The notes under the pieces: generated by a model | The model's database searches: none | Told to the model about the DNA's origin: nothing | Seen by the model: the letters and a program-made list of their open reading frames with translations, nothing else | In this document: positions 1 to 64,000 of the stretch, in pieces | Position numbering within the stretch: position 1 is the stretch's first letter | How the letters are laid out: every line of letters starts with the position of its first letter | Made by a program: the position numbers and the translations under genes | Source of the DNA: Limibacillus halophilus | Lineage (GTDB): Bacteria; Pseudomonadota; Alphaproteobacteria; Kiloniellales; CECT-8803 | Assembly: GCF_014191775.1 (NCBI RefSeq) | Contig: NZ_JACHXA010000005.1 | Span: forward strand, 1-64,000 | DNA length: 64,000 nucleotides | Direction: 5' to 3'

Positions 1-579
1 CCTGAGCGTCCGAAGGACAAGCCGTTCCTGATGCCGATTGAGGATGTGTTCTCGATTTCTGGTCGTGGCACGGTTGTGACGGGCCGAATTGAGCGTGGTG
101 TGGTGAAGGTTGGCGAGGAAGTTGAGATCGTCGGCCTGCGCGACACGCAGAAGACGGTTGTGACGGGCGTTGAGATGTTCCGCAAGCTTCTGGATCAGGG
201 CGAGGCGGGCGACAACATCGGTGCGCTGCTGCGCGGTGTTGGCCGCGAGGACGTTGAGCGCGGTCAGGTTCTGGCGAAGCCGGGCTCGATCACGCCGCAC
301 ACGAACTTCAAGGCCGAGGCTTACATTCTGACGAAGGAAGAGGGCGGCCGTCATACGCCGTTCTTCACGAACTATCGTCCGCAGTTTTACTTCCGGACGA
401 CGGACGTGACGGGAGTTGTCTCCCTGCCGTCTGGCACGGAGATGGTGATGCCGGGCGACAACGTGGCGATGGAAGTCGAGTTGATCGCGCCGATCGCCAT
501 GGACGAAGGCCTGCGTTTCGCTATCCGTGAAGGCGGCCGCACCGTCGGTGCCGGCGTCGTCTCCGCGGTCGTTAAGTAA
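1..579 (+). CDS. tuf: Elongation factor Tu, C-terminal part (5' end outside the window)
   Basis: The frame is open from base 1 and gives 192 residues ending at TAA 577-579. EF-Tu carries aminoacyl-tRNA to the ribosomal A site as a GTP complex. What is visible is domain II, with the hallmark '[13 protein letters not shown]', and domain III, with '[16 protein letters not shown]' and the usual end 'GVVSAVVK'. The GTP-binding domain with its P-loop lies upstream, outside the window. The gene directly precedes rpsJ, the usual str-to-S10 junction. Many alphaproteobacteria have two tuf copies and this fragment cannot show which one it is. The family call is certain. Confidence 0.98.
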
Positions 580-601
580 AGATTTGGAATAACCCTCTGA
601 C

Positions 602-623
602 CCCTACCGCTTCGGCGGTAGGG
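602..623 (+). promoter_or_regulatory. UUCG-capped hairpin between tuf and rpsJ
   Basis: CCCTACCGC (602-610) pairs perfectly with GCGGTAGGG (615-623) around a TTCG loop, a 9-bp stem closed by C-G, which is the very stable cUUCGg tetraloop type. No T-run follows, so it is not a typical intrinsic terminator. It may set the tuf 3' end by processing or pausing, or shield the tuf message from exonucleases. The structure is seen directly; the role is inferred. Confidence 0.55.
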
Positions 624-653
624 CGTCGGGAACGAAGGACGGGCGATACCGCC

Positions 654-968
654 ATGGAAAGCCAAAATATCCGCATACGCCTGAAGGCGTTCGATCACCG
701 GGTCCTCGATCAGTCGACCCATGAGATCGTCAATACCGCAAAGCGGACCGGCGCGCAGGTGCGTGGCCCGATCCCTCTACCCACGAGGATCGAGCGTTTC
801 ACCGTGCTGCGCGGGCCGCACATCGATAAGAAGAGCCGTGAGCAGTTCGAGATGCGCACGCATAAGCGTCTTCTCGACATTGTCGATCCGACGCCGCAGA
901 CAGTGGACGCGCTGATGAAGCTCGACCTGGCTGCCGGTGTGGATGTTGAGATCAAGTTGAAGGGATAA
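654..968 (+). CDS. rpsJ: 30S ribosomal protein S10
   Basis: S10 of 104 residues, the normal length. It is a component of the 30S head and also the transcription antitermination factor NusE, partner of NusB. The sequence '[16 protein letters not shown]' and '[19 protein letters not shown]' are signatures of the family. It is the first gene of the S10 operon here, 74 bases after tuf and 4 bases before rplC. No strong separate promoter was seen in the gap, so read-through from tuf is possible. Confidence 0.98.
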
Positions 969-972
969 GGCC

Positions 973-1731
973 ATGCGAACCGGCCTGATTGTACAGAAAC
1001 TGGGCATGACCCAAGTTTTCACCGGTGAGGGGAATCAGGTTCCCGTGACGGTGCTCAAGGTGGACGACTGCCAGGTAGTCGCCGTCCGCAACGAGGAAAA
1101 GGACGGCTACGTCGCCGTGCAGCTCGGTGCGGGTAAGGCGAAGGTCAAGAATACGACCAAGGGTCTGCGCGGTCACTTCGCCAAGGCAAAGGTCGAGCCC
1201 AAGCGCAATGTCGCGGAGTTCCGCGTGGCGCCTGATGCGGTGCTTGAGGTTGGCGCGGAGCTTTCCGCTGCGCACTTCGTGCCGGGTCAATATGTGGATG
1301 TTACCGGGACGTCGATTGGTAAAGGCTTCGCCGGTGTCATGAAGCGTCATAACTTCGGTGGCTTGCGCGCCAGTCACGGCGTGTCGGTTTCCCACCGTAG
1401 TCATGGTTCAACGGGTAACAACCAGGACCCCGGCCGCGTCTTTAAGGGTAAGAAGATGGCCGGGCACATGGGCGCTCACCGTGTTACGACGCTCAATCTT
1501 GAAGTGGTTGAGGTCGATGAGGACCGTGGCTTGATTCTGGTTCGTGGTGCCGTTCCGGGCTCCGAGGGTGGTTGGGTTCTCATTCGCGATGCGGTGAAGC
1601 GTGCGGCGCCGGAAGGTCTGCCGTTCCCCGCGGGTCTGAAGAGTTCGGCGAGCGCCGCGGCAGCGACCGAGGCGGAGCCGGCTGAGGCACCTGCCGCCGA
1701 AGCTCCGGCTGAGGAAGAGAAGGACGCATAA
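973..1731 (+). CDS. rplC: 50S ribosomal protein L3 with acidic Ala/Glu-rich tail
   Basis: L3 of 252 residues, one of the first proteins to bind 23S rRNA and near the peptidyl transferase centre. The loop '[20 protein letters not shown]' includes the glutamine that PrmB methylates in other bacteria. The last 30 or so residues form an Ala/Glu/Pro-rich acidic tail ending 'EEEKDA', beyond the roughly 210-residue core of E. coli L3. Such tails are common in alphaproteobacteria. It is 2 bases before rplD, so translation is probably coupled. Confidence 0.98.
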
Positions 1732-1733
1732 CG

Positions 1734-2354
1734 ATGAAGGCCCCGGTTACAACTCTGGACAATAAGAAGGCCGGTGACATTGATCTCGCTGACGAGATCT
1801 TCGCACTGCCGACGCGCAAGGATCTCTTGGCGCGCATGGTTAATTGGCAGCTCGCCAAGCGCCGTGCCGGCACCCACAAGGTGAAGGAGCGGGGCGAGGT
1901 TTCTGGTTCGACCCGGAAGATTTTCCGGCAGAAGGGAACCGGTCGGGCTCGTCACGGCAGCATCCGGGCGAACATCTTCCGTGGCGGTGGCCAGGCGCAT
2001 GGTCCGCGTGTACGCGATCACGCCTTCGACCTGCCGAAGAAGGTTCGCAAGCTGGCGTTGAAGACGGCGCTGTCGGCGAAGGCCGCCGAAGGCAAGCTGA
2101 TCATTCTCGACGCTGCTGTCGCCAAGGAACACAAGACGAAGGACCTCCGTGGGCGTTTTGAGACGCTTGGCTGGGCCTCTGTTCTGGTGATCGGCGGAAC
2201 GCAGTTGGATGAAAACTTCGCGCGCGCCGCACGCAACTTGCCGGGCGTCGACGTGCTGCCGCAGCAGGGCGCCAACGTGTATGACATTCTACGCCGCGAT
2301 ACCTTGGTCCTGACCAAAGATGCGGTTGAAGCGCTGGAGGCTCGACTGAAATGA
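1734..2354 (+). CDS. rplD: 50S ribosomal protein L4
   Basis: L4 of 206 residues, lining the peptide exit tunnel with its extended loop '[22 protein letters not shown]' (about residues 60-85), where macrolide-resistance changes occur in other species. In E. coli L4 also represses its own operon; no equivalent leader structure was identified here. The stop overlaps the rplW start by 4 bases (ATGA), which points to translational coupling. Confidence 0.98.
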
Positions 2355-2683
2355 GCAAGGGACGTGCTGTCCGTAAGGACGAGATCAAGGTGAGCGAGGC
2401 GCGCAAGTACGACTTGGTGGTTAGCCCGGTCGTGACTGAAAAGACGACCTTCGCTTCCGAGCATAATCAGGTGGTGTTCCAGGTTCCCCTGGATGCCTCC
2501 AAGCCGGAGATCAAGGCGGCTGTCGAAGCGTTGTTCAAGGTCAAGGTCGAGGCGGTCAATACGCTTCGGGCCAAGGGTAAGATCAAGCGCTTCCGTGGCA
2601 TCATTGGTCGGCGTCCGGACACCAAGAAAGCCTATGTGACCCTGGCAGAGGGTCACTCCATCGACGTGACCACGGGGGTCTAA
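2351..2683 (+). CDS. rplW: 50S ribosomal protein L23
   Basis: L23 of 110 residues, at the tunnel exit, where trigger factor and SRP dock. The family core starts at about residue 20 with '[12 protein letters not shown]' and continues through '[21 protein letters not shown]' to '[10 protein letters not shown]'. The first ~18 residues are a basic extension not found in the 100-residue E. coli protein. The ATGA overlap with rplD supports the chosen start. Confidence 0.97.
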
Positions 2684-2687
2684 AGTC

Positions 2688-3518
2688 ATGGCATTGAAGA
2701 CATTCAATCCGGTAACGCCCAGTCTTCGGAATCTGGTGCAGGTCGATCGTTCGGATCTGTACAAGGGCAAGCCTGTCAAGGCGCTGACCGAAGGTTTGAC
2801 GAAGTCCGGTGGACGAAACAACACTGGTCGCATTACGGCTCGCCGTATCGGTGGCGGTTCAAAGCGCCGGTATCGTTTGGTCGACTTCAAGCGTCGCAAG
2901 TTCGATGTGGTCGGGACGATCGAGCGGTTGGAATACGATCCGAATCGTACTGCGTTCATCGCATTGGTGACCTATGAGGATGGCGAGCAAACCTACATTC
3001 TGGCGCCGCAACGTTTGAAGGCGGGCGACAAGGTCGTCGCCGGCGAGCGTGTCGACGTAAAGCCGGGCAACGCCATGCCGCTTAAGTCGATCCCGGTCGG
3101 CACCATCGTGCACAACGTTGAGCTGAAGTCCGGCAAGGGCGGGCAGATCGCTCGTTCGGCAGGAACATATGTGCAGCTCGTCGGTCGCGACGGTGGTTAT
3201 GCGTTGTTGCGTTTGAGCTCCGGCGAGGTCCGTATGGTTCGCGGTGAGTGCATGGCCACGATTGGTGCCGTGTCTAACCCGGATCAGGGCAACGTGAAAC
3301 TCGGAAAAGCCGGTCGCAAGCGCTGGTTGGGCAAGCGCCCATCCGTGCGCGGCGTGGCCATGAACCCGGTTGATCATCCACATGGTGGTGGTGAGGGTCG
3401 CACTTCGGGCGGTCGTCATCCGGTAACCCCGTGGGGTCGGCCGACCAAGGGCGCAAAAACGCGTCACAACAAGAAGACGGATGGCCTGATTGTGCGCCGC
3501 CGTCATGCGAAGAAATAA
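2688..3518 (+). CDS. rplB: 50S ribosomal protein L2
   Basis: L2 of 276 residues, a core protein required for subunit association and peptidyl transferase function. The C-terminal '[19 protein letters not shown]' contains the conserved His close to the catalytic centre (His229 in E. coli). Length and sequence are standard. It starts 4 bases after rplW and ends 12 bases before the likely rpsS start. Confidence 0.98.
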
Positions 3519-3530
3519 GGGAGCTTGACC

Positions 3531-3809
3531 GTGGCTCGCTCGGTTTGGAAAGGCCCTTTCGTCGATGGCTATCTGCTCAAGAAAGCGGATGCCTCTCGTC
3601 AGTCTGGGCGCAATGAGATCATTAAGACCTGGTCACGTCGTTCGACGATCATGCCGCATTTCGTCGGTTTGACCTTCGGCGTCTACAACGGCCAGAAGTT
3701 CCTGCCGGTTTTGGTGACCGAACAGATGGTTGGGCACAAGTTTGGCGAGTTCGCGCCGACGCGTACCTACTACGGTCACACCGCGGACAAGAAGGCGAAG
3801 AGGGGTTAA
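3531..3809 (+). CDS. rpsS: 30S ribosomal protein S19
   Basis: S19, 92 residues, in the 30S head, contacting 16S rRNA with S13. The frame is open from a TTG at 3525, but the GTG at 3531 is the better start: it gives the canonical '[15 protein letters not shown]' and lies 7-8 bases after the Shine-Dalgarno AGGGAG at 3517-3523. The TTG would add two residues and sit too close to that site. Conserved '[15 protein letters not shown]' is present near the end. Confidence 0.95.
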
Positions 3810-3814
3810 GGACG

Positions 3815-4195
3815 ATGGGCAAGAGTAGCGCACCGCGCCGGGTAGCAGAGAACGAGGCGATGTCCGTCGCCACGAATCTGCGCACCAGCCCGCGCAAGTT
3901 AAACCTGGTCGCCGCTTCCATTCGTGGAATGAGCGCCGAGGCAGCCTTGAACCAGCTTACTTTCTCCAAGCGCCGGATCGCGGTGGATGTGAGAAAGGTG
4001 TTGCAGTCGGCGATTGCCAACGCTGAGAACAATCACCAGCTGGACGTGGATAGGCTCGTGATAGCTGAGGCCTCGGTCGGCAAGTCTTTTGTAATGAAGC
4101 GCTTCCGGGCGCGGGCGCGGGGGCGCATGGGCAAGATTTTGAAGCCCTGGAGCCGCCTGACGATCATCGTTCGTGAGCGCGAGGAGACGGCGTAA
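3815..4195 (+). CDS. rplV: 50S ribosomal protein L22
   Basis: L22 of 126 residues, whose long beta hairpin lines the exit tunnel opposite L4. The conserved C-terminal '[20 protein letters not shown]' contains the tunnel hairpin region. The stop codon shares one base with the rpsC start (TAATG at 4193-4197), so the two genes are translationally coupled. Confidence 0.97.
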
Positions 4196-4884
4196 TGGGT
4201 CATAAGGTCAATCCGATCGGTCTTCGTGTCGGTATCAACCGCACGTGGGATTCTCGTTGGTTCGCAGACGGCCGCTATGGCGACCTGTTGCACGAGGATT
4301 TGCAGCTGCGCAAATATTTGGAAGAGCGTTTGCCGCAGGCCGGTTTGTCGAAGGTTGTCATTGAACGACCCGCCAAGCGCGCGCGGATCACGATTCATAG
4401 TGCGCGTCCCGGTGTGATCATCGGCAAGAAGGGCGCGGACATTGAGAAGCTGCGCCAAGATCTGCAGAAGATCACTGGCAGCGACGTGGCGCTGAACATC
4501 ATGGAGATCCGCAAGCCGGAGCTCGATGCGAAGTTGGTCGCGGAGAATATTTCCTCCCAGTTGGAACGCCGTGTGGCTTTCCGCCGCGCGATGAAGCGTG
4601 CCGTTCAGTCGGCAATGCGCCTGGGCGCCGAGGGCATCCGTATCAACTGCGCCGGTCGCTTGGGCGGTGCGGAAATCGCACGGACCGAATGGTACCGCGA
4701 GGGCCGGGTGCCGTTGCACACACTGCGTGCCGATATTGATTATGGTGAAGCCACTGCGAAGACGACCTATGGCACCTGCGGCGTCAAGGTTTGGATCTTC
4801 AAGGGCGAGATTTTGGCCCACGATCCGATGGCTCACGAAAAACGCCAGACGGAAGGTCAGCAGGGCGTTCAACCGCGTGGTTGA
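4195..4884 (+). CDS. rpsC: 30S ribosomal protein S3
   Basis: S3 of 229 residues, at the mRNA entry site, with helicase-related function. The N-terminal type II KH domain shows '[16 protein letters not shown]' (about residues 70-85), the GxxG-type RNA-binding loop. '[27 protein letters not shown]' marks the C-terminal domain. It begins by a 1-base overlap with rplV. A 44-base gap separates it from rplP. Confidence 0.98.
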
Positions 4885-4928
4885 TTACGCACCGTTTGGA
4901 AGGGCCGCGAGGCTAGAGGAATAGAAAG

Positions 4929-5348
4929 ATGCTGCAGCCAAAGCGTACGAAGTTTAGGAAGCAACATAAGGGCCGTATTCACGGCACCGCCAAGGGCGGT
5001 ACCACCGTGCAATTTGGCGCTTATGGCATGAAGGCGATGGAGCCGGGCCGTGTATCGGCTCGTCAGATCGAAGCGGCGCGCCGTGCGATCACTCGCCACA
5101 TGCGGCGTATTGGTAAACTCTGGATCCGGGTATTCCCGGATGTGCCGATCACCTCGAAGCCTGCCGAAGTCCGTCAGGGTAAGGGTAAGGGTTCGGTCGA
5201 GTGGTGGGCAGTCCGCGTGAAGCCTGGCCGGGTGCTTTTTGAGCTGGATGGCGTGACGCGCCCGATGGCTGAAGAGGCCTTCCGCCTGGCCGCCGCCAAG
5301 CTGCCGGTGCAGACAAAATTCGTCACCCGCTTGGGTGAAGGAGGCTGA
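4929..5348 (+). CDS. rplP: 50S ribosomal protein L16
   Basis: L16 of 139 residues, organising the A-site tRNA elbow region of the 50S subunit. '[16 protein letters not shown]' at the N terminus and '[21 protein letters not shown]' are diagnostic. The Arg in 'PKRTK..GR' regions is hydroxylated by RoxA/YcfD in some bacteria; nothing in the sequence shows that here. It ends 2 bases before rpmC. Confidence 0.97.
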
Positions 5349-5350
5349 AG

Positions 5351-5554
5351 ATGAAGGCCGAAGAAATCAGGGCCAAGAGCCAGGACGAGCTTAAGGAACA
5401 GCTCGTCCAGTTGAAGAAAGAACAGTTCAACCTGCGGTTCCAGCAGGCGAGCGGACAGCTCGAGAACACCGCCCGTGTGCGTCAGGTGCGTCGCGATATT
5501 GCGCGTATCAAGACGACCTTGGGTGGGAAGCAAACGGCGGAAGCCGGGGAGTAA
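5351..5554 (+). CDS. rpmC: 50S ribosomal protein L29
   Basis: L29 of 67 residues, a two-helix protein at the tunnel exit beside L23. '[18 protein letters not shown]', '[23 protein letters not shown]' and 'RRDIARIKT' are the family pattern. Spacing of 2 bases from rplP and 6 bases to rpsQ indicates a tightly packed operon. Confidence 0.97.
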
Positions 5555-5560
5555 GGGTCG

Positions 5561-5821
5561 ATGCCGCGTCGTGTTTTGCAAGGTGTCGTGGTGAGTGATA
5601 AGACCGACAAGACGGTGACCGTTCTTGTCGAGCGTCGCATCATGCATCCGCTGTACAAGAAGTTTATCAAGCGTTCCAAGCGCTATCATGCCCATGACGA
5701 GGTCAACCAGTACAAGGTTGGCGACGTTGTGCAGATCGAGGAATGCCGTCCGATTTCCAAGACGAAGTCCTGGAAGGTTATCAACGCTACCGGCGCCACT
5801 CAGGATGTAGCCGGCGCGTGA
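5561..5821 (+). CDS. rpsQ: 30S ribosomal protein S17
   Basis: S17 of 86 residues, a primary 16S rRNA-binding OB-fold protein. '[28 protein letters not shown]' and '[20 protein letters not shown]' match the family throughout. A 56-base gap follows before rplN, containing a short AT-rich stretch but no obvious terminator. Confidence 0.97.
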
Positions 5822-5877
5822 TCGGCGGCACTCGGAAATTGGCTGAGATAGTAAGTTAGTAGAAAGGGTCCGGACCG

Positions 5878-6246
5878 ATGATCCAGATGCAGTCAAACCT
5901 GGATGTTGCCGATAACTCCGGCGCGCGCCGTGTCCAGTGCATCAAGGTGTTGGGCGGTTCTAAGCGCAAGACCGCGGGTATTGGTGACATCATTGTTGTT
6001 TCCGTTAAGGAAGCGATTCCCCGTGGCCGTGTGCAAAAGGGAACGGTGCACCGCGCTGTGATCGTGCGCACAGCTTATGACATTCGGCGTCCGGATGGCT
6101 CTGTCATTCGTTTCGATCGCAATGCCGCGGTTCTTATTAATAAGCAGGGCGAGCCGATTGGCACGCGTATCTTCGGGCCGGTGACTCGCGAGTTGCGCGC
6201 CAAGAATTTCATGAAGATCGTCTCGCTGGCCCCAGAGGTGCTGTGA
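5878..6246 (+). CDS. rplN: 50S ribosomal protein L14
   Basis: L14 of 122 residues, at the subunit interface (bridge B8) and the binding surface of the silencing factor RsfS. '[27 protein letters not shown]' and the end '[12 protein letters not shown]' are standard. The stop TGA 6244-6246 overlaps the rplX start. Confidence 0.98.
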
Positions 6247-6563
6247 TGGCCGTAAAGATGAAAGTTAAGAAGGGCGACCGGGTCATTGTACTGACCGGTC
6301 GCGATAAGGGTAAGGAAGGCGAGATTTTGCGGGTGATGCCTGCCGAGTCACGCGTTCTTGTCGCCGGCGTGAACATGGTGAAGCGTCACCAGCGTGCGAC
6401 ACCCACGAGCCAGGGCGGGATCGAGGAGAAAGAAGCTCCGATCCACGTCTCGAACGTGGCCCATATCGACCCGCGCGAGAAGAAGCCGACCCGTGTGGGC
6501 TTCAAAGTGGTCGAAGGCCGCAAAATCCGTGTCGCCCGCCTGTCGGGCGAGGCCATTGATTGA
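6246..6563 (+). CDS. rplX: 50S ribosomal protein L24
   Basis: L24, 105 residues from the ATG at 6246, which overlaps the rplN stop as TGATG. A GTG three bases upstream is in frame but lies only 4 bases from the AGAGG at 6234-6238, so the ATG is preferred. L24 initiates 50S assembly. The N-terminal KOW motif '[20 protein letters not shown]' is clear. Confidence 0.96.
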
Positions 6564-6582
6564 GCAAGGGCGGAGAGAGACC

Positions 6583-7128
6583 ATGAAAGCGCGCTTGCGT
6601 GAGCATTACGAAACCTCCCTTCGGCAGAAGCTGATGGATGAACTTGGATACAAGAACGTTCATGCCGTGCCGAAGCTGGAGAAGATTGTTCTGAACATGG
6701 GTGTGGGTAAGGCCACTCAGGATTCCAAGAAGGTCAAGGCGGCCGCCGAGGAACTGACGACCATCGCGGGCCAGAAGGCCGTCGTGACCCACGCCCGGAA
6801 ATCCATCGCCGGCTTCAAGCTGCGCGAGGGAATGCCAATTGGTGCGAAGGTAACCTTGCGTGGCGAGAGAATGTACGAGTTTCTCGACCGTCTGGTGACG
6901 ATAGCGCTGCCGCGTACCCGTGACTTCCGCGGGTTGAACCCGAAGAGCTTCGACGGGAGCGGCAACTACGCCATGGGTGTCAAAGAACAGCTCATCTTCC
7001 CGGAAATCGACTACGACCGCGTGGACGAAATTCGAGGGATGGACATCATTATTTGCACCTCGGCGAAGACGGATGATGAAGCCCGTGCACTCCTGCGCGG
7101 TTTCGAAATGCCGTTCTCAAAAAGCTGA
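6583..7128 (+). CDS. rplE: 50S ribosomal protein L5
   Basis: L5 of 181 residues, binding 5S rRNA and the P-site tRNA. The frame is open much further upstream (into rplX), but the ATG at 6583, preceded by GGAGAGAGA, gives the family N terminus '[20 protein letters not shown]' and the normal length. '[13 protein letters not shown]' and '[24 protein letters not shown]' are signatures. Confidence 0.97.
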
Positions 7129-7150
7129 GAACGGGAGAGGGTAGAAAAAA

Positions 7151-7456
7151 ATGGCAAAAAAGAGCGCTATTGAGAAAAACAAACGGCGTATACGCATGGC
7201 CAAGCAGCAGTCGAACAAACGCCAGGCCCTGCGTTCCATTGCCCGTAACCGTGAACTCGCACCTGAGGAACGGTTCGAGGCCTACCTGAAGCTTGCTCAA
7301 TTGCCACGCGACGGATCCCGTATGCGTGTGCGCAATCGCTGCCAGCTTACAGGTCGGCCACGTGGCTATTATCGCAAGTTGAAGATGTCGCGGATTGCCC
7401 TGCGTGACCTGGCCTCGATCGGTCAGATCCCGGGCATGACCAAAGCGAGCTGGTAG
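7151..7456 (+). CDS. rpsN: 30S ribosomal protein S14, zinc-independent form
   Basis: S14 of 101 residues, in the 30S head, contacting S3 and S10. This is the long form without the two CxxC zinc pairs; only one Cys is present, in '[17 protein letters not shown]'. That form is usual in proteobacteria. It begins with a Lys-rich segment, '[16 protein letters not shown]'. Confidence 0.97.
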
Positions 7457-7471
7457 GAAAGGAATCGCGCA

Positions 7472-7870
7472 ATGTCGATGAGCGATCCTCTCGGGGATTT
7501 GTTGACCCGTATCCGCAACGCGCAGAGCGCGGGTCATACCACTGTAGTGGCGCCGAAATCGAATCTACGCCTGAACGTGCTGGCGGTGCTGAAGCGCGAA
7601 GGTTACATCCGTGACTATCAGGTCAAGGATGGTGAACCCGGCCATAGCACCATCAACATCGAGCTGAAGTACCATGACGGACGTCCGGTGATTCAAGAGA
7701 TCGCCCGCGTTTCCCGTCCGGGTCGGCGGGTTTACTCCAAGATCAAGGAGCTGCCGCGCTACTTCAACGGTCTCGGTGTTACGATCCTGTCAACGCCGCG
7801 TGGCGTTCTTTCGGATCATGAAGCACGGGCACAGAATGTTGGCGGAGAGATCCTCTGCCGCGTCTACTAA
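7472..7870 (+). CDS. rpsH: 30S ribosomal protein S8
   Basis: S8 of 132 residues, an early-binding central-domain protein and, in E. coli, translational repressor of the spc operon. 'MSMSDPLGDLLTRIRNAQ' at the N terminus and 'GVLSDHEARAQNVGGEILCRVY' at the C terminus are diagnostic. A second ATG two codons later (7478) is an alternative start; the first has the better distance to AAAGGAA at 7457-7463. Confidence 0.97.
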   Translation: MSMSDPLGDLLTRIRNAQSAGHTTVVAPKSNLRLNVLAVLKREGYIRDYQVKDGEPGHSTINIELKYHDGRPVIQEIARVSRPGRRVYSKIKELPRYFNGLGVTILSTPRGVLSDHEARAQNVGGEILCRVY

Positions 7871-7911
7871 GACGCGGGCGTGGATCCGAAGAAAGGCAAA
7901 GGGAATAGACT

Positions 7912-8445
7912 ATGTCCCGCATAGGCAAAAATCCGGTCGAGATCCCGAGCGGCGTTGAGGTTACCCTCAATGGCGCTTTGGTAACGGCCAAAGGGAAGCT
8001 CGGGCAACTCAGCTTCAAGGCAACCGACGAGGTCGAGATGTCTGTCAACGACGGCAAGGTTTGGATAAAGCCTTGCAACGAGTCGAAGCAGGCGCGGGCT
8101 CTTTGGGGTACGACGCGCGCGCGAATCCAGAACCTCGTGCAGGGTGTCTCCGAGGGTTTCACGAAAAACCTGGAGATTACCGGCGTTGGTTATCGTGCGC
8201 AGGTTCAGGGCAAGGCACTTAACCTGCAGCTCGGTTTCAGCCATGACGTACTCCACCCGATCCCTGACGGGATTACGGTGACCTGCGAAAAGCCGACATC
8301 GATCAGCATTACCGGTGCGGATAAGCAGGTTGTTGGCCAGGTTGCCGCGGAAATTCGCGCATACCGTCCGCCTGAGCCCTACAAGGGTAAAGGTGTGCGC
8401 TATTCGGATGAGTACATCTTGCGCAAGGAAGGCAAAAAGAAATGA
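7912..8445 (+). CDS. rplF: 50S ribosomal protein L6
   Basis: L6 of 177 residues, two tandem alpha/beta domains near the factor-binding site. '[17 protein letters not shown]' begins it and '[23 protein letters not shown]' ends it, as is typical. The stop overlaps the rplR start by 4 bases. Confidence 0.98.
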
Positions 8446-8804
8446 AGTCGCCAAACGAACTGCGCAAACGCCGCAAGTTGCGTGTGCGTTCCGCGCTTCT
8501 CAAGCACAGCAACGGTCGTCCGCGCTTGTCGGTCCATCGTTCTGGCCGTCATATTTATGCCCAGGTCATTGACGATGCTAAGGGCGTAACAGTCGCCTCG
8601 GCATCGACCGTCGATAAGGAACTGCGGTCCAGCGGTAAGGGCGGCGCAGATTCTGCCGCTGCTGCTGCCGTCGGTAAGCTGGTTGCCAAGCGCGCCACCG
8701 CCGCCGGTGTAAAGCAGGTCGTATTCGACCGTGGTGGCTTCATTTTTCACGGCCGCATCAAGGCGCTGGCGGATGCCGCGCGTGAAGGCGGACTGGACTT
8801 TTAA
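8442..8804 (+). CDS. rplR: 50S ribosomal protein L18
   Basis: L18 of 120 residues, which binds 5S rRNA with L5. '[36 protein letters not shown]' and '[25 protein letters not shown]' are family patterns. The ATGA overlap with rplF implies coupled translation. Confidence 0.98.
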
Positions 8805-8816
8805 GGGAATCAGGTA

Positions 8817-9365
8817 ATGGCACGAGCTCCACGCGAAGAACGCGGCCGCGAAGACAGCGATCTCATTGAGAAGCTGGTCGGAATCAATCGCGTCGCCAAG
8901 GTGGTCAAGGGTGGTCGTCGGTTCGGCTTTGCCGCACTGATGGTTGTCGGCGACGGCAGGGGACGGGTAGGTTTCGGGCATGGTAAGGCCCGCGAGGTCC
9001 CCGAGGCGATCCGCAAGGCGACCGAGGCCGCCAAACGCAGCATGGTACGCGTTCCTCTGCGCGAGGGGCGCACTCTGCATCACGATGTACACGGTCACTA
9101 CGGTGCCGGGCTGGTCGTGATGCGGGCGGCCGAGCCAGGTACGGGTATCATCGCCGGCGGTCCGATGCGCGCCATTTTCGAGGCATTGGGTGTGCAAGAC
9201 GTCGTTGCCAAGTCCGTTGGCAGCGCCAATCCGCACAACATGATTCGGGCAACCTTTGATGGTCTGAACAACTGTGCAAGCCCGCGTATGGTGGCCCAGC
9301 GCCGCGGTAAGAAGGTAAGCGACATTCTCGAAGGCCGACGTGACGCCGACGAGAGCGCGGCCTGA
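8817..9365 (+). CDS. rpsE: 30S ribosomal protein S5
   Basis: S5 of 182 residues, important for decoding accuracy and spectinomycin sensitivity. The double-stranded-RNA-binding fold carries '[20 protein letters not shown]' and '[19 protein letters not shown]'; the spectinomycin loop segment 'KVVKGGRRF' is intact. It follows rplR by 12 bases. Confidence 0.98.
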
Positions 9366-9382
9366 ACAGAAGGACGTTGAAG

Positions 9383-9580
9383 ATGGCTAAGCAAAGTAAA
9401 GCGACTGTGATCGTCACGCAGACCGGCAGTTCGATCGGCCGTCCAAAGGACCAGCATCAGACCTTGGTCGGGTTGGGCCTTGGCAAGATGCATCGCACGC
9501 GCGAATTGGAAGATACCGCTGCTGTGCGCGGGATGATCAATAAGGTCGCCCATCTCGTGCGCGTTGAGGGTGAAGCCTGA
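9383..9580 (+). CDS. rpmD: 50S ribosomal protein L30
   Basis: L30, 65 residues from the ATG at 9383, 8 bases after AAGGA at 9370-9374. An upstream in-frame TTG at 9377 is less likely. '[38 protein letters not shown]' covers the short family consensus. L30 is absent from some bacteria, so its presence here is informative for gene-content comparison. Confidence 0.95.
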
Positions 9581-9664
9581 GTTTAAACGCTTTTAACTCG
9601 CCGTTTGGGCCGGGGCGCTTTGGGGCGCTGCCAATGATCCGACGGAGGGAATGGGAAGAATAAG

Positions 9665-10165
9665 ATGAAACTGAACCAGCTTTCCGATAACGCAGGTGCC
9701 CGCAAGGAGCCCAAGCGCGTCGGTCGTGGCATCGGCTCGGGTCTTGGTAAGACCTCCGGGCGTGGTCACAAGGGCGCCAAGGCGCGCTCCGGCGCCGTGA
9801 ACAAGGGTTTTGAAGGTGGCCAGATGCCAATCTACCGCCGGATGCCCAAGCGCGGTTTCAAGAACCTGTTCGGCAAGGATTTCGTCGAGGTCAACATCGG
9901 TCGTCTGCAAGAGGCGGTCGATGCGGGTAAGATCGACGCGAAAAAGCCAATCAATGCGGAAGTCCTGCAAGCTGCCGGTTTCTTCAAGCAGGTCCGTGAC
10001 GGTGTTCGCTTGCTGGGTAAGGGGGAACTGAAGGCGAAGATCGACATCACGGTTTCGGGTGCGACAAAGGGCGCCCTAGCTGCGGTCGAAAAGGTCGGTG
10101 GTAAGGTGACGCTTTTGGCGGCGCCGGTTGTTGCCGAAGAGAAGAAGAAGAAAAAAGACGCCTGA
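9665..10165 (+). CDS. rplO: 50S ribosomal protein L15
   Basis: L15 of 166 residues, a late-assembly 50S protein with an extended Gly/Arg-rich N terminus ('[24 protein letters not shown]', conserved in the family). The C-terminal 'KKKKKDA' tail is somewhat longer than in E. coli. An 84-base gap separates it from rpmD, and nothing distinctive was seen in that gap. Confidence 0.97.
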
Positions 10166-10198
10166 GCAAAGCGCGTCAGCGCGGAAGGTGATGGGTAA

Positions 10199-11542
10199 AT
10201 GGCCTCTGCTGCCGAACAATTAGCCGCGAATGTGAACTGGGGCGCCTTTTCGAAGGCGACTGAGCTGAAGAAGCGTATCTGGTTCACGCTTGCGGCTTTG
10301 GTCGTTTATCGTTTGGGGACATACATTCCCATGCCTTTCATCGATCCCGCTGCGCTGGGTGCTATTTTCCAGCAGCAGGGCGGTGGTATTCTTGGCATGT
10401 TCAACATGTTCTCGGGCGGTGCGCTTGAGCGTATGACGATCTTCGCTCTGAACATCATGCCTTACATTTCGGCCTCTATCATCATGCAGTTGATGACGGC
10501 CGTATCGCCGAAGCTGGAAGCGCTGAAGAAGGAAGGCGAGGCCGGCCGTAAGAAGATCAATCAATATACCCGTTATGGCACCGTGCTTCTGGCCGCCGTT
10601 CAGGCATATGGTATTTCCATTGGTCTTGAGAACATGCAGGGTCCCTCGGGTTCTGCGGTCATCGACCCAGGCATGCTTTTCCGTCTGACAACGGTGGTTT
10701 CGTTGACCGGTGGCACCATGTTCTTGATGTGGTTGGGCGAACAGATCACACAGCGCGGTATCGGCAACGGTATTTCGTTGATCATCATGGCCGGAATTGT
10801 GGCGAACCTGCCGTCTGCTTTGGCGGGAACGCTTGAGTTGGGTCGCACCGGCGCCTTGTCGACGCTGTTCATCATTTTCTTGCTGATCATGTCCGTCGGC
10901 GTGGTTGCTTTTATCGTGTTCATGGAGCGCGCGCAGCGTCGGGTGGTCGTGCAGTATCCCAAGCGTCAGGTCGGTAACCGCATGTTTGGCGGCGAATCCT
11001 CCCACCTGCCGCTGAAGCTGAACCCCTCGGGCGTCATTCCGCCGATTTTTGCTTCGTCCTTGCTGTTGATGCCTTTGACGGTCGCTGGCTTCTCCGGTGG
11101 CGCAGGGCCTGAGTGGCTATCGACGATCACGGCCCACCTCGGCCGGGGCGGTTCGCTTTACATGCTGCTTTACGGCGGACTGATCCTGTTCTTCACCTTC
11201 TTCTATACCTCTATCGTGTTCAATCCGGAGGACACGGCCGAGAATCTGAAGAAGCATGGTGGCTTCGTTCCCGGAATTCGTCCGGGCAAGAATACAGCCG
11301 AGTATCTGAATTACATTCTGACTCGCTTGACCTGTGTGGGCGCTCTCTACCTGACAGTGGTCTGTTTGCTGCCCGAAATGTTGATCTCGAGCTATGCGGT
11401 GCCGTTCTACTTCGGTGGTACGAGCCTTCTGATTGTGGTGTCCGTCACGCTGGATACAGTGGGCCAGATTCATTCGCATCTGCTGGCGCATCAATACGAA
11501 GGGCTGATCAAAAAGAGCAAGCTGCGGGGAAGGCGTCGATGA
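10199..11542 (+). CDS. secY: Protein translocase subunit SecY
   Basis: SecY, 447 residues, the channel of the Sec translocase in the inner membrane, working with SecE, SecG and SecA. Ten hydrophobic segments are spread through the sequence. Diagnostic motifs include '[13 protein letters not shown]' after TM1, '[15 protein letters not shown]'-type text here as '[15 protein letters not shown]', and the cytoplasmic C5 loop with '[16 protein letters not shown]', whose Arg is needed for SecA function. The stop overlaps the adk start as ATGA. Confidence 0.98.
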
Positions 11543-12183
11543 ATATCATTCTCCTGGGCCCACCAGGGGCGGGAAAAGGTACACAGGCGAAACGATTGGA
11601 AGACGCTTACGGGCTGGTTCAGCTCTCTACGGGGGACATGCTGCGCGCCGAGGTTGCGTCCGGAAGCGTGCTCGGGCGGCAGGCCAAGGAGATTATGGAC
11701 GCCGGCCAGTTCATGCCGGACGATTTGATGGTGGGTATGATCGAATCGAGGATCGGCCAGCCGGATTGCGACAAGGGTTTCATTCTGGATGGTTTTCCTC
11801 GGACTGAAGCTCAGGCGCGCGCACTTGATGTGATGCTGGCGCGCAAGGGTTTGACGCTTAACCACGTAGTGGAGCTAACGGTCGACGAAGCCGCTTTGAT
11901 TGAGCGAATCACCGGTCGGTTCTCCTGCTCGAGATGCGGCGCTGGGTACCATGATCGGTTTCAGCTCCCCCGGGTTGACGGAGTTTGTGATTTCTGTGGC
12001 GGCACCGAGTTTAAGCGGCGCGCCGACGACAATGAGGAAACCGTGCGGGCACGGTTGGAGATTTATCATGCGCAGACAGCGCCGATCCTCCCGTACTACC
12101 GGGAGCGGGGCGTTTTGGATGCCGTGGATGGAATGGCGGACATCGACGAGGTGACACGACAGATCAAAGCTGTCCTGCACTGA
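11539..12183 (+). CDS. adk: Adenylate kinase with Cys4 zinc LID
   Basis: Adenylate kinase, 214 residues, interconverting ATP plus AMP and two ADP. The frame is open further upstream inside secY; the ATG at 11539 is chosen because it overlaps the secY stop (ATGA) and gives '[18 protein letters not shown]', the P-loop. '[10 protein letters not shown]' is the NMP-binding signature. The LID carries two Cys pairs, 'CSRCG' and 'CDFCGG', which should bind a structural zinc; E. coli Adk lacks these. Long-type kinase, cytoplasmic. Confidence 0.98.
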
Positions 12184-12204
12184 GACGAAGACGTTTCGCG
12201 GTGG

Positions 12205-12232
12205 TTGACAGGGCGCGGCGGAATCCTATAAT
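12205..12232 (+). promoter_or_regulatory. Consensus sigma-70-type promoter before rpsM
   Basis: TTGACA at 12205-12210 and TATAAT at 12227-12232, both perfect, with a 16-base spacer. It lies in the 170-base gap between adk and rpsM and should start transcription at about 12239, giving a leader of about 115 bases for rpsM-rpsK-rpoA-rplQ. The rest of the gap has a good Shine-Dalgarno, AGAGGAG at 12341-12347. Confidence 0.8.
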
Positions 12233-12353
12233 CCGCGCACCCGGAGCCGCCCGTGTTCGGAACGAGCGGCTATTGCCGTTTTTGGGTGGCGATACGGGAG
12301 CAAGGGGCTTTCGTGTCCCCAGGTGGATTAACGCAAGGTAAGAGGAGTTCGAC

Positions 12354-12722
12354 GTGGCACGTATTGCTGGCGTCAACATTCCGACGAACAAGCGGGTGCA
12401 TATCGCTCTGACGTCGATCCATGGCATCGGTCGCACGAAGGCCGTGGATATTTGTGGTCAGGTGGGCATTCCCGAGGAACGTCGGGTAAACGAATTGACG
12501 GACGACGAGATCGTTCGTATCCGCGAGACCATCGACCGGGACTACCTGGTGGAAGGCGATCTGCGCCGCGAAGTAGCGATGAACATCAAGCGTCTGATGG
12601 ACCTCGGCTCTTATCGCGGACTGCGTCACCGCAAGGGCTTGCCCGTGCGGGGTCAGCGCACCCACACCAATGCCAGGACTCGTAAGGGCCCGGCTAAGGC
12701 AATTGCCGGTAAGAAGAAGTAA
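12354..12722 (+). CDS. rpsM: 30S ribosomal protein S13
   Basis: S13 of 122 residues, in the 30S head, bridging to L5. It starts with GTG, 6 bases after AGAGGAG. '[25 protein letters not shown]' begins it, and the basic tail '[21 protein letters not shown]' binds the P-site tRNA. First gene of the alpha operon here, behind its own consensus promoter. Confidence 0.98.
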
Positions 12723-12763
12723 CCCTGACGGATTGCGTCGGACGAAAGGTTAAGGAATAAACC

Positions 12764-13153
12764 ATGGCCAAGGCCCCGCAGAAGATGCGCCGTCGCGAGC
12801 GCAAGAACATCAGTTCTGGTATTGCGCACGTGAATGCGAGCTTTAACAACACGATCATCACCATCACCGATGTTCAGGGCAACGCGATTGCCTGGTCGTC
12901 GGCGGGCGGGCAGGGCTTTAAAGGCTCTCGGAAATCCACGCCCTATGCGGCTCAGGTGGCGGCGGAAGACGCTGGCCGGAAAGCCCAAGAGCATGGGATG
13001 AAGATCCTTGAAGTCAATGTAAAGGGCCCGGGATCCGGCCGCGAATCCGCACTGCGTGCGTTGCAGGCCGTTGGCTTCCAGATTACGGCGATCAAGGACG
13101 TAACGCCAATTCCGCACAACGGATGTCGTCCGCCGAAGAAGCGTCGGGTTTAA
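12764..13153 (+). CDS. rpsK: 30S ribosomal protein S11
   Basis: S11 of 129 residues, on the 30S platform near the E site. '[18 protein letters not shown]' and the end '[19 protein letters not shown]' are diagnostic. The gap of 137 bases to rpoA contains two stem-loops, listed separately. Notably rpsD (S4) is not in this cluster, as is usual for alphaproteobacteria. Confidence 0.98.
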
Positions 13154-13162
13154 TTCGTTTAT

Positions 13163-13188
13163 CGCCATCGGCCTAACTGCCGTTGGCG
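13163..13188 (+). promoter_or_regulatory. Stem-loop just after rpsK
   Basis: CGCCATCGGC (13163-13172) pairs with GCCGTTGGCG (13179-13188), ten pairs with one mismatch, around CTAACT. It starts 10 bases after the rpsK stop. Without a T-run it is unlikely to be an efficient terminator; it may be a processing or pause site before rpoA. Confidence 0.4.
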
Positions 13189-13237
13189 CTGGGGCGGCTT
13201 AGAGCGGCCCTGATAGTCACAGAGTGTTATGAAGGTA

Positions 13238-13262
13238 GGCGACGCCATTTTGGGCCGTCGCC
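13238..13262 (+). promoter_or_regulatory. Stem-loop in the rpoA leader
   Basis: GGCGACG (13238-13244) pairs with CGTCGCC (13256-13262), seven pairs around an 11-base loop, ending 28 bases before the rpoA start. It could tune rpoA translation; only the pairing is seen. Confidence 0.35.
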
Positions 13263-13290
13263 TCCCGTATTAGAGAGGCAGTAGGTTCCC

Positions 13291-14340
13291 ATGTCCCAGT
13301 CGGCTATCAAAGAACAGACACAGGCCTTGCAGAAAAATTGGACCGATTTGATCAAGCCGCAGAAGCTTGATGTTCAGTCGGGTCATGATGCGACGCGCTT
13401 TGCCAAAGTTGTTGCCGAGCCGCTGGAACGCGGTTTTGGCCAGACGCTCGGCAATGCGTTGCGGCGCGTTCTGCTGTCGTCCCTGCAAGGTGCAGCGGTC
13501 ACGTCTATTCAAATCGACGGTGTCCTGCATGAATTTTCTTCGATCCAGGGTGTCCGCGAGGACGTGACAGACATCGTCTTGAACGTAAAGCAGATTGCTT
13601 TGCGTATGCACGGTGAAGGCCCCAAGCGTATGCGGTTGCGCGCCGATGGCCCGGGTGAGGTTTCTGCAAGTCAGATAGAGGCGGGCCATGACATTGAGGT
13701 CATGAATCCTGACCTGGTGATCTGCACGCTCGATGATGGCGCGCGGCTCGACATGGAATTGACGGTCGATACCGGCAAGGGATATGTCGCAAGCTCGATG
13801 AACCGCCCCGAGGATGCGCCGATCGGACTGATCCCGGTCGATGCGGTTTTCTCGCCGGTACGCCGGATTGCCTACAAGGTTGAGAATACGCGCGTTGGTC
13901 AGGTAACCGACTACGATATGTTGACCATGGAAGTTGAGACCAATGGCGCGGTTTCGCCGGAGGATGCCGTGGCATTGGCCGCGCGTATTCTGCAGGACCA
14001 ATTGCAGCTTTTCATCAACTTCGAGGAGCCCCAGGCACGGGTTGCCGAGGACAAGGAAAGCGAACCCCCGTTCAACAAGAACCTGCTTCGCAAGGTTGAT
14101 GAACTGGAGCTGTCCGTCCGTTCGGCAAACTGCTTGAAGAACGACAACATCGTCTACATCGGCGATCTGGTTCAGAAGACGGAAGCCGAGATGCTTCGCA
14201 CGCCGAACTTCGGCCGCAAGTCGCTGAATGAGATCAAGGAAGTTCTGGGGCAGATGAGCCTGCATTTGGGAATGGAAATCCCGAATTGGCCGCCCGAGAA
14301 CATCGAGGAACTCGCCAAGAAATTGGAAGAGCCCTACTAA
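13291..14340 (+). CDS. rpoA: DNA-directed RNA polymerase subunit alpha
   Basis: RpoA, 349 residues. The N-terminal domain (about 1-235) drives dimerisation and core assembly, with '[23 protein letters not shown]'. After an acidic linker, the C-terminal domain (about 270-335) has '[19 protein letters not shown]', holding the Arg that contacts UP elements and activators, and ends '[13 protein letters not shown]'. An antisense frame of 366 codons covers the gene but is only a shadow. Likely co-transcribed with rpsM, rpsK and rplQ. Confidence 0.98.
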
Positions 14341-14353
14341 GTAAATTGATATC

Positions 14354-14368
14354 GGGTCACGGTGACCC
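14354..14368 (+). promoter_or_regulatory. Short inverted repeat between rpoA and rplQ
   Basis: GGGTCA and TGACCC (14354-14368) flank a 3-base loop in the 136-base gap between rpoA and rplQ. No T-run follows. It could be an RNA hairpin or a protein site; neither is supported further. A good ribosome site, AGAGGAG, precedes rplQ. Confidence 0.25.
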
Positions 14369-14476
14369 AAGCCCTTCGTACCGCAAAGGAAGCCTGGAGT
14401 TTCGGGCGTGGCGGGCGAGGTGGTTGCGAAATCGGCTTCGCGCTGCGATGCCAGGATTAAGAGGAGCTAGAGGATC

Positions 14477-14902
14477 ATGCGTCACGGATTTTCCGGTCGT
14501 CGTTTCAATCGTACCACGTCGCATCGCAAGGCGATGTTTGCCAATCTCGCCAACGCCCTGATCAAGCACGAGCAGATCAAGACGACCCTGCCCAAGGCAA
14601 AGGATCTGCGACGGGTAATCGATCCCCTGATCACGCTGGCAAAGCGCGGCGACCTGCATGCGCGCCGTCAGGCTTTTGCGCAGTTGCGCGATGACGCCAT
14701 GGTCACCAAGCTTTTCGATATCCTCGGCGAGCGCTACAAGGACCGTAAGGGTGGATACTCTCGCGTTCTGAAGGCTGGGTTCCGCTATGGTGATGCGGCG
14801 CCGATGGCCGTCATCGAGCTCGTGGATCGCGATCCGGAAGCCAAGGGCCTGGACTCCGGCCCGGTACAGCTTGCGGACGACGGCGATGAGGCAGAGGCCT
14901 GA
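14477..14902 (+). CDS. rplQ: 50S ribosomal protein L17
   Basis: L17 of 141 residues, last gene of the cluster. '[45 protein letters not shown]' is the family N terminus in sequence, and the acidic tail 'ADDGDEAEA' extends past the ~120-residue E. coli protein. It is followed directly by a strong intrinsic terminator. Confidence 0.97.
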
Positions 14903-14936
14903 GTTCGGTATCGAGGTCGGTCAGAATTGATCTGAG

Positions 14937-14966
14937 AAAGGCGGTCCTACCTGGACCGCCTTTTTC
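14937..14966 (+). terminator. Intrinsic terminator of the ribosomal cluster
   Basis: AAAGGCGGTCC (14937-14947) pairs perfectly with GGACCGCCTTT (14953-14963), an 11-bp stem with a 5-base loop TACCT, running into T5 (14961-14965) and a further pyrimidine tract. It lies 34 bases after rplQ and ends the operon. Confidence 0.9.
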
Positions 14967-15047
14967 CTTTTCTGGCGCCTTTGGATTGCCTAACTGTTGA
15001 GCTGTACTTTGAAAGTGTAGAAGCACTGACCAAGGGACCCGACGTTA

Positions 15048-16469
15048 ATGATCAAACTTTCACCGATAGCCCTTCTTGGCTCGTTGTTCATGATGCTGCA
15101 GGTTGTGAGTTGGGGCCCGGCTAGCGTGCTGGCGCAACAAGTGCCGTCCAGTCAGGAAGAGATCCAGCTTTCCTTTGCGCCGGTGGTTAAAAAGGCCGCG
15201 CCTGCTGTCGTAAACATCTTCACGTCCCGGGTTACGCGCAGTCGGCCGTCGTCGCCGTTGTTCGACGATCCCTTCTTTAAGCGTTTCTTTGGCGACACTT
15301 TCAAAGTTCCCGAGAAAGAGCGAAAGCAGAATGCTCTTGGTTCCGGTGTGATCGTTGATCCATCCGGTCTCATCATTACGAATCATCACGTAATTGCCGG
15401 TGCGGACGAGATCAAGGTCGTCTTGGCGGACCGCCGCGAGTTCGCCGCAGAACTGATAGTCGATGATGAGCAAACCGATTTGGCGCTCTTGAAGGTGCAA
15501 TCCGGCGACGAACTGTTGCCGTTCCTGGAGTTACGGGATTCGGATGATATCGAGGTCGGTGACTTGGTGTTGGCGATCGGCAATCCCTTTGGAGTAGGGC
15601 AAACGGTAACCAGCGGAATTGTTTCGGCCCTTGCGCGGACGCGGGTTGGGATTAGCGATTTCAATTTCTTCATTCAGACCGATGCAGCCATCAATCCCGG
15701 AAACTCCGGCGGCGCTCTGGTGACCATGGATGGTCGCCTGATCGGCATCAATAGCGCGATCTATTCGCGCAGCGGAGGTTCCATAGGTATTGGTTTTGCG
15801 GTGCCGTCAAACATGGTCCGCACCATCATTGCCAGCGCCGGGATGGGGGGACGGGTGGTGCGCCCCTGGCTAGGCTTTGTCGGGCAAGACCTGTCGCTCG
15901 ATTTGGCGGAAGGATTCGGTCTACGACGGCCCGGCGGCGTTGTGGTCAACGAGGTGTTCAAGGGTGGGAATGCCGAGATAGCAGGCTTGAAGAGCGGCGA
16001 TGTCATTCTGGATGCCGGTGGTCAACCGGTTCTTGATCTTGAGAGTCTGCGGTTCCGGATCGCCACGGGGAAGATGGGCTCGATGATGCCATTGCGCGTG
16101 TGGCGGCGGCAAAAGGAACTGCTGCTAGAAATGAAACTGGACCCGGCACCGGATAAGCCGGAGCCGGATCAACGTGTCATGGATGGCAGCAACCCGTTGG
16201 CAGGTGCCAAGGTCGCCAATCTATCGCCCCGCCTTGCCGAGGAGATCGAGCTACAGGGGGCCTGGAGCGGCGTGGTTGTGTTGGGAACCTATCGCGGCAG
16301 TCCGGCCGCACGCAGTGGGCTGAAGCCCAGGGATATTGTCGTTCAGGTGAACAAACGCCGAGTAGAATCCACTGAACAGTTACAGAGTTTGCTCGCGGAG
16401 GGAGGACCTCGTTGGCAAGTGCAGATTGAACGAGGCGGCAGGTTGCTTTCCCTCGATGTAACTTTCTAG
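15048..16469 (+). CDS. Periplasmic Deg/HtrA-type serine protease with two PDZ domains
   Basis: 473 residues. Residues 1-29 form a signal peptide with a likely cut after 'SVLA'. The trypsin-like domain has the triad His114 ('TNHHVI'), Asp144 ('TDLALL') and Ser220 ('GNSGG'). Two PDZ domains follow, about 275-365 and 385-470. DegP/DegQ-type enzymes degrade or refold misfolded periplasmic proteins. It begins a new unit after the ribosomal terminator and is 11 bases before rarA. The closest named relatives would be degP/mucD/degQ; sequence alone does not choose between them. Confidence 0.92.
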   Translation: MIKLSPIALLGSLFMMLQVVSWGPASVLAQQVPSSQEEIQLSFAPVVKKAAPAVVNIFTSRVTRSRPSSPLFDDPFFKRFFGDTFKVPEKERKQNALGSGVIVDPSGLIITNHHVIAGADEIKVVLADRREFAAELIVDDEQTDLALLKVQSGDELLPFLELRDSDDIEVGDLVLAIGNPFGVGQTVTSGIVSALARTRVGISDFNFFIQTDAAINPGNSGGALVTMDGRLIGINSAIYSRSGGSIGIGFAVPSNMVRTIIASAGMGGRVVRPWLGFVGQDLSLDLAEGFGLRRPGGVVVNEVFKGGNAEIAGLKSGDVILDAGGQPVLDLESLRFRIATGKMGSMMPLRVWRRQKELLLEMKLDPAPDKPEPDQRVMDGSNPLAGAKVANLSPRLAEEIELQGAWSGVVVLGTYRGSPAARSGLKPRDIVVQVNKRRVESTEQLQSLLAEGGPRWQVQIERGGRLLSLDVTF

Positions 16470-16480
16470 GACTTAGATTG

Positions 16481-17785
16481 ATGGCCGGGCTCTTCGATTC
16501 CAACGCGCCAAGGCCGCTCGCCGACCGCTTGCGCCCGGCACGATTGGTCGATGTGGTTGGGCAGTCGCATTTGTTGGGAGACGAAGCACCGATTGGTCGA
16601 ATGGTGGCGCGTGGCCGCTTGACCTCCTTGCTGCTTTGGGGGCCGCCGGGTTGCGGTAAAACGACGATTGCGCGTTTGCTGGCGGAAGGATGCAGTTTGG
16701 AGTTTGAGCCGTTGTCCGCGGTTTTTTCCGGTGTTGCAGACCTGAAGAAGGTCTTCGAACGAGCCCGGCAACGTCGTACCGGCGGGCAGGGCACACTCCT
16801 TTTCGTCGACGAAATACACCGTTTCAATCGTGCACAACAGGATGGCTTTCTCCCTTATGTGGAAGACGGAACAGTCATTCTTGTCGGCGCCACGACCGAA
16901 AACCCGTCATTTGAGCTTAACGCCGCTTTGTTGTCGCGCTGCCAGGTTTTCGTGCTCCGCCGATTGGACGATGAGGCTCTGGAGGCTCTGCTCACGCGCG
17001 CTGAGGGAGAGTTGGGACACGCCCTGCCGCTTGATGGTGAGGCTCGCAGCAGTCTTAGGGCCATGGCCGACGGCGATGGTCGGTATCTGCTTAATCTTGT
17101 CGAGGCGATCGAAGCTGCGGGCAGCACTGAGGCGATGAACACCCAAGCACTGACAAATCTGGTTCAAAAGCGCGCGCCGGTTTACGACAAGAACCGGGAA
17201 GAACACTATAATCTTATTTCCGCCCTTCATAAGTCGCTGCGCGGTTCGGATGCGGATGCCGCCCTTTACTGGTTTGCACGCATGCTGGCAGGAGGTGAGG
17301 ATCCAAGGTTCATTGCCAGACGGCTCACACGTTTTGCTGTCGAGGATGTAGCTCTCGCCGATCCGCAAGCCGTCCAGCAGGCTCTTGCCGGGTGGCAAAC
17401 CTACGAACGGCTTGGGTCGCCTGAGGGCGAGTTGGCACTGGCTCAGGTCGTGCTTTACCTGGCAACAGCACCAAAATCCAATGCGAGCTACAGCGCTTTC
17501 AAGGCAGCAAGCCGGGCGGCTCGGGACACAGGGTCGCTAGCGCCGCCACTGCATATTCTCAATGCACCTACGGGGTTGATGAAGGATCTGGGTTATGGGG
17601 AGGGGTATGCCTACGACCATAATCAGAAGGATGGCTTTTCCGGGCAGAACTATTTTCCCGATGGAATGGAGCGGCAGGAATTTTATCAGCCTGTCGAACG
17701 GGGATTTGAGCGGGAAATCCACAAGCGCCTAGCCTATTTTCAGCGTCTGCGCGCGGAAAAATCAAAGCGGGATAGCAAGGATTAG
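16481..17785 (+). CDS. rarA: Replication-associated recombination ATPase RarA (MgsA)
   Basis: 434 residues from the ATG at 16481; a TTG three bases upstream is an alternative. RarA is a clamp-loader-like AAA+ ATPase acting at stalled forks and on single-stranded DNA ends. 'PLADRLRPARLVDVVGQSHLLG' is the family N terminus, 'GPPGCGKTT' the Walker A, 'LLFVDEIHRFN' the Walker B, and 'VGATTENPSFELNAALLSR' carries sensor 1 and the arginine finger. The C-terminal tetramerisation part has 'RGSDADAALYWFARML'. Gene pairing with a Deg protease is common in alphaproteobacteria. Confidence 0.95.
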   Translation: MAGLFDSNAPRPLADRLRPARLVDVVGQSHLLGDEAPIGRMVARGRLTSLLLWGPPGCGKTTIARLLAEGCSLEFEPLSAVFSGVADLKKVFERARQRRTGGQGTLLFVDEIHRFNRAQQDGFLPYVEDGTVILVGATTENPSFELNAALLSRCQVFVLRRLDDEALEALLTRAEGELGHALPLDGEARSSLRAMADGDGRYLLNLVEAIEAAGSTEAMNTQALTNLVQKRAPVYDKNREEHYNLISALHKSLRGSDADAALYWFARMLAGGEDPRFIARRLTRFAVEDVALADPQAVQQALAGWQTYERLGSPEGELALAQVVLYLATAPKSNASYSAFKAASRAARDTGSLAPPLHILNAPTGLMKDLGYGEGYAYDHNQKDGFSGQNYFPDGMERQEFYQPVERGFEREIHKRLAYFQRLRAEKSKRDSKD

Positions 17786-17908
17786 TGCGGTTTTGTCGTC
17801 ATTCCTTGGGTGCTTATGCACTGAGGCGAATGCAGTTATGACTCTTTCGCCCTTGTTCCCCGTTCATCCCGGAGTATGGTCCGCATTAGGACAGATTGTA
17901 GAAATCTG

Positions 17909-17926
17909 CTGGCCTTGATTGGCCAG
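17909..17926 (+). promoter_or_regulatory. Inverted repeat before the cysteine hydrolase gene
   Basis: CTGGCC (17909-17914) and GGCCAG (17921-17926) flank TTGATT, 26 bases before the start codon, in the 166-base gap after rarA. It could be an operator or a leader hairpin. No consensus promoter or terminator was found in this gap. Confidence 0.25.
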
Positions 17927-17951
17927 GACTTCTTGGAGGCAATAAGTACAG

Positions 17952-18620
17952 ATGGCAGACTATACGGTCCCAGAGCGCCAACATGTGGTTCTGGTTACCA
18001 GTGATTTGCAGCGTGACTTTCTAGAGCCCAATTCGCCCCTGACGCGCTGTTCGGCTGGACGATGCATAGGTCAATGCGCAACGGTGGTATCGGCTTTTAG
18101 AAGGGCTGGATTGCCCATCTATCACAGCGTCCGCTTTTTTCTGCCGGACGGATCCAATGTTGAGCGTTCTCGCCGCCAAGCGGTCGAAGAGGGCATGCGC
18201 GTCCTCATGCCGGGAACTTCCGGTGCTGAGCTAGTGGACGGAATTGCACCCGATGGTCATAAGCGTTTGAACGCGCTGAAGCTTCTGGAGGGAGACGCTC
18301 AGGAGCTTGGACCAAATGAATGGGCCTTTTGTAAACCGCGTTGGGGCGCGTTCTATAGCACCCGGTTGGACGAATACGTTCGTAAGGGAAGCGCCACCAC
18401 AGTGGTTGTGATCGGCAGCGATTTTGAATGTGGCGTTCGGCCCACGGTTTATGAAGCCTGCGCCCGGGACTACAGGGTCATCGTGGTGCCGGATGCGGCC
18501 GGTTGTCAGGTCGATGATATCGCGTTGAATCAACTAGGCCGCTTAGGTGTCTATCTGATCGGCGCGGATGCCCTGTCCCTGTGGCTGGCGAACCCGCGCT
18601 CAGAGCAGGGAGTGGCTTGA
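17952..18620 (+). CDS. Isochorismatase-like cysteine hydrolase
   Basis: 222 residues of the cysteine hydrolase superfamily, which includes nicotinamidases, N-carbamoyl amidases, ureidoacrylate and biuret hydrolases and isochorismatases. The triad is visible: Asp18 ('TSDLQRDF'), Lys128 ('FCKPRWGAF') and Cys160 ('DFECGVRPT'), with the usual non-proline-like cis-peptide region just before the Cys. Two extra Cys at 33 and 38 ('RCSAGRC') are unusual. The substrate cannot be assigned, and the neighbours (rarA, crcB) do not help. Separate transcription is likely, given the 166-base upstream gap. Confidence 0.85.
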   Translation: MADYTVPERQHVVLVTSDLQRDFLEPNSPLTRCSAGRCIGQCATVVSAFRRAGLPIYHSVRFFLPDGSNVERSRRQAVEEGMRVLMPGTSGAELVDGIAPDGHKRLNALKLLEGDAQELGPNEWAFCKPRWGAFYSTRLDEYVRKGSATTVVVIGSDFECGVRPTVYEACARDYRVIVVPDAAGCQVDDIALNQLGRLGVYLIGADALSLWLANPRSEQGVA

Positions 18621-18681
18621 TCCCGGCGAAAAAGCAAGCCACCCTGACGACCTGGATTCTCGGCACTCTTGGAGTGAGCTC

Positions 18682-19062
18682 ATGAAAATTGTGCTGGCTG
18701 TGGCCGCAGGCGGGGCCCTGGGGGCGGTGGCCCGCTATTACTCCGCTGGTTTCGTAGGCCGATTGATCGGCCTGGACTTCCCGTCCGGAACCTTGGTGGT
18801 CAATATCCTGGGCTCCTTCCTCATGGGACTCCTTGTTGAGTTGTCAGCGCTTGCCTGGTCTCCCTCGCCAGAGCTTCGGGCCATGATCGCCGTGGGCTTC
18901 CTCGGCGCCTTCACAACTTTTTCGACCTTCTCCCTCGACGCCGTATTGCTGTTGCAGCGAGGCCAAGTTCTGTCTGCCGGTGCCTACGTGCTGTTATCGG
19001 TTTTCTTGTCCATAGGCGGGTTTGTGCTGGGCCTCTATCTGGTTCGGAGCCTCCTCGCATGA
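18682..19062 (+). CDS. crcB: Fluoride ion channel CrcB/Fluc
   Basis: 126 residues from the ATG at 18682; the frame is open further upstream, but this start gives the normal length and 'MKIVLAVAAGGALGAVARYY'. CrcB forms dual-topology dimers that let fluoride leave the cell. Four membrane helices are visible with 'GTLVVNILGSFLMG' (the Asn lines the pore) and 'GFLGAFTTFSTFS' (the Phe/Thr/Ser track that binds the ion). The stop overlaps the next gene as ATGA. No fluoride riboswitch is recognisable upstream. Confidence 0.95.
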   Translation: MKIVLAVAAGGALGAVARYYSAGFVGRLIGLDFPSGTLVVNILGSFLMGLLVELSALAWSPSPELRAMIAVGFLGAFTTFSTFSLDAVLLLQRGQVLSAGAYVLLSVFLSIGGFVLGLYLVRSLLA

Positions 19063-20060
19063 CAGGCGTCGAGAACAGAAAAGTCGCAGACGGAGAAGGT
19101 GATCAGCGTCTCGATCGCTGGTTCAAGCAACACTATCCAAACCTTCCTTTTGGGAAACTGGCTAAGTTGCTGCGTACCGGGCAGATTCGCGTCGATGGAA
19201 AGCGCGCAAAGAACTCAACGCGCCTGGAAGCCGGTCAGATCGTTCGTATTCCGCCACTCGAAGCAGGTGATCTCGGCAAGGGAGACGCACCGACGGTCCG
19301 CGATACGCCGCGTGTCATCAGCAAGGCCGATCAACGCATCATATTGGACCTGCAAGCTGCGGTGCTGTTCAAGGACGATTGGGTCCTCGCCATCAACAAA
19401 CCTGCCGGACTGGCCGTCCAAGGAGGCACCAAGCAAAACCGGCACGTGGATGCTTTGCTGGATCATTTGCGTTTTGATGCGAGCGAACGGCCGCGTCTCG
19501 TTCATCGACTGGATAAGGATACCAGCGGTGTTCTACTGCTGGCGCGAAGTGCGGCGGCGGCGCGTAGCCTAGCAGCGGTTTTCCGGGGCAAGGATGCGGA
19601 GAAAACCTACTGGGCGATCGTGGTTGGTTTGCCGCGCCCCAATGAAGGGCGCATCGAGGCGGCACTCACGAAAGGGGCGGTGCCAAACGCTGCCGGACAA
19701 GGTAATGAAAGGGTGTGGATCGATCCCGAAGAGGGACAGCGCGCGGTGACGCTCTATCGAACTCTCGATCACGCGGGGAAGAAAGCGGCTTTGTTGGAAC
19801 TGCAGCCTATTACTGGGCGTACACACCAGCTCAGGGCCCATTGTGCCGGGCTTGGGACGCCTATTCTGGGCGATGGCAAGTATGGCGGTGCGGACGCCTA
19901 TATCGAGGGGATGACGTTGCCGCGTCGCATGCATCTTCACGCGCGCGACATCAGTTTGCCACATCCTTCTGGTACCGGTTCTCTGTTGCGGATACACGCT
20001 CCGCTATCCGCTCATATGGTTGAGAGTTTGGGGCTACTTGGGCTTGATGGAACTTCATAG
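19059..20060 (+). CDS. rluC: RluC/RluD-family 23S rRNA pseudouridine synthase
   Basis: 333 residues. An S4 RNA-binding domain (about 15-70, 'QRLDRWFKQHYPNLPFGKLAKLLR') precedes the catalytic domain. The catalytic Asp is Asp152 in 'HRLDKDTSG', and 'ITGRTHQLRAHCAGLGTPILGD' closes the active site. The text fits RluC (23S positions 955, 2504, 2580 in E. coli) more than RluD, but target sites are inferred. It overlaps crcB by 4 bases, a pairing seen in several alphaproteobacteria. Confidence 0.88.
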   Translation: MTGVENRKVADGEGDQRLDRWFKQHYPNLPFGKLAKLLRTGQIRVDGKRAKNSTRLEAGQIVRIPPLEAGDLGKGDAPTVRDTPRVISKADQRIILDLQAAVLFKDDWVLAINKPAGLAVQGGTKQNRHVDALLDHLRFDASERPRLVHRLDKDTSGVLLLARSAAAARSLAAVFRGKDAEKTYWAIVVGLPRPNEGRIEAALTKGAVPNAAGQGNERVWIDPEEGQRAVTLYRTLDHAGKKAALLELQPITGRTHQLRAHCAGLGTPILGDGKYGGADAYIEGMTLPRRMHLHARDISLPHPSGTGSLLRIHAPLSAHMVESLGLLGLDGTS

Positions 20061-20072
20061 AAGACGGAATGT

Positions 20073-20783
20073 GTGAAATTGACACTGGTTGAACGGTTAC
20101 ATGGCTTCCGCCTGATCATTTTTGACATGGACGGTACGCTGGTCGATAGCCAGCATCACATCGTATCCGCCATGGGTGAAGCCTTTGGCGGTGTCGGCTT
20201 GCCGCCGCCGGATGGCGAGGCTGTTCGCCAGATCGTCGGATTGACGCTCGAAGACGCATTCTTGCGTCTGGCCCCCGCGGATACGCCCTTGTCGGTTCAC
20301 CAGGAACTGCAGGTTCTCTTTAAGCGGGCCGCCATCGCGCAGCGTGACGTCCCTGGATATCAAGAACCGCTTTACGAGGGCGCTCGGGAGATCATTCATC
20401 AGTTGGATCTACCGGATGTTTGTCTGGGGATCGCCACCGGCCGACCGCGTCGTGGTGTCGACTTCAGCCTGGCGCTCCATAAACTTGAAAACCGCTTCGT
20501 AACGATCCAGACGGTGGACAGCAATCCGGGAAAGCCGCATCCCGGTATGGTTCAGCAGGCCATGGCCGAAACCGGAGCAGATCCCGAGGAAACGGTTGTG
20601 ATCGGCGATACCTCATACGATATGATGATGGCAAGAGCGGCCGGTGCGGCCGCAATTGGCGTCACCTGGGGCTACCACGCCGAGGAAGCATTGCTTTCGG
20701 CCGGCGCGCAAGCGTTGGCTCGGGAAATGGCGGCGCTGCCGGCGATACTGGCTGGATTTAGGAGGATTGGTTCATGCGCTTGA
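20073..20783 (+). CDS. HAD-superfamily hydrolase, phosphoglycolate-phosphatase-like
   Basis: 236 residues, starting with GTG at 20073. Motif I is 'IFDMDGTLVDS' with the nucleophile Asp18 and acid/base Asp20; motif II is the Thr of 'GIATGRPRRG'; motif III is the Lys in 'GKPHPGM'; motif IV is 'VIGDTSYDMMMA'. The cap lies after motif I, as in the Gph/PGMB subfamily. The natural substrate, a small phosphate ester, is not predictable. It sits 12 bases after rluC, and its end overlaps the asmA-like start by 10 bases, suggesting one operon. Confidence 0.88.
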   Translation: MKLTLVERLHGFRLIIFDMDGTLVDSQHHIVSAMGEAFGGVGLPPPDGEAVRQIVGLTLEDAFLRLAPADTPLSVHQELQVLFKRAAIAQRDVPGYQEPLYEGAREIIHQLDLPDVCLGIATGRPRRGVDFSLALHKLENRFVTIQTVDSNPGKPHPGMVQQAMAETGADPEETVVIGDTSYDMMMARAAGAAAIGVTWGYHAEEALLSAGAQALAREMAALPAILAGFRRIGSCA

Positions 20784-22879
20784 AGCATTTTTTTATCGGG
20801 TTTCTGGTACTGATTGTTGCTGTACTGGTTGCCGGATACGCCGTCATTAGCAGCCTCGATATCAATCAGTATCGCGACGAGATAATCGCGCAAGCCGAAA
20901 AGGCCACGGGTCGCAAGGTGCGGATCGACGGCCAAATGAATCTCAAGGTTTCCTTGACGCCGGCAATTGTTTTGAATGACGTCGGGCTCGCCAATGCGGC
21001 TTGGGGCGACGCGCAGGAAATGATGTCAGTTCGCAGGTTCGAGCTTGAGGTCGCATTGCTGCCGCTGCTTTCCAGCCAGATACAAGTCAAGCGTCTGGTA
21101 ATTGTCGAGCCGACTATTCTTCTTCAGACAAACGAACAAGGGGACGGGAACTGGGCTTTTGATCTGGGCGAAGAGAAGAGTGTTGGTTCTGATAGCGGTT
21201 CCGGCGGTGACGGTGATATTCAAGCCAGTGTTGATGAACTCCTGATCGAGCAGGGTCGGCTCATTTTCAAGGATGGCCAGAGCGGTGAAACGCTCTCCTT
21301 GACGCTCGACCTAGTGCGAGCGACGGCGGCGGGCGTTGATACGCCGGTCGGGATCGAGGCGGCGGGCAGTTATCAGGAAGTGCCCTTTGCCGTTAACGGC
21401 ACCTTGGGTTCCTTAGCGCAACTCACCAACCCGGATGCTCTTAAGAGCTTGGCGTTGAAGGGGAGTGTCGGGAGCGCAGAGTACTCGGTCGAAGGCAAGG
21501 TCGGGCAGACTCCGGCTGGACCTCAGGCGGACATCTCGATGACCTTCGTAGCCAATTCATTGGATGATTTCGCGAAGTTGTCCGGCGCCGAACTGCCGCC
21601 GATCCTCGATATCAATATTTCCTCCAAGATCGTGGCTGAAGGGCAGAGCCTACGTCTCAATGATTTGCAGGCGAAGATTGGCAACAGCGACTTGACCGGG
21701 AACCTGGCTCTTACAAGTGGAAAGACGCCCAAGATCACGGGTGTTCTCCAATCCGAAAGCATAGATTTACGCGACTTCACAGGGCCTGCAAGCGAGCGTG
21801 AAGGTGCCGCTGAGGCCGTGGATAGCTCCCCCTATGTTTTCAAGGAAGAGCCGTTTGACCTGCAAGCACTTCGCACGGCGACTATGGATGTAAAGTTAGC
21901 TGTCGGCTCTTTTGTTCTGGATGAGAAGGTGGCGCTGGAGCAAACGCAACTCGCTCTGGGTTTGCAGGACGGCAAACTGACCGTGACACCGCTCAAAACC
22001 CTATTTGGTGGGGGGCAAATCACTGTTGAGACCCTCCTGAATGCAGCTCAGAAAAACCCAAGCTTCAATTTAGGCTTCGGTGCGGCCAACATCGACTACG
22101 GTCGAATTCTGCGCGAGCAGGGTATCTATGAAAAGATGCAGGGTACCATTAGCTCCAATCTGGATCTGACAGGTGCGGGAACCTCTCCTCGAGCGATCGC
22201 ATCTTCCTTGAATGGCAAAATTCTGATTGAGGGTGGTGAAGGTGTGCTTGACGACAAGCTGCTCAAGGTCCTGACTGCCGGTTTGGGTGATCTCCAGAAC
22301 CTCTTCAACAAAGACGAAAGCAACAAGCTCTATTGCATTCTGGTCGACTTCGACGTTGAAAATGGTCTGGCCACCAGCAATGCCATTGTCATTGCCAGTG
22401 AGGTGCTGACGGTTTCAGGGGCGGGGACCATTGATCTCAGAACCGAGAAGCTTGACCTGCTTTTCGATACCCAGACCAGTCAGGCCAGCCTTGCCAGCCT
22501 TGCGATACCTTTCCGGGTCGGCGGCACGCTAAAGAATCCCAAAGCGTCGCCGGACGTGGCCGGAGCAGCGGCGGCGCTCGCCAAAGCCGCGGGTGTAGCC
22601 ATCAATCCGGTTGCCGGTATCGGGGCTATCGTCGGCCAGCAAACCAGCACCAGTGGTGGTGCGACCGGCGCCGATGTTTGCAAAGTGGCGGTCGAAGAGG
22701 CCGGTACCGTCCAACCATCGCCAACGGGCGGTATACAGGAAACCATCACCAATGCGCCTAAGTTGCTGCAAGATACGTTAACGGGCGGCGCGTCGGGCGG
22801 CACGACTGACGGGAGTAGCGGTGGCAGTAATCCGGTTCAGGGTGCGACAGAGGGGCTGAAAAAGCTCTTTGGGAATTGA
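20774..22879 (+). CDS. AsmA-family inner-membrane protein
   Basis: 701 residues. One N-terminal membrane anchor (about 5-25, 'FFIGFLVLIVAVLVAGYAVI') is followed by a large periplasmic part made of repeated beta-rich segments, as in AsmA/TamB/YicH bridge-like proteins that help move lipids or affect outer-membrane assembly. 'ATGRKVRIDGQMNLKVSLTP' is the AsmA N-terminal signature. The last ~50 residues are Gly/Ser/Thr-rich and end 'GATEGLKKLFGN'. RBS AGGAGG at 20760-20765 lies before the start. Role inferred from family. Confidence 0.85.
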   Translation: MRLKHFFIGFLVLIVAVLVAGYAVISSLDINQYRDEIIAQAEKATGRKVRIDGQMNLKVSLTPAIVLNDVGLANAAWGDAQEMMSVRRFELEVALLPLLSSQIQVKRLVIVEPTILLQTNEQGDGNWAFDLGEEKSVGSDSGSGGDGDIQASVDELLIEQGRLIFKDGQSGETLSLTLDLVRATAAGVDTPVGIEAAGSYQEVPFAVNGTLGSLAQLTNPDALKSLALKGSVGSAEYSVEGKVGQTPAGPQADISMTFVANSLDDFAKLSGAELPPILDINISSKIVAEGQSLRLNDLQAKIGNSDLTGNLALTSGKTPKITGVLQSESIDLRDFTGPASEREGAAEAVDSSPYVFKEEPFDLQALRTATMDVKLAVGSFVLDEKVALEQTQLALGLQDGKLTVTPLKTLFGGGQITVETLLNAAQKNPSFNLGFGAANIDYGRILREQGIYEKMQGTISSNLDLTGAGTSPRAIASSLNGKILIEGGEGVLDDKLLKVLTAGLGDLQNLFNKDESNKLYCILVDFDVENGLATSNAIVIASEVLTVSGAGTIDLRTEKLDLLFDTQTSQASLASLAIPFRVGGTLKNPKASPDVAGAAAALAKAAGVAINPVAGIGAIVGQQTSTSGGATGADVCKVAVEEAGTVQPSPTGGIQETITNAPKLLQDTLTGGASGGTTDGSSGGSNPVQGATEGLKKLFGN

Positions 22880-22882
22880 TGC

Positions 22883-23593
22883 ATGCTGCCTGGTTACAAG
22901 TCTGCCGACCGTTTCTATGAGAGCGCGATAGCCGAGCCGTCGCCGGATGGCAGTCGCGTCCTGCTCGATGGCCGACCTTTGAAGACGCCATTGCGTGCGG
23001 AACTGCGACTGCCGACTTTCGCCATGGCGCAGGCTATTGCGGAGGAGTGGAACAGGCAGACCGAGAAGATCAATGTCTCGGACATGCCATCGATGGCATT
23101 GGCTTGCACGGCACTGGACCGAATAGCACCAAATCGCGAGGAGATGGAGGCAACGCTGCTGTCGTACGGAGGGAATGACCTTCTGTGTTACTGGGCGGAG
23201 GGGCCAGCATCTCTTCTTGAGCGGCAACGAAAGGAATGGCAGCCCATTCTTGATTGGGCAGCCGGCGACCTGGGTGTTGAACTGACGGTCTCTGTCGGCG
23301 TTATCCATCAACCACAACCAAAAGAAGCCCTGCAAAAGATTTCGGAAATACTTTCAGCATTGGATGATTTTCGGTTGGCGGCCTTGTCCAGCATCGCCGC
23401 TGCGACAAATTCGCTGCTTGTTGGATTGGCTATGCTCAAAGGGCGTCTGGGGCCAGACGAGGCATTCTCCACGGCGGAACTTGACAGTTTGTATCAACAA
23501 GAGTTTTGGGGTGCTGATGCTGAGGCGGAGAGGAACAGAAAGGCATTATTAAAGGAATTACAAGATATTAAGAATTTTATTGAATGTATTTGA
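22883..23593 (+). CDS. ATP12-family F1-ATPase assembly chaperone
   Basis: 236 residues. In mitochondria Atp12 binds the free F1 alpha subunit until it meets beta; alphaproteobacteria keep a homologue, but its action is less studied. 'VLLDGRPLKTPLRAELRLPT' and 'ALAEEWNRQ'-type text here as 'AIAEEWNRQTEKI', then 'MPSMALACTALDRI', are family marks. It follows the asmA-like gene by 3 bases. The C-terminal end is unusually AT-rich (from about 23,550), continuing into the next gap. Confidence 0.9.
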   Translation: MLPGYKSADRFYESAIAEPSPDGSRVLLDGRPLKTPLRAELRLPTFAMAQAIAEEWNRQTEKINVSDMPSMALACTALDRIAPNREEMEATLLSYGGNDLLCYWAEGPASLLERQRKEWQPILDWAAGDLGVELTVSVGVIHQPQPKEALQKISEILSALDDFRLAALSSIAAATNSLLVGLAMLKGRLGPDEAFSTAELDSLYQQEFWGADAEAERNRKALLKELQDIKNFIECI

Positions 23594-23624
23594 TTAATTA
23601 AAAATTAAATCAAAATTGTCGGAC

Positions 23625-23640
23625 TTCACGAAAACGTGAA
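23625..23640. repeat. Inverted repeat TTCACG-AAAA-CGTGAA
   Basis: A 6-bp perfect inverted repeat with a 4-base AAAA spacer, 32 bases after the ATP12 gene stop. It could be a short RNA hairpin at the end of that transcript or a dimeric repressor site. No T-run follows. Confidence 0.35.
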
Positions 23641-23746
23641 CGAAAAGCTTGCAAGGATTCATATGTGATGCGTAAACTTTTGACCGTAGCGAGGTCGTGG
23701 TTTCACGCCTGGCCGGGATTTCCTGTTTGTCGCTTTGGGAGAGGAG

Positions 23747-23821
23747 ATGAGCAGGAACTCCATTCGGACCCGACTGGTCGTCCCCTTCGGTAGCTGGGTC
23801 CGTCCTTCGAGAGCCCATTGA
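23747..23821 (+). CDS. Possible 24-codon leader peptide
   Basis: ATG at 23747, with GGGAGAGG just upstream, opens a 24-codon frame ending at TGA 23819-23821, 19 bases before a strong terminator. It has five Arg codons, all different and including AGG, AGA and CGA, which are rare in neighbouring genes. That arrangement could fit attenuation by translation, but so short a frame may be chance, and it overlaps the stems listed for the RNA candidate. Confidence 0.15.
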   Translation: MSRNSIRTRLVVPFGSWVRPSRAH

Positions 23822-23840
23822 GAGGGTGTTCTCTAATATC

Positions 23841-23881
23841 CGACCGATAGCGCAAGTAAGTGGCGCTATCGGTCGTTTTTT
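23841..23881 (+). terminator. Strong intrinsic terminator or attenuator upstream of pccB
   Basis: CGACCGATAGCGC (23841-23853) pairs perfectly with GCGCTATCGGTCG (23863-23875), a 13-bp stem around AAGTAAGTG, followed by T6 (23876-23881). It lies about 250 bases after the ATP12 gene and 113 bases before pccB. Confidence 0.92.
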
Positions 23882-23919
23882 CTTCCCCTTCCGTTCATTT
23901 TGCGACGCAGCGCTGATGC

Positions 23920-23948
23920 TTGGCGTGACGGCGGGACCGTGCTATCAG
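23920..23948 (+). promoter_or_regulatory. Possible pccB promoter
   Basis: TTGGCG (23920-23925), a 17-base spacer and TATCAG (23943-23948), downstream of the terminator and 46 bases before the pccB start. Four of six matches in each element; a plausible sigma-70-type promoter only. Confidence 0.35.
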
Positions 23949-23994
23949 CAAGCACGACCTTGATGACACAATTCCTTCATGGGGGACCGCATGC

Positions 23995-25527
23995 ATGCAG
24001 GACATAATCCGTCAGCTTGAGGAAAAGCGTGCCGCAGCCCGTAGCGGTGGGGGCGAGCGTCGCGTCGAGGCGCAGCATTCCAAGGGGAAATTGACAGCCC
24101 GCGAGCGGATTGAAGTTCTGATGGACCACGGGTCCTTCGAAGAGTGGGATATGTTCGTCGAACACCGCAGTCATGACTTCGGGATGGAGACGCAGCGTGT
24201 GCCGGGTGACGGCGTGGTGACGGGCTTTGGTACGATCAATGGTCGGCCCGTTTTTGTATTCAGCCAGGATTTCACTGTTTTCGGCGGCTCTCTTTCGGGC
24301 GCTCACGCAGAAAAGATCTGCAAGGTTATGGACCAGGCAATGCGGGTTGGCGTGCCAGTAATAGGTTTGAACGATTCCGGCGGTGCGCGCATTCAAGAAG
24401 GCGTCGATTCACTTGCAGGCTATGCCGAAGTGTTCCAGCGAAATGTGTTGGCGTCGGGTGTCGTGCCGCAGGTCTCGATGATCATGGGGCCTTGTGCCGG
24501 TGGTGCGGTTTACTCACCTTCCATGACCGATTTTATCTTCATGGTCAAAGATAGCTCCTACATGTTCGTCACCGGGCCGGACGTGGTGAAAACCGTGACT
24601 CACGAGACCGTAACGCACGAAGAGTTGGGTGGGGCAATCACGCATACCACGAAGTCTGGTGTGGCGGACCTGGCTTTCGAGAACGACGTCGAGGCGCTGA
24701 TGGAACTGCGCCGTTTCATGGGGTTTTTGCCCGGTTCTAACCGGGAAGAAGCGCCGCTGCGGCCGACCGAGGATCCGGTGGATCGCGCCGAACATTCGTT
24801 GGATAGCCTTGTGCCAACCAATCCGAACAAACCTTATGATATCAAGGAGCTAATCGAGAAGGTCGTGGACGAGGGCGAGTTCTTTGAACTTCAGCCAAGT
24901 TATGCCGGCAACATCGTCATCGGGTTCGCACGTTTCAACGGTCAATCCGTGGGCATTGTCGCGAACCAGCCGATGGTGCTGGCGGGTTGTCTGGATATCT
25001 CCTCCTCGATCAAGGCGGCTCGCTTCGTCAGGTTTTGCGATTGTTTCAACATTCCGATCGTGACTTTTGTCGATGTTCCCGGATTCTTGCCGGGCACGGC
25101 GCAAGAGTATGGAGGCATCATCAAGCACGGCGCCAAGTTGCTTTTTGCCTATGCGGAAGCAACAGTTCCGAAGGTTACGGTTATTACGCGTAAAGCCTAT
25201 GGCGGCGCTTACGATGTTATGGCGTCGAAGCATTTGCGTGGCGACGTCAATTATGCCTGGCCCACCGCCGAAATCGCTGTCATGGGTCCGAAGGGCGCCG
25301 TGGAGATAATTTTCCGGCAGGATGCGGGAGATCCCGAAAAGATCGAGGCCCGGACGGAAGAGTACCGCAAGAAGTTTGCCAATCCTTTCGTCGCTGCATC
25401 GCGAGGCTTCATTGACGATGTGATCATGCCGCGCAATACGCGGCGGCGCATCTGCAGGGCGCTTTCGATGTTGCGGGACAAGCAACTCGAGAACCCACCG
25501 AAGAAGCACGACAATCTCCCGTTGTAG
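23995..25527 (+). CDS. pccB: Propionyl-CoA carboxylase beta (carboxyltransferase) subunit
   Basis: 510 residues. Transfers CO2 from carboxybiotin on PccA to propionyl-CoA, giving (S)-methylmalonyl-CoA. Both halves of the crotonase-like carboxyltransferase are present: N half with '[20 protein letters not shown]' and '[20 protein letters not shown]', C half with '[25 protein letters not shown]' and '[15 protein letters not shown]'-type text here as '[20 protein letters not shown]'. The Asp/other residue that sets acyl choice was not evaluated. It is 33 bases before pccA, and together they form the carboxylase. Confidence 0.95.
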
Positions 25528-25560
25528 TCCGCTGTCAGCTTGCAAGGAAGCATCCAACCG

Positions 25561-27540
25561 ATGAGCCAGAAGAAACCCTTCGACAAAATACTGGTTGCCA
25601 ACCGTGGTGAGATTGCCTGCCGGGTCATACGTTCGGCGCAGCGCCTGGGTATCAAGACGGTTGCCGTATATTCCGAAGCGGACGCCGGGGCCCTGCACGT
25701 GGAGATGGCTGATGAAGCTGTTCTCATCGGACCGGCAGCGGCGGCGGAATCATATCTGGTTATCGAGCGGATAATCGAAGCCTGCAAGAAAACCCAAGCC
25801 CAGGCCGTTCACCCGGGATATGGCTTCCTATCCGAGAACACGGCCTTTGCCGAGGCCTTGGCTAAAGCTGGTATCGTCTTCATCGGCCCGCCGGCACCTG
25901 CCGTTGCCGCGATGGGCGATAAGATCGAATCAAAAAAGCTCGCGGCCAAGGCGGGGGTCAGCACGGTGCCCGGTACGATGGGGCTTATTGCGGATGCTGA
26001 TGAGGCCGTAAAGATCTCAGGTGAAATCGGTTATCCGGTGATGATCAAGGCATCGGCTGGCGGCGGCGGCAAGGGCATGCGTGTCGCCTATGATGATGCG
26101 CAGGCAAAGGAAGGATTTCGCTCGGCCCAGAACGAGGCGCGATCCTCCTTCGGTGATGACCGAATTTTTATCGAAAAGTTTATCGAAGAACCGCGTCATA
26201 TCGAAATTCAGGTGTTGGCCGACAACCACGGGAAGGTTTTGCATCTCGGCGAGCGCGAATGCTCCATTCAGCGCCGCCACCAAAAGGTTATCGAGGAAGC
26301 GCCGTCGCCGTTTCTTGACAAGAAAACGCGATCGGCAATGGGCGCACAGGCGATAGCGTTGGCCAAAGCTGTGGATTATAGCTCTGCCGGTACCGTTGAG
26401 TTTATCGTCGATAAGGACCGCAATTTCTATTTTCTGGAGATGAACACGCGATTGCAGGTCGAACATCCGGTTACCGAAATGGTGACCGGGATCGACTTGG
26501 TGGAGTGGATGATCCGCGTGGCTGCGGGCGAGCCGCTGGCTTTGGAGCAGGAGGACATCGGCTGGAAGGGATGGGCCATTGAGACCCGGGTCTATGCCGA
26601 GGACCCGAGACGCAATTTCCTTCCGTCCATCGGTCGTTTGTCACGCTACCGCGAGCCGGAGGGAGATGGCGTGCGCGTCGACAGCGGCGTTGTAGAAGGC
26701 TCCGAGATTTCCATGTTCTACGATCCCATGATCGCCAAGCTGGTCACTTGGGGCGAAACCAGAAACAAAGCGATAGACCGTCAGCGGACCGCGCTTGGTT
26801 CGTATTACATTCGCGGCATCAACCATAATATGGACTTCCTGTCCGTAGTGCTGGGCCAAGAGCGGTTTCGTGAGGGGCGTCTGACCACGAATTACATAGC
26901 TGAAGAGTTCCCGGACGGTTTTGAAGGTATCTCCCCAACAGCGGAAACAGAGAATCTGCTGGTGGCCGCCGCGGCAGTGTTGCGCTTCATTCGCGAAGAA
27001 AGGGATGCCGTGATCTCCGGTCAGGCGGTGCCCAACGATTGGGTGGCGCGTTACGGCTTGACGGAAAGGCCGATCTCCGTGATGCGGAAAAGCGAGGACT
27101 TTTGGGTCGAGTTGGAGGGGCATAGCTTGACCGTCAGCACGTCCTGGCGACCAGGAGATCTGCTGTTCAAAGGCCGGATCGAGGGGCAGCCGGTAGCGGT
27201 TCAATTGGATCGCAGAGGCCCTGCAGACCGTCTATCGCTGGAAGGAGAGGCTCTGGAAATACAGGTGCTGCGGCCTCGTATCGCTGAGTTGGCACGACTG
27301 ATGCCGGTCAAAGCGCCGCCCGATCTCTCCCGATTCCTCCTGTCACCGATGCCGGGGCTTCTGGTTTCCGTCGCGGTTACCGAGGGTCAGGAGGTCAAGG
27401 CGGGCGAGGAACTTGCGGTGGTCGAGGCAATGAAGATGGAAAATATCCTTCGTTCGGTAAATGATGGTGTGGTTTCCAGGGTTTGCGCAAAGCCGGGTGA
27501 CAGCTTGGCTGTGGATCAGGCCATCCTGGAGTTTGAGTAG
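25561..27540 (+). CDS. pccA: Propionyl-CoA carboxylase alpha (biotin) subunit
   Basis: 659 residues from ATG 25561, 10 bases after AAGGAAG; an upstream TTG (25540) would add seven residues and is rejected. Order: biotin carboxylase with 'KILVANRGEIACRVIR', ATP-grasp loop 'KASAGGGGKGMR' and 'MNTRLQVEHPVTE' (about 1-450); a BT linker domain; then the biotinyl domain with 'EAMKMEN' and the acceptor Lys625. It uses ATP and bicarbonate to carboxylate biotin. The pathway handles propionyl-CoA from valine, isoleucine and odd-chain acids; valine genes lie at 60-63 kb. Confidence 0.96.
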   Translation: MSQKKPFDKILVANRGEIACRVIRSAQRLGIKTVAVYSEADAGALHVEMADEAVLIGPAAAAESYLVIERIIEACKKTQAQAVHPGYGFLSENTAFAEALAKAGIVFIGPPAPAVAAMGDKIESKKLAAKAGVSTVPGTMGLIADADEAVKISGEIGYPVMIKASAGGGGKGMRVAYDDAQAKEGFRSAQNEARSSFGDDRIFIEKFIEEPRHIEIQVLADNHGKVLHLGERECSIQRRHQKVIEEAPSPFLDKKTRSAMGAQAIALAKAVDYSSAGTVEFIVDKDRNFYFLEMNTRLQVEHPVTEMVTGIDLVEWMIRVAAGEPLALEQEDIGWKGWAIETRVYAEDPRRNFLPSIGRLSRYREPEGDGVRVDSGVVEGSEISMFYDPMIAKLVTWGETRNKAIDRQRTALGSYYIRGINHNMDFLSVVLGQERFREGRLTTNYIAEEFPDGFEGISPTAETENLLVAAAAVLRFIREERDAVISGQAVPNDWVARYGLTERPISVMRKSEDFWVELEGHSLTVSTSWRPGDLLFKGRIEGQPVAVQLDRRGPADRLSLEGEALEIQVLRPRIAELARLMPVKAPPDLSRFLLSPMPGLLVSVAVTEGQEVKAGEELAVVEAMKMENILRSVNDGVVSRVCAKPGDSLAVDQAILEFE

Positions 27541-27561
27541 CCGATATCCGAGTGAGACCCC

Positions 27562-27984
27562 ATGCAGCAGCTCGAACATCCGAGCGAGGAAACCTGGGAC
27601 GAACGGCGCCTCTGGTTCGAGGAACACCGTCAAGCAGCAGCAAGCCAGGGAGTCGGTCGACTTTCCGAGCAAGCGGAAGCACTGGTAATCGAGATGCAGA
27701 CGACGTTCTGCGCCGGTGCCTGGGCCGCAACCGTTTTGCTCGCCGCCGCTGTGGTGGATGCGCAGGAATTTCATCGCGGGTATCCGGAGAGTCGATCGTC
27801 GGGGGATCGCTCCTGGCTGCGGGGACTGCGCAACAGTCTTCTACATGAGAATCGCAGTCAGCCAGCCTTCACGATCGAGGATCATTGGACACGACGTGAA
27901 GAGTGGGGGCGCCATGCCCGGCGTGCCGTGCGGATGGCATTCGATGTGCTTTATGCACTGAACCAGGGAGGGCGGAGGAAATGA
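27562..27984 (+). CDS. Unrecognised small protein with HEPN-like RNxxxH motif
   Basis: 140 residues, soluble, rich in Trp, Glu and Arg. I do not recognise the family. It is probably all-helical, and 'LRNSLLHEN' (Arg90 to His95) matches the R(N)x3H motif of HEPN domains, which in other proteins make RNA-cleaving or nucleotide-binding sites. A hydrophobic helix, about 52-66 ('GAWAATVLLAAAVVDA'), precedes it. It lies 21 bases after pccA and its stop overlaps the acylphosphatase start (ATGA), so it is part of the pcc operon. A nuclease role is not implied by the motif alone. Confidence 0.7.
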   Translation: MQQLEHPSEETWDERRLWFEEHRQAAASQGVGRLSEQAEALVIEMQTTFCAGAWAATVLLAAAVVDAQEFHRGYPESRSSGDRSWLRGLRNSLLHENRSQPAFTIEDHWTRREEWGRHARRAVRMAFDVLYALNQGGRRK

Positions 27985-28256
27985 AAGCCGTCACCGCAAT
28001 TGTTTCCGGGCGCGTTCAGGGAGTCTGGTTCCGCGCTTGGACGAAAGAACAGGCAGGCGAGTTGGGGCTTAGCGGTTGGGTGAGAAACCGGCGCGATGGT
28101 ACCGTGGAAGCGCTGTTATGCGGAGATACCGCGTCGGTTGATCGCATGCTTGTGTTGCTGAAGGAGGGGCCGCCGTTGGCGAAGGTTTTTGCGGTTGACT
28201 GTCAGGTGTGGGCAGGGGATATCCCGGACGATTTTACTCAAATAGCCACGCTTTAA
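27981..28256 (+). CDS. acyP: Acylphosphatase
   Basis: 91 residues from the ATG at 27981, which overlaps the previous stop and follows GGAGGAA. Hydrolyses acyl phosphates such as acetyl phosphate and carbamoyl phosphate. The catalytic pair is Arg18 ('VQGVWFRAW') and Asn36 ('GWVRNRRDGTVEA'). In the pcc operon it could remove carboxyphosphate, an intermediate of biotin carboxylation, but that is inference. Sequence and length are standard. Confidence 0.93.
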   Translation: MKAVTAIVSGRVQGVWFRAWTKEQAGELGLSGWVRNRRDGTVEALLCGDTASVDRMLVLLKEGPPLAKVFAVDCQVWAGDIPDDFTQIATL

Positions 28257-28332
28257 GATCTGATGTCATCTTGATCTTGTAGCTCTATCTCGTGGCGACT
28301 ACCATATATCGCGTTTAAATCAAGGAGACTCC

Positions 28333-30576
28333 ATGTCCGCAGCTAAGATCGAGAACGGCGGAAAGATACAGCCTGTGCGCTTGGCGGATGCGCTGTCCGA
28401 GCGGTATCTCAACTATGCGCTCTCGACCATCATGGCGCGTTCCCTGCCAGACGTGCGCGACGGGTTGAAGCCGGTCCATCGCCGCTTGCTATACGCTATG
28501 CGGCAACTACGCTTGAATCCGGATTCACCCTATAAGAAGTCGGCCCGCGTGGTCGGTGACGTCATCGGTAAGTTTCACCCGCATGGTGATCAATCCATCT
28601 ACGACGCCCTTGTGCGCTTAGCGCAAGATTTTGCCTTGAGGTTCCCGTTGATCGATGGCCAGGGGAACTTCGGCAACATTGATGGGGATAACGCGGCAGC
28701 CATGCGCTATACGGAAGCGCGGCTGACAGCTGTCGCCGAGGCGTTGCTTGCGGGTATCGATGAGGACACCGTTGACTTTCGGGCGACATACGACGGCGAG
28801 GGCCTGGAACCGGTCGTTCTTCCGGCGGCCTTTCCGAACCTGTTGGCGAACGGCTCTCAAGGTATCGCGGTGGGGATGGCAACATCGATTCCGCCGCACA
28901 ATGTCGAGGAAATTTGCGATGCACTTCTGCATCTGATCAAGAGCCCAAACGCAACGATCGAGAAACTCGTAGATCTGATGCCAGGTCCCGATTTTCCAAC
29001 CGGTGGCCTGTTGGTTGAAGACCGCTCCGCATTGGTTGAAGCATACCGCACGGGCCGAGGTTCATTCCGCGTCCGGGCGCGCTGGGAGCAGGAGAATATC
29101 CGTGGTGGCGGTTATCGGATCATCATCACAGAAATTCCTTTCCAGGTGCAAAAATCGAAGCTGATTGAGCGCATTGCCGACCTTCTGCATCAGAAGAAAC
29201 TTCCGTTGCTGGCCGACGTCATGGATGAATCGGCCGCCGATGTTCGAATCGTCTTGGAGCCGCGTAGTCGCAACGTCGAACCAGAGATGCTGATGGAGCA
29301 CCTGTTCAAGCAGACAGATTTGGAATCACGGTTCGGCTTGAACATGAACGTTCTGGACGCAAGCCACACACCCAGTGTCATGGATCTGCGTCAGGTTCTG
29401 CAGGCTTTCCTCGACCATCGGCATGAGGTGCTTGAGCGCCGGACCCGACACCGCCTGGGGCAGATCATCAAGCGTTTGGAAATGCTTGATGGGTATCTGA
29501 TTGCTTATCTGAACCTTGATGAAGTTATCCGGATCATTCGCGAAGAGGACGATGCCAAGGCCTCATTGATCGCCGCATTTGATCTGACTGAAGGGCAGGC
29601 TGACGCAATCCTCAATATGCGCCTGCGCAATTTGCGTAAGCTGGAGGAGATGGAAATCCGCAAGGAGCACTCTGCTTTGTCCGAGGAGCGCGCCGATCTG
29701 GCGGCGCTACTGGAGGACGAACCGAGGCGGTGGCGTGTAATCTCGGAACAGATTGCCGATATTCGCAAAACCTTCAGCAAAAAAACCGATCTCGGGCGCA
29801 GGCGCACTCAGCTTGCTGAAGCACCGGCCGACATCGTCGTTCCCTTGGAAGCGGTCATTGAACGCGAGCCGGTGACAATCCTGTGTTCCGACCGTGGTTG
29901 GATACGTGCCATGAAGGGGCACATGGATGACCTGTCGAGTGCAAAGTACAAGGACGGTGATCGCGAGCGCTTCGCGCTTCACGCCCATACGACGGATAGA
30001 TTGTTGGTCGTCGCCACGAACGGACGAATTTATACCCTCGGGGTCGACAAGTTGCCGGGCGGTCGCGGTTTCGGAGAGCCGGTCCGTTTAATGATCGATC
30101 TACCCAATGACCATGATGTCGTATCGTTGCTGGTTCACAAACCGGGGGGACGGTTGCTGTTGGCTTCGTCGGACGGACGTGGATTTATCGCAAAGGAAGA
30201 TGATCTGATCGCCCAGACCAAGAATGGCAAGCAGGCCCTCAATGTCAGCGGTGAGGTTGAGACGCAGGTTTGCCGCCGGATTCCGGAAACGGCTGATAGT
30301 GTCGCGGTGGTTGGTGACAATCATAAACTCCTGGTATTCGGGCTTGATGAGTTGCCGGAAATGTCACGCGGGCGCGGCGTTATGTTGCAGCGATACCGCG
30401 ATGGTGGGCTTGCCGATGCACAGGTGTTTCAGCGATCGGAAGGCTTGAGCTGGACGATGGGTGGAAGCGGCGAGCGGACACGTACCGAAACCGACCTAAC
30501 GCCGTGGTTGGGTAAACGCGCTTCTGCGGGTCGATTGCCGCCGCGTGGCTTTCCGCGCAGCAATCGGTTCGACTGA
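28333..30576 (+). CDS. parC: DNA topoisomerase IV subunit A
   Basis: 747 residues. With ParE it decatenates daughter chromosomes. The winged-helix domain has 'LKPVHRRLLYAMRQLRLNPDSPYKKSARVVGDVIGKFHPHGD' in sequence, the catalytic Tyr126 in 'AMRYTEARL', and the C-terminal beta-pinwheel (about 500-747) shows ParC-style blades rather than the GyrA box. In the quinolone-determining region the E. coli Ser80 position is Gln87 and Glu84 is Asp91. RBS AAGGAG lies before the ATG. It starts 76 bases after acyP. Confidence 0.95.
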   Translation: MSAAKIENGGKIQPVRLADALSERYLNYALSTIMARSLPDVRDGLKPVHRRLLYAMRQLRLNPDSPYKKSARVVGDVIGKFHPHGDQSIYDALVRLAQDFALRFPLIDGQGNFGNIDGDNAAAMRYTEARLTAVAEALLAGIDEDTVDFRATYDGEGLEPVVLPAAFPNLLANGSQGIAVGMATSIPPHNVEEICDALLHLIKSPNATIEKLVDLMPGPDFPTGGLLVEDRSALVEAYRTGRGSFRVRARWEQENIRGGGYRIIITEIPFQVQKSKLIERIADLLHQKKLPLLADVMDESAADVRIVLEPRSRNVEPEMLMEHLFKQTDLESRFGLNMNVLDASHTPSVMDLRQVLQAFLDHRHEVLERRTRHRLGQIIKRLEMLDGYLIAYLNLDEVIRIIREEDDAKASLIAAFDLTEGQADAILNMRLRNLRKLEEMEIRKEHSALSEERADLAALLEDEPRRWRVISEQIADIRKTFSKKTDLGRRRTQLAEAPADIVVPLEAVIEREPVTILCSDRGWIRAMKGHMDDLSSAKYKDGDRERFALHAHTTDRLLVVATNGRIYTLGVDKLPGGRGFGEPVRLMIDLPNDHDVVSLLVHKPGGRLLLASSDGRGFIAKEDDLIAQTKNGKQALNVSGEVETQVCRRIPETADSVAVVGDNHKLLVFGLDELPEMSRGRGVMLQRYRDGGLADAQVFQRSEGLSWTMGGSGERTRTETDLTPWLGKRASAGRLPPRGFPRSNRFD

Positions 30577-30609
30577 TCGTCCTCATTTGCAGAGGATGTA
30601 TACTGGGGC

Positions 30610-30642
30610 TATGCAGATGCCTGGGCCATGCTATAAGGCATG
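30610..30642 (+). promoter_or_regulatory. bioY upstream region: -10-like elements and inverted repeat
   Basis: TATGCA at 30610-30615 stands 17 bases after TTGCAG (30587-30592), a possible promoter. Just downstream, CATGC (30627-30631) and GCATG (30638-30642) flank TATAAG, an inverted repeat that could be an operator. The known BioR site (TTATCTATAA-like) was sought and not found. A 6-bp leader hairpin, GAGCGT with ACGCTC, lies at 30660-30676. Confidence 0.3.
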
Positions 30643-30702
30643 AATAAAGACCGTGGAACGAGCGTACACGACGCTCTTTCCTGCCAATAGAGGAGGTATT
30701 CA

Positions 30703-31299
30703 ATGACAACATATGCAGCCGGACAGCCAGCACTTTCTGCTGTGATTTGGCCCGCTTCCGACGGAGCTTCAAAGGCAGCGCGTGCGCTTCTCCTGGTCGT
30801 TGTCGGCAGCCTAGCACTGGCCGTTTCGGCCAAAGTAAAGGTGCCATTCTATCCTGTAGACATGACCATGCAGACCTTTGTCGTGATGGTCCTGGCTATG
30901 GCCTATGGCTGGCGGTTGGGGATGGCGACGGTCGCGCTCTACCTGGCCGAAGGATTGATGGGGTTGCCGGTATTCACCGGAACGCCGGAGCGCGGTCTGG
31001 GCCTTGCCTACATGCTGGGTACGACAGGCGGGTACCTTGTCGGAATGCTGGTTGCGGCCGGTATCGTGGGGTGGCTTGCCGAACGCGGGTTTGACCGCAA
31101 CGTCGGCTCCACGTTGGTTGCAATGATGATCGGCACGTTTGTGATCTTCGCCTTGGGCCTAGCTTGGCTTGCCAGCCTCATCGGCTTCGACAAGGCCATC
31201 ACCTTCGGGTTGATGCCCTTCTTGTATAGTGAAGCTTTGAAGATCGCTTTGGCGGCAGTGCTGATGCCGTTGGCATGGAAACTCATGGCGTTGCGCTGA
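30703..31299 (+). CDS. bioY: Biotin transporter BioY (ECF substrate-binding component)
   Basis: 198 residues, about six membrane helices. BioY captures biotin in ECF-type importers and can act with or without EcfA/EcfT. Typical text is 'AKVKVPFYPVDMTMQTFVVM' (the substrate-loop region) and 'GLAYMLGTTGGYLVGM'. RBS GAGGAGG stands before the ATG. No ATPase or EcfT gene lies nearby, so this is a solitary BioY. Its position 3 kb after biotin-dependent pccA fits a role in supplying the cofactor. Confidence 0.95.
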   Translation: MTTYAAGQPALSAVIWPASDGASKAARALLLVVVGSLALAVSAKVKVPFYPVDMTMQTFVVMVLAMAYGWRLGMATVALYLAEGLMGLPVFTGTPERGLGLAYMLGTTGGYLVGMLVAAGIVGWLAERGFDRNVGSTLVAMMIGTFVIFALGLAWLASLIGFDKAITFGLMPFLYSEALKIALAAVLMPLAWKLMALR

Positions 31300-31391
31300 T
31301 CGGAAAAGTGGGTTCGTCGAATAGGAATTTTCTATCCGCGTTGCAGCATTGTAGATTCGATTTTACGGTAATTTTTACCGGATTCTGTTAG

Positions 31392-31420
31392 AAAGGGCGG
31401 GCTTATACCCGCCCTTTTTT
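31392..31420 (+). terminator. Intrinsic terminator after bioY
   Basis: AAAGGGCGGG (31392-31401) and CCCGCCCTTT (31408-31417) make a 10-bp perfect stem around CTTATA, with T6 at 31415-31420. It lies 92 bases after bioY. Confidence 0.9.
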
Positions 31421-31569
31421 CCTTGCATTTATGTCAGGTTCCGTACTTGTTCCCGCATTTTTGCTGCAATGCGGCATTTTTATGCTCAAATTGCCATGAA
31501 ACAGCTTTGCTTTTCCAAGACGGTCTTATAGCATCACACCCGATCGCAAGTTCGGTGATTGGCAGGGGT

Positions 31570-31595
31570 CGGAGCACAACAATAAAATCGCTCCG
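31570..31595. repeat. Inverted repeat before the TakP-like gene
   Basis: CGGAGC (31570-31575) and GCTCCG (31590-31595) flank 14 AT-rich bases, about 70 bases before the TRAP gene start. A direct repeat GCATTTTT also occurs twice near 31,460-31,490. The 245-base gap has no clear consensus promoter. Either element could be regulatory; neither is proven. Confidence 0.25.
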
Positions 31596-31665
31596 AGGCT
31601 GATAGAGCGGACTTAGGCGTAGTCTAAATGGCACGTAATAAAAAAAACCACGGGAGGTTTAACGA

Positions 31666-32766
31666 ATGAAACGGCGCGATTTTCTTAAAAATGCAAGTGT
31701 TGCGAGTGTTGGTGCGGCAGCGGCGGCTTCCACCGCTTTTCCCGCTCCGGCAATTGCGCAGCAGCGCATCGATATGGCGATTGTGAGCACCTGGCCACGC
31801 GATTTCCCGGGTTTGGGAACCGGCGCGCAGCGTTTTGCACAGCGTGTTTCGGACCTGACCGAGGGGCGCATCAACGTCCAGTACTTTGCGGCGGGCGAGC
31901 GCGTTGGCGCGTTCGACTCTTTTGACGAAGTTGCTTCCGGCAACGCGCAGGCCTATCACGCGGCCGACTATTACTGGAAGGGCAAACACCCGGCTTGGGC
32001 TTACTTCACAGCGGTTCCTTTCGGGCTAACCTATACCGAAATTAATGCCTGGATTCGCTTCATGGGCGGCCAGCAACTTTGGGACCAATTGGCTGGAGAC
32101 TTCGGCCTCAAGTGCCTGATGTGCGGCAATACGGGCGTGCAGATGGGCGGTTGGTTCAACAAGGAAATCAACACGGCCGATGACCTCAAAGGTCTGAAGA
32201 TGCGTATTCCTGGGTTGGGCGGTGACGTCTTGGCCAAGTTGGGCGCGTCTCCGGTTTCACTCCCCGGTGGCCAGATTTATGAGAACCTGATTTCCGGCGC
32301 CATCGACGCAACCGAGTGGGTTGGCCCCTGGAATGACCAGGTCATGAAGTTCTACGAGGCTGCCAAGTACTACTACTATCCGGGTATGCATGAGCCGGGC
32401 GCGATGTTGTCGCTGGGTATGAATGCATCTTGGTGGAGCACGCTTTCCAAGTCGGATCAGCTTGCCATTGAAGCGGCTTCCTCGATGGAAAACGATGTCA
32501 TGATGTCCGAGTTCAACGCTAAGAACGGTACATCTCTGACACAGCTCATCAAGGAGCAGGGTGTCCAGCTTCGTAAGTTCAGTGATGAGATTTACGATAG
32601 CTTCGGCGAGGCAGCTGATGAAGTGTTTGACGAGGTCCGCGCACATAGTGACTTGGCGAGCACCGTCCATGATAGCTTTGTAGCGGCTCGTGCCGACGTT
32701 GGTGGATGGGGTAACCTCGCCGAGGTCGCCTATATCACTCAACGTAACCGCGTCCTGGGCGTCTGA
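31666..32766 (+). CDS. TakP-like TRAP transporter solute-binding protein (2-oxo acid type)
   Basis: 366 residues with a twin-arginine signal, 'KRRDFLKNA', and a likely cut after 'PAIA'. The family is that of Rhodobacter TakP, which binds pyruvate and other 2-oxo acids through a cation. The matching residues are present: Gln159 ('GVQMGG'), Glu217-Trp218 ('DATEWVG') and the conserved Arg180 ('KMRIPG'). RBS GGGAGG stands before the ATG. It is the first gene of a P-Q-M operon. Ligand choice (oxo acid, possibly branched-chain oxo acid or lactate) is inferred. Confidence 0.88.
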   Translation: MKRRDFLKNASVASVGAAAAASTAFPAPAIAQQRIDMAIVSTWPRDFPGLGTGAQRFAQRVSDLTEGRINVQYFAAGERVGAFDSFDEVASGNAQAYHAADYYWKGKHPAWAYFTAVPFGLTYTEINAWIRFMGGQQLWDQLAGDFGLKCLMCGNTGVQMGGWFNKEINTADDLKGLKMRIPGLGGDVLAKLGASPVSLPGGQIYENLISGAIDATEWVGPWNDQVMKFYEAAKYYYYPGMHEPGAMLSLGMNASWWSTLSKSDQLAIEAASSMENDVMMSEFNAKNGTSLTQLIKEQGVQLRKFSDEIYDSFGEAADEVFDEVRAHSDLASTVHDSFVAARADVGGWGNLAEVAYITQRNRVLGV

Positions 32767-32789
32767 GCTTAAGGCTATTTCATGAAGTA

Positions 32790-32817
32790 GGGATGGAGCC
32801 GTGAACGGCTCCGTCCC
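32790..32817 (+). promoter_or_regulatory. Intercistronic hairpin between dctP and dctQ
   Basis: GGGATGGAGCCG (32790-32801) pairs with CGGCTCCGTCCC (32806-32817), 12 pairs with one G-U, around TGAA, 24 bases after the dctP stop. No T-run follows. In TRAP operons such hairpins can stabilise the binding-protein message or cut read-through, giving more P than Q and M. The second TRAP operon has an equivalent. Confidence 0.6.
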
Positions 32818-32843
32818 GCTCATGGTATGAGAACTCTGAAATC

Positions 32844-33902
32844 ATGTCTGTAGATCTCGACGCTACGCGGCCTGCCGCTTATGCGGATGAAAGCTATCCG
32901 TCATGGGTTTTGCTGTTGCGCGCCCTGACGTGGTCGCTGACGGCTGTCGTGCTTTTGTTTCTGATCAACAACTACCTTATTTTCTGGCGTGGCTGGCCGG
33001 GGGTCACCGGGCTTATGGGAGACCTGGGGTGGCTCGGCGCGGATTCGAAGGGTAAAGATCTGACCGGTGCGCCCTTGTTTCAAGCAAGCGCGCAGACGCT
33101 CGGTTATGTTCTCGCAGTGTTAGGTTGTAGCTTTTATGCCTTTCGGTCGAGCAGGACGCGGTTGCGCACTGATGTGGAGCGCCTTTCCGGCGTTGCCGCC
33201 TTTATCGCGCGTGCCGCCTTCTGGTCCGTTCTACTGATCGGATTGGCGGACGCCGCCATATCATTCCTCCGGGTTGAAGGCTTTCTTGAGAGCGTTGTCG
33301 GGAAAGGCCTCTCTGACAGCTTGGGCCGCCCTCAGTTTCGCGGAGATTATGTGCATTACCCACTGATTGGGGCCTCGCTGGTAATTGCGGCCTTGACCCG
33401 GGGTATCAGCTTTATCTGGCTTGCGACGCTGGTCGTCTTTGCTGAACTGCAAATCGTGGTGGCGAGGTTCATTTTTTCCTATGAGCAGGCATTTATGGGA
33501 GACCTCGTGCGATTTTGGTACGCGGCGCTATTCCTGTTCGCCAGCGCTTACACTTTGATCGAAGGTGGGCACGTCAGGGTCGACGTGCTCTATACGCGCT
33601 TCACGCCGCAACGCAAAGGCTTGGTGAATGCGTTGGGGGCCTTGTTGCTCGGGATTCCTCTTTGTTGGGTCATCCTGATCCGCGGCATGTGGGAAAAATC
33701 GTTCATTATCAATAGCCCGCTACTGAGTTATGAGGTCACACAGTCTGGCTTCGGTATGTACAGCAAGTACCTAATGGCGGGGTTCCTGGCGATTTTTGCT
33801 GTGACCATGATGATTCAGTTCGCCAGCTATTTATTGGAAGGCGTAGCAGACGCCAGGGATGAGCCCGGCCGTCGTGACCTTGACAGCGAGGCGGGCCACT
33901 AA
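32844..33902 (+). CDS. TRAP transporter small membrane subunit, long form (DctQ/TakQ)
   Basis: 352 residues, about twice the usual 160-200 of DctQ. Seven or eight hydrophobic segments are visible. The C-terminal half, from about 225, has the DctQ signature: 'LFASAYTLIEGGHVRVDVLYTRFTPQRKGLVNALGALL', here in sequence order. The N-terminal half adds four helices of unknown role, with a soluble loop 'GDLGWLGADSKGKDLTG'. The long form goes with TakP-type operons. It precedes dctM by 22 bases. Confidence 0.88.
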   Translation: MSVDLDATRPAAYADESYPSWVLLLRALTWSLTAVVLLFLINNYLIFWRGWPGVTGLMGDLGWLGADSKGKDLTGAPLFQASAQTLGYVLAVLGCSFYAFRSSRTRLRTDVERLSGVAAFIARAAFWSVLLIGLADAAISFLRVEGFLESVVGKGLSDSLGRPQFRGDYVHYPLIGASLVIAALTRGISFIWLATLVVFAELQIVVARFIFSYEQAFMGDLVRFWYAALFLFASAYTLIEGGHVRVDVLYTRFTPQRKGLVNALGALLLGIPLCWVILIRGMWEKSFIINSPLLSYEVTQSGFGMYSKYLMAGFLAIFAVTMMIQFASYLLEGVADARDEPGRRDLDSEAGH

Positions 33903-33924
33903 GGCGCGCGTTTAGGATACAATC

Positions 33925-36588
33925 ATGGAACTTTTCTTCCTGGCTCTGCTCATCCTAATCATGGCCTCTGCTTTGGCATCGGGTTTTCCCGTGGCTTTTG
34001 CTTTGCCAGGGTCGGCGATCCTGACCATCGGCGCAGCTGCGGCGGCGGGATACCTTTTTGCTGGAAATGCATCCGAGTACTTTACGCAGGACGGGCCTAT
34101 CCAATGGCTGAGTGCCGGTGTTACCAACTTCCGTGGCGTCTACTGGGAAGTTGAACGAGATACTCTGATCGCCATTCCCCTGTTCGTTTTCATGGGGATC
34201 ATGCTCCAGCGGTCGAAGATCGCCGAGGACCTGCTCGTCACCATGGCCCAGTTGTTTGGCCCAATACCCGGTGGCCTGGGTATCTCCGTTGTGTTTGTGG
34301 GTGCGCTTCTTGCCGCGACAACCGGGATCGTCGGCGCCACGGTCGTCGCCATGGGTTTGATTTCTCTGCCTGCCATGTTGCGTAACAATTATTCCAAAGC
34401 CTTGGCGACGGGCACTATCGCAGCCTCCGGTACGCTTGGGCAGATCATCCCGCCTTCGATCGTCCTTATCATTCTGGCTGACCAGTTGGCGAGCGCTTCG
34501 GATCAGGCAAGCACGGCTCGGAAAGCAGCCTACAAGCTAGCGACTGGCGAATTTTCGATGCCGTCCGAACTGGATGTGGTCTCAACCAGCGCAGGTGACA
34601 TGTTCCTGGGTGCCTTCATCCCGGGCATCTTGTTGGTCGGCCTCTATATGGTCTTCATTCTGGTCGTCGCCATCATCAGGCCAAAGCTGGCGCCTGCAGT
34701 CCATTATGAAGGAAAATACGACGCCCGCTTCGCCATCAATGTGGTGTTGTCGCTGGTGCCGCCGCTGGCGCTTATTGTCGCCGTGTTGGGGTCAATCCTG
34801 CTTGGTATTGCAACTGTCAACCAGGCAGGTGCCATCGGCGCCGTTGGTGCGACGATCATGGCAGGTTATCGACTAAAGGAAGGGGAGAAAGGCGCCTACA
34901 TCCCGGCGGTTCTCGCCGTCTTGTCGCTCATAGTCATATTCGTGTTGTTGGCGTATTTCGATCTGAACATCAAGAGTATGGATACGCGCGATGACTACAT
35001 AGGTGTCACTCTTGCTCTGGCGGCCGTCGCGGTCTTCCTGTTCGCGGTTTTGTGGAGCGGCTGGCGAACAATCAAGATCGGTGACACGCTTAAGGGAGTG
35101 ATGATCGACACCGCGAAGACCACCTCGATGGTTTTTATCATCCTGTTGGGCGCCGCGATGTTGACGGCCGCATTCCGCGCCTTTGGCGGTGAAGAGCTCG
35201 TGCGTGAGTTCTTGACCGGCTTACCGGGTGGTTTCTGGGCACAGTTCTTTGTTGTGATGGCCGTGATTTTTGTCCTGGGGTTCTTTTTGGACTTCATCGA
35301 AATCGCGGTTGTCGTGGTGCCGATCGTGGCGCCCATTCTCCTGGCCGATCCGGGTGCCAATGTCACGGCGGTCTGGCTGGGTGTAATGATTGGCCTCAAC
35401 ATCCAGACGTCGTTTTTGACGCCGCCCTTCGGTTTCGCTCTCTTTTACCTTCGTGGAGTGGCTCCGCCCATCGTTAAGACGCTGCACATGTACAAGGGCG
35501 TAGTGGCCTTCATCGGATTGCAGCTTGTGGCGCTGGTCATTGTGGCGTTCCTGCCAAGCTTGGTGAATTACCTTCCAAACCGGGTCTACCTAACGTCCGA
35601 AACCGCACCGCCGCCTTTGAATCCGCGTTTGCAGGCCTGCATAGAACAGAACCTCTTCACCTATTATGACGAGGAGGGTGATAGCTTGCGCGCCAGTATC
35701 GCAGCTGCGCGCAATCTTGATATCGGGGCGCTGCCCAAGGATGATCAGAGTGATCTGAATGCAGCTCTGGAGAAGGCGTCGGAGATTTTCGAGAGGGTCG
35801 CGGCGGTCCGTGCGGCCCAAACCGCCATCGACGCTTACCTGCCCGAGTACAAAGACCTGCATCTCAGTGTGCGCGCCGCGCAGGCGGACATTATCAAGAT
35901 CAAAGACGAACTCAGCGATTTGAACCAAACCTTAACGCGAATCTCGCGCGCCGAGGAACCCAACACCCAACGGATCGAGCGGATCAAGAGCAGGATCGCC
36001 GAGTTGGAAGCTATGTCCGACACGACCTTGGCAAGCATTCCGGATATCTGGGAAGAAAAGCACGCGGCCTATGTGAAGCTGGCCAATGAGCACAAGAAGC
36101 AACTCAACCTTTATCGCCGGACGTCTGACGGCTCCTACGAGGCCGTGGCAGCTATCAAGATTAAGATAGACCAGACCGACGCCTTGGTGGCTCTTGCCGA
36201 TGATATGACAGCGCTTGAAAACCTGTTGGCTTCCAGTTCATCGGAAGAAGCCCAGGATCGTTTGAAGGAACTGGAAAGCCGTCTCAATGAAATCGATGGC
36301 ACAAGCGACATCAAATCGCAGCTATCTAAGGCGCGACGGGAGCTTCGCAAAGAAGGTACCGATCAACAGGAGGTCGCGGAGCGGCTGGCTGCTGCGCTGC
36401 AAGCTTATGATGGCGAAGTTGCTTGGCGTCAGAATGCACAAGGAGCGCTGTTGTCGGGTTTAAGTGCCTATGAAGGCGCGATCAAGCACAACCTTGGTTT
36501 GCGTCAGCAAAGCCGCTTGCCGGATGACATTGCGCTGGATGTGGCCGCCTGCCGATCACACCACAACGATGTGTCCCTGAGCTTCTGA
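33925..36588 (+). CDS. TRAP transporter large subunit (DctM/TakM) with ~330-residue coiled-coil tail
   Basis: 887 residues, about double the usual 430. Residues 1-550 are membrane-embedded DctM: 'ALATGTIAASGTLGQIIPPSIVLIILADQ' in the first half and 'VWLGVMIGLNIQTSFLTPPFGFALFYLRGVAP' in the second, with additional helices between. After the last helix ('VAFLPSLVNYLP', about 540-552) comes a hydrophilic tail of ~330 residues with heptad-like coiled-coil segments, such as 'DIIKIKDELSDLNQTLTRI' and 'RIERIKSRIAELEAM'. There is no frameshift. The tail's partner is unknown. Last gene of the operon. Confidence 0.9.
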   Translation: MELFFLALLILIMASALASGFPVAFALPGSAILTIGAAAAAGYLFAGNASEYFTQDGPIQWLSAGVTNFRGVYWEVERDTLIAIPLFVFMGIMLQRSKIAEDLLVTMAQLFGPIPGGLGISVVFVGALLAATTGIVGATVVAMGLISLPAMLRNNYSKALATGTIAASGTLGQIIPPSIVLIILADQLASASDQASTARKAAYKLATGEFSMPSELDVVSTSAGDMFLGAFIPGILLVGLYMVFILVVAIIRPKLAPAVHYEGKYDARFAINVVLSLVPPLALIVAVLGSILLGIATVNQAGAIGAVGATIMAGYRLKEGEKGAYIPAVLAVLSLIVIFVLLAYFDLNIKSMDTRDDYIGVTLALAAVAVFLFAVLWSGWRTIKIGDTLKGVMIDTAKTTSMVFIILLGAAMLTAAFRAFGGEELVREFLTGLPGGFWAQFFVVMAVIFVLGFFLDFIEIAVVVVPIVAPILLADPGANVTAVWLGVMIGLNIQTSFLTPPFGFALFYLRGVAPPIVKTLHMYKGVVAFIGLQLVALVIVAFLPSLVNYLPNRVYLTSETAPPPLNPRLQACIEQNLFTYYDEEGDSLRASIAAARNLDIGALPKDDQSDLNAALEKASEIFERVAAVRAAQTAIDAYLPEYKDLHLSVRAAQADIIKIKDELSDLNQTLTRISRAEEPNTQRIERIKSRIAELEAMSDTTLASIPDIWEEKHAAYVKLANEHKKQLNLYRRTSDGSYEAVAAIKIKIDQTDALVALADDMTALENLLASSSSEEAQDRLKELESRLNEIDGTSDIKSQLSKARRELRKEGTDQQEVAERLAAALQAYDGEVAWRQNAQGALLSGLSAYEGAIKHNLGLRQQSRLPDDIALDVAACRSHHNDVSLSF

Positions 36589-36679
36589 TTTCCTGAGGTT
36601 TTGACACGGGGGCTTGCGTCGTATTGATCAGCCGCGGGTCCGATATTCCGGAGGGGACGTTGGGCCCGTAGTGCTTTGA

Positions 36680-37426
36680 TCAATCACGAGGGGGCTTGGT
36701 TTGGCGCCATTGGCCGCCCCGAAGTTCCTGGAGTGGTTGAAAGCGGTCCTTGTAGGCCATTTTACGGCATTCTGGAATCCAGTAGCCCAAATAGACGAAG
36801 GGCAGGTGTCTCGTCCGTGCTTCAGAAAGCGCCCAGAGCACCGCTTGGGTTCCCAAGCTCCGCCTCTCTTCATCCGGCTCAAAGAAGCTATAGACCAGGC
36901 TTGGACCATCTTGGAGCCAGTCAAACAACAGACAGGCAAGCAACTTTCCGCTGCTTGTCCGAAACTCCGCTATCTGTGTATTAACAGGGGTGTCCTCAAC
37001 CATGTTGCGGTAATCGCTAGCCGTCATCCCGGACATCTCGCCGTCATCATGTCGAGAATCGAGATAACGCCGGAACAGCGCGAAATGTTCGGCGGTAGAA
37101 GCAGGTAGCACCAACGTCGTTTTCAAGTCGCGGTTTCGGCCCATGATGCGTTTTTGACTGCGAGTCGGCGCAAAGCCCAAAGCGTCGATGCGCACCGGGC
37201 GGCACGCGTCGCAATTGCGGCAAGCCGGGCGATAGACATACCGCTGGGACCGTCGGAACCCTGCCCGTGACAATTCGCTGTACAGCTCTGTTGTTGCGGC
37301 CGTTGGCTCCAGCACGGTGAGAACCTTGCGCTCCATTCGACCGGGCAGGTAGGGGCAAGGAGTCTCGGTCAAGATGTGTAGCGGTTGGATGCGCTGGGTG
37401 CCGGATAAGCGATCAGGGCCAGCCAT
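36680..37426 (-). CDS. bpt: Aspartate/glutamate leucyl- or arginyl-tRNA-protein transferase
   Basis: 248 residues of the Ate1/Bpt family. These enzymes add Leu (Bpt) or Arg to proteins with N-terminal Asp or Glu, marking them for ClpAP through ClpS (N-end rule). 'RRSQRYVYRPACRNCDACRPVRI' with the CxxCxxC-type Cys cluster lies at about 58-80, and 'DEERRSLGTQAVLWAL' and 'YLGYWIPECRKMAYKDRF' in the GNAT-like part. RBS GAGGTGAG precedes the ATG. It follows the RDD gene by 11 bases, and its 3' end meets dctM convergently. Confidence 0.92.
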   Translation of the reverse strand: MAGPDRLSGTQRIQPLHILTETPCPYLPGRMERKVLTVLEPTAATTELYSELSRAGFRRSQRYVYRPACRNCDACRPVRIDALGFAPTRSQKRIMGRNRDLKTTLVLPASTAEHFALFRRYLDSRHDDGEMSGMTASDYRNMVEDTPVNTQIAEFRTSSGKLLACLLFDWLQDGPSLVYSFFEPDEERRSLGTQAVLWALSEARTRHLPFVYLGYWIPECRKMAYKDRFQPLQELRGGQWRQTKPPRD

Positions 37427-37437
37427 TGTCTCTCACC

Positions 37438-37989
37438 TCACGCTTGATAGCTGCGCAGCCTGCTGGCCCGTACAACCACCGTACCGGCAAGAAAATCGTG
37501 CAGGCAGCGTCGCCTCGTGTTGAGGAAAGCGACCACTAGGATCAACCAGGTGCTGGGCATGACTGTTGCGAAGAAGATAGCGCTGTGGAGAAAGCCCTGA
37601 GCCATCGACGCCGGACTGCCGTTCCAAGAGCGTACTTCCAGATCAAACAGCGCCATCGCCGGAGATGCGCCTGTCTTCCCAATGAAATAGCTGTGATAGA
37701 GCAGTGGTAAGAAGGCAGCCATCAGAATGCCTAGGGGGACTGTAAGAGGCGTAAGGGCGAAGAATGAGGCCACCGTCAATAGCCCGACCACTCCCCATAG
37801 CGTAACGCCGAGAAAGAACAGCACTATCATGTCCAAAAACCAAGCCAGAGATCGGCGCAGAGCCAGCCCGTCATAGAGTTCCGGATGCTCAAGAGCGTCG
37901 GGCGCTTCACCTTCCCAGGCTGCATCGCCCGTTCGGGCCGGGAAATGCAGTTTCATCGGTAAATGCCCATCTCTCATCCCACGCATCAT
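37438..37989 (-). CDS. RDD-family membrane protein
   Basis: 183 residues. Three to four membrane helices with the RDD family pattern: 'ALRRSLAWFLDMIVLFF' (Arg and Asp of the first helix), then a loop and 'GKTGASPAMALFDLEVRSW', then 'RRRCLHDFLAGTVVV'. Roles include ion or small-molecule exchange and are not known here. The start is uncertain: ATGs at 37989, 37986 and 37956 are possible, none with a strong Shine-Dalgarno; the longest is given. It sits between cgl and bpt in one minus-strand run. Confidence 0.8.
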   Translation of the reverse strand: MMRGMRDGHLPMKLHFPARTGDAAWEGEAPDALEHPELYDGLALRRSLAWFLDMIVLFFLGVTLWGVVGLLTVASFFALTPLTVPLGILMAAFLPLLYHSYFIGKTGASPAMALFDLEVRSWNGSPASMAQGFLHSAIFFATVMPSTWLILVVAFLNTRRRCLHDFLAGTVVVRASRLRSYQA

Positions 37990-38015
37990 CTTTCATAGGT
38001 AGTGGGAAAATCCGG

Positions 38016-39191
38016 TCAGGCCAAGGCCTGTTCGACGTCTGCTATCAGATCGTCAACGTCCTCCACCCCGACCGAGAAACGCACAAGACCGTCGTCTATG
38101 CCTAGCGCGGCCCGACGATCCGGGGGGATCGACGCATGTGTCATGATAGCTGGGTGCTCGATCAGACTCTCGACGCCCCCCAGGGATTCGGCAAGTGCGA
38201 ATAGCTCGACCCTTTCCAGGAAGCGTCTGGCTGCCGGCAATCCGCCTTTCAGGACCGCTGTCACCATGCCTCCGGCGCCGCCGGTCATCTGGCGGTCGGC
38301 CAGGGCTTTCTGCGGGTGACTGTCGAGCCCCGGATAATACACCCTGTCGATCTCCTCGCGGCTCTCCAGAAATTTTGCCATCTTCAAGCCATTGCTCGAA
38401 TGACGTTCCATGCGCAAGGCAAGTGTCTTCAAACCGCGGAGCACCATGAAGGAGTCAAAAGGTCCTTGCACCGCGCCGACGGAATTTTGCAGGAATGTCA
38501 TCTTCTCGACCAGCTCGGGGCGGTCGCCGACCACCAGAACCCCGCCAACGACATCGGAATGCCCGCCCAGGTACTTGGTTGCCGAGTGCATCACCATGTC
38601 AATGCCATGATCGAGGGGACGTTGGATGTAGGGCGAGCAGAAGGTGTTATCGCAGGCCGTGATGATGTCGTGCTTTTTGGCCAGGGCAGCGACGGCTTCC
38701 AGATCCACGAGCTTCAGGAGCGGATTGGTGGGGGTCTCTATCCAGATCAATTTTGTTTCAGGGCGGATTGCTGCCTCTAGCTTGGAGATATCGCTGAGAT
38801 CCACGTAGCTAAAATTCAACCCTGCGGACTTGTGCCGAACCCGCTCAAACAGGCGATAGCTGCCGCCATAGAGGTCATCCATGGCAATCACGTGACTTCC
38901 GCTATCCAGCATATCCAGAGCCGTTGCTATGGATGCCAGGCCAGAAGCGAAGGCAAAACCGGCAACGCCATTCTCCAGATCTGCGATGCATCGCTCATAG
39001 GCAAAGCGGGTAGGGTTGTGGCTTCGGCTGTACTCGAAGCCTTTGTGAACGCCGGGGCTTTCCTGAACATAAGTCGAGGAGAGCGAGATCGGTGGCATAA
39101 TGGCTCCGGTCGTGGGGTCCGGGCTCTGACCGGCATGGATGGTCCGCGTGGCGAAGGAAGGACGGTTTGGTCGCTTTTTTTGTTCTGTCAT
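38016..39191 (-). CDS. Cystathionine gamma-lyase (Cys/Met PLP family)
   Basis: 391 residues. PLP enzyme with the internal aldimine Lys206 ('HSATKYLGGHSD'), 'AFASGLASIATAL' and 'SLGGVESLIEHPAIMTHA'. The family includes cystathionine gamma-lyase and gamma-synthase, hard to tell apart. The ATGA overlap with an adjoining cystathionine beta-synthase gene argues for the lyase: cystathionine to cysteine plus 2-oxobutyrate. 2-Oxobutyrate could flow to propionyl-CoA. Minus strand; the RDD gene follows by 26 bases. Confidence 0.88.
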   Translation of the reverse strand: MTEQKKRPNRPSFATRTIHAGQSPDPTTGAIMPPISLSSTYVQESPGVHKGFEYSRSHNPTRFAYERCIADLENGVAGFAFASGLASIATALDMLDSGSHVIAMDDLYGGSYRLFERVRHKSAGLNFSYVDLSDISKLEAAIRPETKLIWIETPTNPLLKLVDLEAVAALAKKHDIITACDNTFCSPYIQRPLDHGIDMVMHSATKYLGGHSDVVGGVLVVGDRPELVEKMTFLQNSVGAVQGPFDSFMVLRGLKTLALRMERHSSNGLKMAKFLESREEIDRVYYPGLDSHPQKALADRQMTGGAGGMVTAVLKGGLPAARRFLERVELFALAESLGGVESLIEHPAIMTHASIPPDRRAALGIDDGLVRFSVGVEDVDDLIADVEQALA

Positions 39192-40582
39192 CTCATCCTC
39201 AAACGAAGGTGATTAAGCAAGTCCATACGGGTAATTAAGCCAAGAAACTGCCGACCGCTCATCACAATGGCGACATGTCCCCGATGGAAGATAGGTAGCA
39301 ATTCGCCAATGGGGCTGTCTTCGGATACGACCTCTAGCTGGCTGGTCATTGCCTCGCGGACCGGCGTCTTGAACTGAGCCTCGTCGCCAAAAACCTTCAG
39401 CAGGATGTCTTCCTCGTCCAGAATGCCGACAACCTTGCCATCGTCGTCGAGCACCGGAAGCTGGGAAATATCGTAAAGTTTCATACGGCCATAGGCCATC
39501 AACAGCGTATGATCGGGTGCGGCTACCACTGTGGCCCGATCCGTATGCCGCCGTGAGATAAGATCGCGCAAGTCGCCGGTCGGTTCGCGTTCGAGAAATC
39601 CCTGATCCAACATCCAGTAATCGTTGAACATCTTCGAGAGGTACTTGTTGCCGCTGTCGCATACAAAAGTGACGACCCGCTTCGGTTCCGTTTGTTCACG
39701 GCAGTACCGAAGCGCGGCGGCGATCAAGGTGCCCGACGAAGACCCGGCAAGGATGCCTTCTCTGGCCAAGACATCCCGGGCTGTCAAAAACGCCTCTTTA
39801 TCACCAATGGTGTAAGCCTTCTTCACCCGTGTGAAGTCAGCGATGGGCGGCAGAAAATCCTCGCCGATTCCCTCCACCATCCAAGAACCGACATCGCTTG
39901 ATATCTCACCCGTCTCGACATAGTTCGTCAGGATGGATCCTTCCGGGTCGGCCAGGATCATTTCCACCGCCGGCGCATTCTTTGCAAAGAAGTTGGATAG
40001 GCCGGTAATAGTGCCGGCCGATCCAACGCCGCAGACGACGGCATCAAGCCTGCCATCCATTTGCGCAAGGATTTCTGGGCCGGTCGTTGTCTCGTGAGCA
40101 AGGGGGTTTGCGGCGTTGCCGAATTGGTTGACGAAAAACGCGCCTTCCTCCGCGGCGATACGCTCGGCCATGTCCTGATAATATTCAGGGTGCCCCTTAC
40201 CAACGTCCGAGCGGGTCAGAACGACCTGTGCGCCCAATGCCTTCAGGTGGAATATCTTCTCCTGAGCCATCTTGTCCGGCACGACGATGATAAGGCGGTA
40301 ACCTTTTTGCGCGGCGACCAGTGCAAGTCCCAGCCCGGTATTCCCTGCGGTTGCCTCGATCAGGGTGTCGCCGGGTTTGATATGCCCTTCGGCTTCAGCC
40401 GCCTCGATCATCGACCGGCCAATACGGTCTTTGATGGAGCCGCCGGGGTTCTGGTTCTCAAGCTTCAGATAGAGCTCGCACGGTCCGGTATCGATATGAT
40501 TGATGCGGACGAGCGGCGTGTTGCCAATGGCCTCCATCACATTCTGAAAAACCGGAGCGGCGGCGGTACTCTGGGCGGTCAT
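39188..40582 (-). CDS. Cystathionine beta-synthase with C-terminal CBS pair
   Basis: 464 residues. The catalytic PLP part (about 10-320) has Lys51 in 'NPGGSIKDRIG' and 'EATAGNTGLGLALVAA'. Two CBS motifs follow (about 345-460), which sense adenosyl ligands such as SAM in related enzymes. Condenses serine and homocysteine to cystathionine, first step of reverse transsulfuration. There is no haem-binding N-terminal extension as in animals. RBS AAGGAT precedes the ATG. First gene of the run cbs-cgl-RDD-bpt. Confidence 0.92.
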   Translation of the reverse strand: MTAQSTAAAPVFQNVMEAIGNTPLVRINHIDTGPCELYLKLENQNPGGSIKDRIGRSMIEAAEAEGHIKPGDTLIEATAGNTGLGLALVAAQKGYRLIIVVPDKMAQEKIFHLKALGAQVVLTRSDVGKGHPEYYQDMAERIAAEEGAFFVNQFGNAANPLAHETTTGPEILAQMDGRLDAVVCGVGSAGTITGLSNFFAKNAPAVEMILADPEGSILTNYVETGEISSDVGSWMVEGIGEDFLPPIADFTRVKKAYTIGDKEAFLTARDVLAREGILAGSSSGTLIAAALRYCREQTEPKRVVTFVCDSGNKYLSKMFNDYWMLDQGFLEREPTGDLRDLISRRHTDRATVVAAPDHTLLMAYGRMKLYDISQLPVLDDDGKVVGILDEEDILLKVFGDEAQFKTPVREAMTSQLEVVSEDSPIGELLPIFHRGHVAIVMSGRQFLGLITRMDLLNHLRLRMR

Positions 40583-40714
40583 TAATCGTATATCCTTCGG
40601 TGGCCTCGCGGAGGGATTCGCTTGCAGCCCAAATCTAGGGACGCGACCGGTCTATTGCCAGTCCGGGTTTGCCACAACCGTGAAGATAATGGGAAGGAGG
40701 CTCGTTTGAGATCC

Positions 40715-41947
40715 CTAGCGCACCGGTTCGTCAATGGAGCGTGTGGAAAGGACCCTTGTGCGGAACCCGGCGCTCTGCATGCTGGCGACGATCTCCTTCA
40801 CGTGATCGGCGTTACGCGTCTCGATGATGATGTCGATCTCCGCATTTCGAACCGGGACGTCCTGGAACAGCCGTTGGTGATTAACCTCGATGATGTTGCC
40901 GCCGGCATCGCCGATGATGCCAGCAAGCTTGGCAAGCACGCCGGGCCGGTCGGAAATATCGATGCGAAGCCGGGCCATCCGACCGTCGCGCACCAAGCCG
41001 CGGGTCAAGACGGCTGAAAGGATTCGTACATCAATGTTGCCGCCACAGATGATGGTTGCGACCTTCTTGCCTGCAAAGCGTTGAGGGTGTGCCTGGATTG
41101 CGGCGATGCCCGCGGCGCCCGCGCCCTCGGCGACGACTTTTTGCTTCTCGGCCAGCGCAAGAATAGCGCTTTCTATGGCGCTTTCATCCACGAGGATGAT
41201 GTCCTCGACCAAATTCTCGATAATCCTGCGGGTTACCGTGCCAGGATTCTTCACGGCGATGCCGTCCGCCAGGGTTTGTCCGCCGCTGATTGGATTCAGG
41301 TTATGAATTGCCTGGTACATGGACGGATAAAATTCTGCCTCGACGCCGATAATCCGGATGCTTGGCTTGATGGCTTTCGCTGCCGTGGCGATGCCCGACA
41401 CGATGCCGCCACCGCCGATAGGGACCACGATTATCTCCAGGTCCGGGTGATCCTCCATAAGTTCCAGCCCGATTGTGCCTTGGCCGGCAACGACCAGTTC
41501 GTCGTCATAGGGGTGGACGAAGGTGAGGCCTTCATCCTTTGCAATCTGCCGGGCCGCAACGGCCGAGGCATCAAGCGTATCGCCGTTCAGCACAACGCGG
41601 GCTCCGAAGGAACGCGTTCGTTCAACCTTCGTGATCGGTGCGAAATCAGGCATGACGATCGTTGCGGGAATGCCCATCCGTTGGGCATGATAGGCCACGC
41701 CTTGGGCGTGATTTCCCGCCGACATGGCGATGACGCCTTTCTTGCGTTCGGCTGCCGTCAAACTGGAAAGCTTGTTGATAGCGCCACGTTCCTTGAAAGA
41801 ACCCGTGGCCTGGAGGTTCTCCAGCTTGAGGACGAGATCGCAGTTTAACTCCTCACTCAAGCGCGGAGACCGTACTGCGGGCGTGCGTAGGATATGTCCA
41901 TCGATCACCTGGGCAGCCGCTTTGATGTCATCAATTGATACAGGCAT
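40715..41947 (-). CDS. ilvA: Threonine ammonia-lyase with ACT domain
   Basis: 410 residues. PLP fold-type II enzyme with Lys52 in 'ATGSFKERGA' and the Gly-rich 'PIGGGGIVSG'. It deaminates threonine to 2-oxobutyrate. The C-terminal ACT domain (about 330-405, 'RLRIDISDRPGVLAKLAGIIGDAGGNIIEVNHQR') is the short, single-domain form, as in catabolic-type or short biosynthetic enzymes. IlvA versus TdcB cannot be settled. RBS AAGGGGT precedes the ATG. The 132-base gap before cbs shows no clear promoter. Confidence 0.9.
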   Translation of the reverse strand: MPVSIDDIKAAAQVIDGHILRTPAVRSPRLSEELNCDLVLKLENLQATGSFKERGAINKLSSLTAAERKKGVIAMSAGNHAQGVAYHAQRMGIPATIVMPDFAPITKVERTRSFGARVVLNGDTLDASAVAARQIAKDEGLTFVHPYDDELVVAGQGTIGLELMEDHPDLEIIVVPIGGGGIVSGIATAAKAIKPSIRIIGVEAEFYPSMYQAIHNLNPISGGQTLADGIAVKNPGTVTRRIIENLVEDIILVDESAIESAILALAEKQKVVAEGAGAAGIAAIQAHPQRFAGKKVATIICGGNIDVRILSAVLTRGLVRDGRMARLRIDISDRPGVLAKLAGIIGDAGGNIIEVNHQRLFQDVPVRNAEIDIIIETRNADHVKEIVASMQSAGFRTRVLSTRSIDEPVR

Positions 41948-42041
41948 TGGGGCTACCCCTTGGTTGCAGTGTTTGACCGTGCCGAAGGTTCAACAGGGCT
42001 CCGAATTCCAGAATGGTCTCTCGACAGTAGCAGTTATATGT

Positions 42042-44459
42042 TTACTGAACTGGAGTGAGCAATAAAGCTGGACCTTGCGCTGTCGTCTTGCCGACCAGTT
42101 TTACATAATGGCCGTCGCGCCACCTAGTGACGAAATTTCCATAGTAGGGCGACAGCGGGTTGTCGGACTGGCCCGGCGCAATCATGAACAGCGATTGATC
42201 GAGGTTTGAAAGATCGAAAAGCGCACGCAAGGCGGCGCCGTGCCGATGTTGAAACATGCGATTTGGATCGGACCAACCGAGTGCAGTACCGCCCCGACTT
42301 ACGGTGTCGTCCCAGCCATCGGTTTCGATTGCCAGGGATAAAGCATCGGCGACTAATGGGACGCGCCCAAAAACCGGGTGCTGGAATGGGGCCAGATGAA
42401 ACTGACCCCACCGCCATTGCCGCCAATCGCCGCCCAAGCGTGATCGCAGTTCGTCTAGTGACTGCAAAAGCGCTGTTGCGATTTGCTCTGTGCAGGCTTC
42501 ATGGATGTGGAGCGTGGAAACGTCGTCACACCATTCAGGGGCTTCCTCGAGAATACGTAAGATGAGCCGTCGATCGGGACGCGCAAGGTCGTCGAAAGCG
42601 GTGCCGACTTCGTCTGCAATCAAGGCTCTCATTAAGTGCCGCATCCAGGCTGCGAAGATCAGGGGCTCCGGACGGTCGCGGCTCATTCTATGATCCCACG
42701 CCGCAAGCGCCGTGATTTCGGGGCGCTGGCGATCCTTTTCCGATAGCTGTGAAAGCAAAAGGGGCAGTAGATCGCGCGCGGTGATGGAGAGGATATCAAG
42801 TTGGATGGCGGCGGCCTCCATTGGATTGAAGCTTTGCTGCTTCGCCAAACGTTCCGCTATCCGTTCAAAGCGCGCCGGATCGGGGAAGTATCGAGACAGG
42901 AGATAAGGATAACCGTCTCCGGCAACGCGATTGTTGGCGTTGATTAATGTGCCGCCTTCTGGATCGAATACTTGCGGAAGGTCCTCGAAAGGTATGTAGC
43001 CATTCCAACCGCTGTCAGCGCTCCAGCCCGGTAGCGCACGGCTTCCATCACCCGATCGTCGAATGGGAGTCCAACCAGCGCTTATGAAGCCGATACCGCC
43101 GCCGCCGTCCGCGTAAGCCACATTCTGTTGGGGGACGGACATCAGGCGCATGGCGTCCAAGAATTCGGCCCGGTCGGCAGCTTTGGTCAGACGGTAGAAA
43201 GCCTCTGGACTGCGGCTCTCCGGATCGTAGAGAGGCCAGGACAAAGCCAGCGCTACTTGGCTGTCCAGAATGTTCTTAACTTCAGATACGGCATCTGAAA
43301 TCAAAATTCCATGCCGGCTTCGCCGCACCTGAATGGTAACAGGAGGACCATCTGCGCTTTCGATCACCTCCTCGCGGATTTGCAGCGGTTCCCAGTTCTG
43401 CTCGGTCCTGGAAGATAAGCCATCGGCACTAAGCTGTTCGATGAAAAGGTCCTGTGTATCGCTGTGTGTCGTGGTGAACCCCCAGGCGATGCGGCCGTTA
43501 TGCGCGATAATCGGGAAGGGGACGCCCGGGGCCGTGACGCCTGCCAGAACCTGGCCCGGCCATTCCAACCGCGCCAGATACCAGGTGCCGGGGGCTGACA
43601 ATGCCAGGTGCGGGTCGTTGGCCAGTAGCGGAGCGCCCGTTGTTGAACGATCACCGGAAAGAACCCACCAATTCGAAGCGGATTTTGGACCCAGGGACCA
43701 GGGCAGGGCCTTCGAAAGCGATTCAAGAACAGCTGTAGAAGTCCGCACCTTGGTCGCTGCGCTCTCGAGCGTCGTTGGCGAGTCGGGAAGATCAGAAGGC
43801 CAGAGAAAATCGATGGCCGCTTCATCAAGCCGACCGGAGAGTTGCATCCTCAATATCTCTTCACGCCAATCCCCCGAAAGCTGCAGCGCCATCAAGTTCC
43901 CCCAGACTATGGAATCGGCTGGCGTCCAAGGCTCGGGCTCGTAGTTCAGGATTTGAAAGGCAGCCGGCAAGGGGGCAAGTCTCGTCGAAAGCTGTGCGTT
44001 AACGCCCTTGGCATAGGCTGCTAGGGCGGCTTGTGCACCGTCCGAGAGCCGCGGGTACATGGCCTGCGCGACCCGGTAAAGTTCCAGAGTACGCATCATG
44101 CGGTCGAGGTTGAGAGTTGCCGAGCCGACCACTTCGGATAGGCGGCCAGCACCGATCCGGCGCATGGAATCCATCTGCCAGAGCCGGTCCTGCGCGTGCA
44201 GGAAACCCAGAGCGAAATAAGCATCGGGTTCGTTCCGAGCCCGCAGCGTCGGGATTCCATTCCCGTCACGCCATATCTCAACGGGCTGCAGCAGGCCCGG
44301 CGTCTCTAATCGCCCTTCGGTTTGGGGAAGTGCGCTTCGTAGATAGAAGAGGATTGCCAACGCCGCGATGATCGCCAGCAACATAACAAGGGCGACGCCC
44401 CGCGCAACCCAAAGGCCACCACGTCTCAATCCAGAGCCTTTATTGTGGTGGGTCGCCAA
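42042..44459 (-). CDS. Membrane-anchored penicillin acylase-family amidase (Ntn hydrolase)
   Basis: 805 residues from a TTG start at 44459 with GGGAG five bases upstream; the next ATG lies inside the anchor. A membrane helix (about 20-40, 'RGVALVMLLAIIAALAILFYL') precedes the alpha part (about 50-261). Self-cleavage should expose the nucleophile Ser262 ('ASNWWVLSG', compare SNxW at the beta-chain N terminus of penicillin G acylase). 'NDPHLALSAPGTWYLARL' follows. Substrates of the family include beta-lactams and acyl homoserine lactones; none can be assigned here. It is 26 bases after the aldehyde dehydrogenase gene. Confidence 0.88.
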   Translation of the reverse strand: MATHHNKGSGLRRGGLWVARGVALVMLLAIIAALAILFYLRSALPQTEGRLETPGLLQPVEIWRDGNGIPTLRARNEPDAYFALGFLHAQDRLWQMDSMRRIGAGRLSEVVGSATLNLDRMMRTLELYRVAQAMYPRLSDGAQAALAAYAKGVNAQLSTRLAPLPAAFQILNYEPEPWTPADSIVWGNLMALQLSGDWREEILRMQLSGRLDEAAIDFLWPSDLPDSPTTLESAATKVRTSTAVLESLSKALPWSLGPKSASNWWVLSGDRSTTGAPLLANDPHLALSAPGTWYLARLEWPGQVLAGVTAPGVPFPIIAHNGRIAWGFTTTHSDTQDLFIEQLSADGLSSRTEQNWEPLQIREEVIESADGPPVTIQVRRSRHGILISDAVSEVKNILDSQVALALSWPLYDPESRSPEAFYRLTKAADRAEFLDAMRLMSVPQQNVAYADGGGGIGFISAGWTPIRRSGDGSRALPGWSADSGWNGYIPFEDLPQVFDPEGGTLINANNRVAGDGYPYLLSRYFPDPARFERIAERLAKQQSFNPMEAAAIQLDILSITARDLLPLLLSQLSEKDRQRPEITALAAWDHRMSRDRPEPLIFAAWMRHLMRALIADEVGTAFDDLARPDRRLILRILEEAPEWCDDVSTLHIHEACTEQIATALLQSLDELRSRLGGDWRQWRWGQFHLAPFQHPVFGRVPLVADALSLAIETDGWDDTVSRGGTALGWSDPNRMFQHRHGAALRALFDLSNLDQSLFMIAPGQSDNPLSPYYGNFVTRWRDGHYVKLVGKTTAQGPALLLTPVQ

Positions 44460-44485
44460 AACTACTCCCTATAGCCGCACGAAGA

Positions 44486-45982
44486 TCAGGTCATGTTTAT
44501 GATAACAGTCTTCTTGTGCGTGAAGTGCTCTAGCATTGCCTCGAGGCTGGCTTCCCGCCCAAGGCCCGATTGCTTTATGCCGCCATAGGACAAGCCCGGC
44601 ATGACCACTAAGTTCTGGTTCACCTGAACAAATCCTGCTTGCAGGCGCTGTGTCGCGGTCATGGCAGTCTTCAGATCACGAGTCCAGATCGTGGCGGCAA
44701 GGCCGTACACACTGTCATTGGCAAGTCTCAAGGCCTCCTCCAGACCATTGAACCCGTAGACGCAAGTGACCGGGCCGAAGATTTCCTCGCGAGTCAGTCG
44801 GGATTCGTCGGAGACATTGGTGAAAACGACGGGGCGCACGAAAAAGCCCTTGTCCAACCCGCTGCCGGCTTGCGGCAGTGCCGATAGCTCATGGGCAGTA
44901 GCGCCTTCCTTCTTGCCAATCTCGATAAAGGAGGTGACACGCTCATATTGTTGCTGCGAGACGATTGTGCCGATGTCTGTGGCCTCGTCCAGCGGGTCGC
45001 CCATCTTGAGTTTATTTACCTTGGCTGTCAGCTTCTCGACAAAAGCCTCACGAAGCGGCTCCTCGACGTAGATTCTGGTGGCTGCCGTACAGCTCTGACC
45101 TTGTCGGGTAAAGCGCATTCCGCCGACAGCACCGTCCACGGCCTTGTCGAGATCAGCGTCGGCCATGACGATCATCGGGCTCTTCCCGCCAAGCTCCAAG
45201 GTAACAGGGATCAGCTTCTCGGCCGCCGCACGGTAGATGATCTTGCCGGTTTCCACCGAGCCGGTGAAAGTGACCTTGCCTACGTCTGGGTGGGCAACCA
45301 GCGGGCCGCCGCATTCGGGGCCCATGCCGGACAGAATATTGAAGACACCCGCGGGCAAGACCTGGTTCATAATCTGGCAGATACGCAAGACGGCAAAGGG
45401 GGCTTCCTCCGCCGATTTGACCACCACCGTGTTTCCCGCGACCAGGGCTGGCGCAATCTTGTAGGCCATTAACATCATCGGAACGTTCCAGGGGATGATG
45501 GCCGCAACAACGCCAATTGGCTCCCGTTGAGTCAGGGTCATCATCGTTGGGCTAAACGGTACGGTCTCGCCCTTCAACTCGGATCCGAGGCCCCCGTAGA
45601 ACACAAACGCGTCCGCCAGAACCGACGCCTCGACGCGGCTTTCCGTCCGTAGCGCCTTCCCGGTCTCCAGCGCTACCAGGCGCCCCAGTTCCTCTGCGTG
45701 CTCCGTTAGTCTACGCCCGCATTCAACTATGAGCTTGCCACGTTCGCGAGCCGAAAGGCCGGCCCAGCCGGGCTGAGCGGCTTTAGCGGCGGCAACTGCG
45801 GACACGACATCGTCCCGGTCACCGGCTGCTGCCTTGCCAATGACCTCCAGTGTCGCTGGATAGATGACATCGAAGGTTTCCCCGGATGTTGCGGGTACGA
45901 GTGCACCGTTGATCAGATGCAGGCTCGAAAGTTCGTTTGCCAGCAGGCGCGGGTCCAGATTGATGCTCAATGTTTCACTCAT
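44486..45982 (-). CDS. NAD(P)-dependent aldehyde dehydrogenase in the malonate locus
   Basis: 498 residues from ATG 45982, chosen over a far upstream opening because it follows AGGAA and gives the normal ALDH length. Catalytic Cys298 ('GQSCTAAT') and Glu263 ('LELGGKSP') and the NAD-binding 'FTGSVETGK' are present. It oxidises an aldehyde to the acid. Next to matB, malonate semialdehyde to malonate is a natural guess, but benzaldehyde- or succinate-semialdehyde-type use is not excluded. 52 bases after matB. Confidence 0.88.
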   Translation of the reverse strand: MSETLSINLDPRLLANELSSLHLINGALVPATSGETFDVIYPATLEVIGKAAAGDRDDVVSAVAAAKAAQPGWAGLSARERGKLIVECGRRLTEHAEELGRLVALETGKALRTESRVEASVLADAFVFYGGLGSELKGETVPFSPTMMTLTQREPIGVVAAIIPWNVPMMLMAYKIAPALVAGNTVVVKSAEEAPFAVLRICQIMNQVLPAGVFNILSGMGPECGGPLVAHPDVGKVTFTGSVETGKIIYRAAAEKLIPVTLELGGKSPMIVMADADLDKAVDGAVGGMRFTRQGQSCTAATRIYVEEPLREAFVEKLTAKVNKLKMGDPLDEATDIGTIVSQQQYERVTSFIEIGKKEGATAHELSALPQAGSGLDKGFFVRPVVFTNVSDESRLTREEIFGPVTCVYGFNGLEEALRLANDSVYGLAATIWTRDLKTAMTATQRLQAGFVQVNQNLVVMPGLSYGGIKQSGLGREASLEAMLEHFTHKKTVIINMT

Positions 45983-46034
45983 CGTGTCGTTGTTCCTCAA
46001 AGTTCTTTTGCCGGGCGGGTGACATGCTTGGCTA

Positions 46035-47552
46035 TCAGGCCGTGAAGCTGTCCTTGTAAGCGTCGCGCAGTAGATTCTTCTGCACCTTTCCCATCGAATT
46101 GCGGGGGAGGGAATCGACGACGAACACCCGTTTAGGCGTTTTGTAATTGGCGAGTTGCTGGCGGCAGGCGTCGATGACCGCCTTTTCATCAACCTCGGCG
46201 GAGCCGTCCAGGGTCACGGCAGCCGCAACAGCTTCACCGAAATCAGGGTGTGCCAGCCCAATAACGGCCGATTCGCCGACACCGGGCAGCGCATCGATCA
46301 CCAGTTCCACTTCCTTGGGGTAGACGTTATATCCGCCGGAGATGATCAGATCCTTGGCGCGTCCGACGATATGAACATATCCGCGGGCATCGATTTTCCC
46401 CACGTCGCCGGTTATGAAGAAGCCGTCTGGCTGAAACTCCTCGGCGGTTTTCTCGGGCATTCTCCAATATCCTGAAAATACGTTCGGGCCTCGGACTTCC
46501 AACACACCCACGCTTTCCGAAGGAAGAAGACCGCCATCCTCGCCGCGGACCTGTACCTCTACGCCGGGCAGGGGAAATCCCACGGTGCCTGCGCGTCGTT
46601 CCCCCTCCAGCGGGTTAGATGTATTCATGCCGGTTTCCGTCATGCCATAGCGTTCCAGAATGCTGTGCCCGGTACGCTCCTTGAACTGCTGGAATGTTTC
46701 CTCAAGCAAGGGCGCTGAACCGGAGATGAACAGACGCATGTTCCTGCAGGCATCGGGTCCGAAATCAGGGTGAGCCAAAAGCCGGACATAGAAAGTCGGT
46801 ACGCCCATCATAACGGTCGCCCGTGGCAGCAACTCAACGACCTTGTCTGCATCGAACTTGTTTAGAAATAGCATGCTGCTGCCATTCAAAAGCAGACAAT
46901 TTGTCGCGACAAATAGTCCATGGGTGTGGAAGATCGGCAAGGCGTGAAGCAAGACGTCGCCCGGTCTGAATCCCCAGGTTTGGTGCAGTGCCAGTGCGTT
47001 CGAACCCAAATTGCGATGACTCAGCATGGCGCCTTTGGACCGGCCTGTTGTTCCGCTGGTGTAAAGAATTGCGGCTAAGTCTCCCGCGTCGGCAGAGACG
47101 CATCCTTTCAGAGGTGTCAAGCCGCTGGCTGCCTCGGTCAGGCTGCCTTTTCCGTCAGCGCCAAGAGTTAGAACGGTACCAACGCCAGCGTTCTCGGCGG
47201 CTTCGGTGAACTCAGCCTCACTTTCGGGGCGGCACAAAGCCAATGCCGGTTCCGCATCACCGAGAAAGTATGCGATTTCCGACTTGGTGTAGGCAGTGTT
47301 CAAGGGCAGATAAGCTGCGCCGGCCCGCAAACAAGCGAGGTAGAAGAATACAGCCTCAGGCGACTTCTCCGTTTGCACGGCGACCCGGTCGCCCTTCCTT
47401 ACGCCACGGTCCTGCAACAAACGTGCAAAACGCCCGGAGATATCCTCGAGGTCGGCGTAGCTGTACTTCGTGCCGTCGGCGGTCTCGATGAAACAGTTTT
47501 TGCGGTCAGCCGGAAAGCGAGATTGGAATAGCTCGTAAAGATTATCGCTCAT
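46035..47552 (-). CDS. matB: Malonyl-CoA synthetase
   Basis: 505 residues, ANL adenylating superfamily. Makes malonyl-CoA from malonate, CoA and ATP. P-loop 'YTSGTTGRSKGAMLSH' (about 167-182), 'RYGMTETGMNTSNPLEGERRAG' with residues typical of MatB, hinge 'GRAKDLIISGGYNVYP' and the catalytic Lys in 'NSMGKVQKNLL' near the end. Context (malonyl-CoA decarboxylase, GntR regulator, TRAP system) supports malonate. It follows the regulator by 48 bases. Confidence 0.92.
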   Translation of the reverse strand: MSDNLYELFQSRFPADRKNCFIETADGTKYSYADLEDISGRFARLLQDRGVRKGDRVAVQTEKSPEAVFFYLACLRAGAAYLPLNTAYTKSEIAYFLGDAEPALALCRPESEAEFTEAAENAGVGTVLTLGADGKGSLTEAASGLTPLKGCVSADAGDLAAILYTSGTTGRSKGAMLSHRNLGSNALALHQTWGFRPGDVLLHALPIFHTHGLFVATNCLLLNGSSMLFLNKFDADKVVELLPRATVMMGVPTFYVRLLAHPDFGPDACRNMRLFISGSAPLLEETFQQFKERTGHSILERYGMTETGMNTSNPLEGERRAGTVGFPLPGVEVQVRGEDGGLLPSESVGVLEVRGPNVFSGYWRMPEKTAEEFQPDGFFITGDVGKIDARGYVHIVGRAKDLIISGGYNVYPKEVELVIDALPGVGESAVIGLAHPDFGEAVAAAVTLDGSAEVDEKAVIDACRQQLANYKTPKRVFVVDSLPRNSMGKVQKNLLRDAYKDSFTA

Positions 47553-47600
47553 GGGTTCTTCAGCCTTTTCGATAGGGCGGGGGTCTCGGCCGTCGGGTGA

Positions 47601-48296
47601 TCAGGTGCCGACGCGGCTTTGGGCGCTGTCGCCCAGGTTCAGGCTCGACAGGAGGTCGATGAAGCCGTCACCTTGTATCATTACGTGGCCGCGCATGGCG
47701 GATGAGGCGCTGTCGCCGTCACCGGCCAGAATATGGGCCAGGACTTGTTTGTGTTCATTCAGCGAAGAAAGAATGCGCGCGCCGCGGTGCAGTTGAATAC
47801 GGCGATAGCCTGACAACCTGTTTCGCAGCGCTGTAGTCTGCTGCTCGAGAAAACTATTATGGCTTCCCGCATAGATGGCCTCGTGGAAGGACCGATTGGC
47901 GTCGTAGTACGCGTCCGCCGATCCTTTATCCGCGGCCGCCTGACAAGCCTCGATGGCATTGCGGAGCGCTTCGTGTTCGGTCGTGGTCATTCTGCGCGCA
48001 GCGAACTTGGCGCATTGTGCCTCCAACTCGGACATGACCTCGAACATTTCGAAAAGCTGCTTGGCGGTGACAGTTGCGACGATCGCTCCCTGGCGGGGAC
48101 GCATTTCAATCAATCCACCCGACGTCAGTTGCATGAGGGCCTCCCTGACAGGGGTGCGTGAAACCTCAAAACGCCGAGCCAGCACGGTTTCGTCGAGGCG
48201 CTCTCCAGGGCCAAGGGCGCCGGATACGATCTCAGATTCCAACGTTCGACGCACAATGTCGGCCGTTCGTTTCGGAGTCGTACTCACACTGCTCAT
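47601..48296 (-). CDS. GntR/FadR-type regulator, probably MatR-like
   Basis: 231 residues. N-terminal winged helix (about 10-75, 'GERLDETVLARRFEVSRTPVREALMQLTSGGLIEMRPRQGAIVA' in sequence) and a C-terminal FCD ligand-binding helical domain with 'YDANRSFHEAIYAGSHN'. It heads the minus arm of the malonate locus and faces the TRAP operon across 217 bases holding a perfect palindrome, its likely site. Malonate or malonyl-CoA is the probable effector; inferred from context. Confidence 0.88.
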   Translation of the reverse strand: MSSVSTTPKRTADIVRRTLESEIVSGALGPGERLDETVLARRFEVSRTPVREALMQLTSGGLIEMRPRQGAIVATVTAKQLFEMFEVMSELEAQCAKFAARRMTTTEHEALRNAIEACQAAADKGSADAYYDANRSFHEAIYAGSHNSFLEQQTTALRNRLSGYRRIQLHRGARILSSLNEHKQVLAHILAGDGDSASSAMRGHVMIQGDGFIDLLSSLNLGDSAQSRVGT

Positions 48297-48355
48297 GCTG
48301 CGTCACCACCTTTCGTGAAGGAGCTTATCAGGAACCTGTAATGCAAGAAAGTGTT

Positions 48356-48369
48356 TCTTGTATACAAGA
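48356..48369. promoter_or_regulatory. Perfect 14-bp palindrome, likely MatR-type operator
   Basis: TCTTGTATACAAGA is its own reverse complement. It lies between the divergent gntR (start 48296) and TRAP dctP (start 48514). FadR-family repressors and activators bind TTGTnnnACAA-type sites. From memory it closely matches the reported MatR site of rhizobia (half sites TCTTGTA and TACACGA), which should be verified. Confidence 0.75.
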
Positions 48370-48370
48370 C

Positions 48371-48397
48371 TGGACAGTATGCCTGGAGCAGTATACC
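48371..48397 (+). promoter_or_regulatory. Possible promoter of the malonate TRAP operon
   Basis: TGGACA (48371-48376) and TATACC (48392-48397) with a 15-base spacer. The palindrome would be centred near -41 relative to the predicted start, a place used by activators. The spacer is short, so this is tentative. Confidence 0.3.
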
Positions 48398-48513
48398 GTT
48401 CATGTTCGAAAGGCAGTGTTGTGCAAGAAGCTGCCAATAATAAGGACGTACGATCCAAGCAAAAATCCGGGATAGCCCGGAGCACGATCAAACCGAGGCG
48501 GGAGGAAACCTCA

Positions 48514-49521
48514 ATGAATAAATCTTCAAAGCTATTGTTAGGGCTAATGGGCCTGGCTGTTGCCGGTACGATGGCAATCGGTTCTGCCCAAGCTCAAACC
48601 AAATTGAAGGCTTCGCATCAGTGGCCTGGTGGGAAGGGTGACGTTCGTGACGAGATGGTTCAGATCATCGCGCGCGAAGTGGAAAAAGCCAACGTTGGTC
48701 TGGAGATTCAGATCTATCCCGGTGGCTCGCTGTTCAAGGCAAAGCAGCAGTGGGATGCGATGGTCAAGGATCAGCTCGATATTTCGGCGTTCCCTTTGGA
48801 TTACGCCAGCGGCAGGCATCCGCAGTTTAGCTCAACCCTGATGCCTGGCTTGGTGAAAAACCATGATCATGCGAAACGTTTGAACGATTCGCCTTTCATG
48901 GCCGACATCAAAAAGATCATTAACGACGCGGGCGTGGTCGTTCTTTCAGATGCGTGGCTTGCGGGCGGTTTCGTCGGCAAGGACAGCTGCATCGCCAATC
49001 CTGCGGACGCTCAGGGCAAGGTAATGCGGGCCGCTGGTCCGGCCTTCGAGCAAATGCTGGCCGAAGCCGGTGCGTCGATCAACGCCATGCCAAGCTCTGA
49101 ACTTTACACCGGCTTGCAGACTGGTGTTTTGGATGGAGCGAACACTAGTTCGGGCAGCTTCGTTTCCTACCGAATTTACGAGCAGGTGAAGTGCCTGACG
49201 CCTCCAGGAGACTATGCCCTCTGGTTCATGTACGAGCCAATCCTGATGTCCAAGAAGTCTTATGACGGACTAACGGCGGAACAGCAAAAGGCGCTGATGG
49301 ATGCCGGTCAGGTTGCAGAAGACTTTTTCTTCGATGCGGCCAAGGGCTTGGATAACGAGCTGGTTGAAACCTATAAGAAGGCAGGCGTTGAAGTTCGTGA
49401 CATGACGCAGGCCGACTTCGATGCTTGGTTGGCAGTCGCCAAAAAATCTTCCTACAAGATTTTTGCCGAGGAAGTTCCCGGTGGCGCCGAGCTGATCGAA
49501 AAGGCGCTGGCTGTTCAGTAA
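48514..49521 (+). CDS. TRAP transporter solute-binding protein, probably for malonate
   Basis: 335 residues from the ATG at 48514, preceded by GGAGGAAA; the frame is open further upstream without a ribosome site. Sec signal peptide (1-27, cut after 'SAQA'). DctP family with 'YPGGSLFKAKQQWDAM', the conserved Arg of 'GKVMRAAGP' and 'GLQTGVLDGANTSSGSF'. It starts the plus arm of the malonate locus. Malonate TRAP systems occur with matA/matB in rhizobia, so it resembles MatP; the ligand is inferred. Confidence 0.88.
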   Translation: MNKSSKLLLGLMGLAVAGTMAIGSAQAQTKLKASHQWPGGKGDVRDEMVQIIAREVEKANVGLEIQIYPGGSLFKAKQQWDAMVKDQLDISAFPLDYASGRHPQFSSTLMPGLVKNHDHAKRLNDSPFMADIKKIINDAGVVVLSDAWLAGGFVGKDSCIANPADAQGKVMRAAGPAFEQMLAEAGASINAMPSSELYTGLQTGVLDGANTSSGSFVSYRIYEQVKCLTPPGDYALWFMYEPILMSKKSYDGLTAEQQKALMDAGQVAEDFFFDAAKGLDNELVETYKKAGVEVRDMTQADFDAWLAVAKKSSYKIFAEEVPGGAELIEKALAVQ

Positions 49522-49531
49522 AGGGCGCTTA

Positions 49532-49581
49532 AAAGGCAAGGGAGGCGCGCGCCAGGACTGGCCGCGCCTCTTTGTGCCTTT
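49532..49581 (+). promoter_or_regulatory. Long intercistronic hairpin between dctP and dctQ
   Basis: Nested pairs: AAAGGCA/TGCCTTT (49532-49538/49575-49581), GAGGCGCG/CGCGCCTC (49542-49549/49563-49570) and GCCAG/CTGGC (49551-49555/49558-49562) around GA. It begins 10 bases after dctP. A T-poor trailer suggests a message stabiliser or partial terminator rather than full stop. Confidence 0.65.
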
Positions 49582-49620
49582 GTCCTTTTGATCTTCTGAT
49601 TCAGGAATCTGGGGGAAGGC

Positions 49621-50145
49621 ATGGATAGCTTCATCGCCGGAGTGCGAACGATTTCTCGAATATGTGGCGTTGTCTCGGTACTCCTGTTACTTGCAGCGGT
49701 GCTGGCAGTCTGCCATCTCGTGATCGTTCGCTACATCCTTGAGGCGTCGGCAATCTGGCAGCATGAGTTCGTTACATTTGCGGTGATTGGCTCCACGTTC
49801 ATCGGCAGCCCTTATGTGCTGTTGACCAAGGGGCATGTGAATGTCGACTTGTTGCCACATTATCTTGGCCATCGTGCGCGCATGGCCCTGGCGTTGATTG
49901 CTGCCCTCCTATCCCTGACTTTCTGCGCGATCGTCGGATATGTCGGTTTCGAGCTTTGGCTGGAAGCTTTGACCAATGGTTGGCGAGCCGAGACCGTTTG
50001 GTCGCCGCCCCTGTGGATACCTTACCTGTCCATTCCCCTGGGGTTGGGACTGGTAGCTTTGCAATACGTTGCGGATATTCTGGCGCTGATCACTGGTCGT
50101 GAAGCGCCATTCGGCATGACAGCGGAGGCCAAAGGTCATGAGTGA
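49621..50145 (+). CDS. TRAP transporter small membrane subunit (DctQ)
   Basis: 174 residues with four membrane helices, the normal DctQ size. 'ILEASAIWQHEFVTFAVIGSTFIGSPYVLLTKGHVNVDLLPHYL' runs in the family order. With DctM it makes the sodium-driven membrane part of the importer. It overlaps dctM by 8 bases, implying coupled synthesis. Confidence 0.92.
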   Translation: MDSFIAGVRTISRICGVVSVLLLLAAVLAVCHLVIVRYILEASAIWQHEFVTFAVIGSTFIGSPYVLLTKGHVNVDLLPHYLGHRARMALALIAALLSLTFCAIVGYVGFELWLEALTNGWRAETVWSPPLWIPYLSIPLGLGLVALQYVADILALITGREAPFGMTAEAKGHE

Positions 50146-51454
50146 ACTGCAGATTGGCGCGCTCATCGCGGTTGTCACCGTCGTCATCCTTTTGACTGGC
50201 GCTCCGGTGGCATTTTCCTTGGGCATAGTCGCCCTCGCGTTTCTCGCCATCTTCGATGGATTGGGATCCCTCTCGTTTGTCGCTGATATCTTTTACGGCG
50301 GGTTGGACAGCTTCTCGCTGCTATCGATTCCTATGTTTATCCTGATGGGGGCGGCCATTGCTTCTTCGCGGGCAGGGGCTGACCTTTACGAGGCGCTGGA
50401 CCGTTGGCTCTACAGGGTGCCAGGCGGTTTAATGGCCTCCAACCTCGGCGCTTGTGCAATCTTTGCGGCGCTTTCCGGATCATCGCCGGCCACCTGCGCT
50501 GCCATCGGCAAGATGGGCATCCCCGAGATGCGCAAGCGCGGTTACCCGGATTCTGTTGCAACCGGATCTATTGCCGCAGGCGGGACCCTCGGCATCCTGA
50601 TCCCGCCGTCGATCACTATGATCGTATACGGCATCGCCACCGAAACCTCGATTGGGCGGCTGTTCCTTGCGGGCCTGATGCCCGGCTTGATGTTAACGGG
50701 GCTCTTCATTCTCTGGGGGCTCTACTCGGCGCGGCGCCATGGATATCAATTCATCGAGCCCGGTCTTCGCTATAGCTTGAAGCAAAAAGTGGAGATGCTG
50801 CCCAAAGTCGGTCCTTTCCTGGCGATCATCGTTGGCATTCTCTGGGTTCTTTACGGTGGCGTGGCGACTCCTTCCGAAGCGGCGGGTGTCGGTGCGATGT
50901 TCTGCCTGCTGCTGGTCGTCATTATTTATAAAATGCGGGACCGCAAGGCGATCTGGCGGATTTTCCAGGATTCGATGCGCGAGTCAGTGATGATTTTGAT
51001 GATCATCGCTGCCGCCGATCTCTTTAGCTACATGATGTCCGTTCTCTTCATCACCCAATCTCTGGCGATTTGGGTGGGCGACCTGGAAATCAATCGCTGG
51101 CTGTTGATGGGCTGCATCAATCTCTTCCTGCTCGTGGCCGGGTTCTTCCTGCCACCGGTTGCGGTGATTTTAATGGCGGCGCCTACCTTACTGCCCATCG
51201 TGGAGAGCCTCGGTTTTGATGCGATCTGGTTTGCGGTCGTCTTGACAATCAACATGGAGATTGGACTTATCACACCGCCAGTGGGATTAAATCTCTATGT
51301 TATCAATGGCATAGTGCCAGAAGTGAAGCTGCAGACAATCCTGCTCGGCGCCTTGCCCTTCATGCTCTGCATGGTGTTGGGCATTGTTCTGCTATGCATC
51401 TTCCCTGAAATTGCGCTGTGGCTGCCGACCTATCTCATGGGGCCGGGAATCTGA
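50138..51454 (+). CDS. TRAP transporter large membrane subunit (DctM)
   Basis: 438 residues, the standard length, with about 11-12 helices. 'ATGSIAAGGTLGILIPPSITMIVYGIATETSIGRLFLAGLMPG' and 'TINMEIGLITPPVGLNLYVINGI' mark the two substrate and sodium half-sites. Contrast with the 887-residue DctM at 34-36 kb. It is followed by malonyl-CoA decarboxylase 78 bases later. Confidence 0.95.
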   Translation: MSELQIGALIAVVTVVILLTGAPVAFSLGIVALAFLAIFDGLGSLSFVADIFYGGLDSFSLLSIPMFILMGAAIASSRAGADLYEALDRWLYRVPGGLMASNLGACAIFAALSGSSPATCAAIGKMGIPEMRKRGYPDSVATGSIAAGGTLGILIPPSITMIVYGIATETSIGRLFLAGLMPGLMLTGLFILWGLYSARRHGYQFIEPGLRYSLKQKVEMLPKVGPFLAIIVGILWVLYGGVATPSEAAGVGAMFCLLLVVIIYKMRDRKAIWRIFQDSMRESVMILMIIAAADLFSYMMSVLFITQSLAIWVGDLEINRWLLMGCINLFLLVAGFFLPPVAVILMAAPTLLPIVESLGFDAIWFAVVLTINMEIGLITPPVGLNLYVINGIVPEVKLQTILLGALPFMLCMVLGIVLLCIFPEIALWLPTYLMGPGI

Positions 51455-51532
51455 GCTTTGCCCATGGCGATGGCACCGATGCGACCCTACATGCTGGTTA
51501 TAGTATGAAACGATGATGTAGGAGACGAATGA

Positions 51533-53002
51533 ATGGCTGCGGCGGAACAGAGGCAGACGGTGATAGAAAGGGCGCTATCGAACCTGACGGGCGCCTGGCG
51601 TGATGTCGCTAATTCCGCAGCCCGGACAATCGGCCTGCCTGAACCACTGCTCCCGCCAACTGATCGCCGGGCGTTGCGGCGATTTATGCGTGAATGCCTG
51701 GACGCCAAGGGAGGCGAGGTGTCGGCGCGTATGCAGGCAGCGGAGCTTGGCCAGGTCTATCTGGAGGCCGACCCTGCGGGCCGGGCGTGTTTCCGGCAGG
51801 TCCTGGCGGAGGATTTCGGCGTCGATTATGCGAAAGTAAAGGAAGCTACCGCGACTTTTGAGGCTGCGGTTGACGAGGCGGAGCGGCATCGGGCCGCCCA
51901 TGAACTGCGCCAATCATTGATTCCCTCTCGTTCTGCATTATTGCGTAAATTCAGTGCATTAGATAATGGTGTTAAATTTTTAGTTGATCTTAGAGCTGAT
52001 CTGCTTGCGGAAACAAACCCGACCCCGGCGTTGGTTGCGTTGGATGCTGACTTTCGAGATTTACTCCTGAGCTGGTTCGATTTCGGTTTCCTCGATATGG
52101 AGCAGATATCCTGGAGTTCTCCCGCGGCTCTGCTGGAAAAGCTGATTGCCTATGAAGCCGTCCATGAAATTCGCTCTTGGGACGACCTCCGCAACCGTTT
52201 GGATTCTGATCGCCGTTGCTATGCGTTGTTCCACCCCCGCATGCCTGAAGAACCACTAGCGTTTGTGGAGGTTGCGCTGCACGACGGTCTCGCGGAGTCG
52301 GTTCAGGACCTTTTGGATGAGGAAGCACCACTTGCCAATCCTTCCCAGGCGGACACGGCAATTTTCTATTCCATCTCCAACACTCAGGCCGGTCTGAAAG
52401 GAATTTCCTTCGGCGAGTTCCTGATTAAATGCGCGGTGCGCCGTTTGAGCGCCGAGCAGCCGAATATCAAGACTTTCGCCACGCTTTCGCCGGTCCCGGG
52501 CTTTGCGCGTTGGCTGGCGAAAGTTGATGACGACTTGCTACGGGCTGCGGTTGGTGACGACTCAGGCAAGCTGACAGAGGCTGCGTCGGAATCAGATCCA
52601 GCGGTAGCATTGCGCGCGTTGCTGTCGCGCAATGGCTGGTCGGATGACAGGAAGCTTTGCAAGTCCCTCAAAGAGCCCATGATGCGTCTGGTTGCGGCCT
52701 ATTTCCAAGAGCGCCGGGACAACCGGGAGCCGATCGACCCAGTTGCCCGATTCCACCTACGCAACGGCGCCAGGCTTGAGCGGGTCAATTGGCGCGGCGA
52801 TGTTTCCACCAAGGGATTGCGGCAATCTCATGGGATCATGGTGAACTATCGCTATCTGCCGGAAAGCATGGAGGCCAATCATGAATCCTATGCGTCCGAC
52901 AGACGGATTGCAGCCAGCAGTGACGTCAAGGCACTGCTGAAGGCCGCGCGTGGCTTGGCAAGCCGAAAATCTAGTGAAAGTGAGCAACGCCGCTCGGCTT
53001 GA
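51533..53002 (+). CDS. matA: Malonyl-CoA decarboxylase
   Basis: 489 residues. Converts malonyl-CoA to acetyl-CoA and CO2. The helical N-terminal part is followed by the GNAT-like catalytic part with 'FHPRMPEEPLAFVEVAL', 'FYSISNTQAGLKGISFGEFLIK', catalytic Ser319 ('ATLSPVPGF') and His408 ('RFHLRNGARLERVNW'), matching the Ser/His pair of the human enzyme. It completes the pathway with the TRAP importer and MatB. A 122-base gap follows with no clear terminator. Confidence 0.96.
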   Translation: MAAAEQRQTVIERALSNLTGAWRDVANSAARTIGLPEPLLPPTDRRALRRFMRECLDAKGGEVSARMQAAELGQVYLEADPAGRACFRQVLAEDFGVDYAKVKEATATFEAAVDEAERHRAAHELRQSLIPSRSALLRKFSALDNGVKFLVDLRADLLAETNPTPALVALDADFRDLLLSWFDFGFLDMEQISWSSPAALLEKLIAYEAVHEIRSWDDLRNRLDSDRRCYALFHPRMPEEPLAFVEVALHDGLAESVQDLLDEEAPLANPSQADTAIFYSISNTQAGLKGISFGEFLIKCAVRRLSAEQPNIKTFATLSPVPGFARWLAKVDDDLLRAAVGDDSGKLTEAASESDPAVALRALLSRNGWSDDRKLCKSLKEPMMRLVAAYFQERRDNREPIDPVARFHLRNGARLERVNWRGDVSTKGLRQSHGIMVNYRYLPESMEANHESYASDRRIAASSDVKALLKAARGLASRKSSESEQRRSA

Positions 53003-53124
53003 GCTACAGGTGTTGTGTAAGCGAACCATTTCAAATGGCCTTGCAGGTGGGGTTTCCTTGGCTCCGGCCAGGGCGTATTGTCGCTTGAAGATCTTCGTAC
53101 ACCGCGGGCGAATAGGGGTTAAAT

Positions 53125-54321
53125 TTGGCAAAGGGCGATAGGGTCTTCACTGACATAGCTTCGGTTGTGCGGGAGCTTAAACCCAGCTATCCAGTTTACT
53201 GCGTGCGCCCAGAAGTTCTGGTTCGCAATGCGCGGCGTTTCATCAAGCTGTTCCCCGGAGATGTTCTTTATGCGGTAAAATGCAACCCGCACACCCGCGT
53301 GCTGGAGGCGCTCTATGAAGGCGGAATCCGGCATTTCGATACAGCATCTCTGCCCGAAATTGCTCAGATTTGTGAGGCCTATGAGGATGCGCATTCCTAT
53401 TTCATGCATCCGGTGAAAACCCGGGCAGCCATTGAGATGGCCTACCGCGTTTATGGAATTCGACACTATGTCGTCGATCATATTGACGAGCTGCAGAAGC
53501 TTTACGAGGAAACGGAGAAGGGACGCAATGTCATAGCGGTGGTTCGTATGACCACTCCGAAAGCCGAAGGCACATTGTTCCATCTTGCCGGCAAGTTCGG
53601 TGCAAGCGAGGCCGAGAGCGTTGCCTTGCTCAAGAAGGCCAAGAAACTGGGAATGGAAGTGGGAATTGCTTTCCATGTCGGCTCCCAATGTATGGATCCA
53701 GGCGCCTACACGTCGTCGCTGGAGATGGTCGGGCGTGTCATTGCAGAGGCGGGTATAGTGCCGCAGTGCGTGGACGTCGGAGGGGGATTCCCTGCCCGCT
53801 ACGCAAACATGGAGCCGCCGCCACTTGAGCAATACATCGACGCGGTGCGCGAGGGGCTGCGTCGTATCAAGTTGCCGCCCACGGTGGAAGTTTTCTGCGA
53901 ACCGGGCCGGGCCTTGGTGGCTACTGGGGTATCCCTTCTGGTTCAGGTCCAGCTTCGCAAGGGCGATCAGCTTTATATCAACGACGGAATCTACGGCAGC
54001 CTCCAGGAACTGACCACCAGCGACATGCGGCCTCCGGCACGGCTGGTCCGTTTGGAGGGCGGCACAGCCAATGAATTCCAAACCTATGGAATGATGGGTC
54101 CGACCTGTGATTCAGTCGATGTCGTACCCGGGGCCTTCCATCTGCCGGTCGACGTGAAGGAGGGTGATTGGATCGAGATTGATCAAATCGGCGCATATTC
54201 GAACGCGATCGCCACCCGTTTCAATGGGTTCTATCCCGAGACATTCGTGACGGTCATGGATGACCCCGTAGCCGCACAGTTGAGCGATGGACCCGGAGCG
54301 CCATCGGTTGTTGCCGCTTGA
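53125..54321 (+). CDS. Type III PLP-dependent ornithine/lysine decarboxylase
   Basis: 398 residues from TTG at 53125, after TAGGGG at 53113-53118; there is no ATG until well inside the domain. Alanine-racemase-like fold: PLP Lys52 ('YAVKCNPH'), 'HVGSQCMDPGAY', the Gly-rich 'DVGGGFPARY', 'EPGRALVATG' and the partner-site Cys in 'GPTCDSVD'. Makes putrescine from ornithine, or cadaverine from lysine; alphaproteobacterial members often do both. Its unit stands alone between the malonate and formate genes. Confidence 0.92.
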   Translation: MAKGDRVFTDIASVVRELKPSYPVYCVRPEVLVRNARRFIKLFPGDVLYAVKCNPHTRVLEALYEGGIRHFDTASLPEIAQICEAYEDAHSYFMHPVKTRAAIEMAYRVYGIRHYVVDHIDELQKLYEETEKGRNVIAVVRMTTPKAEGTLFHLAGKFGASEAESVALLKKAKKLGMEVGIAFHVGSQCMDPGAYTSSLEMVGRVIAEAGIVPQCVDVGGGFPARYANMEPPPLEQYIDAVREGLRRIKLPPTVEVFCEPGRALVATGVSLLVQVQLRKGDQLYINDGIYGSLQELTTSDMRPPARLVRLEGGTANEFQTYGMMGPTCDSVDVVPGAFHLPVDVKEGDWIEIDQIGAYSNAIATRFNGFYPETFVTVMDDPVAAQLSDGPGAPSVVAA

Positions 54322-54337
54322 TGCGCCTCCTTATTCT

Positions 54338-54380
54338 TTGATTCACATCAAGGCTATTTGTGACAAGAGCGGTGAATAAT
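54338..54380 (+). promoter_or_regulatory. FNR/FixK-type box with class II promoter before the formate/nitrite transporter
   Basis: TTGAT-TCAC-ATCAA (54338-54351) is a perfect FNR/Anr/FixK site. AATAAT (54375-54380) lies where the -10 element of a class II promoter would be when the site is centred at -41.5, with start near 54,386. It predicts induction under low oxygen. Confidence 0.82.
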
Positions 54381-54421
54381 ACTCCTCAAGCGATGTGATG
54401 AAGCTAAGGGAGGGGTGTTCC

Positions 54422-55270
54422 ATGGTGCCGGAAACGCAGCCGGAAAATCGATCGGGGACAGCGCCTTTGACTCCGCCCGAGGCAACAGCGCCTCTACCTT
54501 TGGACGCCTACCCTCCAGCGCAGGTAGCCGCGATTGTCGAGAGTGTGGGGGTAAAGAAAGCAGAACTACCCATTGTCCAAACCGCGATGCTTGGGCTCCT
54601 TGCAGGGGCGTTTATCGCCTTCGGGGCCATGTTCTACAGCCTGACGATTACCGGAAGCACGCTGGGCTTTGGTCCAACGCGCTTGTTGGGAGGTGTGGCT
54701 TTTTCGCTTGGGTTGGTGCTGGTTGTCGTCGCAGGTGCGGAGCTGTTCACAGGAAACAATCTCATCGTCATGGCCTGGGTCAGCGGAAAAATCACGCTCA
54801 AGCAGGTCTTTCGAAATTGGGGGATTGTATATCTCGCCAATGCCTTCGGCGCCGCTGGTTGCGCAGTCTTGTTTTTTCTCGCCGGCGGACCGGGATTAGG
54901 GGGCGGTGCCTTGGGCGAAACAACCGTTCGAATTGCTGAAGCCAAAGCGGCTCTGCCTCTTTCAGAGGCGTTCTTCCTGGGCATTCTTTGCAATACGCTG
55001 GTGTGTATGGCCGTGTGGCTTTGCATGGCCGCGCGCGAAGTCGTCAGCAAGGTATTTGCTATCGTCTTCCCAATTTCCGCTTTCGTGGCCCTTGGGTTTG
55101 AGCACTCGGTTGCAAATTTCTACTTTTTCTCCATGGGAACGCTGGCGGGCGGTGAATTCGGATTTGGCGATAGCATAGCGAACTTGGCCGCGGTCACACT
55201 TGGCAACGTTCTAGGCGGCGGTTCGGTCGCGCTGGTCTATTGGATTTGTTATCTCCAGCGAGCCGAATGA
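54422..55270 (+). CDS. Formate/nitrite transporter family protein
   Basis: 282 residues from ATG 54422, with AAGGGAGGGG just upstream; an earlier ATG (54398) and GTG (54395) lie before that site and are rejected. FNT channel, a pentamer moving formate, nitrite or hydrosulfide. Six membrane helices with 'GAELFTGNNLIVMAW' and 'GILCNTLVCMAVWLCMAA', then 'GFEHSVANFYFFSMG' (the central conserved His). The ~40-residue Pro-rich N-terminal tail is longer than in FocA. Ligand not settled. Its end overlaps the next start. Confidence 0.92.
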   Translation: MVPETQPENRSGTAPLTPPEATAPLPLDAYPPAQVAAIVESVGVKKAELPIVQTAMLGLLAGAFIAFGAMFYSLTITGSTLGFGPTRLLGGVAFSLGLVLVVVAGAELFTGNNLIVMAWVSGKITLKQVFRNWGIVYLANAFGAAGCAVLFFLAGGPGLGGGALGETTVRIAEAKAALPLSEAFFLGILCNTLVCMAVWLCMAAREVVSKVFAIVFPISAFVALGFEHSVANFYFFSMGTLAGGEFGFGDSIANLAAVTLGNVLGGGSVALVYWICYLQRAE

Positions 55271-56322
55271 CGGTGGACCTCTTGGATTGGAAGCGTACTT
55301 CGGCCTATACCCTCGCGATGAAGCAGATCACCACGCCCGAAAACCTTGCTGAACCGTTTAAACCGAGGCTGCCCTGGTTGACCGGCGACCTGCAGACGGT
55401 TCGGAACCTGCTTGTTGGTCGACCCGCTGACCTGTCTGCCTGGCCGTGCCGCCGGGTCGAGCTCGACCTCGATGACGGCACCGGCGATCATTTGCTCGGA
55501 AGTTTTCACCCAGCCACCCCGGCAAGCGGCCCGCTGGCGGTGCTGATTCACGGTTTGACCGGTTCCCAAGATTCTCATTACCTGCGGGCCACGGCGGGAT
55601 TTTTGCTCACCCAGGGTTTCGCGGTACTGCGGCTAAATCTTCGGGGTGCCGGACCTGGCCGGGCACTGGCACGCCAGCAGTACCATGCTGGTCGCAGCGC
55701 GGATATCGACGGCGCGCTGCGCGCATTCCAAGCGCTTGAGCCCAAGGCTTTTGAAACCGGGTTGTTTCTCGTCGGCTTCTCGCTAGGTGCAAACGTACTG
55801 CTCAAATTTCTGGCGGAAGAGGGGAGCGAGTGGTCGGTAACGGCAGCCGCGACGGTATCGGCGCCCATCGATCTAAGGGCCGGTCAGCAACGCCTTATGA
55901 AGCCGCGCAACAGAGTTTATCACTACTGGCTACTGCGTAACATGAAGCGGGAGTTACTCTCCTCGCCGGGCGGCTTGGATGGTCATAGGCTGCAGGTTCT
56001 CGAATCAGTGCGGGATATCTATGATTTTGATGATCGCATTGTGGCGCCGGCGAACGGCTTCGACGGGGCGTTGGATTACTACACCCGCTGTTCGGCGGTC
56101 GTGTTTTTACCGTCGATCAAGACACCGACGTTGCTTGTGCAGGCCGTCGACGACCCTTGGATTCCCGTTGAATCTTATAGGTGTGTTGATTGGCAGGCCT
56201 ACCCCAATTTACGCCTCTTGCAAGCAGACGGCGGCGGGCACGTAGGATTCCACGCCGCAAAGGCGTTGGTGCCTTGGCACGATCAGAAAATTTCAGCCTT
56301 CTTCAAGCAGTTACGCGGTTAA
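55267..56322 (+). CDS. YheT-like alpha/beta hydrolase
   Basis: 351 residues from ATG 55267, which overlaps the transporter stop (ATGA); ATG 55318 is another candidate. The fold shows 'VLIHGLTGSQDSHYLRATAGFLL' (oxyanion region), nucleophile Ser in 'GFSLGANVLLKFL', acid Asp in 'AVDDPWIP' and His in 'GGGHVGFH'. Members act on esters of unknown nature. Coupling with an FNT gene under an FNR-type box suggests a task under low oxygen; that is inference. Confidence 0.87.
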   Translation: MTVDLLDWKRTSAYTLAMKQITTPENLAEPFKPRLPWLTGDLQTVRNLLVGRPADLSAWPCRRVELDLDDGTGDHLLGSFHPATPASGPLAVLIHGLTGSQDSHYLRATAGFLLTQGFAVLRLNLRGAGPGRALARQQYHAGRSADIDGALRAFQALEPKAFETGLFLVGFSLGANVLLKFLAEEGSEWSVTAAATVSAPIDLRAGQQRLMKPRNRVYHYWLLRNMKRELLSSPGGLDGHRLQVLESVRDIYDFDDRIVAPANGFDGALDYYTRCSAVVFLPSIKTPTLLVQAVDDPWIPVESYRCVDWQAYPNLRLLQADGGGHVGFHAAKALVPWHDQKISAFFKQLRG

Positions 56323-56344
56323 GGCCTGCCGTCAACCGTCGCCA

Positions 56345-56980
56345 TCACCCTTTCGGTTGAGGCACGATGCGGAGATACGGCTTTTTCTCGTCCCACCCGT
56401 TGGGGAACATCTTTGCTGCGTCGTCGTTGCTGACCGACGGCACAATGATGACGTCCTCGCCATGCTTCCAATTTACCGGCGTCGCAACCTTGTGCTTATC
56501 GGTTAGTTGCAAGGCATCGATAACCCGTAAAATCTCATCGAAATTGCGTCCCGTGGCAGCTGGATAGGTGATGGTCAGCCGAATCTTCTTGTTCGGATCG
56601 ATGACGAAGACCGAGCGAACCGTAAGCGTGTCATTGGCATTCGGATGGATCATGTCATAAAGGTCGGCTACCTTGCGGTCGTGATCCGCCAGCAGGGGAA
56701 AGTTCAGCTTCGTACCTTGGGTTTCCTCGATATCGTTGGCCCAGGTCCGGTGGTCTGAAACTGGATCGACGCTTAGGCCGATCACCTTTACACCTCTCTT
56801 GGCGAACTCCGGCATCAGTTTAGCCGTGTATCCGAGTTCCGTCGTGCATACGGGTGTGAAGTCCTTTGGGTGCGAGAAGAGAACCCCCCAGCTATTACCC
56901 AGGTACTCGTGAAAGGAGATTGGGCCTTCGGTTGAATCCTGAGTGAAATCGGGAGCGGTATCGCCGAGACGTAGCGACAT
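56345..56980 (-). CDS. 1-Cys peroxiredoxin (Prx6 type)
   Basis: 211 residues from ATG 56980, with AGGAGG seven bases upstream; an upstream ATG (56998) precedes that site and is rejected. Reduces peroxides with Cys45 ('FTPVCTTELG'); the rest of the protein has no second conserved Cys in position for 2-Cys action. 'HPKDFTPVC', 'GLSVDPVSDHRTWANDIEET' and 'ILRVIDALQLTDKHKVATPVNWKHGEDVII' are diagnostic. Minus strand, after hemB by 92 bases; its 3' end faces the hydrolase gene. Confidence 0.93.
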   Translation of the reverse strand: MSLRLGDTAPDFTQDSTEGPISFHEYLGNSWGVLFSHPKDFTPVCTTELGYTAKLMPEFAKRGVKVIGLSVDPVSDHRTWANDIEETQGTKLNFPLLADHDRKVADLYDMIHPNANDTLTVRSVFVIDPNKKIRLTITYPAATGRNFDEILRVIDALQLTDKHKVATPVNWKHGEDVIIVPSVSNDDAAKMFPNGWDEKKPYLRIVPQPKG

Positions 56981-57033
56981 GATAACCTCCTGCTGCATTT
57001 AACCGTGGAGCCCTAGACTAGCGTCAAGCGGGT

Positions 57034-57066
57034 TCCATAAAAACCAATAACCTGTAGGGTTTTTTC
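57034..57066 (-). terminator. Weak terminator-like stem after hemB
   Basis: On the minus strand AAAAACC and GGTTTTT pair over seven bases around a 12-base loop (57039-57045/57058-57064), ending in T5, 8 bases past the hemB stop. The stem is AT-rich, so strength is doubtful. Confidence 0.35.
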
Positions 57067-57072
57067 AATCTG

Positions 57073-58140
<1,068 letters not shown>

Positions 58141-58174
58141 CTAGGAAAGGCAACTCAACTCAACAAGCTTCGAC

Positions 58175-58218
58175 AAAAGGATGAGGCGACACCACACGCG
58201 TTTGTGTCGCATCGCCTC
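58175..58218 (-). terminator. Intrinsic terminator after metY (minus strand)
   Basis: On the minus strand GAGGCGA and TCGCCTC (58212-58218 and 58183-58189) pair with an inner CACA/TGTG, followed by ATCCTTTTG. It lies 26 bases after the metY stop. Confidence 0.6.
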
Positions 58219-58243
58219 GCCCCTTTAAAGGCATCAGTCTGTG

Positions 58244-59560
58244 TCAGGCGGCCTTGCTGTCCAACTTGGCGGCTTCCAGCGCCTGAGCAAGATCAGCAAG
58301 GATATCGTCGATATGCTCGATGCCGACCGACAAACGGACATAACCCGGCGTTACACCGCTGGCCTTCTGCTCATCTGCTGAAAGTTGCGAGTGGGTTGTA
58401 GTCGCCGGATGGATCGCTAGGCTCCTGGCATCGCCGAGGTTGGCGACGTGATAGAAGAGCTGTAGCGAGTCAATGAAGCGCCGCCCGGCTTCGGCACCAC
58501 CCTTGACCTCAAATCCGACGAGGCCGCCAAAGCCGCCTTTCAGATAGGTTTGCGCCCGGCGTTTCTGCTCGGCATCGCTGTGCGTGGTGGGATAAATCAC
58601 CTTCGTTACCAACGGATGCTTCTCGAGATAATCCGCCACGGCTTTGGCGTTGCGGCTGTGCTCCCGAATGCGCAACGGTAGGGTTTCCAATCCCTGGATG
58701 AACTGGAAGGCATTGAACGGGCTTAGCGCTGCCCCGAGATCACGCTGCAGGGTCACGCGTGCCTTGATGATATAGGCGATGGGCCCAAGCGGCTTCACGG
58801 CTTCCGTCCATACGGCGCCATGGTAGCTGGGGTCCGGTTGATTAAGGGCGGGGAACCGATCGGCATGCTTGATCCAGTCGAACTTACCGCTGTCGACGAT
58901 GAGGCCGCCGATTGAGGTTCCGTGGCCGCCGATGTATTTGGTCGCGGAATAAACGACGATGTGGGCGCCATGTTCGATGGGTTTGCACAAGAGCGGAGCT
59001 GCCGTGTTGTCAACAATCAGGGGAATACCCAACTCCTCGCCAATCTGCGCCACCTCCGCAATCGGGAAAACCGTCAGTTTGGGGTTGGGTAGCGTTTCCG
59101 CATAGAAAGCGCGGGTGCGCTTGTCCGCGGCCCGGCGGAAGCTTTCTGGGTCTTTCGGGTCGACGAAGCGGACTTCTATGCCGTAGTTCGGCAAGGTATT
59201 GGCAAACAGGTTCCAGGTGCCGCCATAGAGGTCAGTGGAGGAGACAATGTTGTCGCCCGCCTTGGCAATGTTCTGGATCGAGATTGCCGAGGCCGCTTGA
59301 CCGGAGGAAACAGCCAGGGCCGCTACACCGCCGTCCAACGCTGCTACCCGCTTTTCCAATACGTCCACGGTCGGATTCATGATCCGCGTGTAGATATTGC
59401 CGAGCTCTTTCAAAGCAAACAGATTGGCCGCCCGTTCGGTGTGTTCGAACTGGTAGGATGTCGTTTGATAAATGGGCACGGCGACCGATCCGGTTTCGGG
59501 ATCAGCGCGGTATCCCGCATGAAGAGCAAGGGTTTCAGGATTAATGTATTTGTTTGTCAT
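58244..59560 (-). CDS. metY: O-acetylhomoserine aminocarboxypropyltransferase (sulfhydrylase)
   Basis: 438 residues from ATG 59560, preceded by GGAAGGAAG; the frame is open 29 codons upstream through the riboswitch and is rejected. Makes homocysteine from O-acetylhomoserine and sulfide. PLP Lys208 in 'YSATKYIGGHGTSIGG', with 'SSGQAASAISIQNI' and the longer central insertion ('DRFPALNQPDPSYHGAVW') characteristic of MetY versus MetB/MetZ. A SAM-II riboswitch precedes it. Cytoplasmic tetramer by family. Confidence 0.95.
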   Translation of the reverse strand: MTNKYINPETLALHAGYRADPETGSVAVPIYQTTSYQFEHTERAANLFALKELGNIYTRIMNPTVDVLEKRVAALDGGVAALAVSSGQAASAISIQNIAKAGDNIVSSTDLYGGTWNLFANTLPNYGIEVRFVDPKDPESFRRAADKRTRAFYAETLPNPKLTVFPIAEVAQIGEELGIPLIVDNTAAPLLCKPIEHGAHIVVYSATKYIGGHGTSIGGLIVDSGKFDWIKHADRFPALNQPDPSYHGAVWTEAVKPLGPIAYIIKARVTLQRDLGAALSPFNAFQFIQGLETLPLRIREHSRNAKAVADYLEKHPLVTKVIYPTTHSDAEQKRRAQTYLKGGFGGLVGFEVKGGAEAGRRFIDSLQLFYHVANLGDARSLAIHPATTTHSQLSADEQKASGVTPGYVRLSVGIEHIDDILADLAQALEAAKLDSKAA

Positions 59561-59561
59561 C

Positions 59562-59619
59562 GCCGTGGCTTCCTTCCGAAAACAAATGAACCGCCACGGC
59601 CAAAGCTGCTGGGCGGTTC
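59562..59619 (-). promoter_or_regulatory. metY expression platform: two competing hairpins
   Basis: On the minus strand GAACCGCC (59619-59612) pairs with GGCGGTTC (59595-59588), followed by ATTTGTTTT. Overlapping it, GCCGTGGC (59600-59593) pairs with GCCACGGC (59569-59562) right before the ATG, with GGAAGGAA in the loop. The two share bases 59595-59593 and exclude each other. They fit control of translation start or termination by the riboswitch. Confidence 0.6.
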
Positions 59620-59645
59620 CTTTATTCCTCGTAGGAAGCTTGCCC

Positions 59646-59700
59646 ACGCTTTAGCCGCATTTATTAGGCGCCCGCAAGCTGTGCTTCAAATCGGCGCCGC
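59646..59700 (-). promoter_or_regulatory. SAM-II riboswitch aptamer
   Basis: Read on the minus strand, GGCGCC-GATTTGA opens the aptamer and the second GGCGCC (pairing with the first) is followed by TAATAAATGC-GGCTAAAG. These conserved blocks, their order and spacing match the SAM-II class (GATTTnA, then ATAAATG and GCTAAA), found before met genes in alphaproteobacteria. It ends 86 bases before metY. TTGACA at 59738-59733 is a likely -35 for its transcript; no good -10 was seen. Confidence 0.92.
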
Positions 59701-59765
59701 AATGGTCAGAGGGAAAAGATTTTTAGCCTTTTTGTCAACAGGCTTTTCCGAAAAGTATGCCTAAC

Positions 59766-60149
59766 TCAATCTTCAAGCTGTGTTTGGCAGCGAGAGATCG
59801 CCTTTACCAATTTGGTCAACTGTACCTTGATTTCACCATCCGGCAGTTCGTTCAAAGAGCGGGCCAACAGCACGGAATCACGAGACAACCTGCCGTCACC
59901 GACCGGCTCGGCCTCGCTCTCGGAACCGGGCTCGTCCAAATCCTCGAAGAAGTATCCAATGGGCGACTTGAGGAGCCGGCTGATAACCCAAAGGCGTCCG
60001 CTGCCGATCCGATTGGTACCCTTCTCGTACTTCTGAATTTGTTGAAAACTGACATCAAGAAGCTCGCCTAGTTGTGTTTGCGTCAATCCTCGGTCTGTAC
60101 GCAGTTGTCGCAAACGCTTGCCGATAGCTACGTCATACTTGTCAGCCAT
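59766..60149 (-). CDS. XRE-type HTH regulator, PhrR/PraR-like
   Basis: 127 residues from ATG 60149, chosen by the GAGG nine bases upstream. The N-terminal Cro/C1 HTH (about 8-65) has 'GKRLRQLRTDRGLTQTQLGELL' and 'SFQQIQKYEKGTNRIGSGRLWVIS', and then 'FFEDLDEPGS' and an acidic linker. This pattern is that of the rhizobial PhrR/PraR family, which regulates stress and quorum-sensing genes. It diverges from the valine operon across 195 bases and may regulate it or itself; both are inferences. Confidence 0.85.
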   Translation of the reverse strand: MADKYDVAIGKRLRQLRTDRGLTQTQLGELLDVSFQQIQKYEKGTNRIGSGRLWVISRLLKSPIGYFFEDLDEPGSESEAEPVGDGRLSRDSVLLARSLNELPDGEIKVQLTKLVKAISRCQTQLED

Positions 60150-60284
60150 TGTATCCTCATAGTCTCGTATGAACGGTAAAGAGTCACGATCTTGCAACTG
60201 ATCGTATAGATGAAATAAACGTATCATTTAGTAAATAAGTGAACAAGAGGGCGCAAAGGCGCAGGGCTGGCAGGTCACGCTTAT

Positions 60285-60312
60285 TTGACAGATCAAACCA
60301 GGGCATTATCAA
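60285..60312 (+). promoter_or_regulatory. Promoter of the valine-catabolism operon
   Basis: TTGACA (60285-60290), a 16-base spacer and TATCAA (60307-60312), 32 bases before the first gene. The -35 is perfect and the -10 has four of six. The upstream part of this divergent gap (60,150-60,280) is AT-rich with three CGTAT copies that may be regulator sites. Confidence 0.6.
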
Positions 60313-60344
60313 TCTAAGAACGGCAATAGTGGGGTGAGGCGTTT

Positions 60345-61487
60345 ATGGATTTTGAATGGACCGAAGAACAGCACGCCTTTCAGGCCGTGGCGCGTGATTT
60401 TGCTCAAAACGAGATGTTGCCGCACGCCGCGTCTTGGGATGAGAACGAAACCTTTCCGATCGAGGTTTTGCGCCAGGCTGCTACGCTCGGGTTCGGTGGA
60501 ATATACGTTCGCGAGGATGTTGGCGGCTCGGGCCTTACGCGGTTGGATGCCGCCATAATCTTTGAAGAATTGGCGGCCGCCTGTCCATCAACGGCCGCCT
60601 ATCTCTCAATCCACAACATGGCGTCCTGGATGATTGACCGCTTTGGCAATGACGAACAACGCCATCGTTTTCTACCCAAACTGACGAGCATGGAACATTT
60701 CGCCAGTTACTGCCTGACGGAGCCGGATGCGGGTTCGGATGCGGGTTCCTTGCGCACCACGGCCGGAGCGAAAGGCAGCGACTATCAACTGGATGGTAGC
60801 AAGGCATTCATTTCCGGAGCGGGAAGCAGCGACATCTACGTGGTAATGTGTCGCACCGGCGAAGCGGGTTCCAAGGGTATTTCGACTCTCGTCGTGGAGA
60901 AAGATACGGCGGGACTGTCGTTCGGCAAGAAGGAACGCAAGCTGGGTTGGAACAGCCAGCCGACGCGTCAGGTGATATTTGAGAAAGCATTAGTACCAAA
61001 GTCTCATCGCCTTGGTGAAGAAGGCGAGGGCTTTAAGATTGCCATGAAGGGCCTCGATGGTGGGCGATTGAACATCGGGGCTTGCTCATTGGGGGGCGCT
61101 AGAGCCTGCCTGGAAGCCGCACTTGCACATGTGAAGGACCGCAAACAGTTTGGCCGCCCGCTGGCTGATTTCCAGGCCTTGCAGTTTAAGCTGGCGGATA
61201 TGGCAACGGAGCTTGAGGCTGCGCGGCTTCTATTGCACCGGTCGGCTGCCGCCTTGGATGCTGGGAGTACTGAGGCCACGAAGCTTTGCGCAATGGCCAA
61301 GCGCATGGCCACCGATGTGGGCTTTCGAGTCTGCAACGAAGCCTTGCAGCTACATGGCGGCTACGGCTACATCAAGGAGTACCCGATCGAAAGATACCTC
61401 AGGGACCTTCGGGTACATCAGATTCTCGAGGGAACGAACGAAATCATGCGCCTCATCATCGCGCGTCGGCTCTTGACGGAGGAGTGA
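60345..61487 (+). CDS. Acyl-CoA dehydrogenase, isobutyryl-CoA type
   Basis: 380 residues, FAD flavoprotein of the ACAD family, with '[18 protein letters not shown]' (FAD/acyl site), '[29 protein letters not shown]' and catalytic Glu362 in '[13 protein letters not shown]'. The next two genes belong to valine degradation, so isobutyryl-CoA to methacrylyl-CoA (as ACAD8) is the likely reaction. 2-Methylbutyryl-CoA or others are possible. It needs ETF as electron acceptor. Consensus-like promoter just upstream. Confidence 0.9.
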
Positions 61488-61567
61488 CGGATCGTCGCGC
61501 GTCATGACAGGTTGTGGAATTATTCAACGACACAGACTGCAATTGAAAATGGAAGGATCCGAACCGA

Positions 61568-62641
61568 ATGACTGACGAAGCTGAGATTTTGTTCCGGCGC
61601 AGCGGTGCGCTGGGTGTGATCACTCTGAATCGACCCAAAGCGCTCAATTCTCTGACTCTGGGAATGATCCGGGAATTTGATCGTCAGCTTAGGGAGTGGC
61701 GGCAGGATTCGTCGCTTGCGGTTGTCGCGATTGAAGGTGCGGGCGAGAAAGCCTTTTGCGCCGGTGGTGATGTCCGTGCAGTCTGGGAAGCGGGCAAGCG
61801 AGGTGAGGTCGGTCAGGGCCTGACCGCCGATTTCTTCCGGGAAGAGTACCAGCTCAATCATCTGATCCACCACTACCCTAAACCGATCGTTGCCCTGATC
61901 GACGGCATCACCATGGGGGGCGGCGTTGGCGTATCGATTCACTGCAGTCACAGGGTCGTTGGTGCGCGCACTCTGTTTGCCATGCCGGAAACCGCGATTG
62001 GGTTGTTCCCTGACGTGGGTGGCTCATATTTTCTGCCGCGATTGCCAGGCAAATCGGGCCTCTACCTAGCCTTAACCGGGGCACGCCTGAAAGCCGCGGA
62101 TTGTTGCTTTCTGGGTATTGCGACGGATCATTGCGACAGCGAGACGCTCTCCGGCCTGCTCGAATCCTTGGCCTCTGGTGACTATGAAGGGGGCGATGCC
62201 AAGCGGGTCGCAAGCAACATTATTGGAGGGTTTCGTACCGACCCTGGCGAAGCCCCTATCGCCTCTGCGATGGCCTCGATCAACGATGCGTTCGGTGGGG
62301 ACGATGTCTTCGCCATATTGCAGCGGCTCTCGGAGATGCCGGGCGACTGGGCTCGCGAGACGCTCGAGACCTTGCGCAAACGCTCGCCTTTCTCGGTGAT
62401 GTTGGCCTTTGAACAGCTCCGTCGCGGCGCGGCGTTATCGTTCGATGACTGTATGATCATGGAGTACCGGTTGAGCCAAGCCATGATGAAGGACGGTGAT
62501 TTTTACGAGGGAATCCGAGCTGTCTTGGTGGAGAAGGACCATGCGCCGCGCTGGAAGCCAGCTCGATTGGAAGATGTCGAGGCGGCAGAAATAGAGGCGA
62601 GCTTTACCTCATTGGGCGCACGCGACTTGGCCTTCGCTTGA
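61568..62641 (+). CDS. 3-Hydroxyisobutyryl-CoA hydrolase (HIBCH, crotonase fold)
   Basis: 357 residues. Crotonase-fold member of the HIBCH type: 'ALNSLTLGMIREFDRQLREW', oxyanion-hole text 'EGAGEKAFCAGGDVRAVWEAG', and 'GGGVGVSIHCSHRVVGARTLFAMPETAIGLFPDVGGSYFLPRL' in order, whose 'PETxIGLFPDVG' is typical of hydrolases rather than hydratases. A long C-terminal domain (about 255-357) also fits HIBCH. It frees 3-hydroxyisobutyrate. RBS AGGATCC. 80 bases after the dehydrogenase gene. A hydratase for the previous step is not in the operon. Confidence 0.9.
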   Translation: MTDEAEILFRRSGALGVITLNRPKALNSLTLGMIREFDRQLREWRQDSSLAVVAIEGAGEKAFCAGGDVRAVWEAGKRGEVGQGLTADFFREEYQLNHLIHHYPKPIVALIDGITMGGGVGVSIHCSHRVVGARTLFAMPETAIGLFPDVGGSYFLPRLPGKSGLYLALTGARLKAADCCFLGIATDHCDSETLSGLLESLASGDYEGGDAKRVASNIIGGFRTDPGEAPIASAMASINDAFGGDDVFAILQRLSEMPGDWARETLETLRKRSPFSVMLAFEQLRRGAALSFDDCMIMEYRLSQAMMKDGDFYEGIRAVLVEKDHAPRWKPARLEDVEAAEIEASFTSLGARDLAFA

Positions 62642-62700
62642 GGCTTGTCGCCGCAAGAGTTAAATGACGAATCAATAAGAGCCGTTAGGGAGACGACGCC

Positions 62701-63588
62701 ATGCGCATAGCATTTATCGGTCTAGGCAACATGGGGGGCCCTATGGCCGCCAATCTCGTTGCGGCCGGTCACGAAGTGAGAGGCTTCGACTTGATGGCTT
62801 CCAATCTGGAGGCCGCAGCAAAGAGAGGCGTGGGCGTGGAAAGCTCGATTTCGGCGGCCGTGTCGGGCGCCGACGCGGTGGTTACCATGCTGCCCGCCGG
62901 ACGGCACGTGCGTGAGGTATACTGCGGAGATGATGGGGTCATCGCCGCCGCCGGCAAGGGAACGCTCCTTATCGACTCCTCCACCATTGACGTTGGCTCC
63001 GCACGGACGGTCCACGAAGCTGCGCAGGCCGCAGGCATGAAAATGCTTGATGCGCCGGTTTCGGGCGGCGTCGCAGGGGCCGAGGCCGGCACTTTGACAT
63101 TTATGGTGGGGGGTAGCGACGAGGCCTTCGAACTAGGTAAACCTCTGTTCGAGATCATGGGACGCAATGTGGTTCATGCGGGCGGCGCTGGAAATGGGCA
63201 GGTTGCCAAGGTCTGCAACAACATGATCCTGGGTATCTCGATGCTGGCGGTATCCGAGGCCTTTACTCTCGGCCAAACCCTAGGGTTGGATCCGGACAAA
63301 CTTTTCGCCATTTCCTCGAAATCCTCCGGTTCCTGTTGGGCCATGCTGAACCACCTGCCCGTTCCTGGAATTGTCGAAACCTCGGCGGCAAACCGAGATT
63401 TCAAGCCTGGCTTTGCGGCGGCGATGATGCTGAAGGATCTTAGGCTTTCGCAACAGGCCGCGAGCGAGGCCGGAGTGGCAACACCTTTGGGTGCAGAAGC
63501 CGCCGCGCTATTCTCGATGTTCGTGAATGCAGGGAACGGCGAATTGGATTACTCAGCCATTATCAAGATGATAAGCGGCGAGAAGTAA
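62701..63588 (+). CDS. mmsB: 3-Hydroxyisobutyrate dehydrogenase
   Basis: 295 residues, beta-hydroxyacid dehydrogenase family. N-terminal Rossmann domain with 'IAFIGLGNMGGPMAANL', 'MLDAPVSGGVAGAEAGTLTFMVGG' and the catalytic Lys170 in 'GNGQVAKVCNNMILG'. It oxidises 3-hydroxyisobutyrate to methylmalonate semialdehyde with NAD. Methylmalonate semialdehyde dehydrogenase (mmsA) is not in the window. RBS GGGAG; 59 bases after the hydrolase gene. Confidence 0.94.
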   Translation: MRIAFIGLGNMGGPMAANLVAAGHEVRGFDLMASNLEAAAKRGVGVESSISAAVSGADAVVTMLPAGRHVREVYCGDDGVIAAAGKGTLLIDSSTIDVGSARTVHEAAQAAGMKMLDAPVSGGVAGAEAGTLTFMVGGSDEAFELGKPLFEIMGRNVVHAGGAGNGQVAKVCNNMILGISMLAVSEAFTLGQTLGLDPDKLFAISSKSSGSCWAMLNHLPVPGIVETSAANRDFKPGFAAAMMLKDLRLSQQAASEAGVATPLGAEAAALFSMFVNAGNGELDYSAIIKMISGEK

Positions 63589-63611
63589 CCCAACGCACTC
63601 CTTCTAAGATA

Positions 63612-63649
63612 GCTGGCGGCGGCCTGTTTTGCGGCTGTCGGTCTTTTTT
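63612..63649 (+). terminator. Probable terminator after mmsB
   Basis: GCTGGCGGC (63612-63620) pairs with GCTGTCGGT (63634-63642) through nine pairs, several of them G-U, around a 13-base loop, then C and T6 (63644-63649). It lies 23 bases after mmsB. The wobble-rich stem lowers certainty. Confidence 0.45.
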
Positions 63650-63742
63650 CCGCGCGTTAAGCCGTCGTTAACGCCTGTTTGCCTAAAATTTTACGACAAG
63701 CAGAGGCAATGCCCTCTTAGGCGCAACGAGGAGATGCGGGCC

Positions 63743-64000
63743 GTGACGGAATCTTATGTAGAAACGATCGCCTTGGTGGAGAGACTCCATCGTCAGGTGC
63801 AGGAAGTGGTAAAGGCCGAACTGGAGCGGATCGACGTGCGCGATCTGAATAGCGTTCAGGCGCTCATCCTGTTCAATCTGGGCTCTATGGAACTGAGCGT
63901 TGGCGAGTTGATGCAGCGCGGTTACTACCAGGGCTCGAATGTGTCGTACAACGTGAAGAAGTTGGTCGAGAACGAATATCTTTTGCAGCGCCGCTGTCCC
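63743..64000 (+). CDS. LdtR-like MarR-family winged-helix regulator (3' end outside the window)
   Basis: 86 codons reach the window end in frame. GTG 63743 is preferred, 9 bases after GAGGAG (63728-63733); ATG 63734 touches that site. 'DLNSVQALILFNLGSMELSVGELMQRGYYQGSNVSYNVKKLVENEYL' is the conserved DNA-binding half of the alphaproteobacterial LdtR group, which in Liberibacter and Sinorhizobium relatives controls L,D-transpeptidase and stress genes. The ligand site is outside the window. Separate from the mmsB operon by a probable terminator. Confidence 0.85.
   Translation, partial: MTESYVETIALVERLHRQVQEVVKAELERIDVRDLNSVQALILFNLGSMELSVGELMQRGYYQGSNVSYNVKKLVENEYLLQRRCP

Follow-up and report, generated by a model that had tools for sequence, protein, structure and literature searches.

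The window is a 64,000-nucleotide stretch of the Limibacillus halophilus genome. On its minus strand it carries metY (58244..59560), which encodes an O-acetylhomoserine sulfhydrylase of 438 aa (TIGR01326, 625.9 bits against a cutoff of 495.1). The start codon ATG lies at 59560, and the leader before the gene occupies 59738-59560 of that strand. A previous interpretation made from the letters alone (the sequence-only reading) had listed several motifs before metY, and these are indeed present on the minus strand where it had put them: a GATTTGA block at 59692-59686, ATAAATGC at 59664-59657 and GGCTAAAG at 59656-59649. The distance from GCTAAA to the metY start is 89 bases, with a methionine gene downstream of the aptamer.

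For comparison, relatives were collected from the fetched loci with the pattern GATTTG, (C/A)TTGC, GCTAAA. This yielded 84 distinct stretches, of which 75 are first-type aptamers; the set does not include every RF00521 match. A TTGAC-like motif occurs 38-60 bases 5' of GATTTG in 59 of the 75 first-type aptamers (a loose pattern, scanned with no control). Together with its position and sequence, this marks TTGACA at 59733..59738 (minus strand) as a probable -35 element of the metY leader. No convincing -10 element was seen at the usual spacing, and a strict promoter scan found no promoter. An imperfect palindrome at 59712-59749, recognized by eye (GGAAAAGCC...GGCT...TTTTCC), surrounds TTGACA and directly follows the upstream helix-turn-helix gene (59766-60227, PF01381). 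It could be the terminator of that gene, or an operator.

The Rfam model of SAM-II (SAM_alpha, RF00521) matched 59707-59634 of the minus strand over its full length, with 32.4 bits and E 2e-5 in a search of 701 bases on both strands at a relaxed threshold. This was the covariance-model search that the sequence-only reading had called for, and it gave a match, yet one under the gathering cutoff of 36 bits. At that cutoff Rfam returned zero matches in the window. That reading had named the lack of a covariance-model hit as the outcome that would count against SAM-II, and at the gathering cutoff such a rule would have misfired. A second covariance model, R1, was made from 34 aligned aptamers of other loci, out of 51 distinct first-type aptamers. 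The window site was excluded from its training set, which includes the other SAM-II copy of the same genome (L001), and the structure of R1 consists of the P1 stem only. R1 matched 59704-59634 with 79 bits; the E-values, which are rough for this model, were 1.9e-22 for the window and 1.0e-20 for the genome. This was the one significant R1 match in the window; the next best (9.3 bits, E 0.42) is located elsewhere.

The P1 stem of 6 bp is formed by GGCGCC at 59693..59698 and GGCGCC at 59667..59672 (both minus strand), and closes the GATTTGA...CTTGC loop. In the 34 relatives, 98% of the P1 cells are paired and the covariation score is 0.168, each reached by 0 of 500 shuffles. The number of cells changed on both sides was likewise reached by 0/500 shuffles, the number of pairs with both sides changed by 15/500 and the number of pair types by 244/500. 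The GATTTG and GCTAAA blocks are both present in the window's aptamer; their invariance in the 34-sequence alignment is by construction, because the selection pattern contained both blocks. By eye, the only candidate for the P2 pseudoknot is CAC (59683-59681) with GTG (59647-59645). Judged from these matches, the element before metY is a SAM-II aptamer (59634..59707), as the sequence-only reading had proposed. The SAM-V model (RF01826) gave no match in 59300-60000 at E up to 10, and the same library detects SAM-V in the locus L106. No other Rfam family was credible at the site; four other matches were far under their cutoffs.

Across the order, with E 0.001 as the limit, RF00521 matched 49 of 58 genomes and R1 matched 55 of 61; RF00521 passed its own cutoff in 28 of 58. 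The 55/61 and 28/58 are not like for like, since the thresholds differ and these genomes supplied many of the 34 sequences on which R1 was trained. The counts suggest that the Rfam cutoff is strict for this order and leaves many SAM-II elements hidden. In the accessible text of a 2014 survey, Rhizobiales and Rhodobacterales are the only groups reported to carry SAM_alpha (PMC4239095).

The order of elements that recurs in the relatives is aptamer, intrinsic terminator, gene. A close metY (at most 2.5 kb away, on the same strand) follows 49 of the 75 first-type aptamers, a share that is biased because part of the fetched loci had been chosen for metY. In 28 of these 49 metY-linked leaders a second SAM-II-like aptamer follows the terminator. 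The remaining 21 are without one and include the window's leader, where both the R1 search and the pattern search found no second aptamer and the tandem layout is absent. Second aptamers (such as GATTTGAGGGGCAGCTTGC...GCTAAA) lie before metY, or before the gene ahead of it, in L013, L011, L119, L125, L129 and others. Among the tandem loci submitted to it, RF00521 saw the second aptamer in only three (L030, L022 and L129, 22-28 bits). In L012, R1 found four matches, arranged as two close pairs. SAM-II-like sites with an inserted hairpin (e.g., CCACGG...CCGTGG) were recognized by eye at L012:1504-1572, L141:204-272, L157:1504-1572 and L027:1504-1572; the hairpin sits between GCTAAA and a GGCCC strand able to pair with the loop GGGC. 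In a Pelagibacter locus, a SAM-V element (81.1 bits) follows a SAM-II-like site that scored 24.5 bits with R1; this is the published pair. The second SAM-II element of the window's own genome (G000:C3:442492-442570, that is L001 or L171:2001-2079) scored 39.5 bits with RF00521 and 74.9 with R1, in whose training set it is included. It has a terminator of its own and lies before an ABC transporter operon that encodes an NMT1-like binding protein (L171:2218-3222); folding of its leader predicts no antiterminator (terminator probability 0.98 with the aptamer free).

The sequence-only reading had also described a terminator behind the aptamer of metY. Sequence and fold place its 5' arm (GAACCGCC) at 59612..59619, its 3' arm (GGCGGTTC) at 59588..59595 and a T-rich tract (ATTTGTTTT) at 59579..59587, all on the minus strand. 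The T-run is interrupted here, with a longest run of 4; T occupies 7 of the 9 positions that follow the stem. A run of at least 5 occurs in 39 of 45 comparable GGCGG terminators, the window counted among the 45. Support for the terminator comes from the relatives, despite the interrupted T-run: a GGCGG stem followed by T's comes after the aptamer in 45 of the 75 first-type cases. A simple terminator scan was not above chance (2 sites in 59300-60000, against 1.0 +/- 0.9 in shuffles), and 9 of 200 shuffles of the 50-base terminator stretch fold equally well. The leader as a whole is not unusually stable either, with 14 of 200 shuffles folding at least as well.

The terminator has a likely competitor in the aptamer itself. 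The conserved aptamer strand TGCGGCTAAAGC (59648..59659, minus strand), which contains the GCTAAA block, is complementary to GCTTTGGCCGTG (59595..59606, minus strand), which comprises the loop of the terminator and the beginning of the 3' side of its stem. Read 5' to 3', 59659-59648 can pair with 59606-59595 in a helix of 12 bp including G-U. When the leader was folded up to the T-run with the aptamer free, this antiterminator had a probability of 0.987 and the terminator one of 0.004; with the aptamer blocked, the terminator rose to 0.989. The occupied state was imposed here by blocking the aptamer bases, SAM and P2 being outside the model. At the T-run stage the antiterminator leads the imposed off form by 12.7 kcal/mol (-47.4 versus -34.7), with the binding energy of SAM uncounted. 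When the platform was shuffled with its dinucleotides preserved, only 9 of 5000 sequences reached a 12-bp helix and 5 of 5000 its energy; 3 of 2030 stretches of 63 bases in the window reach it, possibly with the site itself among them. Shuffling of the aptamer strand was less decisive, as 62 of 2000 shuffles gave an equally low energy. The duplex energy of -21.5 at the window site is the lowest among 54 distinct pairs of an aptamer with its own terminator. In these models, the 12-bp pairing of TGCGGCTAAAGC with GCTTTGGCCGTG is the likely competitor of the terminator.

In the relatives, we followed the corresponding pairing through covariation. The 30 of the 75 first-type aptamers without a GGCGG terminator and T's were dropped, and the other 45 gave 35 distinct rows. 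In these 35, 89% of the cells are paired when GCGGCT or its variant hexamer is set against the six bases that precede GGCGG, compared with 24-56% when the pairing is slid by 1-5 bases. Only 4 of 5000 permutations of the 35 rows were as good, with or without G-U. On the 22 distinct hexamer pairs alone, the counts were 47/5000, and 54/5000 without G-U. The third base of the hexamer is paired as G-C in 24 rows, A-T in 4 and G-T in 4, with A-C in 2 and C-C in 1; the first base is paired as G-C in 24, G-T in 6 and A-T in 2, and is unpaired in 3. Shared descent weakens these counts.

Folding with the aptamer free and occupied was applied to the 60 of the 84 stretches with a detectable terminator, which form the 54 distinct pairs. 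The L144 row was retained among them although the wrong hairpin had been chosen (terminator 0.00 in both states). At equilibrium, a clear switch (terminator below 0.3 free and above 0.7 occupied) appeared in only 13 of the 54, and only 6 of the 54 had a drop in the terminator that was equalled by no more than 5% of 40 shuffled aptamers. Swapping terminators among aptamers shifted the mean duplex energy only slightly, from -14.3 for own to -13.1 for swapped pairs (sd 3.5), a blunt comparison because the strands are nearly alike. In G001, the only other genome of the same family that was compared, the terminator had a probability of 0.13 with the aptamer free, but the minimum-energy structure uses other pairings. 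Hence the antiterminator pairing looks general among the relatives, with nearest-neighbour folding failing to reproduce the switch in most of them. In G001 a gene for an alpha/beta hydrolase (L153:1481-2377, PF12697) lies between the SAM-II aptamer and metY. Nearly all matches of an order-wide DNA search with the window's leader fell in the aptamer core (query 41-107); one more, at 125-165, was in G014:C99.

The terminator hairpin of the window's leader may also reach the ribosome site. The Shine-Dalgarno region GGAAGGAA lies at 59570..59577, and an anti-Shine-Dalgarno strand, GCTTCCT, at 59633..59639 (both minus strand) is predicted to pair at the base of an extended terminator hairpin. In folding of the full leader, GCTTCCT (59639-59633) pairs with AGGAAGC (59574-59568) with a probability of 0.92 in the free and 0.99 in the occupied state. 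Opening the ribosome site is predicted to cost 3.5 kcal/mol with the antiterminator held (on) and 11.5 kcal/mol with the terminator held (off). In the antiterminator fold the start codon is predicted to pair with the first leader bases, which speaks against a fully open site. Furthermore, equilibrium folding of the full leader favours the off structure even when the aptamer is left free (terminator 0.95). The on state therefore would need kinetic trapping, with the antiterminator forming first and persisting.

None of 100 shuffled upstream sequences matched the masking in the window; when only the 22-base spacer was shuffled, under a different score, 12 of 300 did. For comparison we hand-picked 10 of the 21 single-aptamer metY leaders, leaving out L038, L118 and L135. 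Only two of the 10, the window's leader and L090, had masking at 0/100 shuffles. L140 reached 4/100, and the remaining seven leaders ranged from 19 to 95/100. L090:1370-1500 is a metY leader in a metagenome-assembled genome labelled SAR86, with a SAM-II element, a terminator and a lower stem over the ribosome site; its layout is nested like that of the window, in different letters. The sequence-only reading had proposed that termination and translation control are combined here. Dual control of metY remains plausible on the basis of these folding predictions, but through a different pairing (GCTTCCT/AGGAAGC) from the one it had in mind.

The pairing that reading had in mind was a second hairpin, GCCGTGGC (59600-59593) with GCCACGGC (59569-59562), spanning 59562..59600 on the minus strand and competing with the terminator for three shared bases. 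This hairpin is a real inverted repeat that encloses GGAAGGAA, and the eight-base arms of the two hairpins do overlap at the three bases 59595-59593; the upper stem of the terminator in the predicted fold also uses part of 59600-59596, so that the true overlap is larger. Folded alone, the second hairpin has an energy of -20.6 kcal/mol, equalled by 1 of 200 shuffles. In the full leader it is predicted to be minor in both states, with probabilities of 0.02 (free) and 0.00 (occupied), and enforcing it raises the ensemble energy from -62.0 to -56.3, that is 5.7 kcal/mol above the unconstrained ensemble. We therefore rejected it as the main state of the switch. The switch between two mutually exclusive hairpins that had been suggested is thus not supported, and the predicted excluder of the terminator is the aptamer strand together with the loop and 3' side of the terminator. 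Moreover, a hairpin around the ribosome site would silence metY in the very state that is meant to be on, and we consider this platform very improbable.

Our preferred reading, to which we assign a probability of about 0.64, is a SAM-II off-switch for metY with a terminator set free by SAM, a TGCGGCTAAAGC/GCTTTGGCCGTG antiterminator and masking of the ribosome site in the same hairpin. The analysis shows the identity of the aptamer, the complementarity of the two strands, the covariation of this pairing among relatives and the shift predicted by folding. Binding of SAM, the sequence in which the leader folds, termination and any effect on translation we infer, as follows. In the absence of SAM, TGCGGCTAAAGC would pair with GCTTTGGCCGTG over 12 bp while GCTTTGGCCGTG exits the RNA polymerase. 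The terminator could then not close, transcription would enter metY and the ribosome site would be fairly open. With SAM, TGCGGCTAAAGC would be held in the aptamer pseudoknot, so that the terminator closes and transcription ends at the T-run. In transcripts that read through, GCTTCCT/AGGAAGC would extend the base of the hairpin and hide the ribosome site. Because the extended terminator hairpin is what hides the site, both effects would work in the same direction, and plentiful SAM would turn metY off. The stricter version of this reading is more tentative, and we consider it less likely than not: one SAM-II aptamer with two coupled outputs, in which the GCTAAA strand serves as antiterminator and the terminator is the top of a longer hairpin that hides the ribosome site.

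An alternative explanation might be that SAM-II acts here by termination only, and that the ribosome site is masked incidentally, by a hairpin that happens to adjoin the start codon. This is a serious contender, if somewhat short of even odds. It agrees with the GGCGG terminators after 45/75 first-type aptamers, with the published association of alpha-proteobacterial SAM-II most often with terminators (PMC2258182, as far as its accessible text goes), and with the masking test, where just two of the 10 leaders stood at 0/100 shuffles and a third at 4/100. The window, however, is one of those two, its two states differ by 8 kcal/mol in the opening of the site, and L090 has a similar nested layout in other letters. 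The opposite emphasis, mainly translational control, would hold that the interrupted T-run no longer terminates and that SAM acts by masking the ribosome site. The longest T run of 4, where 39/45 comparable terminators have at least 5, would fit this, as would L053, whose short leader has the ribosome site within a stem and, by eye, lacks a T-run. But 7 of the 9 bases after the window's stem are still T, the antiterminator targets the terminator, and the masking in L053 was matched by 25/100 shuffles. We regard this explanation as unlikely. By family, then, the metY leader appears to be an ordinary SAM-II off-switch, with a likely base-by-base mechanism and a possible translational backup in the same hairpin.

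Much of this has precedents. SAM-II elements with terminators, tandem leaders acting at two levels and dual riboswitches are already published. The accessible parts of three earlier studies (PMC1273637, 2005; PMC2258182, 2007; PMC4239095, 2014) describe SAM-II in alpha-proteobacteria, its terminators and its link to metY, and place the elements commonly upstream of terminators (PMC2258182; PMC1273637). In Sinorhizobium meliloti, according to the portion of the study available to us, the predictions are termination of transcription for the metZ element and a masked ribosome site for metA (PMC9373788). The metZ element shares with the window its aptamer, the class of its gene, a terminator after the aptamer and the logic of an off-switch. 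What sets the window's leader apart is that a predicted antiterminator can be named, formed by the aptamer strand and the 3' side of the terminator, and that the base of the terminator hairpin contains the ribosome site. A similar antiterminator for metZ may already appear in Figure S1 of the metZ study. Like the window's element, the metA element is linked to a terminator as well as to a ribosome site. Unlike in the predicted window mechanism, SAM is said to block the ribosome site of metA by way of the P2 pseudoknot, with a terminator that is not predicted to respond to SAM; a SAM-II-driven antiterminator could not be predicted for metA by the authors (PMC9373788, accessible text).

Two control levels in one direction are also found in tandem SAM-II/SAM-V and tandem SAM-II leaders (PMC9481103; PMC11508383, both from their accessible text), whereas the window has one aptamer only. 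The accessible text of the 2022 survey gives 44 tandem SAM-II leaders, some of which act on transcription and then on translation (PMC9481103). Dual control by a single riboswitch is known as well: the ribB FMN riboswitch of E. coli and the c-di-GMP riboswitch Bc1 likewise use one aptamer for two control levels, with other ligands and folds, and Bc1 is reported to be incoherent, whereas the window's effects are predicted to run in one direction (PMC11218506, accessible part). The GCTAAA strand is not named as a SAM-II antiterminator in the literature that we searched; supplementary figures and most subscription papers were outside its reach, and hence we make no claim of novelty.

As of 2007, the coupling of the SAM-II pseudoknot to a terminator was experimentally unestablished, according to the accessible text of PMC2258182. 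The leader of metY in the window offers a concrete, mutable model for the coupling of a SAM-II pseudoknot to an intrinsic terminator. If a single strand does drive both outputs here, it would be a compact single-aptamer substitute for the two-aptamer leaders found in many relatives.
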